Source of the DNA: a virus
IMG/VR virus record: IMGVR_UViG_3300028025_002632
Coordinates: 1-43,180 of that record
Reading direction: 5' to 3' (one strand)
DNA length: 43,180 nt
The notes beneath the pieces were generated by a model that made no database searches, was not told the DNA's origin, and was given only the letters and a program-made list of their open reading frames with translations. The translations under genes were made by a program, and so were the position numbers. Positions within the stretch are counted from its first letter, which is position 1. The number at the start of each line of letters is the position of its first letter. Of the stretch, positions 1-43,180 are shown piece after piece.

Positions 1-555
1 GTGTAAGATGAACTAGTACTAAAATGTAATATAGATGTAATAGCGTAGGGCTTAAATATGAAATAGATGTGACAGCTTAGGGTTCCCGGTAATAAACCAA
101 GCCTAGCCCGACCATTGGGAATTCATTTTGCCTGACTGGGTAGGTCATCCGTATATGCGTGACCAATCTCATTGCGTTTCAATTCAATTCGTATATATGT
201 ATGTGTGACTACCTATCCTTGAGAGCATAGGATTCCTCCCTGTGCTGTCTGTCACTTTACCTGTGATGCATTACACCTGCCAATCCCATTGCAGGAAATT
301 CCTTTGAATGTTTTTGAATTTGTTTTACCTCTCCTGTTCCTGTATGTTATTATATACCTTATACGTATATATGCGTATATATATGTAATGACGTTACCTG
401 TCATTGCTAAAGTCCTTAGCTGTCCTTTACTAAATTACTTAGCTGAGACTGTCAGGTTGATGTGGCACATCTGCCATACAAATGTTAAAGCCTTAGCAAA
501 TACCTGTATTGATTTTCAATGCGTTACAACTTAATTGTTAAAGTTTGCCTGAATA
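1..555. other. Gene-free, hairpin-rich region (left part)
   Basis: I see no credible gene in this stretch. The longest plus-strand reading frame (289-534) starts at TTG and has no family features. The stretch is full of short perfect inverted repeats. These are GGTCA/TGACC at 143-147/160-164, ATCCT/AGGAT near 214-232, TCAC/GTGA at 252-255/263-266, a CCTG/CAGG hairpin at 277-294, AATGAC/GTCATT at 387-392/400-405, GCTAA/TTAGC at 406-410/416-420, CTAA/TTAG at 430-433/439-442 and GTTAA/TTAGC at 484-488/493-497. An imperfect 23-base direct repeat lies at 28-50 and 60-82 (18 of 23 identical). The density suggests a structured RNA, or a DNA region with many protein or packaging sites. Which strand is transcribed here is not shown by the sequence. 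Confidence 0.6.
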
Positions 556-588
556 TTTGGATTGTGTGTGTTTACAATCTTATGTTTG
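556..588 (+). promoter_or_regulatory. Bacteroidota-type promoter for the structured leader RNA
   Basis: TTTG at 556-559 and TATGTTTG at 581-588 match the Bacteroidota consensus TTTG-N19-21-TAnnTTTG, with a 21-base spacer. Transcription would start near 595. It would run through the paired pseudoknot motifs and the hammerhead ribozyme into the first small genes. This is the only full match I found in the first kilobase. Confidence 0.65.
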
Positions 589-634
589 CATTGTCAATCA
601 CGATAACGATTGATTAGTTCTTTTCAGCATTGCC

Positions 635-675
635 TCCGCACACCTCACCTCACTAAGTGACTTAGTCCCTGCGGA
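635..675 (+). ncRNA. Stem-pseudoknot motif, copy A
   Basis: An outer stem TCCGCA/TGCGGA (635-640/670-675) encloses the core CACCTCACCTC (641-651), an inner stem ACTAAG/CTTAGT (652-657/661-666) with triloop TGA, and CCC (667-669). The triloop TGA (658-660) is complementary to TCA (645-647) in the 5' internal strand, so a 3-bp pseudoknot can form. Copy B keeps the architecture and changes both sides of this contact together. Confidence 0.7.
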
Positions 676-737
676 ACATTTGGTAACGATACGAGCATGA
701 AGAATGCCAAGTTACCTGAGGTTAACTTCCTCAGCAG

Positions 738-780
738 GTACACACACCTTGCCTCACTAAGCAACTTAGTCCCTGTGTAC
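738..780 (+). ncRNA. Stem-pseudoknot motif, copy B
   Basis: The outer stem GTACACA/TGTGTAC (738-744/774-780) differs completely in sequence from copy A but pairs perfectly. The core CACCT-TG-CCTC (745-755), inner stem ACTAAG/CTTAGT (756-761/765-770), triloop CAA (762-764) and CCC (771-773) follow. The triloop CAA pairs with TTG (749-751). Relative to copy A the variable dinucleotides are swapped on both sides (CA with TG becomes TG with CA). That is the pattern expected of a selected pseudoknot. Confidence 0.7.
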
Positions 781-951
781 TTTCAAATCAGTTCCTTCGT
801 GGTATCATAAGACTACGATTGTATATAATGCGTCAAACCTGTGCTTCGTTACAGTTAGGATGTTGGGATGAACAGCCGAAGGGACTCATCTACTGCATGG
901 ACCATTAGTGTATTGACCTGTCTACACCTACTCCATAACGCATAAGTAAAA

Positions 952-1004
952 GATATCTACAGGTATGCTTCCTGTACTGACGAGTCACAGCATGACGAAA
1001 TATC
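952..1004 (+). ncRNA. Type III hammerhead self-cleaving ribozyme
   Basis: All conserved core elements are present in type III order. Stem III is GATA/TATC (952-955/1001-1004), followed by U956 and C957, the nucleotides just 5' of the cleavage bond. Stem I is TACAGG/CCTGTA (958-963/971-976) with loop TATGCTT. The core CTGACGA is 977-983. Stem II is GTCA/TGAC (984-987/993-996) with loop CAGCA, and the core GAAA is 997-1000. U956 pairs with A1000, as in known hammerheads. Every stem is perfectly paired and the only non-helical bases are the catalytic core and two loops, which could make the usual loop I-loop II contact. Cleavage is predicted between 957 and 958, leaving a 59-nt leader before the ATG at 1017. 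Confidence 0.92.
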
Positions 1005-1016
1005 AAACACACACAA

Positions 1017-1214
1017 ATGAAAGAAACAACAACATTTTGCAAAGAAATGTCAGAGAATTTTAATTCTCTTAATGAATTAATAGAAGAATTGAAATATCCT
1101 AATTTATACTTATTAAAAAGAAAAACTGAAACTTCTATTTTGTCTGAATTAATGATAGAAATCAATAGATGCTATAATTTGACAGCAGATAGGAGAGACG
1201 AAGTAACTAACTAA
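1017..1214 (+). CDS. Hypothetical small protein, first gene after the ribozyme
   Basis: This 65-residue product is predicted to be mostly helical (FNSLNELIEELK, then ILSELMIEINRCY), with no signal peptide or membrane segment. I do not recognise a family. The ATG lies 12 bases past the 3' end of the hammerhead, so after self-cleavage this would be the first gene on the processed mRNA. A run of small genes with A-rich leaders follows on the same strand. The reading frame opens cleanly after the structured region, and the opposing minus-strand frame at 905-1165 has no coding features, so this one is preferred. Confidence 0.6.
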   Translation: MKETTTFCKEMSENFNSLNELIEELKYPNLYLLKRKTETSILSELMIEINRCYNLTADRRDEVTN

Positions 1215-1228
1215 AAAAAACAATCAAC

Positions 1229-1444
1229 ATGGGAAAGTTTATGTTAACAAGATTCTCAACTAAGTGTGCAGAGACAGGTAAGAGGATAGACAAGGGAGAG
1301 TATATATACCTTGACTGTGAGACAAAGAATGCATATTCTCTAGAGTCCAGCAGGTATGCTCAAGAGAGAGCAAACACATCTGAGGCAGACTACATCATTG
1401 CACAGGAGAATGCATACTACCAAAGGCTTTATTCAAATTTCTAA
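1229..1444 (+). CDS. Hypothetical 71-residue protein
   Basis: The N-terminal third contains KCAETGKRIDKGEYIYLD. It resembles half of a small zinc-binding or beta-hairpin module of the type Cys-x2-3-Gly-x-x-Ile-x-Lys-Gly-Glu, but a second cysteine pair is missing. The rest is helical and rich in Ala, Gln and Tyr. An A-rich leader ending AATCAACATG precedes the start, the pattern shared by the neighbouring genes. The function is unknown. It belongs to the block of small early genes after the ribozyme. Confidence 0.65.
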   Translation: MGKFMLTRFSTKCAETGKRIDKGEYIYLDCETKNAYSLESSRYAQERANTSEADYIIAQENAYYQRLYSNF

Positions 1445-1461
1445 TCAATAAAAAAAACAAC

Positions 1462-1602
1462 ATGAAAAAGTTAATCAACACAGTTCCTGTCCTGTTCCTG
1501 ACAATCATCGTAGCATTTGACCTTACACAAATCATCTGTTACACATTCTTCCCTAAGTCAATCGTATCACAATCAATTCAATCATTAATCAATTCAATCT
1601 AA
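1462..1602 (+). CDS. Small single-span membrane protein (46 aa)
   Basis: The frame begins MKKLINTVPVLFLTIIVAFD and continues for 46 residues to TAA at 1600-1602. Residues 8-28 form a hydrophobic segment that could be a membrane anchor or an uncleaved signal. It has the same A-rich leader as its neighbours (AAAAAAACAACATG). The gene sits five bases before the next ATG, in a row of tightly packed small genes. No family is recognised. It could be an early host-membrane effector, but nothing in the sequence shows this. Confidence 0.55.
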   Translation: MKKLINTVPVLFLTIIVAFDLTQIICYTFFPKSIVSQSIQSLINSI

Positions 1603-1607
1603 TCAAC

Positions 1608-1802
1608 ATGAGAAAAGCAATCTGCCTAGCATCCGCAATCTTTTATTTCTTCGCATCGTTCGTCATCCCTTACATGTTCCTAGCATTCACAGAGCCGACA
1701 GGAGCAAACCTGACCTGTATGTGTATGCTATTTTTAATGTCAGTATTAGGATGCTACGGATACGGAAGTACCTACATGGAAATTAAAAATAAGAACAATT
1801 AG
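1608..1802 (+). CDS. Small two-span membrane protein (64 aa)
   Basis: The 64-residue product has two hydrophobic stretches, about residues 4-26 and 33-52, joined by a short polar link (EPTGAN), and ends in a basic tail (KNKNN). The layout is that of a small integral membrane protein. It is rich in Cys and Phe. It follows the 46-residue membrane gene after five bases, so the two are probably co-translated. The family is not recognised. Holin function is unlikely this far from the lysis cassette. Confidence 0.6.
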   Translation: MRKAICLASAIFYFFASFVIPYMFLAFTEPTGANLTCMCMLFLMSVLGCYGYGSTYMEIKNKNN

Positions 1803-1840
1803 TGTTTGTAAACATTCAATCATCAATCAATCAAATCAAT

Positions 1841-3790
1841 ATGAAAAAGTCAACAAGAAAGTTCGCAGTAATTAATCGTCAAAGGTCTAACGACAAGTTC
1901 ATTCTACCTATGAATTTAGATGCCTTAAGGCATATCCTGTCACTAGATTCTGAAGTAGGTGAAGACATATGCCTAGAGCAAATTAACATAGGATATAGCT
2001 CTAGTGATTCATACAAACCACTACTAAGGATGGCAAAAAACACTAGATGGACTGATGTATTAACAGTTAGGAACAGAGAGAACTACAGCTACTACGGAAG
2101 CTATAGGTATATGAGACTGATAGACGTAGACGTAAAAATTACTGAGAGACTGTTTGAATGGATGCAAAGTTACACAAACCTTAAATGGATTGAAGAAGAC
2201 AACAAGCAGTTCATACTTGTTGATGAGTCCATGATTCCTGAAGGGATGACAGAGTCATTTGTAAAAAAGAACAAGCTAGTAGGTAAGGATGACACACAGG
2301 AGATATATGGTGATGCATCAATCATGTCCTACCACTACTCTCAATGGCATCCTGAAGTTGAGAAGCAGTTCACCAAGTTGATGGACAGTACAGAAGGAGC
2401 AGTGAACTTTGGCTTTGAGGCAGAGAAGGTACACGAGGAACTTGCTGAGGACGGAATTGCAATGAAGTTAGCACACGAGACAGGATACAAGAAAGAGTAT
2501 GACGGAAGTCTTGGTAGTGAAGGATTTGAACTTATCTCTCCTGTCCTACCACTATTCAATCAGCAGGTAATTGATGAGTCAATATCTCCTGTGAGAGAGC
2601 TACTTAATGCAGACACAAACGACAGATGCGGAGGACACATCAACATATCTAAGAACGGATTTAATTCAAGGGACATACTCAAGGCAGTGAAAGGAAGTCT
2701 TCCAATCCTGTACATGATATACGAAAAGAGAATGGGAAACAGGTACTGCGAGGCAAAGAAGTTCAGCACATATCTCAGAAGACCACAGAAGTACTCTGCC
2801 TGTTATCTTAAGAACAATAGCATACTTGAGGTCAGATTGTTCCCTGCAATTAAAAATACATCTGTACTACAGAACAGGATTGAACTTATGAGAATGATAA
2901 TGGGAGAGCTGTACGGAAAGTCTGCAATCAAGGTACTTCTTGAACTTGCCAATCCAACAACAAACCTTCATAACTTCATCCTGAACAGACTACTTAACGG
3001 AAGCAGAGACAAGATGATAAACAAGATAAAGATGTTTGTTGACCTGTCAGAGAGATACGGATGCGGAAAGATTTCAATGCCCACTAAGAAAAAGATAAAC
3101 AAGTTGATGCAGTCAGAGATATTCAACATACCTGTCCCTGTAGCACAGGTCACACAGGTAGTTCCTGAAGTAGAACAGGAGACTGTACAGACTACAGACG
3201 AGAATATCAATGTATCATTGGAAAGTCCTACAGATGCATACGACAGTCACTATACAGCGTACATGAATTCAAACGACTACCTGTTTCAATCTACAGACAA
3301 TGAAGTTAGAGATGCATTCGTAACTGTTGATGAGGCAGTAACAACATACAATGCTGGACTTCCTCCAAACGAATTGTTCTCGGCAATACTAGACAGGTCA
3401 ATATCATCACAATGTCACATTCAAAGAGAAGTAGGTCAGGAGCATTTTGATAGACTTATTAGAGAGTTTACTTGGAGGTTTAATGACACAAGACAAGATA
3501 ACACGTCTGATGAGAGGGTAAAACGTACAAGTATTGTTATGTCACTTAAGACTTTCTTTATAGCTAAATACTTCCTGACACGTATTGACATATCGTCCTT
3601 ATGCAAAAGGATACAGGGGATTGTAAGAGTAGGAGATGAATATGTTTTCTACCTAATCAATAGAGACGAGAACGGAAATGTTGTAGGTATGTTCGGTGAG
3701 AGGGGAGAAGGCATTCAGTGGAAGATTGAAAAGAGACAGGCAGAGAATTCGTACAGACTCTTTAAACTTAACACCATTAGTATAGATTGA
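1841..3790 (+). CDS. Predicted amidoligase (ATP-grasp-like COOH-NH2 ligase)
   Basis: The central part matches the amidoligase_2 pattern. It has FGFEAE (190-195 from this start), DGSLGSEGFELISP (221-234), CGGHINIS (263-270) and LEVRLFP (329-335), the spaced acidic, His and Arg residues expected to bind ATP-Mg and substrate. The family joins a carboxyl group to an amine using ATP. About 170 residues precede the motifs and about 300 follow, so the protein is longer than a minimal amidoligase. The C-terminal part is not recognised. A GTG at 1802 would extend it by 13 residues, but the ATG at 1841 has the typical AATCAAATCAATATG leader and is preferred. The next gene is a class II glutamine-amidotransferase-like protein. 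Amidoligase and GAT-II genes are known to neighbour each other in phage and bacterial modification clusters. The substrate is unknown. Confidence 0.75.
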   Translation: MKKSTRKFAVINRQRSNDKFILPMNLDALRHILSLDSEVGEDICLEQINIGYSSSDSYKPLLRMAKNTRWTDVLTVRNRENYSYYGSYRYMRLIDVDVKITERLFEWMQSYTNLKWIEEDNKQFILVDESMIPEGMTESFVKKNKLVGKDDTQEIYGDASIMSYHYSQWHPEVEKQFTKLMDSTEGAVNFGFEAEKVHEELAEDGIAMKLAHETGYKKEYDGSLGSEGFELISPVLPLFNQQVIDESISPVRELLNADTNDRCGGHINISKNGFNSRDILKAVKGSLPILYMIYEKRMGNRYCEAKKFSTYLRRPQKYSACYLKNNSILEVRLFPAIKNTSVLQNRIELMRMIMGELYGKSAIKVLLELANPTTNLHNFILNRLLNGSRDKMINKIKMFVDLSERYGCGKISMPTKKKINKLMQSEIFNIPVPVAQVTQVVPEVEQETVQTTDENINVSLESPTDAYDSHYTAYMNSNDYLFQSTDNEVRDAFVTVDEAVTTYNAGLPPNELFSAILDRSISSQCHIQREVGQEHFDRLIREFTWRFNDTRQDNTSDERVKRTSIVMSLKTFFIAKYFLTRIDISSLCKRIQGIVRVGDEYVFYLINRDENGNVVGMFGERGEGIQWKIEKRQAENSYRLFKLNTISID

Positions 3791-3798
3791 TGATTGAT

Positions 3799-3838
3799 GT
3801 AGGGGATGAGGACATCCAATACTCCCCTACTTTTTTTT
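3799..3838 (+). terminator. Rho-independent terminator after the amidoligase
   Basis: GTAGGGGA (3799-3806) pairs perfectly with TCCCCTAC (3823-3830), and eight T residues follow (3831-3838). The hairpin starts eight bases after the stop codon. The last Ts also form the -33 element of the next promoter. Confidence 0.85.
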
Positions 3839-3866
3839 GTCAAACAAGATTTATTTATTAACTTTG
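3836..3866 (+). promoter_or_regulatory. Bacteroidota-type promoter for the GAT-II gene
   Basis: TTTG (3836-3839), a 19-base spacer and TAACTTTG (3859-3866) match the consensus exactly. The predicted start is near 3873, which places the ATG at 3890 about 17 bases into the mRNA. Confidence 0.85.
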
Positions 3867-3889
3867 CATTCACCAAAATATCAAACCAT

Positions 3890-4867
3890 ATGTGTACATT
3901 CTTCGTAAAAAAACCAAATCAGAGAATCAACAAAGAGCATTTCGTAAACATCATAGACAACAATCCGCAGGGCTTTGGATTCGTCTATACCACAGGAACT
4001 AAATTGATGATAGTTAAGTCACCTTCACCTGATGCTGAAGTCATGTGGAAGAAGTTCTGTGACGCAGAGAGCAAGTTCCCTAAGTCACATTTCATCGGTC
4101 ATGGCAGGATTGCTACAGGCAGTAAGTTGACAAATGAGAATACCCATCCGTTTCTTGTCAACAAGGGACTAGCAATAGTACATAACGGAATCCTTAGAGA
4201 CTTTCCATCTACTGCACAGAAGTCTGACACAGTACAGTATATTGAGCAGGTACTTAGAAAGATGCCTACGGACTTCTACAAGAACAGGTCAATCATGGAC
4301 ATGGTAGGCAGAGACATATCAAGCAGTAAGTTTGCAATGCTTACTGTAGAGAACAAGGTATATGTAGTCAATCGTCACCTATGTGTAATTGATGGTGTGT
4401 CAGGTGTGCTGTTCAGCAACAGCAACTTTAGAGCTACAGAGTACTTTGATTATGGAGGCAAGAAGGTAGCTAAAGTTGACTTCGGTAAAAAGAACAAGTC
4501 ATACCAATATCAGAATTCAACTATACACAAGCAAAGTGAGATAGGATTTCATGTTGACTCTGAATCATGCGAGATTCAAGAAAATACCTTCAGCGACTGG
4601 ATACATTGTGAAGACTGCAAAGACTGGGTAAAGAAGCATGAGTTTAGCTACGAATGGGGTGTATGTAATAAGTGTGAGGACGAATACGGACTTAAGGATA
4701 CAAAGAACGGATACAAGACAGTACAAGGTAAGTACGAAAGCGAATTGAATTACTGCGATGACTGTGGCATGAACGTAGCATCTCATTCATATGAGGATTG
4801 GAGGATATGTGACCTATGCATAGGCAACTACAAGAAAGAAGACAGCAATCAGGGACTTCCCTTCTAA
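3890..4867 (+). CDS. Class II glutamine-amidotransferase-like protein with two Zn-cluster modules
   Basis: The frame is open from 3806, but that ATG lies inside the terminator and upstream of the promoter. The ATG at 3890 gives Met-Cys at the N-terminus, as the N-terminal-nucleophile GAT-II fold requires. Family motifs follow: HGRIATG (71-77), NTHPF (84-88) and VHNG (97-100). The family hydrolyses glutamine to release ammonia for an acceptor or synthetase domain. None is fused here, so the neighbouring amidoligase is the natural partner. Unusually, the last third carries two Cys-x2-Cys clusters (HCEDCKDW with VCNKC, then YCDDCGM with ICDLC), which suggests two small zinc-binding modules for protein or nucleic-acid contact. 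The protein ends in GLPF. It has its own promoter and a terminator behind it, so it is a single-gene unit. Confidence 0.8.
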   Translation: MCTFFVKKPNQRINKEHFVNIIDNNPQGFGFVYTTGTKLMIVKSPSPDAEVMWKKFCDAESKFPKSHFIGHGRIATGSKLTNENTHPFLVNKGLAIVHNGILRDFPSTAQKSDTVQYIEQVLRKMPTDFYKNRSIMDMVGRDISSSKFAMLTVENKVYVVNRHLCVIDGVSGVLFSNSNFRATEYFDYGGKKVAKVDFGKKNKSYQYQNSTIHKQSEIGFHVDSESCEIQENTFSDWIHCEDCKDWVKKHEFSYEWGVCNKCEDEYGLKDTKNGYKTVQGKYESELNYCDDCGMNVASHSYEDWRICDLCIGNYKKEDSNQGLPF

Positions 4868-4893
4868 AACTAGGTGTTTGATATGTATGGTAC

Positions 4894-4926
4894 GGAGGCA
4901 AGGTTTCGTCCTGCCTCCTCTTTTTC
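4894..4926 (+). terminator. Rho-independent terminator after the GAT-II gene
   Basis: GGAGGCA (4894-4900) pairs with TGCCTCC (4912-4918). A further GG/CC inside is reached past one bulged A, and a T-rich run follows (4919-4926). The hairpin lies 26 bases after the stop codon. Confidence 0.8.
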
Positions 4927-4947
4927 TTAACAATAAAAATATAAAGT

Positions 4948-5241
4948 ATGGCAATGTCAATACAAGGACAGGAACTATTCACATCAGCACTATCTAGAAT
5001 AGTCGTAGATGTAGCTATTCAAAACAATCCTGAATATAATAAATTCATGGATGGTATTATCTCATCTCTCATAACTATGGCTAAGGTTGAGGACATGATT
5101 GATGAGCATGACATACCAATAATAATAAATATAATTAACAACAGGGCTAAGGAAATGCTTACCATAATTAATATGGAAGGAGAGAACATCAGTGACGACA
5201 TTGATGACATTATAAACAGAGCACTAAATTCAGATAACTAA
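4948..5241 (+). CDS. Hypothetical helical protein (97 aa)
   Basis: The product is almost wholly helical and acidic in its C-terminal half (DEHDIPIIINIINNRAKEML, then ISDDIDDIINRALN). It has no signal peptide or membrane segment. No family is recognised. It starts 22 bases after the GAT-II terminator with an AT-rich leader, so a promoter may overlap that region, although no consensus -7 box is visible. It heads a run of small genes that continues to the helix-turn-helix proteins. Confidence 0.6.
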   Translation: MAMSIQGQELFTSALSRIVVDVAIQNNPEYNKFMDGIISSLITMAKVEDMIDEHDIPIIINIINNRAKEMLTIINMEGENISDDIDDIINRALNSDN

Positions 5242-5271
5242 AAAAACAATTCCTCATCAAATCAAATAAAA

Positions 5272-5496
5272 ATGAAAGTATTCAGAATCAACACAACAGC
5301 CTACGAAGAGCAAGACTTCTATCTAATGACCACGCTTAGTCCTTCACAAATCAAAATCGTTATTGAGCCAATGGTTCACAACGAAAGGATTAACGATGAG
5401 TTCTTTGAGAATGACGAGTACGTACTTGAACTAAGGAAAAGGTTCCCAATGGAAGAGGTTATACTATACACAGACTTTCAAACACTAACCTTCTAA
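5272..5496 (+). CDS. Hypothetical protein (74 aa)
   Basis: A short acidic protein that begins MKVFRINTTAYEEQDFYLMT and has an alternating beta-helix-beta look: an N-terminal strand, a helix around SPSQIKIVIEPMV, and a C-terminal strand VILYTDFQTLTF. It resembles small conserved proteins of Bacteroidota mobile elements, but I cannot assign a function. The leader (CAAATAAAAATG) is the A-rich type used by all its neighbours. A decayed small gene lies directly downstream. Confidence 0.6.
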   Translation: MKVFRINTTAYEEQDFYLMTTLSPSQIKIVIEPMVHNERINDEFFENDEYVLELRKRFPMEEVILYTDFQTLTF

Positions 5497-5507
5497 ATCA
5501 AATAAAA

Positions 5508-5626
5508 ATGACAGAGATAAAAATGCAAGAGCATTCTTAAGTAGCAATGGTTACTATACTGAAAATCTTTAATGTATTGATGACCTAATGCAAAACTACG
5601 ATTCAATTGATAAAATTTACATCTAA
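5508..5626 (+). pseudogene. Broken small gene (frameshift plus internal stop)
   Basis: An ATG at 5508 with the usual A-rich leader reads only MTEIKMQEHS before a stop. Shifting by one base at the A-run gives NARAFLSSNGYYTENL, then TAA (5570-5572), then CIDDLMQNYDSIDKIYI and a stop at 5624-5626. The recovered text resembles a small phage protein type with the pattern ARxFLxxNGYxTxNLWxxDDV, in which Trp stands where this copy has TAA. Loss of one A in the run at 5519-5523 would explain the frameshift. Either the gene is decaying or the consensus sequence contains an error, although the stop codon makes a single sequencing error insufficient. Confidence 0.55.
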
Positions 5627-5637
5627 AAAAAACAAAC

Positions 5638-5868
5638 ATGAAAACAAACACAACAGAAACAGAACTTAACTTGTCATCATTTACAGACCTTACACCATAC
5701 GAAAGGCAGATATTTATTGCTGAGCTATACCATAATGCTTGGTATTCTCAGGATAGATACGAATATCTTTATGACCTATTTAATAACTGGAGAAGCAATC
5801 CAGTGAAGGAAAAGAAGTTCTTTGGAGAGACAGATAACAATATAAATGACATAACGTATGAGAAGTAA
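5638..5868 (+). CDS. Hypothetical protein (76 aa)
   Basis: An acidic helical protein with an aromatic-rich middle (AELYHNAWYSQDRYEYLYDLFNNW split over residues 29-51). It has no signal peptide, membrane segment or cysteine cluster. No family is recognised. The leader is AAAAAAAACAAACATG. Its end overlaps the ATG of the next, zinc-ribbon gene by 11 bases, which points to translational coupling. Confidence 0.6.
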   Translation: MKTNTTETELNLSSFTDLTPYERQIFIAELYHNAWYSQDRYEYLYDLFNNWRSNPVKEKKFFGETDNNINDITYEK

Positions 5869-6076
5869 TCCTAAATTTTATTGCACAAGATGTAGTGGTG
5901 ACGGGGGTTGGATGGATTTTGATTCAATAGAGAACATAGAAGTATACTATGAATGTCCTGACTGTAATAGTACAGGTATGCTAAAAAATAAAACTATAAA
6001 AGATGAGCACACAGAAGGAGACGGAAGTATTAAATACAATGCTAAGAATAATGTCAACACTATTCATGGAGGTTGA
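5858..6076 (+). CDS. Small zinc-ribbon protein (72 aa)
   Basis: Two Cys-x2-Cys knuckles are visible: CTRCSGDGG (residues 9-17) and CPDCNSTG (33-40). They are about 20 residues apart and each is followed by glycine, like a single DnaJ-type cysteine-rich repeat or a zinc ribbon. It probably binds one zinc ion and could bind nucleic acid or protein. It overlaps the previous gene by 11 bases and is overlapped by the next. The C-terminal 25 residues are polar and less conserved in style. Confidence 0.65.
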   Translation: MRSNPKFYCTRCSGDGGWMDFDSIENIEVYYECPDCNSTGMLKNKTIKDEHTEGDGSIKYNAKNNVNTIHGG

Positions 6077-6299
6077 CGAAGTACATGATGGAAATCCTTT
6101 GGTAAAAAAAGTAAGGATGTCTCAGATATCTGTCATGCTTGGTTGTATTACAGAGTTAAGCAACTTTAATAAGGAGCAAGTAATTGAATCTTTTAATTCA
6201 ATATTTAAGGAGTGTGTCAGTGACTTCTCACGAGAAAAGAGGGTATCTGATGGGGACGACTTATTAAATAAAATACTTAACAATGAAAAAGAAGACTAA
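6051..6299 (+). CDS. Hypothetical protein (about 82 aa, start uncertain)
   Basis: The frame is open from an ATG at 6003, but that start would overlap the zinc-ribbon gene by 74 bases. ATGs at 6039, 6051 and 6066 give smaller overlaps. I chose 6051 (MSTLFMEVDEV), which has an A-rich leader. The body is helical: a segment VRMSQISVMLGCITELSNF, then an acidic C-terminus. No family is recognised. The stop overlaps the ATG of the 50-residue membrane gene by 17 bases. Confidence 0.55.
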   Translation: MSTLFMEVDEVHDGNPLVKKVRMSQISVMLGCITELSNFNKEQVIESFNSIFKECVSDFSREKRVSDGDDLLNKILNNEKED

Positions 6300-6435
6300 G
6301 ATATTGGTTGACTTAATAATACTTATTGTTATGTCTTGGCTTGTGTACGATAAGGACATACCAATAATTGATAACATAGCTATGTCAGTTCCGTTTATAT
6401 TTATTTATGGGTTAATGTACTTAATACTAAGATGA
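6283..6435 (+). CDS. Small membrane protein (50 aa)
   Basis: This frame reads MKKKTKILVDLIILIVMSWL and has two hydrophobic segments (about 7-21 and 34-49) around a short acidic loop (YDKDIPIID). The basic N-terminus suggests it faces the cytoplasm. Its stop TGA overlaps the ATG at 6432 (ATGA), a classic coupling with the downstream helix-turn-helix gene. No family is recognised. Confidence 0.55.
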   Translation: MKKKTKILVDLIILIVMSWLVYDKDIPIIDNIAMSVPFIFIYGLMYLILR

Positions 6436-6995
6436 TTATGGAAGATTTATACTTTGAGAAAAACGAAAATATAGTAAGAAGAGCAAGACAGACACTGAAG
6501 AAGATATTTTTGTACAGTGGTTCTGAAGATGTTAGCGAATATAATATCAAGAGATGCCTTGATGAACTTGGTGTACTGTGTGATATAGTTGAAAGAAACA
6601 GAGTTATAAAAAATGAAATATTAAATATTCAAAATCCTGTTACAAACATAATCAACAATGCAATACAGATAGTAGAAAGGGTATCTTCTCAAGAGAAGAA
6701 AAAACTTAATTCTATTGAAGAGTTCTTTGAGAAGTATAAGAAGGACAACAGCATCAAAGATGTAGACTTCGGTCTTGCTGGATTCTATAAAAAAAGAAAG
6801 AAAGAATGTGTGTATAACAGGGCTATGTTCTCAAGACTTGCCTCATTAAGAGGGTATCCTCAACGTGAGATATCAAGGATACTTAAGATTGAGAGGAGTG
6901 TTGTTTCTCACTATTTACATTATTATAAAATACCAAATTTTGTACATGAAGAATCTAATTCAAAATATATCAGACGAGTTGACTACAGAATGTAG
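6432..6995 (+). CDS. DNA-binding protein with C-terminal helix-turn-helix
   Basis: The first 110 residues are helical and charged, possibly a coiled-coil or oligomerisation region. From about residue 130 the segment NRAMFSRLASLRGYPQREIS followed by RILKIERSVVSHYL forms a helix-turn-helix. It is like domain IV of the replication initiator DnaA (a basic helix, then a turn helix, then a recognition helix ending S/T-V-x-H). There is no AAA+ domain, so it is not a full DnaA. The 3' end overlaps the next gene by 50 bases. A replication or transcription role near the origin is plausible but not shown. Confidence 0.6.
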   Translation: MIMEDLYFEKNENIVRRARQTLKKIFLYSGSEDVSEYNIKRCLDELGVLCDIVERNRVIKNEILNIQNPVTNIINNAIQIVERVSSQEKKKLNSIEEFFEKYKKDNSIKDVDFGLAGFYKKRKKECVYNRAMFSRLASLRGYPQREISRILKIERSVVSHYLHYYKIPNFVHEESNSKYIRRVDYRM

Positions 6996-7350
6996 TCGGC
7001 TCAACAAGAGGTGTATAATTACAATTGTAGACCTTGATAAGTCATCCCATTCAAAGATGATTTCATTTGTATCCGAGAAGATATCTAAAATGTTTGATAT
7101 AAATCTACCAAACATAAAGAACTGGAAGAAAACAACAAACGAAAGAAATGCCAAAAAGATGATAGTTTTCTTACTTGTTAATAGGCTATCTATCCCTATC
7201 AAGGATGTAGCTATGCATCTCGGAATCTCATCTCAGTCAATTTCATATATGTCACTAAATCCATTCGGTGTATATAAGATTGAAAATTATGAAAATATTG
7301 TCTATGAAATAGAGGATGAGCTAAAAGAAAGACTATATTTGTCGCCTTAA
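6946..7350 (+). CDS. Second DnaA-domain-IV-like helix-turn-helix protein
   Basis: The frame is open from 6865. Starting at the ATG at 6946 gives MKNLIQNISDELTTECSRLN and cuts the overlap with the upstream gene to 50 bases. Residues 88-110 (NAKKMIVFLLVNRLSIPIK, then DVAMHLGISSQSISYM) fit the pattern of DnaA domain IV: a basic helix, a long hydrophobic helix with leucines, then a short recognition turn. No ATPase domain is present. It lies directly after a similar but divergent HTH gene, so the pair may have arisen by duplication or may act together. It precedes the probable origin by about 550 bases. Confidence 0.6.
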   Translation: MKNLIQNISDELTTECSRLNKRCIITIVDLDKSSHSKMISFVSEKISKMFDINLPNIKNWKKTTNERNAKKMIVFLLVNRLSIPIKDVAMHLGISSQSISYMSLNPFGVYKIENYENIVYEIEDELKERLYLSP

Positions 7351-7360
7351 ATTTAGTTAT

Positions 7361-7474
7361 ATGAAAGATGATTCTTTAGAGAGAGAGGTATTAATTAATA
7401 AGATAAATAAACTATATGCAGAGATTGAGAGATTAACTAAAGAGTTAAGAAAACTTGTACTAAACATTAGATAA
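7361..7474 (+). CDS. Very small coiled-coil protein (37 aa)
   Basis: The sequence MKDDSLEREVLINKINKLYA and the following EIERLTKELRKLVLNIR form one amphipathic helix with leucine or isoleucine at heptad spacing, so it is a likely coiled coil. It begins ten bases after the stop of the second HTH gene. At this length it could dimerise with, or regulate, a neighbouring DNA-binding protein, but this is inference. It could also be a chance frame. Confidence 0.45.
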   Translation: MKDDSLEREVLINKINKLYAEIERLTKELRKLVLNIR

Positions 7475-7492
7475 TGTGTTGTATATGACATT

Positions 7493-7506
7493 AATACGTA
7501 CGTATT
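7493..7506. promoter_or_regulatory. 14-bp perfect palindrome, possible operator
   Basis: AATACGTACGTATT is its own reverse complement. It stands alone in the 64-base gap before the replication-initiator-like gene, 33 bases before its ATG. It could be bound by one of the upstream helix-turn-helix proteins. No exact -7 box is visible in this gap. Confidence 0.4.
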
Positions 7507-7538
7507 TGTGTATTATATGACCTATAAAACCAATCATC

Positions 7539-7898
7539 ATGGAAAAAAGCTACTACGCAATCATACCTGCATCAGTTAGGTATGACAACAGGCTGTGCCC
7601 TAACGCAAAACTTCTATATGGAGAGATAACTGCCCTATGTAATGAGAAGGGATACTGCTGGGCAACAAATTCATATTTCAGTGGACTATATGGTGTATCA
7701 AACAGGTCTGTAGTTAACTGGGTTAATTCACTTGAACTATGTGGTCATATATCAATAAACTATGACCACTATACCATGTCTGGTGGCGGTGTGTCAAATA
7801 GCAACTATACAAGGAGGTTTATTATGCTATCTGGAGATATGCCAGACGGAAGGGTAAGTGTGAAAAAATCTTCCAAAGGGGGTGAAATTAATTACTAG
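7539..7898 (+). CDS. Replication-initiator-like winged helix-turn-helix protein
   Basis: The protein begins MEKSYYAIIPASVRYDNRL and continues LCPNAKLLYGEITALCNEKG, YCWATNSYFSGLYGVS and NRSVVNWVNSLE. This is the pattern of the HTH_36/replisome-organiser N-terminal domain: helix, then recognition helix, then a beta wing ending in IS. The family binds origin repeats, which often lie within or just behind its own gene. Here it ends at TAG (7896-7898) after VKKSSKGGEINY. Iteron DNA begins at once downstream and keeps reading in the same frame with echoes of that tail. At 119 residues it is shorter than most family members, so the C-terminus may have been lost through the stop codon. Confidence 0.7.
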   Translation: MEKSYYAIIPASVRYDNRLCPNAKLLYGEITALCNEKGYCWATNSYFSGLYGVSNRSVVNWVNSLELCGHISINYDHYTMSGGGVSNSNYTRRFIMLSGDMPDGRVSVKKSSKGGEINY

Positions 7899-7985
7899 CT
7901 ATGTGAAATAAACTTCATGGGGGTATTGAAAAAATCTTCATGGGGGTATGAAAAAATCTTCATGGGGGTATGAAAAAAACTTCAC
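7862..7985. repeat. Iterons: tandem 22-bp repeats
   Basis: Two identical adjacent 22-base units lie at 7928-7949 and 7950-7971, with the core TCTTCATGGGGGTAT. A third, slightly different unit is at 7905-7926, and degenerate copies are at 7862-7884 and 7972-7985. They begin inside the 3' end of the initiator-like gene and continue into the gap. The length and tandem phasing (two helical turns) are typical of initiator-binding iterons. Confidence 0.75.
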
Positions 7986-8059
7986 ACATAATAATACAAG
8001 TAATAGTACAGTATAATAATACAAGTAATAATAAAATATAAACTATAAATAGTACTATA
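7899..8059. other. Probable replication origin
   Basis: The gap between the initiator-like gene and the primase-helicase holds the iterons and then about 75 almost purely A/T bases (7986-8059). An 18-base direct repeat, ATAATAATACAAGTAATA, lies within it at 7988-8005 and 8013-8030. An iteron block next to an AT-rich unwinding region, between an initiator and a helicase gene, is the standard layout of an initiator-dependent origin. Function is inferred. Confidence 0.6.
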
Positions 8060-9850
8060 ATGAACAGCGAAAATAAGTTACCTATATATGTCTCTGTGTA
8101 TCAGAACAAGAGTTCTGTAGATTCTCCTAATAATGTATCACTTGAGTATGTGCTAAATTGGATAAAGGTAGGCAGGTGGTCTAAACAGGTAGACTCAGTA
8201 AGAGCTACAGGAGAAGGTAAAGGTGACCTTCCATGTGTAACATGGGCTGGAATATTTCATAGTGGGAATAGAAATGAGACTGGTATATCTGAGTTCTCAG
8301 GATTTGCTCCTATGGACTTTGATATGAAGGAGTTTGATGAGTCTGACATAGTTGAGCAAATTTCAAGCCTTAAGGAAGACCCACACGTATATGCTATATG
8401 GAGGTCTGCTTCAGGTAAGGGAGTTCATGCACTGATGAAGATACATTCCAGTGAGAACTATAGAGCTCACTATAGGGCTATAATAAAGAACTATCCAAGT
8501 ATAGATGAGAAGTGTAGTAATATATCAAGGATACTATTTATAAGCCATGACCCTGAGCTATATGTAAACGAAGATGCTCTTGACTTTACTGAGCTAATTG
8601 CTGAGGAGATATTATCACTGTCTTCTATGCCAACTAAGGCTGACAAGACAGACTTTAGAAAGCTAGAGTTAGTATGTAATATGTTTCTTAATGCTCAGGT
8701 TGGGGAACGTAACGACAAGATGTTAAGGGCATCTAGACTTCTTGGTGGTTTTATTACAGGAGGAATCATTCAGGAGGACATAGGAAGGTCTGCACTACTT
8801 GGTGCACTTGAGCACAGGAGATATGAGTTAGGCGAGGAGGACTACAGGTCTGCAATTAAGACTATGGACAATGGAATTACTCATGGTAAACTTTCCCCTA
8901 TCCATGAGATTCAGGACGAGTTCCTTAAGATATCACTGGCAGAAGCAATAAAGGAGGAGGACATACTAAAGTTCACACAAAGTGAAGAGGAAGGACTAGA
9001 CTTCTTGATGAAGTATAAGAGAGGTGAGTTTGACAGGGGATTAGATACAGGATATCCTGAGTTTGACCCACACTTTAAGTTTATAAAGAAGGCACTTACG
9101 GTTGTTCTTGGTCATGGACATAGCGGTAAGACATCTTTTGCACTATGGATGTGTATCTTATCTGCCAAGTCTCATGGTTGGAAGTGGGCAATATATTGTG
9201 GAGAGAATTCAGTTGAATCTGTTAGACTTATTCTAAACCAATATAACATGGGTAAGAGAGTTGAGGACGCATCTTTTATGGAGATTCAGAAATCAAACAG
9301 ATGGGTAAGTAATAAGTTCGTAATACTAAAGAACGAAGATTTACTTGAGCCTATTCAGGTGTTAGACTTAATTGATAAGGTAAGGTCTGTATATTCAATT
9401 GATGCCTGCCTTATAGACCCATTTAATTATTTAAAACTTGCAGGTAAGGAAAGATACAATTCAGTCATAGAGGCATATACATTATTCAGAAATTACTGTC
9501 TTAGGACAGGTATAAACCTGTGGTTAGCTGCACATACAAATACAGAAGCTCAGAGGGAAGATAAGATGCCTACGGCTGCACAGGCAGAGATGGGTTCTAT
9601 GTTATTTAATAAGGCTGACCAGTTCCTCTGTGTTCATAGAACTACTTGGGAGGATGACGACCACACGATAAGGAACAATGCCTGTCAGGTATATGTAGCC
9701 AAGACAGACAGAGACCAGCTGTATGGATTGATAAAGGGTAAGTATAAGGAGCCTATTGAACTTAGGTATACAAGGATTGGATTTACAGATAAACATAATA
9801 TGTTTCCTTACGTAAGCCACAACGACCAACAGACTAAAATATTGTTCTAA
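8060..9850 (+). CDS. Primase-helicase (AEP/VirE-type N-terminus plus RecA-fold helicase)
   Basis: Residues about 30-180 resemble the BT4734/VirE N-terminal domain, which belongs to the archaeo-eukaryotic primase group. PMDFDMK (85-91) supplies the paired aspartates and GKGVHALMK (119-127) the histidine. A helical linker with ERNDKMLRASRLLGGF (216-231) looks like a primase C-terminal (PriCT) segment. The RecA-type domain follows, with Walker A GHGHSGKTS (351-359), Walker B DACLIDPFNYL (around D453) and AAHTN near 509-513. It would prime and unwind at the replication fork. It starts directly after the origin-like AT tract. No separate DnaB, primase or DNA polymerase is found in this window. Confidence 0.8.
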   Translation: MNSENKLPIYVSVYQNKSSVDSPNNVSLEYVLNWIKVGRWSKQVDSVRATGEGKGDLPCVTWAGIFHSGNRNETGISEFSGFAPMDFDMKEFDESDIVEQISSLKEDPHVYAIWRSASGKGVHALMKIHSSENYRAHYRAIIKNYPSIDEKCSNISRILFISHDPELYVNEDALDFTELIAEEILSLSSMPTKADKTDFRKLELVCNMFLNAQVGERNDKMLRASRLLGGFITGGIIQEDIGRSALLGALEHRRYELGEEDYRSAIKTMDNGITHGKLSPIHEIQDEFLKISLAEAIKEEDILKFTQSEEEGLDFLMKYKRGEFDRGLDTGYPEFDPHFKFIKKALTVVLGHGHSGKTSFALWMCILSAKSHGWKWAIYCGENSVESVRLILNQYNMGKRVEDASFMEIQKSNRWVSNKFVILKNEDLLEPIQVLDLIDKVRSVYSIDACLIDPFNYLKLAGKERYNSVIEAYTLFRNYCLRTGINLWLAAHTNTEAQREDKMPTAAQAEMGSMLFNKADQFLCVHRTTWEDDDHTIRNNACQVYVAKTDRDQLYGLIKGKYKEPIELRYTRIGFTDKHNMFPYVSHNDQQTKILF

Positions 9851-9856
9851 GTTTAG

Positions 9857-9886
9857 TTGTTTGTATACAAAATATATTTATCTTTG
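9857..9886 (+). promoter_or_regulatory. Promoter for the nucleotide/recombination block
   Basis: TTG (9857-9859), a 19-base spacer and TATCTTTG (9879-9886) fit the Bacteroidota consensus. It lies in the 49-base gap after the primase-helicase, 14 bases before the next ATG. Confidence 0.65.
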
Positions 9887-9899
9887 TTAAAATTAAAAC

Positions 9900-10211
9900 A
9901 TGAAAAAATTGCTACAGTCGTATTACCCTGTTTTGTGGGGGTACAAGCCAAAAGGTATGTGCCCAGTACAATCTGAGGGTTATTTTATGGGTTATTACTT
10001 TTATTTCAGTGCTAGGTTTGATAAGATTTCAATTGACTTCGCTAATTCAAATCAAGATTGGTGGGATGGCAAGATAGTGTTCTATACCATCCTAAAGGAT
10101 ACTTATGGTATGTATGATGCTGGATACTATCCATTGAATAAATGCACCAATTTAATATATAAGGGTTTCTTTCTTTTTATGATATATAAAATATTTAAAA
10201 TAAAACTATGA
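9900..10211 (+). CDS. Hypothetical aromatic-rich protein (103 aa)
   Basis: The N-terminal two-thirds is very rich in Tyr, Phe and Trp (YYPVLWGYKPKG, PVQSEGYFMGYYFYFSARFD) and is probably a beta-sheet domain. The last 20 residues (KGFFLFMIYKIFKIKL) are hydrophobic and basic, as if added by reading past an older end. No family is recognised. The TGA overlaps the next ATG (ATGA), so the two are co-translated. It is the first gene behind the promoter at 9857-9886. Confidence 0.55.
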   Translation: MKKLLQSYYPVLWGYKPKGMCPVQSEGYFMGYYFYFSARFDKISIDFANSNQDWWDGKIVFYTILKDTYGMYDAGYYPLNKCTNLIYKGFFLFMIYKIFKIKL

Positions 10212-10501
10212 CTGTTACATATAAGAATAGATACAATGACAGCATTGAATTTAATGAAGTTGAAGATGGAAAGGTATTAATGAAAGGTTCAAAATTTTTA
10301 AGATTTGGTTTTGATGAATATCCTACAGAGGTTAATATGGTAGACCCATCAGGAGGACCTTACATTGCACTAGGTAGTAATTTAAAATTGTTTTTTGAAG
10401 ATGAAATAGATAGATTCGTATCTGAAATAAAGATACTTGATGGAGATGCAAAACACTTTGGAGATAATGTTGACGTATTATTTACATTAAAAAATAACTA
10501 A
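10208..10501 (+). CDS. Hypothetical protein (97 aa)
   Basis: A mostly beta protein with the recognisable segment VDPSGGPYIALGSNLKLFF (residues 46-64), followed by an acidic helix and the end strand VDVLFTLKNN. I have seen this DPSGGPY-I-x-G pattern in small uncharacterised proteins of Bacteroidota elements, but no function is known to me. It is coupled to the gene upstream by an ATGA overlap and is followed after two bases by the dNMP kinase. Confidence 0.6.
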   Translation: MTVTYKNRYNDSIEFNEVEDGKVLMKGSKFLRFGFDEYPTEVNMVDPSGGPYIALGSNLKLFFEDEIDRFVSEIKILDGDAKHFGDNVDVLFTLKNN

Positions 10502-10503
10502 TA

Positions 10504-11052
10504 ATGATTATTTCTTTGTCTGGGTACGCTAAGTCTGGTAAGGATACAGCTGCCGAAATAATAGCATTAAACTATTCTCAGTTTAAGATTAAAAAGTTCT
10601 CTGGTAAGCTAAAGCAGGTTGCAAGTATATTGACAGGTATACCGGCAGAACTGTTTGAAAATCAAAATGTAAAAGATAGGTATATAAGTGGTTGGGACAT
10701 GACAGCAAGAGAACTACTTCAAAGACTTGGAACAGATGCAGTTAGGGATAACTTGCATCAAGACGCTTGGGTAATGTCTTTATTTGCTGATTATCATCAA
10801 AATGATAGTTGGATTATTACGGACTGTAGGTTCCCTAACGAGTACGACTACGTAAAAAAGTTTGGAGGAGTTACAATTAAAATTGTAAGATATGGTGTGG
10901 ACGCAGTTAATTCACACACATCTGAGACTGCACTTGACTCATACGAGTTTGATGAAGTTATATACAACAATGGTTCTATAACAGAATTTAGGGAGAAAGT
11001 TATTGAAGTAATAAATAAATACATAAACAATGACAGCGACATTTTATTTTAA
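10504..11052 (+). CDS. Deoxynucleoside monophosphate kinase
   Basis: The P-loop GYAKSGKDTAAE lies at residues 7-18. DMTARELLQRLGTDAVRDN (66-84) is the LID/dNMP-binding pattern of phage dNMP kinases of the T4 gp1 type, and WIITDCRFPNE (104-114) is the second conserved block. The enzyme phosphorylates dNMPs with ATP and so feeds the dNTP pool for phage replication. The length of 182 residues is normal for the compact form. It lies between small hypothetical genes and upstream of the recombination genes, and its 3' end overlaps the next start by 23 bases. Confidence 0.85.
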   Translation: MIISLSGYAKSGKDTAAEIIALNYSQFKIKKFSGKLKQVASILTGIPAELFENQNVKDRYISGWDMTARELLQRLGTDAVRDNLHQDAWVMSLFADYHQNDSWIITDCRFPNEYDYVKKFGGVTIKIVRYGVDAVNSHTSETALDSYEFDEVIYNNGSITEFREKVIEVINKYINNDSDILF

Positions 11053-11287
11053 CATGGATGACCCTGATGATGCAATGGCTCATTTAAGGGTAACAAAGTC
11101 TAGAGAGATGGCTTTAGTTATATGGGAACTTGTTCATAATTCAAGAATGACATTATTGAATCATGTCAGTAATGAACTTGAAAGAAATAAAGACCTAACA
11201 CATTATGATGCTGTAAATTTAGTTTTTTATAGAATTAATGAAATACTTGAAGAACAGGGTATAAAAATTGACGAATTAATTAATTAA
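11030..11287 (+). CDS. Conserved phage protein of unknown function (85 aa)
   Basis: The sequence FYFNMDDPDDAMAHLRVTKS, then REMALVIWELVHNSR and an acidic C-terminus ILEEQGIKIDELIN, fits a widespread small phage protein: a FNLDDPxDxxAHLRxxKSxDMAL-type N-terminus and a helical body. Its function is unknown to me. It sits with nucleotide and replication genes and overlaps the dNMP kinase by 23 bases, which suggests coupled expression. Confidence 0.7.
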   Translation: MTATFYFNMDDPDDAMAHLRVTKSREMALVIWELVHNSRMTLLNHVSNELERNKDLTHYDAVNLVFYRINEILEEQGIKIDELIN

Positions 11288-11288
11288 T

Positions 11289-11609
11289 ATGGACATCAGA
11301 AGACTTGGAATGGAGTTCGCATCTCTATGTAATCTCATGAAGGCTGCATCTTTATATGCAGAGTCAATACGCTCAACAAACGTATCATTTGAGTACAAGA
11401 ACGTATGCAGTAATGTAATAAAGAATCAACAGTTCTTAGAAAGAAAGCTAAAGTCTGTGACACAAGACGCAAGTAAGCTAATTGATAATGAGATGGATGA
11501 CGATAAGATTCACTATATATCGGAAACCGTATTACTTATGAGTGCAGTAAATACAGATTCTTGTAAAGAGATATTTGAAACATTAAAAAAACATATAGAA
11601 GAAGAGTAA
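11289..11609 (+). CDS. Hypothetical helical protein (106 aa)
   Basis: An all-helical, charged protein (MDIRRLGMEFASLCNLMKAA, later NQQFLERKLKSVTQDASKLI) with an acidic end (KKHIEEE). It has no signal peptide, membrane segment or known motif. It follows its neighbour after a single base and is the last gene before the promoter of the recombination genes. Confidence 0.6.
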   Translation: MDIRRLGMEFASLCNLMKAASLYAESIRSTNVSFEYKNVCSNVIKNQQFLERKLKSVTQDASKLIDNEMDDDKIHYISETVLLMSAVNTDSCKEIFETLKKHIEEE

Positions 11610-11615
11610 AATATA

Positions 11616-11647
11616 TTTGGTTGTATTCAAACAATTTATTAATTTAG
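11616..11647 (+). promoter_or_regulatory. Promoter for the recombination genes
   Basis: TTTG (11616-11619), a 20-base spacer and TAATTTAG (11640-11647) match the consensus except for one base in the -7 box. The ERF ATG follows at 11663. Confidence 0.5.
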
Positions 11648-11662
11648 CACAAAATCAACAAC

Positions 11663-12109
11663 ATGAAAAATTTATTTAAAGCACTTGCAAACTTTCAGCA
11701 AGAGGTTCCAGTAATTCACAAGGGTGCGACAGGGTACGGATATTCGTACGCAGACCTACCTGCAATCTTTGATAAGATTAATCCACTGATGAAGAAGCAC
11801 GGACTCGGATTTATCCAACCACTAAACGGAGACTCACTTGAGACTGTGGTGTTCCATATAGATAGCGGAGAATCAATTACGTCTACGGTAACTATACCTT
11901 CATCTGTACAGCTAAAGGGTATGAACGACTTTCAGGTTCTTGGTTCTGCAATAACATATTTAAGGAGGTACGCCCTATCTTCAATGTTAGGACTGGTAAC
12001 AGACAAGGACACAGATGCGTCTGGAGTTCAAGTTTCGGAGTCAAGGACTTCTGCTAAGACCACAGCTCCTGCTACACCTACTCCTATAACAAATAAAAAC
12101 TTTTTCTAA
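11663..12109 (+). CDS. erf: ERF-family single-strand annealing recombinase
   Basis: The sequence carries the ERF hallmarks: KGATGYGYSYADLPAIFDKI (residues 21-40), KKHGLGFIQPL, and GSAITYLRRYALSSMLGLVT (92-111) followed by the acidic DKDTDASG. ERF proteins bind single-stranded DNA and anneal complementary strands in phage recombination and repair. At 148 residues it is short. The tail after residue 117 is a Ser/Thr/Pro/Ala linker ending NKNFF. The stop codon overlaps the start of an exonuclease gene by one base, the standard annealase-exonuclease pair. Confidence 0.85.
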   Translation: MKNLFKALANFQQEVPVIHKGATGYGYSYADLPAIFDKINPLMKKHGLGFIQPLNGDSLETVVFHIDSGESITSTVTIPSSVQLKGMNDFQVLGSAITYLRRYALSSMLGLVTDKDTDASGVQVSESRTSAKTTAPATPTPITNKNFF

Positions 12110-12894
12110 TGGTAGATTTAAATCAAAGACCACTGTCTTTCAGCTCTCTATCTCAGTTTGATATATCTCCTGTACATTATATAAATTATATAACTAAGAA
12201 GAGGCAGGCTACTCCACAGATGATGCTTGGCTCACTTGTACACTCTATGATTCTAGAGCCTGAAACTGTTGACTCTGAGTATATTATATGTCCTAAGTTT
12301 GATATGAGGAAGAAGGAGGACAAGGAGGCAAAGGCATTATTTGAGTCAGATAATGAAGGCAAATCTATAGTAGACCAAGACACTTGGGATACGGCAAAGG
12401 ACATATCTTCTTCCGTATATGACTCTCCTATGGCTGTAAATATATTATCAAAGCTCAGTATGAGGGAGTCTAAGTTTGTATTTGAGAATGACGGACTACC
12501 TGTAACTGGATATATTGATGGGGTAGGCAAGAACAATGACATACCGTTTATACTTGAAGTAAAGACATCACTAACAGCAAGCCCATCAGAAGTTATTAAA
12601 GACTTTTATAATAAGAAGTACTACATACAGGCAGGAATATATAGGACTGCACTTATGGAGATGGGAATATCAGACAAGGCTCCTGTAATATATCTTGTAG
12701 TAGAGAACAGAGCACCTCATATTGTAAGTATGTTTATGGCTAGTGAAGAATATGTACAGCATGGAGTTAAAGAGTTTAATAGATTGGTATCAGAATTTAA
12801 AGACTGGAAAAATAATGGCTTTAACACATCTGGTTACTCTAAGACTGGCTCTGAGGAACTGTATGAACTTGGACTTCCTAGTTGGGTAAGATAA
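12109..12894 (+). CDS. PD-(D/E)XK exonuclease (RecE/lambda-exonuclease-like)
   Basis: The catalytic set of the phage exonuclease fold can be read in order: LGSLVHSMIL with His45, TGYIDGVG with Asp137, and FILEVKTS with Glu150 and Lys152, followed by a Tyr/Gln helix (KYYIQAGIY). The N-terminal LSFSSLSQFDISPVHYINY is typical of this family. The enzyme would resect double-stranded ends to give the single strands used by the annealase. The length of 261 residues is normal. It overlaps the ERF gene by one base, so the two are translated as a pair. Confidence 0.85.
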   Translation: MVDLNQRPLSFSSLSQFDISPVHYINYITKKRQATPQMMLGSLVHSMILEPETVDSEYIICPKFDMRKKEDKEAKALFESDNEGKSIVDQDTWDTAKDISSSVYDSPMAVNILSKLSMRESKFVFENDGLPVTGYIDGVGKNNDIPFILEVKTSLTASPSEVIKDFYNKKYYIQAGIYRTALMEMGISDKAPVIYLVVENRAPHIVSMFMASEEYVQHGVKEFNRLVSEFKDWKNNGFNTSGYSKTGSEELYELGLPSWVR

Positions 12895-12929
12895 ATATAC
12901 ATAGTACATTTAATAAATTTAATAAATAG

Positions 12930-12946
12930 GTTCGCTGTTTGCGAAC
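12930..12946. promoter_or_regulatory. Perfect hairpin GTTCGC/GCGAAC before a small gene
   Basis: GTTCGC (12930-12935) pairs with GCGAAC (12941-12946) over a 5-base loop. A third half-site, CGAAC, follows at 12949-12953. It lies 11 bases before the ATG at 12958 and has no T-run, so an operator or translation-control hairpin is more likely than a terminator. Confidence 0.4.
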
Positions 12947-12957
12947 AACGAACAAAT

Positions 12958-13209
12958 ATGAAAACACCTAAAGAAAAAGCTATTGAGCTTACGGACCAGT
13001 TCTATCAACATTTTCCATTAAAGTTATATGTTAAGACTACAGATGGGCAAACATCTTGGGATTACGACAGCTGGAAGGAAGCTAAAAAATGTTCAATTCA
13101 TACTGCAGATGAAATATTACTTCTAGTTGATGGTGTAATGCAGGGTTGGCTTGATGCTGATATTATAGCATACTGGAAACAGGTAAAAATAGAAATAAAA
13201 AAACTATGA
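12958..13209 (+). CDS. Conserved small phage protein (83 aa)
   Basis: MKTPKEKAIELTDQFYQHFP, then WKEAKKCSIHTADEILLLVD, matches a type of small protein I often see in Bacteroidota phages. It has an N-terminal KAxEL helix followed by AKKCxxxxxDEI. It is predicted to be helical and soluble. Its function is unknown. The preceding hairpin suggests separate control from the exonuclease gene. The gap to the next gene is three bases. Confidence 0.65.
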   Translation: MKTPKEKAIELTDQFYQHFPLKLYVKTTDGQTSWDYDSWKEAKKCSIHTADEILLLVDGVMQGWLDADIIAYWKQVKIEIKKL

Positions 13210-13212
13210 ACT

Positions 13213-13449
13213 ATGGCACAACAAACAGCAGTAGAATGGTTAATCAATTATTGTGAACGTGAAAATTGGAGTCTACCCTATGATATAGAAGAAATAGCAA
13301 AAGCAATGGAGAAAAAGCAGATAATAGATGCTTATACGTGGATGAAGTTGAATGATACACAAGAAAATTCAGAGAAATATTTTGGTTACACAAATGAAGA
13401 TATGTTAAATGAATACTATAGCAAAATATATAAAAATAACATAACATGA
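13213..13449 (+). CDS. Conserved small phage protein (78 aa)
   Basis: The protein starts MAQQTAVEWLINYCERENWS and has AKAMEKKQIIDAYTWM in the middle. TAVEWL followed by EKQQIIDAY is a recurrent pattern of small helical proteins in Bacteroidota phages. No function is known to me. It shares an overlap of four bases (ATGA) with the next small membrane gene. Confidence 0.65.
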   Translation: MAQQTAVEWLINYCERENWSLPYDIEEIAKAMEKKQIIDAYTWMKLNDTQENSEKYFGYTNEDMLNEYYSKIYKNNIT

Positions 13450-13583
13450 ATATACTTATTATAATTCTTTTAATTGGTGCCTTAATAACTGGTAATATCA
13501 TATATAATGCACCTATATATGACGAAGTAAATGACAGATTTATATATAAAAAGAAGTCAAATAGCAAAAAAAACATTTCGTAA
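13446..13583 (+). CDS. Small single-span membrane protein (45 aa)
   Basis: MNILIIILLIGALITGNIIY is a strong hydrophobic segment, followed by a polar, lysine-rich tail (YKKKSNSKKNIS). The ATG overlaps the upstream stop (ATGA), which supports it as a real coupled gene despite its size. It is probably an inner-membrane peptide with its C-terminus in the cytoplasm. Its function is unknown. Confidence 0.5.
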   Translation: MNILIIILLIGALITGNIIYNAPIYDEVNDRFIYKKKSNSKKNIS

Positions 13584-13607
13584 TGTCGCCATATAGTACT
13601 AGTTTTG
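13577..13607 (+). promoter_or_regulatory. Promoter with overlapping inverted repeat
   Basis: TTCG (13577-13580, one mismatch to TTTG), a 19-base spacer and TAGTTTTG (13600-13607) form a near-consensus promoter. The -7 box is covered by an inverted repeat GTTTTGT/ACAAAAC (13602-13608/13614-13620), a good position for a repressor site. The next ATG is at 13636. Confidence 0.6.
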
Positions 13608-13635
13608 TAAACAACAAAACAATAAACCGTATAAG

Positions 13636-14013
13636 ATGGCAAGGTATGACGAACTTAAGATACCTGTCGCTTGGTTGCCGGACTCCATTCAAGAAGAAGA
13701 TTGGTGGGATGATGGGATATCAATCTGGCAGACAAAAGATTTAAACAATGAGTATGACCTATACATATTCAATGCGTCAAGGCAGATGTTTTTACACGAC
13801 TATGTATATGACTTGGAAGAATCTCCGGATAGGGTATTCGGGGTTATTATGGTACCTAGATTTATTGGTAGAGTAAAACAGAACTTTGATGACTCTCTTG
13901 TATGTTACTCAAAACCAAATACTATTCTATATAAAATTAGAGTAAAGATTGTGGGTGGTCTACTTGACAGCATAAAGATATTAGGTATTAAAGACTATAA
14001 AACTGAAATATAA
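13636..14013 (+). CDS. Hypothetical protein (125 aa)
   Basis: A soluble mixed alpha/beta protein with an acidic, Trp-rich N-terminus (AWLPDSIQEEDWWDDGISIW) and a C-terminal beta region (YKIRVKIVGGLLDSIKILGI). No family is recognised. It is the first gene behind the promoter with the overlapping inverted repeat, and it overlaps the next ATG by one base (TAATGG). Confidence 0.6.
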   Translation: MARYDELKIPVAWLPDSIQEEDWWDDGISIWQTKDLNNEYDLYIFNASRQMFLHDYVYDLEESPDRVFGVIMVPRFIGRVKQNFDDSLVCYSKPNTILYKIRVKIVGGLLDSIKILGIKDYKTEI

Positions 14014-14243
14014 TGGCAAAGGAAGGATTTACTCAAGATACATTAAGGAATAAATTTCCTAACGTATATGACGCTATGATGGACATGAAGCAGAACAGGG
14101 CACCAGATGGATACTATAATACATATGTCAACTTCTTTAGGAACTACCGTTCAGCAAACGGTAAGCCAAGAAAGGTATCTCTTCAGGCTATAATTGAGTA
14201 CCTTGAGGCAAATGGGAAAACTTTTTCAATTACAATTAAATAA
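14013..14243 (+). CDS. Hypothetical protein (76 aa)
   Basis: A basic protein (MAKEGFTQDTLRNKFPNVYD, later GKPRKVSLQAIIEYLEANGK) with two helices and an exposed charged surface. It may bind nucleic acid, given its charge and its place before an SSB-like gene, but no motif proves this. It is coupled to the gene upstream by a one-base overlap and separated by six bases from the SSB-like gene. Confidence 0.6.
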   Translation: MAKEGFTQDTLRNKFPNVYDAMMDMKQNRAPDGYYNTYVNFFRNYRSANGKPRKVSLQAIIEYLEANGKTFSITIK

Positions 14244-14249
14244 ACAACT

Positions 14250-14492
14250 ATGGCAGAAACAAAAAACACGATTTCAATCTTTAAGAACGAAGAGAAGAAG
14301 TCAGAAAAAAGTCCAGACTATTCAGGTAACGTAGAGATTAATGGAGAGAAGTTCCGTGTAGCTCTATGGGTAAAGCAGGCTAAGAACGGAAAGGCTTACT
14401 TAGGTGGTCTTGTTAGTGAAGAAACTCTAAAGCCAGCAGCACCAAAACAGGAGGTGGCAAGCAAGAGCTATGCAACAGACCTCCCTTTTTAA
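14250..14492 (+). CDS. SSB-like protein with a DLPF C-terminal tip
   Basis: The centre (GNVEINGEKFRVALWVKQAK, then NGKAYLGGLVSEET) is a short beta-rich module like those in small phage single-strand DNA-binding proteins. A disordered linker follows, and the protein ends in TDLPF. That acidic-Pro-Phe tip is the hallmark by which SSB proteins recruit partner enzymes. At 80 residues it is shorter than a full OB-fold SSB. It is flanked by recombination genes. A slippery CCCTTTT (14483-14489) at the very end could move ribosomes into a second frame. Confidence 0.6.
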   Translation: MAETKNTISIFKNEEKKSEKSPDYSGNVEINGEKFRVALWVKQAKNGKAYLGGLVSEETLKPAAPKQEVASKSYATDLPF

Positions 14493-14563
14493 TTAAGAAG
14501 TATCCACTAGTAAAGAAACTTATAGATGAATTGGGATTAGTCGAAATAAGGGAAGGGGATTAA
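14489..14563 (+). other. Open frame without a start, possible -1 frameshift extension
   Basis: In the -1 frame relative to the SSB-like gene the sequence reads LIKKYPLVKKLIDELGLVEI and then REGD before a stop at 14561-14563. This looks coding but has no start codon. A -1 slip on CCCTTTT (14483-14489, of the XXXYYYZ form) at the last sense codon would fuse it to the SSB-like protein. It may instead be a gene remnant. Confidence 0.35.
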
Positions 14564-14579
14564 TTCCCCTCCCTATTTT
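14549..14579 (+). terminator. Terminator-like hairpin before the resolvase gene
   Basis: AGGGA/TCCCT (14549-14553/14570-14574) and GGGGA/TCCCC (14555-14559/14565-14569) form a strong stem with one bulged A, followed by ATTTTA. It lies directly before the ATG at 14582, so it may attenuate rather than end transcription. Confidence 0.65.
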
Positions 14580-14581
14580 AT

Positions 14582-15010
14582 ATGAAATTAATTAAACAGT
14601 TTTTTATACAAGAAATACCAAACTACTACGTAATAGGTAAAAAGAAGAGATACACATCTATGAATCTTTTCTATTCTAATACTCACTGGTCTATAAGAAA
14701 GGGTATAGTTGATAGAGCTAAGTCTACCCTAAAAGAACACATAGATACTTCTGTACTTAATTCAAAAGCAAATAGTATACATATTGTATATACGTATTAC
14801 TCAAGTAGAACATCTTTTGATATAGAGAATAGGCTTGGATTCTGGAGCAAGGTATTCCTAGACTATGTAAAAGGAACAAAGGCTATACCTGACGATAACG
14901 TAAAGACCGTAAAGTCAATATGTTATGAGTCTGTGTACCATTCAATAAAGACAGACAACTTAAATATATGTATATATGATATATCTGACAAGAGCAACAC
15001 TAAGAAATAG
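14582..15010 (+). CDS. RusA-type Holliday-junction resolvase
   Basis: RusA-family features are visible: RTSFDIENRLGFWSKVFLDY (residues 80-99) with two conserved acidic residues, and KAIPDDNVKTVKSI (103-116), the I-x-DD-D/N pattern that completes the metal-binding site. The 142-residue length fits. The enzyme cuts four-way junctions as a dimer and resolves branched replication or recombination DNA before packaging. It lies with ERF, exonuclease and SSB-like genes. Its last 35 bases are overlapped by the following gene. Confidence 0.75.
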   Translation: MKLIKQFFIQEIPNYYVIGKKKRYTSMNLFYSNTHWSIRKGIVDRAKSTLKEHIDTSVLNSKANSIHIVYTYYSSRTSFDIENRLGFWSKVFLDYVKGTKAIPDDNVKTVKSICYESVYHSIKTDNLNICIYDISDKSNTKK

Positions 15011-15206
15011 TAAAGGAGATACTATAACATCAGACATAGTATCGTCTCAGGAGTCTATAGATACCAATACATTGAATGACTACCAGATGAGAAGAGCACT
15101 TGAGTATAAAGGTATAACTCCAAAGCAAAAGACAAAATATGATAGTTGGAAGGACGCTAAGGTAATAAGGTTAGACATAATAAAAGAAATAAGAGGTATA
15201 TTATGA
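14976..15206 (+). CDS. Hypothetical protein (76 aa)
   Basis: A basic, soluble protein: MIYLTRATLRNSKGDTITSD, then a helical half RRALEYKGITPKQKTKYD and SWKDAKVIRLDIIKEIRGIL. No family is recognised. The chosen ATG overlaps the resolvase by 35 bases. No better internal start exists without losing half of the protein. The stop overlaps the next gene by four bases (ATGA). Confidence 0.55.
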   Translation: MIYLTRATLRNSKGDTITSDIVSSQESIDTNTLNDYQMRRALEYKGITPKQKTKYDSWKDAKVIRLDIIKEIRGIL

Positions 15207-15607
15207 GCAAGAACTTTGAAACTGCACCAGATAGAGCCTTCTCTCAGTATGACATCAAGAAGAACTTCAGGAACGACATGAAGAGGGGCAATGAACAGCA
15301 ACAGCTCGTCATGGACATATTTGAAGGTGAAAGCTTTGAGATAAAGTCAGACTTTATGGCTCACAAGACAGGTAATATAGCTATAGAGTTCCAATGTAGA
15401 GGCAAGGACTCAGGGATAAGAAAGACAGAGTCTGACCACTGGGTATATAAAATAACAGAACCAGATATAATAATAATATTCAACACTGGAAGGTTAAGGA
15501 AGTTCGTTGAAGATAACATGAACACCTACAAGGTTATAATGGGAGGTGACGACTATAGCTCAAGGATGATGCTAATACCTATTAAAGAAATTCTTAATAT
15601 AAGATAA
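15203..15607 (+). CDS. PD-(D/E)XK-like nuclease
   Basis: Residues 45-85 contain FEIKSDFMAHKTGNIAIEFQ, then CRGKDSGIRKTESDHWVYKI. This is the phage pattern E-x-K-x-D...TGN-x-x-I-E-(Y/F)...G-x-x-SG-(I)-x-x-T-x-(A/S)-D, an endonuclease-fold core with its acidic and lysine residues. It is followed by beta strands (DIIIIFNTGRLRKF). It could nick or resolve DNA in recombination or degrade host DNA. It is the last gene of the rightward arm, and its stop abuts that of the convergent gene with no spacer. Confidence 0.65.
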   Translation: MSKNFETAPDRAFSQYDIKKNFRNDMKRGNEQQQLVMDIFEGESFEIKSDFMAHKTGNIAIEFQCRGKDSGIRKTESDHWVYKITEPDIIIIFNTGRLRKFVEDNMNTYKVIMGGDDYSSRMMLIPIKEILNIR

Positions 15608-15895
15608 CTATTTTTTACTTGATTTTCCGTCTCTACCGTTTCTTGCACGATTTGTAGATGACCTCTCCATGACTAGTGCACCTGCCTTTGTATGGCTCCT
15701 ATCCATTCCTAGTGCCCTCATCTTACCATAAGTTCCATCTTTCTTATTCTCTCTATTTAGTTCTGCCCTATATTTCTTCCTCTCCTTTGATGCAGAGTAC
15801 TCCTTGTCGTACTTACGTTTCCTGTCTATAGATTCCTTAGACCAGTTTAGTGCCTTGTAGCTTGGGTGAGACCCAGCATATTTATTTTTTGGCAT
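15608..15895 (-). CDS. Small basic protein, HNH-remnant-like (95 aa)
   Basis: The protein is highly charged: YKALNWSKESIDRKRKYDKE, then RKKYRAELNRENKKDGTYGK and a C-terminus RSSTNRARNGRDGKSSKK. It recalls a frequent phage protein group in which a basic YHxSxExxKxRAxxNxxR helix leads to a degenerate HNH-like end (STNRxxNGxxGKSS). The catalytic histidines are absent, so a nuclease activity is doubtful and DNA or RNA binding is more likely. It is the last gene of the leftward arm and overlaps the gene before it by 14 bases. Confidence 0.6.
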   Translation of the reverse strand: MPKNKYAGSHPSYKALNWSKESIDRKRKYDKEYSASKERKKYRAELNRENKKDGTYGKMRALGMDRSHTKAGALVMERSSTNRARNGRDGKSSKK

Positions 15896-16088
15896 ATTTC
15901 TTCTTTGTTTCCTTGTATTTTTTAACTGCCCATCCAGATATCTGAATGATAAGCCAAAGCAGGGATAGAACTGTTACGACAAATTGCAAGGTAGGAGTTA
16001 GTTTAATTAGATTCACGAAACTTAACCAAGTTAGAACTGTAGCTGGGATTCCTATAAATCCACCCCCTGTATCATGATATCCTTGCAT
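15882..16088 (-). CDS. Small membrane protein in the lysis cassette
   Basis: Residues about 14-52 are hydrophobic (PATVLTWLSFVNLIKL, then FVVTVLSLLWLIIQISGWAV), room for two membrane spans. A basic tail (KKYKETKKKYAKK) follows. The N-terminus is glycine-rich (GYHDTGGGFIGI). The layout is holin-like, and it lies directly behind the endolysin. Since another holin-like gene lies on the other side, one of the pair may be a holin and the other an antiholin or pinholin. The evidence is topology and context only. Confidence 0.6.
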   Translation of the reverse strand: MQGYHDTGGGFIGIPATVLTWLSFVNLIKLTPTLQFVVTVLSLLWLIIQISGWAVKKYKETKKKYAKK

Positions 16089-16105
16089 TTTTGATAATTA
16101 TTAAG

Positions 16106-16113
16106 CAAATATA
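16106..16113 (-). promoter_or_regulatory. Possible -7 promoter box before the small membrane gene
   Basis: Read on the minus strand this is TATATTTG, an exact TAnnTTTG. It lies 18 bases before the ATG at 16088. No clear TTTG is found at the -33 position, and the region is AT-rich, so a chance match is quite possible. Confidence 0.3.
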
Positions 16114-16123
16114 TTAAATATTG

Positions 16124-16726
16124 TTAAATGTTTAATAAAGAGTAGAATGTCTTGAATTTACTGAGCCTGTCAGCAAGACCATGAGTTCCTCCATTTACAA
16201 GTTTTGTAACCTTTATTACAACATCGTCAGAGCTTCCTGCATCTGATATAGAGTTTAGCTTCCTGCTGTCCCAGAACCAAGCAGCGGATAGCATTGGGTA
16301 CTTAGTTGCTACAAGCTCTGGCTGTTCTAGAATATTCTCATCAACAAATTTATCAAACGATGAATAGTTCTGCTTGCCTGTAAGTTGAATATAGCCACGA
16401 CCCTTAAACTTACTTCCATCGCCAGAAGCCTCATCATCATTACCCATCCTGTTGCCATACACCCTATTTGCAATAGAGTCTGCCTTACGAGCATATTTGT
16501 TCGCTGTTTCAATGTCTTTAAAGTATTTTGGGAAGGTCTTTAGTAGACCATCTGCTGAGTAGTTTAAGTTCTCTTTAGTAAACTTAAATCCTCCACTTTC
16601 ATGTGCACACTGTGCAAGGAAGTGTGCAAGTCTAAGAGGTGTGTCTATCTTAAACTTATCAATTATAGATGGTATCTGTTCTGATACACCAACTGGGAGT
16701 GCCTTATTGAGTTTTGTTAGATTCAT
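16124..16726 (-). CDS. Endolysin, GH19 chitinase/lysozyme-like
   Basis: HFLAQCAHESGGFKFTKENL (residues 34-53) holds the catalytic glutamate of GH19 enzymes. NLNYSADGLLKTFPKYF and AKRADSIANRVYGNRMGNDD-like segments follow (the actual text is YARKADSIANRVYGNRMGN), then the strongly conserved FKGRGYIQLTGKQNYSSF (108-125). The length of 200 residues is normal for a phage GH19 endolysin. It cleaves the peptidoglycan glycan chain. No signal peptide is present, so release needs a holin. One overlaps its start by 23 bases. Confidence 0.85.
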   Translation of the reverse strand: MNLTKLNKALPVGVSEQIPSIIDKFKIDTPLRLAHFLAQCAHESGGFKFTKENLNYSADGLLKTFPKYFKDIETANKYARKADSIANRVYGNRMGNDDEASGDGSKFKGRGYIQLTGKQNYSSFDKFVDENILEQPELVATKYPMLSAAWFWDSRKLNSISDAGSSDDVVIKVTKLVNGGTHGLADRLSKFKTFYSLLNI

Positions 16727-16940
16727 CTCTCTTTAGTGCTTTTTCATATGACGTAAACCCTAGAGATGCAGCAGCAAGACCTGCTACCGCCCAAACTATA
16801 GCATCTGAAGGCTGATTATCTTTGCCAATTACTAGAGACCAGCATAAAAATCCTGTACACACAATACCTACAAGTCTTTTACTTGATGCCTCCCCATTGC
16901 TAGATACAAATCCTCTAGACCAAGATAATAATTTCTTCAT
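16704..16940 (-). CDS. Holin-like membrane protein (78 aa)
   Basis: After a basic, amphipathic N-terminus (KKLLSWSRGFVSS) there are two hydrophobic segments, about 23-38 (LVGIVCTGFLCWSLVI) and 46-63 (DAIVWAVAGLAAASLGF), then a charged tail (KALKRDESNKTQ). Two membrane spans, small size and a 23-base overlap with the endolysin start fit a class II holin. Its end would be coupled to translation of the endolysin. Confidence 0.7.
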   Translation of the reverse strand: MKKLLSWSRGFVSSNGEASSKRLVGIVCTGFLCWSLVIGKDNQPSDAIVWAVAGLAAASLGFTSYEKALKRDESNKTQ

Positions 16941-16942
16941 TA

Positions 16943-17572
16943 TTATAGTTTTATGTAAAAATCTAATGCAAAATTAATGTTTTTTTGACGGTCAATAACT
17001 GCACCAAATCCATATAACCTATCCTTCTTTGACTTTAATATTACTCCAGTACCGACTCCAGACACTGTTCCATTTACAAATATGCCTCTAGCACCTAAAT
17101 ACAGCTGATTCTTTGGCTTATCTTTCACTATTGTAGTATGAGTTACGCTAGGGAACATTAGGTCAGAATTAGAGCTCCTAGACAGTATTTTGTTCTCCTG
17201 TATAGAGTCTGTAATATATAAGCTACCGTACTTACCAAATTTAATAGTATCTGTATATACGTTTGTCGCAAAGTGAGACATCAAAATAGAGTCGTAGTAT
17301 TCTTGAATAGCCTCAGCACCTGCGTTAGAAAGACCAAATGATGGGACATCTCTATATATTGTAGTATCACGATATACATTTTTACCAGACTTGTATATAA
17401 CATCTGGCTTCACTTTTATGAATACCGTGTCTGTCTCCTTATTTATTACGTCATATCTCTTTCCATCTATCTTTACCTCACTTTTAATGGCTTCAGACTT
17501 ACTGCACTCAGTTCTAAATAGAGCTATAGCTAATACAATTATAATTCCAGAATATATTATGTGATACTTCAT
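16943..17572 (-). CDS. Membrane-anchored protein, candidate spanin
   Basis: An N-terminal hydrophobic segment (IIYSGIIIVLAIALF, residues 4-18) anchors the protein. A long beta-rich periplasmic part follows (KIDGKRYDVINKETDTVFIK, YRDTTIYRDVPSF). The last 60 residues (LYLGARGIFVNGTVSGVGTG, RLYGFGAVIDRQKNINFALD, FYIKL) look like amphipathic beta hairpins of an outer-membrane or barrel-edge type, ending in a hydrophobic residue. With an inner anchor and an outer-membrane-like end, next to holin and endolysin, it could join both membranes for lysis. The alternative is a structural protein of unknown role. Confidence 0.5.
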   Translation of the reverse strand: MKYHIIYSGIIIVLAIALFRTECSKSEAIKSEVKIDGKRYDVINKETDTVFIKVKPDVIYKSGKNVYRDTTIYRDVPSFGLSNAGAEAIQEYYDSILMSHFATNVYTDTIKFGKYGSLYITDSIQENKILSRSSNSDLMFPSVTHTTIVKDKPKNQLYLGARGIFVNGTVSGVGTGVILKSKKDRLYGFGAVIDRQKNINFALDFYIKL

Positions 17573-17606
17573 GTTGTTTGTTTACAATATGTTTATTTAT
17601 CAAATT

Positions 17607-17633
17607 AAAGGCACCCAAATATAAGGTGCCTTT
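17607..17633 (-). terminator. Terminator after the 148-residue gene
   Basis: AAAGGCACC (17607-17615) pairs perfectly with GGTGCCTTT (17625-17633) over a 9-base loop. On the minus strand it follows the stop codon at 17643 by nine bases and runs into TTTAATTTG. It is symmetrical and could act in both directions. Confidence 0.7.
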
Positions 17634-17642
17634 AACTATATA

Positions 17643-18089
17643 TTAATTTTCCATCTGAATAACCTCAGCCTCAATGATATCAGAATCATCTTCAGATTTA
17701 GTGAAATCTAGTCCTTCTACCCACCCTTCTAAGAATTGATACATCTCAATCCCATCTGTAGAGAATGTAAACTGGTAAAACTCAAATGTTTCATCTAATA
17801 AAGATTTAACAGATTTATTTAGATTGCGTATGCCATCCTTAGAAAACTTATATTCACCCTTTTCATTAAGCAAAAGGCTTCCACTTTCATCCGTATTTGC
17901 ATTATCAAGCCTAATATCTTCTAGCTTTTCATTATATGACTCTAGGTAAGGTTTTATCTTTTCTCCAACCTTTTGTAGCTTTTTTACTCCCTTTGTATTC
18001 TCTTTGATGAATTCTTCATTACGAAGAAGAACATTAATAACTTGAACTAAGCTCAGTAGTTCACTGTTTGATTTGTTTACTTTTGCCAT
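17643..18089 (-). CDS. Hypothetical helical phage protein (148 aa)
   Basis: Nearly all helical with coiled-coil character: SELLSLVQVINVLLRNEEFI, then KENTKGVKKLQKVGEKIKPY and LESYNEKLEDIRLDNANTD. A short beta insert (SLLLNEKGEYKFSK) and an acidic end (FTKSEDDSDIIEAEVIQMEN) follow. Small helical proteins of this type often lie near phage tail genes as chaperones or regulators, but I cannot name a family. It is a single-gene unit with its own strong promoter (18112-18142) and its own terminator (17607-17633), so its expression is set apart from the late operon around it. Confidence 0.65.
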   Translation of the reverse strand: MAKVNKSNSELLSLVQVINVLLRNEEFIKENTKGVKKLQKVGEKIKPYLESYNEKLEDIRLDNANTDESGSLLLNEKGEYKFSKDGIRNLNKSVKSLLDETFEFYQFTFSTDGIEMYQFLEGWVEGLDFTKSEDDSDIIEAEVIQMEN

Positions 18090-18111
18090 TTTATTAATTT
18101 TTGTGTATATG

Positions 18112-18142
18112 CAAAGGTATGTACATAAAAATTCTAACCAAA
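18112..18142 (-). promoter_or_regulatory. Bacteroidota-type promoter for the 148-residue gene
   Basis: On the minus strand TTTG (18142-18139), a 19-base spacer and TACCTTTG (18119-18112) match the consensus exactly. The ATG at 18089 lies about 15 bases after the predicted start. The -33 element is inside the terminator stem of the upstream gene. Confidence 0.8.
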
Positions 18143-18170
18143 ATATTTTTATACTTTGGCTAGAATTTTT
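18127..18170 (-). terminator. Terminator of the tail-fibre operon
   Basis: AAAAATTCTA (18127-18136) pairs with TAGAATTTTT (18161-18170), and CCAAA (18138-18142) with TTTGG (18155-18159), with one A/C mismatch. It lies 13 bases past the stop of the 102-residue gene. The T-run of the stem itself gives the U-tract. It overlaps the next promoter. Confidence 0.65.
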
Positions 18171-18183
18171 ATATACAATTATA

Positions 18184-18492
18184 CTACTCTTCAGTAGAAT
18201 TTATTGCATCAATAATTGGTTCAATAACCTCTGGGGCTGGTGGCTCTGGAATCTTAACATCCCATGGAGCATTAGCTAGGATGTCATCAATCAGAATCTG
18301 GTCAGAATCTGTCCACTGAGCAATGATTTCCTGTGAGAAGGTATAGTTACCGTCTTTAAGGTTCTGTCCTCCCTCTGTTTGGATTGCCCAATAAGACCAT
18401 CCGCTTGGGTACTGAACATAGAAATAGCCTTTTGTAGCTTCTACATTTAAGAAGGGCATTGCTGGACTAAGCTGAAATTGAATGTTTGTCAT
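18184..18492 (-). CDS. Tail-fibre-associated hypothetical protein (102 aa)
   Basis: The N-terminal half is beta-rich and aromatic (KGYFYVQYPSGWSYWAIQTE). The C-terminus is acidic and proline-rich (VKIPEPPAPEVIEPIIDAIN). It lies directly downstream of the 1827-residue fibre gene and overlaps the 78-residue gene by four bases (ATGA). Small proteins in this position are often tail-fibre assembly chaperones or tip proteins, but no family match is recognised, so this is an inference from place. Confidence 0.55.
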   Translation of the reverse strand: MTNIQFQLSPAMPFLNVEATKGYFYVQYPSGWSYWAIQTEGGQNLKDGNYTFSQEIIAQWTDSDQILIDDILANAPWDVKIPEPPAPEVIEPIIDAINSTEE

Positions 18493-18725
18493 TTTATTAT
18501 ATTTATATTATTTACATTGCAAAACCAATTTACTACAACACTATCATCAGAACCCCATATATCAAGTATTTCATTTGGTATTGGTTGTTCTATTTCTGTA
18601 ACCTTAATATCATCTTGATATAAAATCCCTTTTGCTATCCAATTATTTGAATATGCTTTTGCATTAGGAAATTCTAATTCCATTTTATTACATACATAAC
18701 TATAATCCTTGCTAATATTTATCAT
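18489..18725 (-). CDS. Hypothetical protein between fibre and chaperone-like genes (78 aa)
   Basis: An acidic soluble protein: MINISKDYSYVCNKMELEFP, then WIAKGILYQDDIKVTEIEQP, IWGSDDSVVVNWFCNVNNIN. It is probably a small beta-rich fold. No family is recognised. It follows the large fibre gene after six bases and overlaps the next gene by four bases, so it is expressed as part of the fibre unit. Confidence 0.55.
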   Translation of the reverse strand: MINISKDYSYVCNKMELEFPNAKAYSNNWIAKGILYQDDIKVTEIEQPIPNEILDIWGSDDSVVVNWFCNVNNINIIK

Positions 18726-18731
18726 ATATAT

Positions 18732-21700
18732 TTATTTTGTTCTTCTTGCTAATACATTCATAAAATACATTGTTCTTAATGTCGTTCCCGCCCTTTTAGC
18801 TATACCGCACCCAAAAAATGGGTCATTTGGCATTTGGGTAGGTAGTCCTGTTGTTTGTGTATTTACTAAAGTTCCATTAATATAAAACTTCATTGAAGTT
18901 CCCCCAATAAATTCAATCTCTAAAATATATACAGTAGATGCTGCAACTGCCACATTACTATCTAACCTATTAGCATATCCATTATAAAAACAAGTCCAAT
19001 CACCTGCATTAATATCGTGTGAATAAATAAATCCAAAACCTTGTGTAAATACAGGATTCCATATAGCATTTGGATAAACGCCATTTCCAATAGCAATATT
19101 ATATGTATTTGTAGCATCACTTAATGAAGATGGGGTTTGTAACACAAATCTCCATATAGTTGTAGTATTTGTATTTAAATAGGCAAGCTGTGTTTGACTT
19201 GTATTAACACCTGCATATCCTGTTGTTGTTGTGCCTGTATTAAATTGGATTGGCAAAGACTTTGACTTAACAACAGTAGTTGAACCAAACATATTTGCAG
19301 ATGAACCTGTACCTGCAGTCTGTGCAGAAAATGGGTGAGGTATTGAACTACCGCCCATATTTCCACTATAATAAATCATTTCTTGTCCTGTTATTACAGG
19401 CTGCCATTCATTTCCAATATAAAAATATTTACCATTAAACCCATCAGTTTTATATATCTCTAATCCATCAGTAGGAGATGAAATAGCCATCATTTGTACA
19501 GATGTCATTGCCGGTGGCAGAAATCCTTTTGTAGTTGAATTTAAATGAAGTAACGCACTTGAATTAGGAGATGATGTGTTTATGCCAATAGATGTAGCAT
19601 TCTCATAAATTAAACTATCAGATAAAGATGATGTACCAGATGCTTTTGGAATATATCCTGTTGTTAATGTTCCATTAATACCACCACTTGCACTTATCGT
19701 TCCACCACTTATTGTTACATTTGTTCCTGCCGTTATTACCGAACCATCCGCAGCAAGTATCTGTGCTGAAGTACCACCACTCTTTATTAATGATGATGCC
19801 GTTACAGATGATGCAAAAGTAGCTGCTGCTGTTGTTACAGCAAAAGTTACAGCAGTACCAAAACCTTGCATATCTAATAGTATAGAACCCGATGGAGAAT
19901 ACCATCCTCCTGAATACACATTTGTATCTCTGCGAAATATATTATATCCTGCACTTGAACCTGTTGTAGTTATTCCGCCTGCCGTTACAGATGAACTGAA
20001 TGTGGTTGCACCTGTGGCTGCTATTGTTAATAATGCCGATGAACCCGATGCATATAACCTTGCTTCATTACTTGAACTTCCTGCACCATTATATTTAAAA
20101 TTCCAAGAAAATGCGTTATTAGTTGAATTATTTTTACCGAAAGCTAAAAATACTTCATTTCCTACAGAAAGATTTGGAGCAAGTGAATTTATTGTTCCTA
20201 CAAATGCACCATCTGCACTTGTTGACACTAATGCACTCCCACTAACCTGCAACCTATCTGTTCCATTATCCGTTGTCGTTCCCAACAATAACCTCCCACT
20301 CGCATTAAGTTTCATTGCTTCGGTGAAGGTTATAGCTACACCTGCTGTTCCACTTGGTGCTATTCTCCAAACGTGTTGACCTTGATACATATAATACATA
20401 GAAGCAAAATCTGTATTTATGTATATATCGTTTGTGCCATTATAATATGAGTTATTACCAAATACTGAATACGTATTTGCAAGAGAATATAATGATGTAT
20501 ATGTACCTAATTGAATAGCCTTTACAGTTCCACCCCACGCACTCGGTGTAACTCCTATACCTACGTTGCCACCGCTTGTGATACGCATACGTTCAGAACC
20601 TGCTGTACTAATGATATAATTACCTTGATTTGTATAGACGGATGCTATGTCAGAACTACCTTGATTATATCTTATTGCAGCGTAATCAGTAGCAGTATTT
20701 CCTGTTGTTGAAATTGTTATTCCTAAATTTCCTGTTCCAGATACTTGTAATTTATCATTAGGACTTATAGTACCTATACCTACGTTAGTTCCATTATCAA
20801 ATATTGTACTATCTCCTAATGCACTTGTTCCTGTAAATTTAGCAATATAATTAGTTGTTCCTGTGCCTGTAATTGGATTAGTTAATGATGCTTGTCCCCC
20901 TATGTCTGACAATAATTCTGCCCCTGTTCTATATTTAATTATTCCACTATCAGATACTAAGAATTTATCTGTATCTGTAGTAGCTGCATTTATTGTATCT
21001 AATTTTAATGTTCCTGTAAATCTTCCACTTCCACCAACTTGCAAAGAACTTGTTGTATCATCTGTGACAATAGAAGTTCCTAATAATGTTCTTCCATCAT
21101 TTAATATTCTTAATCTTGGTTGAATAGTAGCAGTTGTTCCTGCTGTTCCAGATATAGTAGTATTTAATTGAATATATCCATTAGCTGTATCTGCTTGAAA
21201 TTGTGCTCCATAACCTGTTTGGTCATATACCCATTGACTTCCATCATATCTTAAATTACTTCCAAATATAAAATTAGAATATGCAGTTTGAATAAATCCG
21301 CTATTCCATCCTGTTTGAGCAAGTTTAACATATCCACTAAGTCCAATATTAGCGACTAAATATTTGCTTGTATTATTCCAACTAAAATCAGAAGAACTTG
21401 TTATTGTATTTGTTCCACTCCAATAACTTATTTGCCCACTTGTTCCTGTACCTGTAACAGGATTGGTTAAAGTAGTTGTGCTACCATCTGCCATTAAATA
21501 TTGGGTAGCTGTTCCACCAGATTTAATTATGGAAGTAGCTGTTACGCTACTTGCAAATGTTCCTGCACCTGCATTTGTAATAACTAAAGCATTTGCAGCA
21601 CCAAGTGTTTTAAATGTTATACCACCACCGCTACTATTATAAATAGTTGCAACAAGACTTCCAGATGTAAACTGAACTTGAAAATTTGCAGAACCTCCAA

Positions 21701-24215
21701 GAGCAACTAAAGAAGTTTGTGTACCTGTACCACTTCCAAAATTTCCTTCATCTCCCCTTAATCTACTTGCTCCTACCTCTCCATCATCCCTTACATAAAA
21801 GTATTTTGTAGCATTGCTGTTCTGGGTGTAAATCTGATATGTTGAACTTGTAGTTCCTGTACCTTTTATTTGAAGTAAACCACCAACAGTAGCTGCGTTT
21901 ATAATTGTAGTATTTGATAATCGTGTAGTACCTGTTACATCTAACCTATATCCAGAATCAACAACATTTCCTAAAGAAAAATTCCCTGTATAAAACATTG
22001 TTCCATAAACAGTAGAACCACCTACAAGTTCCAAAATAGGTTTTCCAGATTGTCTTCCAAGAACTCTTAATGCAGCATTTGTGACACTACCTAAATTACT
22101 ATTCGATAGAACAACTCCGTGATATGATTCAATGTTCATAGTGCTGCCATATGTATTAGCAACTCTATTATTGATATCTCCAAATCTAAAATCTACAGTC
22201 ATTCCTGTAGTAAATCCATCGAACCCTACATACCTGCCATTTGCTGATTGAACTAATAAATTATCTCTGAAAATAGATGTAGAGTTAATATCTAAACCAT
22301 AAGCAGGAGCATTTGTTCCAATACCCAACCTATTATTAGTATCATCCCAAAAGAAGTTAGCATTATCTTGTGCAATTGTTGTGCCGTTGCTGAATAAGAC
22401 TGAACCAGCTGTTAATGATGGTAAAGTAAATGTTCCTACTGACCAAGTTCTATTTGCAGCTAAGTCGTAAGTAGTTCCATTAATTGTAAGTGTAGTAGAA
22501 GCAGATGCTCCTCCTAATCCATTTAGCGTATATGTTGGTATATTAAGAGTTGAGCCAACTAGAGTAGATGAACCACTTGCTCCTGTTGTAGTTAAGCTAA
22601 GTGTATTCTGCTTATTATTAAAAGTTGTCCAATCTGTACTGCTTAAATATCCATTTGTGCTACCACTTGATTGTGATATTGATATTGTATTACCACTAAC
22701 AGATATAGGTGCAGTACCAAAATATACACCAGAACCTATCTGTGAAAAATCAATGTATGTTGTACCTATTGTAATAGGGGTAGAAGCAGGGTTACAATGC
22801 CATTGGGTATTAGATAAAGTAGAACCACCGCTTATGCTTAATGTAGCTTCAGAAAGTTCTGATGATATATTTGCATCAGCAGACCTTGTTAATATGAAAG
22901 GAGTTGAACCATTTCCTACTTGCGTAACTACATATATACCATTATTAGGCTTTAATGTACTTGTTTCGTTTTTTACTAAAACTCTATTACCTAAAACAAG
23001 TGTAACTCCATCCGTAGTCGCTGATGGTATTGCTCCATTAACTGAACCTGTTAATATTTGACCAGAACCTGTTACAGTATAAGATGGTAAGACGGAAACA
23101 GTACCTGCATTAGCAGATTGTTTCCAGTCAATTCCATTAGCCAAGTTATCTACATAGTCTTTTGTAGCTGCTCCAAGCCCAGTAACAGGGTCTGCATTTA
23201 GTATAAGATTTCCTGTCATTGTATCTCCTGCTCTATTTACAGGAGTATATCCAAGTGCTGTAGATATACTTTTATTCTCCCAAAGTTGGGTAGCTGAAGT
23301 ATAAAATAGTCCTTGATTATTTGTAACTGAATTTATATAAACATTATGAAGTTCATCAAGCTCCCATCCATTCATTATCTTAACATAAATCTTTCCATGG
23401 ACAGCATGAGCATATTCTATATATCCTAAAACTATTATATGACCAATAGAAGCGTTAGGCTTAATATTAGTTATTCCTCCTGCTATAGTTGGACTTAGAT
23501 AAAGTACATCACCATCTACCCAAGTCTCACCCTGAAGCGAACCTGTAGTATTTATTTCTTCTAGCTGTCCAACAGTAATAACAAAACCTTCTTGATTTGT
23601 GGCTATTGTCTCAGCTACTATACCTATTGTATCTACACTATTATTATCATTATTTGCCATAGCAAGCTCTACGGCTAATCTCTGTCCTTGAGCACCACTT
23701 ACTTTTACTGCTTGATACTGTGCCTTTGTTAGTGTTTGGTTTGGAGTAACTTTATTAACTATTCTTACTACTAAATCAACACCATTTTTTAAAATAATAG
23801 TACCACCCTTTAGCGTAGTTTCTGCAATGCCTGCTGTGTTGTTCCATCTTGTAGTTCCTACTGACGCAATTCCTGTTGGAGATAAATCAAGAGATAATTG
23901 CCCTGCCTTTATTTCATACTCTCCTAAATCTACATTTGTAGTAGCTCCTGTATATGGAACATATCCAGTAAGTGCAGACCCATAATTTGGTATATTTAAT
24001 GTATTGCCAATTAGAGTTGAAGCACCACTTGTTCCTGTAGTTGTTAGTGTTAAATATCCCTGTGCTCCAATGTCAGCAAGAACTTCTGCTCCTGTTCTAA
24101 ATCTTACCAACCCACTACTCTCTTGGACAAGAAACCTATCGGTGTCTATGCCAGCATTCGATACAGAGTCTACATCAAGCGTTCCAGTAACCGTCAAGTT
24201 GGCTAAAATCCTCAT
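18732..24215 (-). CDS. Giant tail-fibre protein (1827 aa)
   Basis: The sequence is dominated by Gly, Ser, Thr and Asn in short beta repeats, typical of trimeric fibres. Conserved Bacteroidota fibre segments occur: TDRFLVQESSGLVRFRTGAE near residue 25, GYVPYTGATTNVDLGEYE near 85, and a second copy of the first type (TDKFLVSDSGIIKYRTGAEL) near residue 1090. The motif LLHLNSTTKGFLPPAMTSVQ lies before a C-terminal domain of about 200 residues. It is beta-sandwich-like (ending KFYINGTLVNTQTTG and FFGCGIAKRAGTTLRTMYFM) and resembles a concanavalin-like binding domain. It probably binds the host surface. Its third-codon positions are more A/T-rich than those of the tail-hub gene. Confidence 0.8.
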   Translation of the reverse strand: MRILANLTVTGTLDVDSVSNAGIDTDRFLVQESSGLVRFRTGAEVLADIGAQGYLTLTTTGTSGASTLIGNTLNIPNYGSALTGYVPYTGATTNVDLGEYEIKAGQLSLDLSPTGIASVGTTRWNNTAGIAETTLKGGTIILKNGVDLVVRIVNKVTPNQTLTKAQYQAVKVSGAQGQRLAVELAMANNDNNSVDTIGIVAETIATNQEGFVITVGQLEEINTTGSLQGETWVDGDVLYLSPTIAGGITNIKPNASIGHIIVLGYIEYAHAVHGKIYVKIMNGWELDELHNVYINSVTNNQGLFYTSATQLWENKSISTALGYTPVNRAGDTMTGNLILNADPVTGLGAATKDYVDNLANGIDWKQSANAGTVSVLPSYTVTGSGQILTGSVNGAIPSATTDGVTLVLGNRVLVKNETSTLKPNNGIYVVTQVGNGSTPFILTRSADANISSELSEATLSISGGSTLSNTQWHCNPASTPITIGTTYIDFSQIGSGVYFGTAPISVSGNTISISQSSGSTNGYLSSTDWTTFNNKQNTLSLTTTGASGSSTLVGSTLNIPTYTLNGLGGASASTTLTINGTTYDLAANRTWSVGTFTLPSLTAGSVLFSNGTTIAQDNANFFWDDTNNRLGIGTNAPAYGLDINSTSIFRDNLLVQSANGRYVGFDGFTTGMTVDFRFGDINNRVANTYGSTMNIESYHGVVLSNSNLGSVTNAALRVLGRQSGKPILELVGGSTVYGTMFYTGNFSLGNVVDSGYRLDVTGTTRLSNTTIINAATVGGLLQIKGTGTTSSTYQIYTQNSNATKYFYVRDDGEVGASRLRGDEGNFGSGTGTQTSLVALGGSANFQVQFTSGSLVATIYNSSGGGITFKTLGAANALVITNAGAGTFASSVTATSIIKSGGTATQYLMADGSTTTLTNPVTGTGTSGQISYWSGTNTITSSSDFSWNNTSKYLVANIGLSGYVKLAQTGWNSGFIQTAYSNFIFGSNLRYDGSQWVYDQTGYGAQFQADTANGYIQLNTTISGTAGTTATIQPRLRILNDGRTLLGTSIVTDDTTSSLQVGGSGRFTGTLKLDTINAATTDTDKFLVSDSGIIKYRTGAELLSDIGGQASLTNPITGTGTTNYIAKFTGTSALGDSTIFDNGTNVGIGTISPNDKLQVSGTGNLGITISTTGNTATDYAAIRYNQGSSDIASVYTNQGNYIISTAGSERMRITSGGNVGIGVTPSAWGGTVKAIQLGTYTSLYSLANTYSVFGNNSYYNGTNDIYINTDFASMYYMYQGQHVWRIAPSGTAGVAITFTEAMKLNASGRLLLGTTTDNGTDRLQVSGSALVSTSADGAFVGTINSLAPNLSVGNEVFLAFGKNNSTNNAFSWNFKYNGAGSSSNEARLYASGSSALLTIAATGATTFSSSVTAGGITTTGSSAGYNIFRRDTNVYSGGWYSPSGSILLDMQGFGTAVTFAVTTAAATFASSVTASSLIKSGGTSAQILAADGSVITAGTNVTISGGTISASGGINGTLTTGYIPKASGTSSLSDSLIYENATSIGINTSSPNSSALLHLNSTTKGFLPPAMTSVQMMAISSPTDGLEIYKTDGFNGKYFYIGNEWQPVITGQEMIYYSGNMGGSSIPHPFSAQTAGTGSSANMFGSTTVVKSKSLPIQFNTGTTTTGYAGVNTSQTQLAYLNTNTTTIWRFVLQTPSSLSDATNTYNIAIGNGVYPNAIWNPVFTQGFGFIYSHDINAGDWTCFYNGYANRLDSNVAVAASTVYILEIEFIGGTSMKFYINGTLVNTQTTGLPTQMPNDPFFGCGIAKRAGTTLRTMYFMNVLARRTK

Positions 24216-24225
24216 TTAGAAACAT

Positions 24226-25311
24226 TTATTTTTTTATAATAACCCTATATGCATTTGATGCAGGAGCTGTAGCAAAACTAACAGTTACGGTATTCGCATC
24301 TGTTATAACTACATCAGCAAGAACTTCTTCAAGTGTTGCATTGTCCTTAATCATAACTATTACATCAATGCTATTCATTCCGTGAGTTACGGTATAAGAT
24401 AGTGATGCACCATTGCCCACGTTAGCAGCGTAACTTCTAGCTGCTATATATGTACTTAACTTTAATGGAGTTACAATCCTTGAATCATCTGTTCCGGTAT
24501 TAGTCTCGGCCTGAGTTGCTATTTCTGCAATTCCGGGTGTTGTCTCTGTAGCTATATCTCTATTAACTTCTAGCTGAATCCAATCTGATGCAAGAGTAGT
24601 GGATGCATTATCTATTTTTGCTATGATTGCATCACCTACTGCAAAGTTTACGCCACCAACAGTTCCTGCTACAGTAACGTACCAGTAGTCACCCTTCTTA
24701 GTAGTAGGTGTTCCAGTAGGGAAAGTGCCTACTGATGCATCCCATCCACCTTCAAGGTTTCCTATTCCGGCAACAAGAGAGTCTACATATGTCTTTACCG
24801 CAAGAGATGTTGGTATGTTTGTATTTGCTGCACCACTTAGGGCAGTACTTGTTATAATGTCAACTTCAGCAGCATTTGCGGTTACTCCGCTTGTATTACC
24901 TATTAATTTTAAGCCACTTATTTGTTGGAACTTAGCAAAAGTTACTTGATTGTTGCCAATCTTTATTGTAGTAACAGCCCCATCTGCAAGCTTTCCTGTA
25001 GATATACCCAAGTCTTTAACCTGAACAGCATCTGTAATTACTTCTATTGTTACGTTGTCTGGGTTTACGTCAAGAGTTACAGAACCGCTAGTTCCACCTC
25101 CAGTAAGACCACCACCAGCAACAACTGCTGTAATATCTCCAGATACGTTCACCCACTGAGTTCCGTCCCAGAAGTAAACAGCCTTATCAGCACTATTATA
25201 GTAAATCTGACCCTGAACTGGAGAACTTGGAGCACTTGCAAGGTTCTGCAGTGCTACGTTTAGTATCTGATTTTTGCTCAGGTCTAAATTTACTAATACC
25301 TTCTTTGCCAT
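24226..25311 (-). CDS. Tail-fibre/receptor-binding-type protein (361 aa)
   Basis: The N-terminal segment NLASAPSSPVQGQIYYNSAD, then KAVYFWDGTQWVNVSGDI, is a common phage fibre module. The middle is a repetitive beta region (AVVAGGGLTGGGTSGSVTLD). The last 70 residues (VGNGASLSYTVTHGMNSIDV to SNAYRVIIKK) form the same kind of C-terminal domain as the end of the 197-residue neighbour. It lies between that gene and the giant fibre gene, so the three probably form or decorate one fibre. Confidence 0.75.
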   Translation of the reverse strand: MAKKVLVNLDLSKNQILNVALQNLASAPSSPVQGQIYYNSADKAVYFWDGTQWVNVSGDITAVVAGGGLTGGGTSGSVTLDVNPDNVTIEVITDAVQVKDLGISTGKLADGAVTTIKIGNNQVTFAKFQQISGLKLIGNTSGVTANAAEVDIITSTALSGAANTNIPTSLAVKTYVDSLVAGIGNLEGGWDASVGTFPTGTPTTKKGDYWYVTVAGTVGGVNFAVGDAIIAKIDNASTTLASDWIQLEVNRDIATETTPGIAEIATQAETNTGTDDSRIVTPLKLSTYIAARSYAANVGNGASLSYTVTHGMNSIDVIVMIKDNATLEEVLADVVITDANTVTVSFATAPASNAYRVIIKK

Positions 25312-25317
25312 TATACT

Positions 25318-25911
25318 TTAGTTTATATAAGCTTTTCCACTTATAGGTGATGAGAATGTTATTGTTACTTGATTGTCTGAATTATGTCTAACCTCTCCTT
25401 CAACTTCATCACCTGCCGTATCTACAATTCCTACAGAAGCAAATTTACTTAAATTATGGTTAACAACCCAAGTAGAAGATGCAACTTGTTGGTCATGTAC
25501 GTAGTTCTTATCTCCTGACACATTAAAAGAGTCTTGTACATATGTGCCATCTAAGAAGTATATTCTTAATGTATATGAAGATGAGCCAGACTGTATAACA
25601 TCTATTGATTGTATTGTCTTATTATATGCGTACGTCCACTCCTGAATTTTATTAGAGTTGTATATGTTGTCTATCAGTACGCTAGGTACAACTCCACCAA
25701 TTCCGCTAAGGTCTATACCAGAAAGGTCTATCCGCTCCGGTATGAGCAAAGATGAGTTGGAGTGTCCTGTTATTGAGCTGTCTTCGTTAGCTATAAGAAT
25801 GCTGTCCTGTATATTATTTACAATGCTAGGAATTGGCCCAAATGAACCACTCCCACCAGAAGGTACACTCCCAGATGTTAGAGTTGTATTCTTTATACTT
25901 ATTGATGGCAT
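25318..25911 (-). CDS. Tail-fibre protein with C-terminal beta domain (197 aa)
   Basis: The N-terminal half is Ser/Gly-rich and repetitive (TSGSVPSGGSGSFGPIPSIV, IDLSGIDLSGIGG). The C-terminal 65 residues (QQVASSTWVVNHNLSKFASV, GIVDTAGDEVEGEVRHNSDN, QVTITFSSPISGKAYIN) are a well-known phage fibre end domain with the pattern W-x-(I/V)-x-H-N-L-...-V-D-...-F-S-x-P-x-S-G-x-A-Y. It is a likely fibre connector or tip component. The gap to the upstream gene is one base. Confidence 0.7.
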   Translation of the reverse strand: MPSISIKNTTLTSGSVPSGGSGSFGPIPSIVNNIQDSILIANEDSSITGHSNSSLLIPERIDLSGIDLSGIGGVVPSVLIDNIYNSNKIQEWTYAYNKTIQSIDVIQSGSSSYTLRIYFLDGTYVQDSFNVSGDKNYVHDQQVASSTWVVNHNLSKFASVGIVDTAGDEVEGEVRHNSDNQVTITFSSPISGKAYIN

Positions 25912-25912
25912 A

Positions 25913-26176
25913 TTATATTATTGATAGAGATAACTTGTTACCGTCTGCAAATGAATCAATTCCAACAAGTAGGTTGGCTAAAAGCACAGACCTGTCGTCC
26001 CATTCGCTGTCCATAGAAAACTTAAGTGCTCTATTTACAAGATAGAACAGTACCTGTTTATCGTAGTCCTCTTGGTTCAGTGTAGTTGTCATCTTTGAGT
26101 ACCCGGCTTTTGCCCAAGCAGACCAAAGCCTAACTCCTGAATTTCTGATATTTGTTAGTTCTTCTGTTGTATACAT
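25913..26176 (-). CDS. Small tail-region protein (87 aa)
   Basis: A helical soluble protein: MYTTEELTNIRNSGVRLWSA, then YDKQVLFYLVNRALKFSMDS and DDRSVLLANLLVGIDSFADG. No motif is recognised. Its start overlaps the stop of the 180-residue gene by one base, so the two are probably made together. A structural or chaperone role in the tail is inferred from place alone. Confidence 0.6.
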   Translation of the reverse strand: MYTTEELTNIRNSGVRLWSAWAKAGYSKMTTTLNQEDYDKQVLFYLVNRALKFSMDSEWDDRSVLLANLLVGIDSFADGNKLSLSII

Positions 26177-26718
26177 TAGAATAGGCTTATTATATAGTTA
26201 TTTATTCTATCTATTGCGTCTTGGCTAGACTGAATGTCTCCTAGCTCTGCCATAAAATCTGACAGGTCAAGCTCCGCTGCAAAGAGGCTCAGGTTCTTTA
26301 TGTACACCTTGTCGTCTCTTAGCTTAGGATTATTCTTCATATTAAGCACATACTTAAGATACTTGGACTTCTCTGTTACGTTTACTGGATATATTCCGTA
26401 GTCCTGCCTCTGAGAATCTGTAATAGTAACACCAGTGGTGGTTATCTCAAACTCAAATCTATATGCTGCACTAGGTAGGTTATTTGCTCCAGTAGCATCA
26501 AACGTAAGGCTTGTACCAACAAATGTAAACGTCTTCCATGGGCTTCCGGTATCTGTAGTTCTATATACCCTTACTACCCTAGCTGTGGTGTCTGCTAGGT
26601 CTACGGTATTTCCTCCGCCAGATGTCTCAGTTCCCCCGTAGTTACTGTTATCTACAAATGTTATTTTAGTTGCATCGTATGCCACCTGAACGCTCAGGTT
26701 TGCTTGAAATATTGCCAT
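26176..26718 (-). CDS. Tail-region structural protein (180 aa)
   Basis: The first 115 residues form a beta-sandwich-like domain (MAIFQANLSVQVAYDATKIT, TTARVVRVYRTTDTGSPWKT, YRFEFEITTTGVTITDSQ). A helical part follows (KSKYLKYVLNMKNNPKLRDD, ELGDIQSSQDAIDRINNYII). The combination is like small tail or fibre-adaptor proteins, but I cannot name the family. It is the first gene after the giant ejection-type protein, with a -7-like promoter box just upstream. Confidence 0.6.
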   Translation of the reverse strand: MAIFQANLSVQVAYDATKITFVDNSNYGGTETSGGGNTVDLADTTARVVRVYRTTDTGSPWKTFTFVGTSLTFDATGANNLPSAAYRFEFEITTTGVTITDSQRQDYGIYPVNVTEKSKYLKYVLNMKNNPKLRDDKVYIKNLSLFAAELDLSDFMAELGDIQSSQDAIDRINNYIISLF

Positions 26719-26732
26719 TTTTTACGTTTTTA

Positions 26733-26740
26733 CAAAGATA
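26733..26740 (-). promoter_or_regulatory. Possible -7 box before the fibre gene block
   Basis: The minus strand reads TATCTTTG, an exact TAnnTTTG, 15 bases before the ATG at 26718 and in the only real gap of this part of the operon. No convincing TTTG lies at -33. It could be a late promoter that needs a phage factor. Confidence 0.4.
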
Positions 26741-26756
26741 CTTAATATAGTTTTAT

Positions 26757-29700
26757 TTACTGTTTGTTCCTAAGCTCCTCTACGTACCTCTTAATCTCAT
26801 CTCTTATAAATCCGACCTGTGGCTCAAAGTATGGGTTTATCTCTCCGTTGTTCTTTACCCTCATCCCTCTCTGATTTAACCTTGTTCCAACGTCCCCAGA
26901 CTTCATTAGACCCTTATCATATAGAGACCTTATGAACTCTGTCTTAGATGAGTCTGTCTGCTTTATAGTCTGAATTGTCTCATTTATTGCATCTATCCTA
27001 GCGTCTGATGTCTGAATACCAAGAATCTGCCTTATCATAGGGTCCTGTATGTCCTTCTTCGCCATGTCTTGAAACTCTCCGTCAAACCACTGCCTTGCTA
27101 TCTTCTTCTTCTCTTGGTCTAGCTTAGGATATTCAGACTTTATGAACTCAGTCTTTAGTGACAGGTACGCCTCCTTCCTTGTCATTGAGTCTACTAGACT
27201 GTCAAATTTAGGAACTACCGACAGTGCTAGATTCTCTTTAAATTCACCTCTGTCCTTAATCTCATTTAGAGATATACCAACAAGATTTTGATTCACCTTT
27301 GAGCCCTCCTTGAAATATCTCTGAGATATTCCAGAAGCCTTTAATATCTGACTAAGTGCGTCCTTGCCGTACCTCTCCTCAAATAACTTCTTCTCTGATG
27401 TAGCCATCTCTGAGCCATATATCAATAGTCCACTAAATGGGTTGTTCTCAAATGGTATTGAGCTTACAGCAGCCTCAAGCCTCTTTGGTGAAATTCCTTC
27501 AGGAAGGATTGGGCTTATTGCACCCTTACCTATCTTCTGATATATTTCAGATGCTCTTCTTTCTCCAATTTTTGCACCTTCAAGGTAGTCGTCTGTCTCC
27601 TTCTCATACGCAACTACGGCTTCCTGCCTATATGGGTCCCTATTCATGAAGTACTTAGATATTCCAGAGTACAGTGGGTTTCTTGAAGCTACCTTCTCAA
27701 TATTTACAAATTGAGCTAGTGGAAACTCTTCAGATACATTTAATACAATGTCCTTCATATCTTTTGAAAATGACCTGTCATCATAAGATAAGTTCTTGTC
27801 AATTATACTTCTCTGTATAGACCTACTAACAAGTGAGTTTACTGGAACTAAAAAGCTTGGTAGCTTTACGCTTATAAATTTATTTTCTGACTCAACGAAG
27901 AACAGTGGAACTCTGTTGTCCTTGTCGAACTCTGACCACTTAGAGTACGCCAACCTCTTCTTCTCCTTAAGCTCATCATCGTCCCACTCTCCTATAGCAG
28001 ATAATAGTAATAGTGCTCCATATGCAGCAAACTCCATTGTATAGTACAGTGCCTTAGACTTGTTCTCCTTAGCAGAGCTTAGTACCGACCTCTGAATCTG
28101 TATTGCAGCATTTAGATATGGTATTATCTTATTTATATCTGAGCCGTGCGTACCCTTCCTATGGAAGTCTGCCGTAGACCTAGCCACAGCACCTGACTCT
28201 ATCCTTATGTCTTCTAGGTCCTGTCCTGTAGGTTCTGAACCGTTCTCTGACTTGAAGTCAGCAATCTTAGAGTCCCTTACGCTCCTGTATAGTGCTACCT
28301 TAGACATCTGTTCAGTCGTCTCGGTAATCTTCTTTGAGCCTATAATATATTGCTTTAGTCCGGGCACGTTCCACTCCTCTATGATAGTTTCCAAGCTCTT
28401 GTCTTCCTTTCCAAGTAGACCTCTCTCAAAGCTTACAGAGCCACCGTTATAGAAGTTTGTAGTTGCACCGTACTTCGTAGCCTCAACGTAGTCAGGGCTA
28501 TTAGACTTTATATCTCTAGCAGCAGCAAGTGTCTTTACAAAGAACACAGGGTAGTCAACAAGAAGTGGTACGTATCCTCTCTGTTTTACAGTTGCAGCGT
28601 ACGCAGATATGCTATCTGGTATAAGCTGTGCAATACCAAATACAGGATTTATACCTGTCGCTATTACTCTAAGCAATGTAGCTCCTGTAAGGTGGCCAAC
28701 AAATGTCAAGCTACTTGAGCTCTTTTGGTTGTCGTTGTTCCATGCCTCAGCGAACCACTTAGGTACAATTATGTCTTTCCTCTGTCCATTAAAGTAGGTC
28801 TTTATGTATTCCTCACCATCTCTTAATGGTACCTGTACCGCATAGTACCTGTCTCCCTTCTCGTCCGTTATAATCTCAGCATCTGCAGTCATCTGACCAG
28901 AGCTTGCTACAGATTCATTTACAGCCCCTTGAGAAGAAATTAGTGAGTTATTTACCTTCTCTACTCCTTTAAATGGAAGCTGCTTCTGACCAGATGGAAG
29001 TTCTTTTAGTCCCTGTGGCTTCTTGCCCTCAGCTACCATCTTTGCGTTCATGTCAATAGCGTCTACAGAAGGTATCTTGTTGTCTCCTTCTATAAGAATA
29101 TATCTTGTTCCTATTCTTATTCCAGACTCATCAAACGACTCTTTATTTTCGTCTACAAGATTATAAAATCTGTTTGTTGCTCTGTTCTCAGCTATAGAAT
29201 ACTCTGAGGCGTATATAGTTGCCTTTAGCATTCCCTCGTAGTCGCTTACGTTAAGCCTCTCGCTTCCACCCTTAAGCTTCTTAGTCTTTAGTGTTCTATC
29301 TGTAGCATATGACGTTGAAGGTCTTGCCATAGAAAGTATAGGGTCTGAAAGTATTGAGCTTATGTATCTTGTTGGAGCATAAAAGAACTTAGACAGGTAG
29401 TTGTAAGAGTCCTCTGTTATTAGTCCAGCATCTAACCTGTCCTTCATCATTCCGTTGAAGTACTGGCTGTATGCCTCAGAGCGTGTCATCATCTTAGCAA
29501 ATTCTTCCTCTCCAATAGTATTACGTACCTCTTGCAATAGGTTATATGCCTGAGACGCAGTTACCTGACCCATTGCAAACTCTGTATCTAGACTCTCTCC
29601 TACGTAGTTTCCACCTTCATCAAGCATACCATTCTCAATAAGCCTTTGCTTATTTCTATTGTACTCATTAATATATTGTGTTACGTCTGAACCAGACTTT

Positions 29701-32700
29701 GCGTCAAGCATATTTTTATATGCCTGAATCATACTCTTATACGTATCGTTCATCTGGTTCTGAATAGATATAACTCTTTGATAACCAATTAATTGGTTAA
29801 ATAGTACATATTCTGAAATCTTTGTCTCTCCGAACTGGTACGTCTTTTTCTTGGACAGTCCTCCGAATATATTTTTTACAGCGTCTTGAGCCATAGACAT
29901 AGCTGTAGTGCTCGCACTGTTCCTTGTAAGAAGATATGCCTTTACTAGCTCTCCTGCACGACCAACTGATTCTAACAACTTGATTACGTTGTACTGGTTG
30001 TCTAGCATACTAACCTTTATTGAGTTGCTTACTCTAGACAGAAGTGATGGCGTAGATTTTTTAATCTCTTTTAGGGTTCTCTCTCTGTCCATAATCTGAC
30101 CCCTCATCGTCTCCTTTGCCCTGTATCCACCAGTTGATGTCTTTATCATCTCCTCACCAACCTTGCCCTTCTCTTTACCGAACGACTCCCAGTTGTATTC
30201 CTTTTTAGTTACAGCACCACCCTGCTCTCTAACTGGTCCAACCTCTCCAGTTGGAGTAGGACCTTGAGGGCCCTCTGGGAGCTGTTCTCCTATAGGAACT
30301 ATTTCACTCATTTTTTGAGCAGGCTCTCCTATATTTACATATTCTTCCTGAACAGAAGATATTGTCTTTCCAGATAAAACATCTTTTAGTGCCCCACCAA
30401 TAAATTGCTCAAGTGTTAATTTCTCTATTTCATCAGGCTTCAAAGACCTTAATGAAGGAAATTGTTCTTGAAGAAACTTCCATAGACCAACAAGCCATTC
30501 TTTAAATTTAGACTTTTGAGCTGCATTTGTTATAGTTTCTCCACGATTACCAATTAACATAGCAAGAGCTTCTTTCCTTGCTTCTAGCGTATCTCCAAGT
30601 TGAGATTTTGATTTTATAAATTCATCAGTTCCTTCAACAAGAGATATACCCTTGTTAAATAATTCTGGATTCATATTTTGGGTATAGTCAACCCATATGT
30701 GGCCCATTTCATGTATAGCTGTATTTGCTGTAGATATTGATGGATTTAAATATATTTTACCATTAGTAGTAAGTCCATATATTACTTCACCGTCTTTTAC
30801 ATATTTTTTTACATTTTGTGATGAAACTATATCATCAAAAGATTGCTGGTCTGTAAAAAATGTAACATCCGGGAATGATAAGTTTAAGAATCCTATTAAT
30901 TTAGATAGTTCAGATTCTTTTTCAACTAAAGTTTTACCTCTAAATATTGCGTTTGATAATCCAGAAGGCATTGCTCTGCTTACAGCCTCACCCGGAGTTA
31001 TTTTCTTTCCACTAGATACAGAATCTGTAATCTTTTTTACAGCATTACCATATGCTGTTGGCATTATTGATGCTAAATGAGCAGTATCCTCAACTACTCC
31101 AAGACCCATTCCTTTTAATGCAAATGGATAATTTGGATGTCCAGACTTTTGAATTGAATCAGATTTTGTATCTATTCCAACAAATCCTATTACGTGTCTG
31201 GCTGGAACATTTTTGATTGAAGGGTCCCTAATTGGCTCAGTCATCCAACCAAGATGAATTTTCTTTATATCTTCCTTACCAAGACCCTCCATAAGGGCTT
31301 TAGTAACTGGCTTGTCAGCACGAAGTCTATTAACATCAGTAAGAAGTCCAACTTCTCCAGATGTTATTCTATCCATTACTAGTGGACGAGTATTTATATT
31401 TAACTGAGCTATATTAGCTATAACATCTGTTACAGATTTATTCTGTTTTAAATAATCCTGATATATCTGCTTATAACCATTTAATGAATTTCTTTCACTA
31501 GGTGATAACTTTTTTGTTTTTGATAGAGCATCAAGTCTATTCATATTAGACTTAATATCTTCAACTAATGCAGTATATGCATTTTTTAAGTTTTTCTTTG
31601 GAAGTGAATTTAAATTATCTAAAAGAACTCTAAAAACAGCTTCATTTGAATTTATAGCTTCTGTTCCCATTTTAACTACAGCTACTGGAACTATTCCATC
31701 TGGATATAATTCTGGATTTTTTCTATAAATCTCTTTTGCGGTATTCAATGTATCCTGTGCAGTAGCCTCATCTGTATAAGCCCAAGCAAATTCAGTATTA
31801 TCTTCTGTGTAATTAAATCCAATTCCACCCATCAGCCCAGATATAGTATTACCTGTAGCTGGATTTACAACATCCCCTGTAGTAAGTTCATCTGATATAG
31901 TAACCATTATTGGCTTTCCTATAAAATCAGAAATTTTTACAACTTTTGGAGTTGCTGCATTTTGTGGTCTTGATACAATATTATTTACATCTGCCTTTAC
32001 TGTGTTCTTTATTGCATCATCAACTTTAAACTCAACAGATGAATCAGATATTGAATTAATTTCTTTTGTTATATCAGATGTTAAATCTTCTGAAACATTA
32101 CTAGTCTGAAACTGAACTGGTACACCTTTTGCGTCAAGCATACCTTTTACCTTGTATGACTCATCTGTCCAGTTGCCATATTCTGGATTCTTAGCATATA
32201 CAAGTCCACCTATCTGAACTACCTCTTCTGCTGACTTTATAGGTCTTCCTCTCTCTTGACTACTTCTATCATAGAAGTACGAGTGCCTAAATGGATTCAT
32301 ACCAACCTGTACCCAGCTAGGGTCATTGACTACTTCTTGCATAATCTTCTTTGCAGATTCACCCTGTTCTTGCATGGTAGCACCTTCCATGTTCTGCCAC
32401 TTTCCAAACATCCTACCTATTGTAGTTTTCGGTACTCCTGCAGCTATAGATAGTGCAGCTTTTGGTTCAACTCCAAATTTTACATCAGTTATTTTTGCTA
32501 CGTTTCTATAAGATATAGCCTTGCCTGCATTTGTATCTCCTTCGTGCACAGATACAACCCATGTATTATTATTTGAATATGCTGGTATATCTAACCTAAG
32601 ACCAACTATAGAGTTATCCTGTATTGGAGAGTTTACCTTTTCGACCTTATCTTTACTTAAAGACCTTGTAATATCTTGCTCAGTAGCAGGCTCAAAGAAT

Positions 32701-35078
32701 CTAGTTATAGGTGTTATTGGGCTGTTCTCTGATACTGTAGCACGGTACTCCTCATTAGTTATTTTTCCTTCCTTTAGGTCTTTTGCTGCCTCAACAACTA
32801 TTGGGTTCCTAGAGGATATTGATGGGTCCCCCTTACCCTCTGGAGACCTTTCCCATTGAATACTTATTTCTCCCTGTTTCTGAAATTGAGGTGCTACTTC
32901 CTGCGTGCTGCTGACAGGGCGATTGCTAATATCTGCTTCTGTGGGCGTTTGTGCTTGGACTGCTTCAGCTCCCTGATATTGGCTGACACCGCCTTCTGGA
33001 GTGATTTCTTGCTTAGTCCTACTGCTTTCTTTAGTGGCATCTTCTTTTTGTTTTTGTTGTGAATTAATGTCTTCGTTAGCTATATCTAATATCTGCTTAT
33101 TTAATTGCTCTGCTAAAGAACTTGCCTCCTTCTTAAATACATCATCAAGATTTTCTGACTTCTTTATAAGGTCGTCTCTCTTGTCAACCAAGTCTATAAT
33201 CTTAGACTTAGCTTCAGTAGATAGAATGTCAGGCATCTTTTGCATCTGCTGAAATGCCTTTTGTGTTTCATCTTTAAGCTGCTGACCTTGTTCTTGAGAT
33301 ATCTGGCCAGAACCAACAAGAACGTCAATTCTTTCATTAGATTTTTCTATACCAAGACCATCAACTATAATTGCAATGTCTTTTTTATTTTGTGGCTTGT
33401 TGTTCTTTGCATTTTCAATAAACGTACCATGAGCCACCTCAACACTACCCGGTCCTGCTTCCCCTATGGCCTCCATTAAAATATCTGTTGGACTTGAAAT
33501 TTTACCAGTCTGAACTAGTTGACCAACAGCCTCACCTCCAGCACCAAGACCAGACTGGACACCAAGTTCTGTAGCTCCTACTAAAAATCTTTTGGCCATA
33601 GTTTCTGCTGGCTTTTTGGTAAGAGTACCAGCAACACCCATACTGACCATATCAAAAATAGCAACAGGTATACCCTTAAGGTATCCGTCTATCTTTAATT
33701 TATTCATTAATTCTTTGTCCTGAAAAGCTTTTCTTATATCTTCTGCAGATGTTATATCGTATCCAGCATTAGACATACCATCTATTATAGCTGAACTTGC
33801 TTCTAGATTTAATGATGCTAATCCTATTCCAGCCATCATACCAGAGCTATATCCTACAGCAGTTCCTGCACCCGGAACAATACTACCAAGTGCTGCTCCA
33901 GTTGCACCTCCAGCTGCCATCCTTGTTGAGCCATGATAATACAAGGCAACAAGACTTTCTAAAGTCAATTCAGATATTATTCCTAATGGATTTTTTGAGA
34001 ATGTCTCTATGCTTGGATTTTGGTAAAAATTTTCAAATGCCTTTGAAGACCTAGCCTCCTGTTGTAATTTCTGTATATTAGCTAACTTGTCTACATCCAC
34101 TCCACTAAGGTCTGCAGAGATATTTAACATATCTGCGGTTTCACCCATAAGTGCACCTCTCTCTATTGCCCTGCTAGCTATATTTTTAAATACTGATAAG
34201 TTGTAAGGATTTTCAAATTCAATATCTCTTATCTCATTAGATACAGATAGTGCGTCATTTTTTGAATTTATATATAACTCTTTACCTAGCTGTAGATTTG
34301 ATTTATCTATCTGTTTACTTTCTGAATCTTTTATTAGTTTAGCTGCAGCATTTATATCTATAGATACACCAATCTTATCAAGGTTAAGTATTGCAATTTT
34401 TCTATCAGCTTCACTTGATAAAGGGTCTTTAATTGTATTTATATATGACTGATACTCGCCCTGTTTACCATATGACAAAGACTTCAATCCAGAGTACTGT
34501 CTTGGAGTCAACAATGACTTTAATTCAGATGATTCGTACTCATTTATAAGTTGTTTTGATTTTGAGTAATATGCTGGGCTAAATTGACTATTTATAAACG
34601 AATCTCTCGTGTCCTTGTTGTTTTGAATATCCGAGAATTCATCCATCATGTTATACACAATGTCCGTCCTCTTCCCTAGCTCATTTTGATTGTTGGCCTT
34701 GTTCGCCATTGACATATACTGTCTAACTCCACTAGCTGTTGACTTAGACTGCTCGTCACCATTATCTAATTCATTTAACTTATCCTTTAGAAATGTATTT
34801 ATGTATGACGTAGAGTTTTGAAAAGAGCTATAGATATTATCAATTTCCTGCATAGGAAAAATATCCTTTGGCTCAACAAACTCTATCTTAGGTGCCTTTA
34901 TTTTTTTTACAGGATTTACATCTATTGACCTTGTCTCAACTTCTACCTTAGCTATATCCCTCTTGGGCTTTTTCTGCTCTGGCTCAGATAATATAGGCTC
35001 TACTAGAGGTGCTATATTTATAGATTGATACTCTGAACTCTCTGTGTCTAAAGGATTAAAATTTTGTTCAAAATTCAT
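26757..35078 (-). CDS. Large polyvalent/ejection-type protein with zinc-peptidase motif (2773 aa)
   Basis: The N-terminus is Pro/Lys-rich (36-70) and then helical. Residues about 370-545 are glycine- and alanine-rich with hydrophobic helices (GATGAALGSIVPGAGTAVGY, LGVQSGLGAGGEAVG), the likely membrane-active part. Residues about 840-976 contain VGMNPFRHSYFYDRSSQE, then RPIKSAEEVVQIGGLVYAKN, a domain typical of phage large polyvalent proteins. HEMGHIW at 1456-1462 is a zincin metallopeptidase motif. Long helical regions follow to the C-terminus. Its place after two probable internal virion proteins matches that of the giant ejected protein of T7-like phages (gp16), with a peptidase where gp16 has a transglycosylase. 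Codon use differs inside the gene (see findings). Confidence 0.75.
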   Translation of the reverse strand: MNFEQNFNPLDTESSEYQSINIAPLVEPILSEPEQKKPKRDIAKVEVETRSIDVNPVKKIKAPKIEFVEPKDIFPMQEIDNIYSSFQNSTSYINTFLKDKLNELDNGDEQSKSTASGVRQYMSMANKANNQNELGKRTDIVYNMMDEFSDIQNNKDTRDSFINSQFSPAYYSKSKQLINEYESSELKSLLTPRQYSGLKSLSYGKQGEYQSYINTIKDPLSSEADRKIAILNLDKIGVSIDINAAAKLIKDSESKQIDKSNLQLGKELYINSKNDALSVSNEIRDIEFENPYNLSVFKNIASRAIERGALMGETADMLNISADLSGVDVDKLANIQKLQQEARSSKAFENFYQNPSIETFSKNPLGIISELTLESLVALYYHGSTRMAAGGATGAALGSIVPGAGTAVGYSSGMMAGIGLASLNLEASSAIIDGMSNAGYDITSAEDIRKAFQDKELMNKLKIDGYLKGIPVAIFDMVSMGVAGTLTKKPAETMAKRFLVGATELGVQSGLGAGGEAVGQLVQTGKISSPTDILMEAIGEAGPGSVEVAHGTFIENAKNNKPQNKKDIAIIVDGLGIEKSNERIDVLVGSGQISQEQGQQLKDETQKAFQQMQKMPDILSTEAKSKIIDLVDKRDDLIKKSENLDDVFKKEASSLAEQLNKQILDIANEDINSQQKQKEDATKESSRTKQEITPEGGVSQYQGAEAVQAQTPTEADISNRPVSSTQEVAPQFQKQGEISIQWERSPEGKGDPSISSRNPIVVEAAKDLKEGKITNEEYRATVSENSPITPITRFFEPATEQDITRSLSKDKVEKVNSPIQDNSIVGLRLDIPAYSNNNTWVVSVHEGDTNAGKAISYRNVAKITDVKFGVEPKAALSIAAGVPKTTIGRMFGKWQNMEGATMQEQGESAKKIMQEVVNDPSWVQVGMNPFRHSYFYDRSSQERGRPIKSAEEVVQIGGLVYAKNPEYGNWTDESYKVKGMLDAKGVPVQFQTSNVSEDLTSDITKEINSISDSSVEFKVDDAIKNTVKADVNNIVSRPQNAATPKVVKISDFIGKPIMVTISDELTTGDVVNPATGNTISGLMGGIGFNYTEDNTEFAWAYTDEATAQDTLNTAKEIYRKNPELYPDGIVPVAVVKMGTEAINSNEAVFRVLLDNLNSLPKKNLKNAYTALVEDIKSNMNRLDALSKTKKLSPSERNSLNGYKQIYQDYLKQNKSVTDVIANIAQLNINTRPLVMDRITSGEVGLLTDVNRLRADKPVTKALMEGLGKEDIKKIHLGWMTEPIRDPSIKNVPARHVIGFVGIDTKSDSIQKSGHPNYPFALKGMGLGVVEDTAHLASIMPTAYGNAVKKITDSVSSGKKITPGEAVSRAMPSGLSNAIFRGKTLVEKESELSKLIGFLNLSFPDVTFFTDQQSFDDIVSSQNVKKYVKDGEVIYGLTTNGKIYLNPSISTANTAIHEMGHIWVDYTQNMNPELFNKGISLVEGTDEFIKSKSQLGDTLEARKEALAMLIGNRGETITNAAQKSKFKEWLVGLWKFLQEQFPSLRSLKPDEIEKLTLEQFIGGALKDVLSGKTISSVQEEYVNIGEPAQKMSEIVPIGEQLPEGPQGPTPTGEVGPVREQGGAVTKKEYNWESFGKEKGKVGEEMIKTSTGGYRAKETMRGQIMDRERTLKEIKKSTPSLLSRVSNSIKVSMLDNQYNVIKLLESVGRAGELVKAYLLTRNSASTTAMSMAQDAVKNIFGGLSKKKTYQFGETKISEYVLFNQLIGYQRVISIQNQMNDTYKSMIQAYKNMLDAKSGSDVTQYINEYNRNKQRLIENGMLDEGGNYVGESLDTEFAMGQVTASQAYNLLQEVRNTIGEEEFAKMMTRSEAYSQYFNGMMKDRLDAGLITEDSYNYLSKFFYAPTRYISSILSDPILSMARPSTSYATDRTLKTKKLKGGSERLNVSDYEGMLKATIYASEYSIAENRATNRFYNLVDENKESFDESGIRIGTRYILIEGDNKIPSVDAIDMNAKMVAEGKKPQGLKELPSGQKQLPFKGVEKVNNSLISSQGAVNESVASSGQMTADAEIITDEKGDRYYAVQVPLRDGEEYIKTYFNGQRKDIIVPKWFAEAWNNDNQKSSSSLTFVGHLTGATLLRVIATGINPVFGIAQLIPDSISAYAATVKQRGYVPLLVDYPVFFVKTLAAARDIKSNSPDYVEATKYGATTNFYNGGSVSFERGLLGKEDKSLETIIEEWNVPGLKQYIIGSKKITETTEQMSKVALYRSVRDSKIADFKSENGSEPTGQDLEDIRIESGAVARSTADFHRKGTHGSDINKIIPYLNAAIQIQRSVLSSAKENKSKALYYTMEFAAYGALLLLSAIGEWDDDELKEKKRLAYSKWSEFDKDNRVPLFFVESENKFISVKLPSFLVPVNSLVSRSIQRSIIDKNLSYDDRSFSKDMKDIVLNVSEEFPLAQFVNIEKVASRNPLYSGISKYFMNRDPYRQEAVVAYEKETDDYLEGAKIGERRASEIYQKIGKGAISPILPEGISPKRLEAAVSSIPFENNPFSGLLIYGSEMATSEKKLFEERYGKDALSQILKASGISQRYFKEGSKVNQNLVGISLNEIKDRGEFKENLALSVVPKFDSLVDSMTRKEAYLSLKTEFIKSEYPKLDQEKKKIARQWFDGEFQDMAKKDIQDPMIRQILGIQTSDARIDAINETIQTIKQTDSSKTEFIRSLYDKGLMKSGDVGTRLNQRGMRVKNNGEINPYFEPQVGFIRDEIKRYVEELRNKQ

Positions 35079-35094
35079 ATTATTGCTATATAAG

Positions 35095-35102
35095 CAAAGA
35101 TA
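35095..35102 (-). promoter_or_regulatory. Possible -7 box before the giant virion-protein gene
   Basis: The minus strand reads TATCTTTG, an exact TAnnTTTG, 16 bases before the ATG at 35078. The -33 region shows only a weak TTC. The spacing to the ATG is the same as at 26733-26740, and both gaps share the word TATCTTTG. Confidence 0.4.
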
Positions 35103-35108
35103 TGAGTT

Positions 35109-36383
35109 TTATTGTTTTCTTCCTGCAGAACCTACAGATGAGAAGTATGCATTAATCATAGCCATAGCTGTAGACTTATTTGTCTCACTTGGAGTCAGGT
35201 CAAAGTTGTATGAAGCTCCTTCTGAGTCCCACTCGTCAGGATTCTTCTGTGCCTTTATTTTATTTCCTGAAAAGTCAACCTTCCAAGACTTTGTACTTAG
35301 TGCACCCTTCATCTTATCCATTACAGCCTTAGCCTTATTTGCGTCTCCACTAAATAGGTCATTCATATATTGACCCATAAGTGCAGCGTCTTGTGAAGAC
35401 TGACTAACCTTACCGCCTGTTCTAGTTTTTTCAAATCGTTCTGTCTCATCTGGGGCTGGCTTATATTTTCTTGCTACTAGCTCCATCATAGTGTAGTCTA
35501 CAGGAGTAAAGTCCTTTATGTCCTTTACTGGCTTTTCAACTTCTTTCATGTACATTGTATACAGCTCATATCTAGTCTTAAACTCAGGGCTTACGCCTTC
35601 TGCGTTAGATGTCTTAAAGTTCTGAAAACTCTTAATTACTCCAGCAGAGTTTACAGCTGGAGCATTTACGGCATCGTATGCTACTGTCTCTAAGTCAGAA
35701 TATGCAGGTATCTGTTTCTTCTCTGTCCTTATAATCTTCTTGCTGGCATCTCTTACTACGTGGTCCTGCTGAACTACAGATATCTTAGGAATATAGGACT
35801 CATAGACTACACTTGGGGCAGTATATGCCTTCTGTGTTATAGATGTCTTATTTGGCAAATCCATTGAAGGGATATATTCTCCCTTTAATATGTTTTGATA
35901 TGCAGTTGATAGCCTTGAAGATTCATCATCAAACCCTTCATATTTATTTTTCTGAAGTGTAACTACCTGAAACATCGCGTCCTTTACCTCTTTTAAAGCA
36001 CCTACGTTCATTCCAAGTGTCTTCATCTTCTTCTCCATCAGGTCTTGAAGTGCGGTATATTCTGTAGAGTTAATCTTTCCTCCCTTATGTATAAGGTCCT
36101 TTATGCTTCTATTTAACTTCATTATCTCATCAAACTGACCAGTAAATGCAGTCTTTTCTGATGTGCTCAGGTCAGTACCAAACCTCTCTAGGTCAGACTG
36201 ATTCTGCCTATATACTGTATTTGCTACAGATGCCCTCTGCTCTTCCCTCTCTTTTTCTCTTTTCTGCCTCTCCTCTTCCTGTAATACAAAGTTCCTTCCA
36301 ACTTGGAATCCCTGCAAAGCTTCTTTTGCAGCAGCACCATAGTCTACGTATCCTGTTTGTACTAATTCTAATCTTCTGCTCAT
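35109..36383 (-). CDS. Probable internal virion (ejection) protein (424 aa)
   Basis: The first 60 residues hold a strong charged helix (EEERQKREKEREEQRASVAN), likely a coiled coil. The remainder is helical with linkers and a polar C-terminus. There is no signal peptide or membrane segment. No catalytic motif is seen. It lies between the Gln/Ala-rich protein and the giant polyvalent protein. In podoviruses three consecutive genes of this kind encode the proteins of the inner core that are ejected to form the DNA channel. The assignment is based on order and composition. Confidence 0.55.
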   Translation of the reverse strand: MSRRLELVQTGYVDYGAAAKEALQGFQVGRNFVLQEEERQKREKEREEQRASVANTVYRQNQSDLERFGTDLSTSEKTAFTGQFDEIMKLNRSIKDLIHKGGKINSTEYTALQDLMEKKMKTLGMNVGALKEVKDAMFQVVTLQKNKYEGFDDESSRLSTAYQNILKGEYIPSMDLPNKTSITQKAYTAPSVVYESYIPKISVVQQDHVVRDASKKIIRTEKKQIPAYSDLETVAYDAVNAPAVNSAGVIKSFQNFKTSNAEGVSPEFKTRYELYTMYMKEVEKPVKDIKDFTPVDYTMMELVARKYKPAPDETERFEKTRTGGKVSQSSQDAALMGQYMNDLFSGDANKAKAVMDKMKGALSTKSWKVDFSGNKIKAQKNPDEWDSEGASYNFDLTPSETNKSTAMAMINAYFSSVGSAGRKQ

Positions 36384-36407
36384 AATATTTTTTTATATAA
36401 CTATATT

Positions 36408-37289
36408 CTATCCCATTTTACCTATAGCTGCCCCTGCTACCTGACCTCCTATCTGACCAAGAGCTCCGATTGCTGAAGAAGTCTGTGCTCTACCTGCAGC
36501 CAAATCTGCCCTAGAAGACTGGTACTTGTTTGCCCACTTCTCCCAGTCCATCTGCTGCTTCATCTGCTGCTGCTGAGCCTCTAGGCCACCAGCCTGTGCA
36601 CCTAATTGATACCCTGTAAGACCTGCCTGCTGTTGAGCCTGAAGTCCTCCCATCTGTGCACCATATCCTAATCTTCCAGCCTCTACGCCTGTCTGATATC
36701 CAGTTCCAAGTGCCTGCTGTCTTAGCCCTGCTCCGTATTGCTTTGCCTGCATATACTGTCCAAGTCCAGCCGTCTGAGCCTGATACGCCTGTCCTACAAG
36801 TCCTGATATTCCTTGCTGCTGCTGTCTTAGTATACTACCTGCAAGAGCTCCTCCCATCCTTCTATCAGTCGCACCCTTCATTGCACCGGCAGACTGTTGA
36901 GCAAGTAGGTCTGCCCCCATCTGTGCAGCAGGTCCAAGACCTCTCTGCATGGCCATCTTACCAAGACCCTCTACTCCTGTAGCTGCCTTTTCTGCACCTG
37001 CCGTGTACTGCTGTGCGAATTGTTGTTGCTGTTGTTGTAGCTGTTTTGCATATTCAGTACCTGTACCTGCCATCTTGTTAGCTAGGTCCATCTGCTGATT
37101 TGCAGTCTGTGAAGCTTTAGCTATGTTCTGCTTATAGAAATCAGGTATGTTATATGAAGGTTCCTTAGACTCAAGTGATGATATCTGCTTCTTTGCCTTC
37201 TTTGTCCTTGAAGCACCTGATATAATACCAGCTCCTGCTGAACCTAATGCAACTGCTCCACCTATTATTGCTATTGCTCCGAAACTCAT
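36408..37289 (-). CDS. Probable internal virion protein, Gln/Ala/Gly-rich (293 aa)
   Basis: The N-terminus is a hydrophobic glycine-rich segment (FGAIAIIGGAVALGSAGAGI, 3-22). The rest is very rich in Gln, Ala and Gly (YAKQLQQQQQQFAQQYTAGA; QAQTAGLGQYMQAKQYGAGL), forming long helices with repeated AGxxGxQAQ-like units, and a second hydrophobic end (IGGQVAGAAIGKM). Such composition is typical of phage internal core and ejection proteins that insert in membranes. The start overlaps the cupin-like gene by four bases. Confidence 0.65.
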   Translation of the reverse strand: MSFGAIAIIGGAVALGSAGAGIISGASRTKKAKKQISSLESKEPSYNIPDFYKQNIAKASQTANQQMDLANKMAGTGTEYAKQLQQQQQQFAQQYTAGAEKAATGVEGLGKMAMQRGLGPAAQMGADLLAQQSAGAMKGATDRRMGGALAGSILRQQQQGISGLVGQAYQAQTAGLGQYMQAKQYGAGLRQQALGTGYQTGVEAGRLGYGAQMGGLQAQQQAGLTGYQLGAQAGGLEAQQQQMKQQMDWEKWANKYQSSRADLAAGRAQTSSAIGALGQIGGQVAGAAIGKMG

Positions 37290-37729
37290 AGTGATATTTT
37301 TTTATTTTCTAATACTATTTTTAATAATTCATTTTCTCTGTCTTCAAGTAGCCTACACTCAATCTCTTTTAAATCTTGCGAGTCTTCTTCGTTTAGGTGA
37401 TATGTAGTCCATATGCAGTCCTCTATTATATAGAGTATCCTTCTCGTCCCCGGCTTAGTTATTCCTGTATACGGTGCTTCAAACTCCTCCCAGTCCTTTC
37501 CGTCTATAGACACAGCAACCCTACCTTTAGATATGGTATATGGATGCTCTGTCTTATGTATTTTACTCGTCACAAGAGTACCAGTAGGCATGAATATCTC
37601 CCTAATATACATACCCGGAGTAAACCTGTGGACGAGTGGACATTCAAAAACTTCATAGTTCTCAGCCATAAATGCCTCAAGCTCATCTACCCTTCCATCA
37701 TTCTCCCTTATAATTACGTCTTTACTCAT
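37286..37729 (-). CDS. Cupin-like virion-region protein (147 aa)
   Basis: A beta-barrel pattern can be read: FTPGMYIREIFMPTGTLVTS, KIHKTEHPYTISKGRVAVSI, GITKPGTRRILYIIEDCIWT, TYHLNEED. The two cupin half-motifs are the region around H-x-T-E-H and the later PG-x-x-R...T-x-H. Metal-binding His and Glu residues are present in part. Similar small cupin-like proteins occur near tail genes of many podoviruses, with unknown function. It is coupled on both sides: its ATG shares one base with the stop of the 1314-residue gene, and its end overlaps the next gene by four bases. Confidence 0.65.
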   Translation of the reverse strand: MSKDVIIRENDGRVDELEAFMAENYEVFECPLVHRFTPGMYIREIFMPTGTLVTSKIHKTEHPYTISKGRVAVSIDGKDWEEFEAPYTGITKPGTRRILYIIEDCIWTTYHLNEEDSQDLKEIECRLLEDRENELLKIVLENKKISL

Positions 37730-40700
37730 CAGTTTATTTTTGATTCGTTGTATCCGTATTTAAGTACAAGCAAAGTTACATAATTAGACGGTGTCAAAGA
37801 CTTTAATTCTATTATGCACCAGTTTCCCCTAATTGGCTTACCAGTAGTAGGTGTAGCAGCTCCGCTGTCTCTCAAAAATGGAGCGTTATAGAACCCTTCC
37901 TGATTTCTAAAATATGTATAAGGTATTGAAGAATCTACAACATTTGCAGAGCCCTTTACGTACTCAGCTGGCCACATAGAGTTTCCAACTTCTGTAAGAG
38001 TCATATATATCTTCTTCATTATTGGGTTCTCATTAAGAATAATCTTAACCTTTGCATCTTGCTGAGAGCCAAAAAAGTTACAGTAGCTTACACTTGACTT
38101 ATGCTCCCATAGAGAGCCAGTAGTGAAAGATGTATAAAGCTTATTATTTAGAGAATTTATAGAATATGGATAGTACGTATAAAAAGAGTCAAATCTCTCA
38201 GTTCTTTCAGAGAAAGATATCGTAAACTTGTCAGAGTCCTTCTCACTTGAAAATATGACTATTCTGTTCTCAGAGTCATATCCAGCTACGTATCGTGCGT
38301 CATTCTTTATATTTTCAGCAGCCCATATATTCATGTTCGTAGTTATAGATATTGGGGTTATACCCTCAAGACCTAACCTACATACCGCCTTCCTTATGTC
38401 ATCTATAAAGTAGTCTGCATATGAGTCAGAAACAAGGCTACCTACTGCGTTGCCTATAGAGTAGTTTCCTGCATAGTACTGTACGTTATTGAACAGCTCC
38501 GTAGATAGGGTAAGGTCTGTCCCACCAGATGCGTTAGTTATTATTGATTGGTATACTGGAAGTACCCCAACCTTGTCCTCCTGATAGCACCTCAACATCC
38601 TGTCCCTTACTGCAAGACGCTTAACTGGACCAAAAGACGCATCTAGGTCTTTAAAGTCAAGGTAAAGGAACCTATTAAGTCCGTTTACGTTACTATTAAA
38701 CTCAAGGTTCTGAGACCATCTAACTGTAGCTGGGAACTCTCTCTCCCTAGCCTGCTTATCTTCAATGGCCGGTCTTCCATTCTTATTTATTTTAGCTAAG
38801 AACAGCGGAGACATACTGTCCTCCTCAATCAAGTAGTTCTTAGTAGGCACAGATGAGTAGAACACACGCTGCACAGAGTCCACCTTTCCTCCTATCGGAG
38901 TTGCTGTAGAGCCTTCAAGTATTACGTAGTCAGACTTGTATACACAGTCTCCAGCTAGATTCATCTCTATATTATCTCCGAGAGTATATGAAGCTACGTC
39001 ATACGTCTGAGGTATCTCGTAGTACACATCACCCTGACTTCCTGTAGAAGAAATCTTCTTCTGCCTTAAAATCTTTGCCTTAATCCCAACTATCTGGGTG
39101 GCTCCTGAAGTGTCTCCAGATGCCTGAATAAATGTCTTTGCAGACTCCTCTACCTGAACCCAATTTCCAGAAAGCTGAACAGTTGTTCCATCTGACTGAT
39201 AAAATTCTGGGTCAATAAGTAGGTCTATAATCTTATAAACCTTTTGATTTAATCCTATTCCGTTATATGAACCTCCAACAAGTTTATTTTTATAGTAGTC
39301 ATAAACAAAAGATATCTCGTCTCCACTCTGGAACGTATATCCTAAGTTACTGATTCTAAGAGCAAGTTGTTTTGGGGATGTAGATTCTTCTGCCGGCAAC
39401 ACAGAGCCATTAACTACGGATACATTTACATATGTATCAGTAACGAATCCTGTAGTTGTCTGATACTTAAATCCAGATATTGAGTACGGAACTGGTAGAG
39501 ATAGTGTAGTAGAGCCAAGTGCTGCAATAGATGTAGCAGCTCCACCACTTACTGCATAGTATATAGTATCTGACAGGTTATTCGTTATTGTAATGTTTGC
39601 ATTTGATGCAGCTACATATTCATTTACATCATGTATACTTACGCTATTAACTGTATATCCAGATGGAACAGATTGAGTTGTAGTGAATGTAGAGCCAGTT
39701 GTTAGTGTTCCAGTATATATGTAATCAAGATATGTAGTAGTTCCAACTGGGTATCTTCCCGGGAATCCTCCAGAATAAGTTCCATCAAAATAAAATCTAA
39801 TCTTTATATTAGTTACTGGAGTTGAGCCTATATATTGGAACTGTATCTGATAGCTTCCGCCTACATTAGCTATATTAGAAACAAAAAAAGTACCATTTGC
39901 TAGTGGATTTACATAGCCTCCGGGACTACCTGCAGTATTAACAACAACTGTATAGTCTGTTCCAGATACCGCAGACACAAGCTTCTTATATTCAAATACC
40001 ATCCTGTTTGGGTCTCCTACAGGCTTATTTCTGTATGTTATTGATTGTGGAGAGGCAGATGTATTAAAATATAATGTAGATGGTGCATTTGTATCACAGT
40101 TGCTATATGCAATCTTTAAGTACTGACCAGTCCCATATGACTTAAAGAACGGTATATCTCCCTGTGGGCCTCCATTGGCCACAGAAGGGAATGTAATATT
40201 AGTCAAGCTACACGTCTCACCAGTTAATGTAAGTGATGAGTACTTGTAGTCTATTACGTCTGTAACTACCTCTGACTCGTAGTTGTTGTCGTCTGTTATC
40301 GCAAGTCTAAAGTACTTAGACCAAGACGGTGCAGATGACGCTATCTGTATATTTGGCAGGTACGTCTTTCTAGTCTTCCACCAGTTGTCTCCAGTAGCTG
40401 CAGCAAGTAATGTCTCGTCCCAGTGTATGTGGGGGACATTTAATACCATAGTATTATTTGTAAAAACTCCTGAATTTCTTCCATATTCATCCATATATAC
40501 AACACCAACCTTATACTTGCCTCCCGGATTTAGAACTAAATTTGATGCAGTATTTACATTACTACCAAAGAACATCTTATTTTGACCTACATATGTATTA
40601 TTTGTAAGCCCAACAGTAGATGATATAGGCGACTTGTCATAGCCCTCTTTAAAGTTACCATATACCACTACGTTGCCATTTACTACTTCCTGAGCCTTAG

Positions 40701-41673
40701 CAGATATTGGTACATAGTCGTACTGAAGCACGTCTGGTGCCTCTGAATTATCCAACGGTATCTTCTGGCCAGTTCCAGTAAATGTATATAGTATTGGAGA
40801 GCCTGTAGAGTCTATGGTATCTATAGTATAGAAGTTGCTCCATATACCATCAAAGTACTCCCTATATATAATTTCTAGGTTCTTTACATTTGACTCACCT
40901 GACTGTATTGTAAACTGTACTGCGTTGTATGCTATAGAGTTGTCTTCAGGTAATATATTTGTCTCATTGAATATATAGTACGGTGCAAGTGAGTTAGACA
41001 TAGGAGAGAACACAGACTTCTCATAGTCGTCATATATATATCTATATGAGAACTGATACATCTTGTTCTGTATAGTAAGGTTACCATTAGATACTCTTAC
41101 AAAGTTTATATTAAGAGGCTCTATAACTGGTGGCTTCTTTATTACAGTAGTAAATGAAGCAAGTATGTTAGCACCGTAGTCTCCGTTCTTTGCTTTCCTT
41201 ATATTTATCTTTCTTGGAACACCGTCCTTATCAAGCCAAAATAATAGGTCTCCCTCCTCAGTATTATCTGCCCTATTTATTATTCTAATGTTATGACACT
41301 GTACAGACGTAGATAAATTTATAGCTCCTGAATCTGCATTTGTACCACACTTTATAATAATTTTATGTATCCCAGTTATCTGGCTAAATTCTGTAACTAG
41401 GTGATTCCCTGAAGAGTTTGCTATAAGATATATTATAGCATCTCTTAATGTATTCTTTACTGAACCTACAACTACATAACTTGAGCTAAGTGTAAAGTTA
41501 GTGACTCCGTCTAAGTCCTTAAGAAGAACTTGAGAATTACCTATGATGTTATTAATACCGCCATATGTGGTTATATTTTTTGCATCAAGGTAGTCTCCAG
41601 ATGGAACCAACTCGTTGTCGTAGTCTGAATTTAGACCTCCATTTATACTCTTGGGCTGTAAATATTGTGCCAT
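37729..41673 (-). CDS. Large tail-hub/stabilisation-like protein (1314 aa)
   Basis: The N-terminus QPKSINGGLNSDYDNELVPS, then GDYLDAKNIT, is the typical opening (NGGLNsDxdxxlvpxGdYldAxN) of very large tail proteins. I associate these with the tail-tube/stabilisation group that forms the nozzle below the portal in podoviruses of Bacteroidota. The rest is beta-rich with long stretches of predicted beta-propeller and sandwich type. There is no signal peptide. It lies directly after two smaller putative adaptor proteins, the order in which such phages encode the head-to-tail path. Exact role by homology only. Confidence 0.6.
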   Translation of the reverse strand: MAQYLQPKSINGGLNSDYDNELVPSGDYLDAKNITTYGGINNIIGNSQVLLKDLDGVTNFTLSSSYVVVGSVKNTLRDAIIYLIANSSGNHLVTEFSQITGIHKIIIKCGTNADSGAINLSTSVQCHNIRIINRADNTEEGDLLFWLDKDGVPRKINIRKAKNGDYGANILASFTTVIKKPPVIEPLNINFVRVSNGNLTIQNKMYQFSYRYIYDDYEKSVFSPMSNSLAPYYIFNETNILPEDNSIAYNAVQFTIQSGESNVKNLEIIYREYFDGIWSNFYTIDTIDSTGSPILYTFTGTGQKIPLDNSEAPDVLQYDYVPISAKAQEVVNGNVVVYGNFKEGYDKSPISSTVGLTNNTYVGQNKMFFGSNVNTASNLVLNPGGKYKVGVVYMDEYGRNSGVFTNNTMVLNVPHIHWDETLLAAATGDNWWKTRKTYLPNIQIASSAPSWSKYFRLAITDDNNYESEVVTDVIDYKYSSLTLTGETCSLTNITFPSVANGGPQGDIPFFKSYGTGQYLKIAYSNCDTNAPSTLYFNTSASPQSITYRNKPVGDPNRMVFEYKKLVSAVSGTDYTVVVNTAGSPGGYVNPLANGTFFVSNIANVGGSYQIQFQYIGSTPVTNIKIRFYFDGTYSGGFPGRYPVGTTTYLDYIYTGTLTTGSTFTTTQSVPSGYTVNSVSIHDVNEYVAASNANITITNNLSDTIYYAVSGGAATSIAALGSTTLSLPVPYSISGFKYQTTTGFVTDTYVNVSVVNGSVLPAEESTSPKQLALRISNLGYTFQSGDEISFVYDYYKNKLVGGSYNGIGLNQKVYKIIDLLIDPEFYQSDGTTVQLSGNWVQVEESAKTFIQASGDTSGATQIVGIKAKILRQKKISSTGSQGDVYYEIPQTYDVASYTLGDNIEMNLAGDCVYKSDYVILEGSTATPIGGKVDSVQRVFYSSVPTKNYLIEEDSMSPLFLAKINKNGRPAIEDKQAREREFPATVRWSQNLEFNSNVNGLNRFLYLDFKDLDASFGPVKRLAVRDRMLRCYQEDKVGVLPVYQSIITNASGGTDLTLSTELFNNVQYYAGNYSIGNAVGSLVSDSYADYFIDDIRKAVCRLGLEGITPISITTNMNIWAAENIKNDARYVAGYDSENRIVIFSSEKDSDKFTISFSERTERFDSFYTYYPYSINSLNNKLYTSFTTGSLWEHKSSVSYCNFFGSQQDAKVKIILNENPIMKKIYMTLTEVGNSMWPAEYVKGSANVVDSSIPYTYFRNQEGFYNAPFLRDSGAATPTTGKPIRGNWCIIELKSLTPSNYVTLLVLKYGYNESKIN

Positions 41674-41675
41674 AT

Positions 41676-42419
41676 TTATTTTACAATGAGCTTCTCATTA
41701 TCAAATGAAACATCTCTCGCTTCAGAAGGAAGGAACGGATGTATTCTTGACTTAAGAAGTCTCTTTTGGTTATAAAATTCGCTTCTCCTAATTGATTTTT
41801 CTGACATATTCATCTTTCTTCCAGTAGGCATATACTGCGAATCTTTCCAAGCTATATATGATATTAGTGCCTCTTCTGCTATCTCTGGTATCTCAGCATC
41901 GTCCTCATCTATAGAAGCCATATACTCTACTATTATGTAGTCGTATGGGAACTCAGGATTTAGAATCATAGTGTCCTCATCTATTGTATATGTACCTATA
42001 AACGTAGTTTTACTATATGCACCAAATGCCTTATAGTCAGAGCTTCCGTTAATTGAGTTAAGATACGCAAAGTCCCTAAGTCTTGTATTATCAACTGGAG
42101 CCGTTGCAAAGTCATCATCATTAAATCTAGATGTCTCTGTCTCAAGCTTTCTAAAAGCAGTTACTGTGTCGTCCCTAACGATTGATGCAATCTGACCTAC
42201 GTTATTTATAACTCCAACATTTAATACGTTTAATAGGTCTGTAGGGAGCTGCAAAGTCTTATTTGGTAGAACCTCAATCCTAATTGTCTTAGGAGATGAA
42301 GTCACGTCAAGACCTATCTCTTTTGTTCCTCTCACTGCTATGTCATACAACCTCCTAAAGTGACCATTGTTATAGCCAGCTTGAGATATAAACCTGTATA
42401 TTGCCTTTGATATTTTCAT
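41676..42419 (-). CDS. Probable head-tail adaptor or tail-tube protein (247 aa)
   Basis: It shows a helical N-terminus (AIYRFISQAGYNNGHFRRLY), a beta part (SPKTIRIEVLPNKTLQLPTD) with the following LLNVLNVGVINNVGQI, then a pattern EEALISYIAWKDSQYMPTGR near the end. This alternation of lipped beta strands and closing helices is seen in phage adaptor/tubular proteins, whose neighbours here fit. No catalytic motif is present. The gaps to the flanking genes are two and three bases. Confidence 0.5.
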   Translation of the reverse strand: MKISKAIYRFISQAGYNNGHFRRLYDIAVRGTKEIGLDVTSSPKTIRIEVLPNKTLQLPTDLLNVLNVGVINNVGQIASIVRDDTVTAFRKLETETSRFNDDDFATAPVDNTRLRDFAYLNSINGSSDYKAFGAYSKTTFIGTYTIDEDTMILNPEFPYDYIIVEYMASIDEDDAEIPEIAEEALISYIAWKDSQYMPTGRKMNMSEKSIRRSEFYNQKRLLKSRIHPFLPSEARDVSFDNEKLIVK

Positions 42420-42422
42420 CTA

Positions 42423-43016
42423 TTATTCTTTTCCAATTCTTGAAGCTGACTCCTCCTGTCTCCTCTTGTCCAAAAGACCTACTGCGTAGTCTATAGCAAA
42501 TGGTATTATATCTGCAGGAACATTTAACTCATCGTCAAGATTATTCCCATCTGGAGTTCCTATAAGCCTAGCAGACATTGTCTTACTTGTAAGAGGAATC
42601 TTTGATAAGAACTGTAACTTACTTCCGTTTATATAGTACCCTATCCTGCCTTTTTCCATAGGAAGTTCGTCCCACAAGAAAATCTCCTGAGAAGATATTG
42701 GTACAGGTTGTTTTTCGATACCGCTTACCTTTATATTAGATATAGTTACTCCTATCTTTGAACTAATCGGAGTATAAGCCAACTCTACTGAGTTGTCAGA
42801 AGATATTGATAGACCTGTTACTGTAACATAGAAAGCATCAGATATAAACTCCTCATTATCAAGCTGAATGTTACCTACATATGCCCTCTGAGCAGATATT
42901 GCAATACCCATATTAAGTAATAGGTTTACCTCTCTGTCAGAGTGTGAAGCATCTACAGGAACAAGTCCACCATAGTGCGTCCTCTTAACTATCTCAATAG
43001 CTTGTCTTCTTGTCAT
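42423..43016 (-). CDS. Probable structural adaptor protein (197 aa)
   Basis: The N-terminal helix (MTRRQAIEIVKRTHYGGLVP) leads into a beta-rich middle (EEFISDAFYVTVTGLSISSD, EKGRIGYYINGSKLQFLSKI). A helical end follows (NVPADIIPFAIDYAVGLLDK). This alpha-beta-alpha layout, with the terminal helix ending DKRRQEE, is common in phage tail adaptors. It precedes the 247-residue and 1314-residue tail genes in the transcript. It overlaps the gene upstream by four bases (ATGA). Confidence 0.5.
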   Translation of the reverse strand: MTRRQAIEIVKRTHYGGLVPVDASHSDREVNLLLNMGIAISAQRAYVGNIQLDNEEFISDAFYVTVTGLSISSDNSVELAYTPISSKIGVTISNIKVSGIEKQPVPISSQEIFLWDELPMEKGRIGYYINGSKLQFLSKIPLTSKTMSARLIGTPDGNNLDDELNVPADIIPFAIDYAVGLLDKRRQEESASRIGKE

Positions 43017-43180
43017 GCATCAACCTTTTTAATATTTCCAAACTGAATAAGGCTTGGGTCTTTAAGATTAATACCAAGATAACCAAGAACCCTGAATAAT
43101 ACGTTATTTACTTTATTGTCAGACCACTCTACAGATGTACTATCAACTACAATCCTCTTTGTTGGTTTCTTGTAGTATGT
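43013..43180 (-). CDS. Structural-region protein, C-terminal part only
   Basis: The frame is open to the window edge. The visible 55 residues end YKKPTKRIVVDSTSVEWSDN, KVNNVLFRVLGYLGINLKDP and SLIQFGNIKKVDA before TGA. The final part with LGINLKDPSLIQ is helical and looks like the end of a phage tail or head protein, but the family cannot be named from this fragment. It is coupled to the next gene by an ATGA overlap. Confidence 0.6.
   Translation of the reverse strand, partial: TYYKKPTKRIVVDSTSVEWSDNKVNNVLFRVLGYLGINLKDPSLIQFGNIKKVDA

Follow-up and report, generated by a model that had tools for sequence, protein, structure and literature searches.

To our knowledge, the natural functions of most hammerhead ribozymes outside viroid-like RNAs are unknown. 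Hammerhead cleavage leaves a 2',3'-cyclic phosphate on the upstream product and a 5'-OH on the downstream one. The Rfam family RF00008 (Hammerhead_3) has an open stem III, closed stems I and II, the core CUGANGA/GAAA and UH before the cleavage bond. In haloviruses HF1 and HF2, an early polycistronic transcript has the HHphage ribozyme (HF2 NC_003345, 10292–10359) 11–13 nt before the start codon of its first ORF, and the 5' end mapped for a transcript there lies no more than three nucleotides from where cleavage is predicted (Perreault et al. 2011, PMC3088659). A hammerhead has also been reported for phage PaP3 (PMC3088659).

The window analysed here is the whole IMG/VR record IMGVR_UViG_3300028025_002632, a stretch of 43,180 bases that is classed as linear and is therefore likely a fragment of a genome. 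A protein encoded at 37729–41673 (−) matches Crassvirus muzzle protein families and has ~27% identity to structural proteins of Cellulophaga phages phi38:1 and phi13:2 and of Flavobacterium Elemovirus. A primase-helicase with a BT4734-like N-terminal domain is encoded at 8060–9850. From these two proteins, we read the virus as a crAss-like podovirus with a Bacteroidota host. Genes of replication type are oriented rightward, starting at 1017, and those for structural proteins leftward, from the right end. The closest sequenced relative covering the region is L056, whose early protein is 49% identical. The first early operon and the ribozyme that precedes it comprise the following features:

952–1004 (+): complete, canonical type III hammerhead ribozyme (direct reading, scan, covariance model and class covariation)
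957–958 (+): predicted scissile bond C17/N1.1, with a 2',3'-cyclic phosphate on 957 and a 5'-OH on 958, as expected from hammerhead chemistry
977–1000 (+): catalytic core and stem II, CUGACGA-GUCA-CAGCA-UGAC-GAAA (CAGNA subclass), one base off the Elemovirus stem-loop II (GUCA-CAGAA-UGAC)
1005–1016 (+): unstructured 12-nt spacer AAACACACACAA, followed by ATG at 1017 (direct reading)
1017–1214 (+): first early gene, 65 aa (ORF list)
1229–3790 (+): remaining ORFs of the first early operon, 71, 46, 64 and 649 aa (ORF list); two of them, those of 64 and 649 aa, are homologous to genes of L056
3799–3838 (+): intrinsic terminator closing the operon, GUAGGGG...CCCCUAC followed by U8 (−14.1 kcal/mol), in a block 82% conserved in L056

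Used as a query, the 649-aa early protein retrieved no close relatives in viral_contigs and, among named phages, one weak match (26%). Directly after the terminator (region 3799–3891), a further Bacteroidota promoter is found at 3836–3866, and the probable start of a glutamine-amidotransferase-like gene is the ATG at 3891, as against 3806 in the mechanical ORF call.

Each known system resembles this locus in part. The ribozyme shares the architecture of RF00008 described above, but its loops, UAUGCUU and CAGCA, differ, and it has no Rfam match at any threshold. It shares with HF1/HF2 the position just before an early operon; the halovirus ribozyme, however, is annotated with type II topology, has an altered core, belongs to an archaeal host and precedes a DNA helicase gene. 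The PaP3 hammerheads are recovered by the same type III model, although the phage is unrelated. The hammerhead of Flavobacterium phages elemoA–F (Elemovirus, e.g. NC_055853, 17867–17919, minus strand) is also type III, with a CAGAA loop II and a Bacteroidota promoter upstream, but its leader is ~180 nt, has a different conserved structure and lacks a boxA-like motif. Both the ribozyme type and its placement are already known, and the view of the earlier note on this DNA that a position before the first early gene is unusual is not supported, given the published precedent in HF1/HF2 (PMC3088659). In the open-access papers searched (subscription papers and preprints lay outside the scope), we found no description of how large the class is, of its strict spacing or of its coupling to a promoter and structured leader in Bacteroidota phages.

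The hammerhead at 952–1004

The three helices stand in type III order, with stem III open. Stem III (G952–U956/A1000–C1004) has 5 bp, GAUAU/AUAUC. Stem I (U958–G963/C971–A976) has 6 bp, UACAGG/CCUGUA, and is closed by the loop UAUGCUU (964–970), while stem II (G984–A987/U993–C996) has 4 bp, GUCA/UGAC, and is closed by CAGCA (988–992). The core strands are CUGACGA (977–983) and GAA (997–999) with A15.1 at 1000, U16.1 at 956 and C17 at 957. Every pair is Watson–Crick and every core position is canonical, and C957 satisfies the H (not G) rule at position 17 before the cleavage bond. The earlier reading of a complete type III hammerhead is borne out in its coordinates, its predicted cleavage after C957 and its distance of 12 bases from the first ATG. 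The locus also lies, as claimed, at the junction of a structured noncoding region, the ~360-nt leader, and the early operon.

An exhaustive scan for all three hammerhead types on both strands of the 43,180 bases retrieved 952–1004 as the sole match. The full motif is expected by chance 0.005 times per mononucleotide-shuffled window and 0.01 times per first-order Markov window, and with stems as long as those observed it occurred in none of 100 simulated windows. The minimum-free-energy fold is the hammerhead fold, with an unexceptional folding energy (z −0.67). A pattern search demanding the loop I sequence UAUGCUU retrieved 27 stretches, none of them hammerheads. The UGCU of loop I can pair with the AGCA of loop II; across the class, this pairing averages 2.21 against 2.10 after swapping, with 2.6% of swaps as high, a signal too weak to claim class-wide loop–loop kissing.

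The check proposed in the earlier note, cmsearch with the Rfam hammerhead models, returned no match even at E ≤ 10, including when the 68 bases at 945–1012 were searched alone. RF00008 and RF00163 gave these bases no score at all, and Rfam searches of the hammerhead region and of the whole window found no match. RF00008 gives the Elemovirus hammerhead 36 bits, yet none to the canonical 952–1004. A control set of phage hammerheads, gathered by core pattern and then checked by pairing, scored 9–45 bits with RF00008 (best 45.3), so that every phage type III hammerhead tested falls below the gathering cut-off of 48.5 bits. A cut-off that misses the tested phage type III hammerheads generally offers a partial explanation for the lack of a match for 952–1004. 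Since the Rfam cut-offs miss this population, phage genomes are under-annotated for ribozymes. An independent covariance model, trained on 24 phage type III hammerheads with the window excluded, detected 952–1004 at 56.4 bits (E = 7.3e-15) and nothing else in the window; it also recovered two hammerheads in phage PaP3.

A chance match or a decayed, inactive hammerhead would fit the missing Rfam match and the ordinary folding energy. This explanation is highly improbable given the motif frequency, the independent model score, the covariation within the class, the intact core and the fully paired stems. From its sequence, 952–1004 is almost certainly a real hammerhead ribozyme, with cleavage predicted.

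Placement among phage hammerheads

Phage hammerheads are typically found shortly before genes. Enough flanking sequence was available for 124 distinct phage hammerheads; an ATG ORF begins 10–45 nt downstream of 64% of them, compared with 16% of random same-strand positions and 2.6% on the antisense side. The CAGNA subclass was searched in IMG/VR with a pattern constrained solely in the core, loop II and part of stem II; the search gave 102 stretches, nearly all of them complete type III hammerheads. In the 59 distinct members with enough sequence, an ATG lies 9–23 nt downstream in 83% and within 23 nt in 97% (random positions, 13%; antisense side, 6%). The position of the ribozyme before the first early gene, far from being unusual as first supposed, is therefore typical (64% of the 124; 97% of the 59).

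An alignment of 72 phage hammerheads, fitted to the model and including 952–1004, was judged against slid and shuffled controls. In this class 97.9% of pairs form, and compensatory changes occur in all three stems. Double-sided changes number 391, against 106 in shuffles, and the covariation score reaches 0.91, whereas slid controls do not exceed 0.13.

This placement bears on the possibility that the leader is disposable and that the ribozyme is selected only for the mRNA 5' end, a 5'-OH with hairpins that resists 5'-end-dependent decay and leaves the start codon open. The tight ATG distance of 9–23 nt is the most conserved feature of the class, the surveyed ribozymes precede many different genes, often with several per contig, and the leader is not common to all of them. 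Against it, several phage groups have leaders that are conserved, structured RNAs in their own right, and in long leaders a boxA-like motif follows the promoter. We consider this explanation rather unlikely.

Elemovirus hammerheads are identical in all 68 sequenced records and lie 14 nt before the first gene of a small-gene operon, with a promoter 178 nt upstream. The class, locked 10–20 nt before phage genes, is thus present in a cultured pair, Elemovirus and Flavobacterium sp. BAL314, which makes the question of its function directly testable. In NC_055853 (elemoF_6-3D, 17867–18851), the hammerhead is unannotated, and short hypothetical CDSs (gp58–gp55) are placed on the opposite strand just upstream.

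Type I hammerheads were also observed. Several phage contigs (L082, L093, L122, L160 and others) carry arrays of 3–6 type I hammerheads, mostly before different genes, and L107 and L134 each have a type III ribozyme with additional type I ribozymes downstream of it. A complete type I hammerhead is present in L185 (2013–2067), a contig whose helicase is 33% identical to that of the window.

Promoter and leader RNA

Upstream of the hammerhead, the order is promoter (556–588), ~360-nt structured leader, hammerhead and early operon. The following features were recognized:

556–588 (+): Bacteroidota-type promoter TTTG-N21-TATGTTTG; the + strand of the window has two strict matches to the consensus, of which this is one; predicted transcription start at about 594–596
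595–957 (+): noncoding leader RNA of ~360 nt, spanning promoter to cleavage site, with predicted release by the ribozyme; absent from L056
617–623 (+): boxA-like motif GTTCTTT, 28 nt after the promoter −7 box; enriched in the class
635–675 (+): leader hairpin module 1, outer stem UCCGCA/UGCGGA, inner stem ACUAAG/CUUAGU (repeat and pairing)
738–780 (+): leader hairpin module 2, outer stem GUACACA/UGUGUAC, inner hairpin as in module 1; a duplicate, in two copies only
853–890 (+): conserved leader element AGUUAGGRUGUUGGG-stem-AGCCGAARGG-stem', common to L224 (AGTTAGGGTGTTGGGTGCAGAGAGCCGAAAGGTCTGCAC)

The outer stems of the two modules differ in sequence, with pairing fully compensated. In the element at 853–890, the loop strands are conserved with L224, while the stems show compensatory changes (GAUGA/UCAUC versus UGCAGA/UCUGCA). 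The folding energy of the leader as a whole is ordinary (z −0.37). A blastn search against phages and plasmids returned no match to the leader, and the exact leader-repeat pattern was absent from IMG/VR. E. coli-type sigma-70 promoters were also considered and set aside, being fewer in the window than in shuffles.

L224, a colinear relative, has the one clear homologue of this leader. It has a promoter, a 395-nt leader, a hammerhead whose loops are of the same types and an ATG 13 nt further on, and it aligns with the window in three colinear blocks of leader and ribozyme (~70% identity; E 1e-6, 1e-3 and 1e-2). The order promoter, long leader, hammerhead and gene is also found in L280, L248 and L274, each with a homologue of the helicase of the window. 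L224 and L280 carry the muzzle protein as well.

In L056, the region homologous to 1–1016 is intergenic, between divergent gene blocks. A homologous promoter (minus strand, 5258–5227) lies 39 nt before the first early gene, and neither leader nor hammerhead was found in this early region. Because the L056 promoter stands directly before the first gene, the phage of the window has ~400 extra nt, corresponding to the ~360-nt leader and the ribozyme. The function of the ribozyme is therefore not essential, since L056 does without it. A block missing from a relative could point to a selfish or circularising RNA element, viroid- or retrozyme-like, as hammerheads elsewhere serve such elements. However, the window holds a single ribozyme, the 5' end of the leader is a promoter with no second ribozyme there, and the position before an ATG is fixed in many phages; of the explanations considered, this is the least probable.

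Other conserved leaders were observed in the survey. In Elemovirus-like contigs (L134, L194, L221, L231, L237, L251, L269, L275 and L282), another conserved leader RNA lies upstream of the hammerheads, with the form GACTATAA..GGGTN[x]ACTCTGG..CCGA[x'], where x and x' covary (GTCT/AGAC, GCAT/ATGC, TAGC/GCTA and GGTC/GACC). The one such leader tested against Rfam, that of elemoF, gave no credible match. A second conserved leader type, CACGAACCCAAATAGGTAGTATGTG...GGTCTAGGAAGA, is located between promoter and hammerhead in L209, L238, L249, L254, L259, L263 and L288.

Proposed role of the ribozyme and its leader

We consider it probable that a ~360-nt structured leader is transcribed from the promoter at 556–588, that the type III hammerhead at its 3' end (952–1004) acts in cis, and that the main effect of this ribozyme is to detach a functional leader and give the early mRNA a defined, hairpin-capped 5' end. 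Transcription from this promoter would yield an RNA beginning with the leader, and once the polymerase passes ~1004 the ribozyme would fold and cut after C957. The released leader would end in a 2',3'-cyclic phosphate. The 5' UTR kept by the early-operon mRNA would be 59 nt long, beginning with a 5'-OH and comprising the hairpins of stems I and II and a 12-nt unpaired spacer before the AUG. In this way, the leader would be detached and the mRNA 5' end set near the start codon without a host nuclease. Separation of the leader from the early mRNA by the ribozyme is likely. The sequences show the anatomy of the ribozyme, its class-wide covariation and placement, the order of promoter, leader, ribozyme and gene in other phages, and a leader partly common to another phage. 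That the RNA is processed by self-cleavage in the cell, as the earlier note has it, is a good inference, and the purpose of cleavage is likewise inferred. The conservation of structured leader RNAs in several phage groups leads us to favour the two benefits together, the making of an mRNA end and the freeing of a leader with its own job.

Alternatively, the ribozyme may be a regulated switch, in which upstream leader folding or a ligand controls cleavage and hence early gene expression. In favour, stem III directly follows a structured leader, and salt control has been proposed for the HF1/HF2 variant (Perreault et al., PMC3088659). The core is canonical, however, without deviations, no conserved alternative pairing with the leader was found, and class members occur in varied upstream contexts. 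We regard a switch as improbable.

The own job of the leader, in the favoured reading of leader release, might be related to antitermination. RNase III separates the rRNA and lambda leaders from the RNAs that follow. The leader of the window resembles rRNA and lambda nut antitermination leaders in having a boxA-like motif just after the promoter and in its predicted later separation from the RNA it precedes, but separation here would be by a ribozyme instead of RNase III. In rRNA leaders, boxA recruits antitermination factors (PMC10250234). In 8 of the 16 class promoters (control, 2.3%), the boxA-like motif GTTCTTT follows the −7 box by 19–42 nt, a comparison among related phages with a motif picked after being seen. 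Leaders above 300 nt carry it in eight of ten cases, shorter ones in none of six. For 60 of 103 Bacteroidota 16S genes, the similar sequence GTTC(A/T)TT(G/A)A occurs 60–190 nt upstream. Given the post hoc choice of motif and the relatedness of the phages, antitermination is a hypothesis, not a result, and the view of long leaders with this motif as antitermination leaders cut off by the ribozyme is speculative. In its general form, Bacteroidota phages would have a boxA-type antitermination leader on the early promoter, removed by a hammerhead 10–20 nt before the first start codon, with the ribozyme in the role of RNase III. The modified polymerase would keep the leader, the mRNA would be freed for translation, and the terminator at 3799–3838 could be read through. 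We hold this general form to be doubtful.

Two further features of the noncoding region were observed. A perfect 12-nt inverted repeat links 562–573 (TTGTGTGTGTTT), in the promoter spacer, and 1005–1016, in the start-codon spacer; RNA pairing between them was rejected, as 562–573 lies in the promoter spacer, outside the predicted transcript. Far upstream of the early promoter, a block at 48–147 is ~72% conserved with L056 (minus strand, about 5633–5534). It contains the candidate pairings TTCCC/GGGAA and CCTAGCCC/GGGTAGG and is possibly an origin or a regulatory element.
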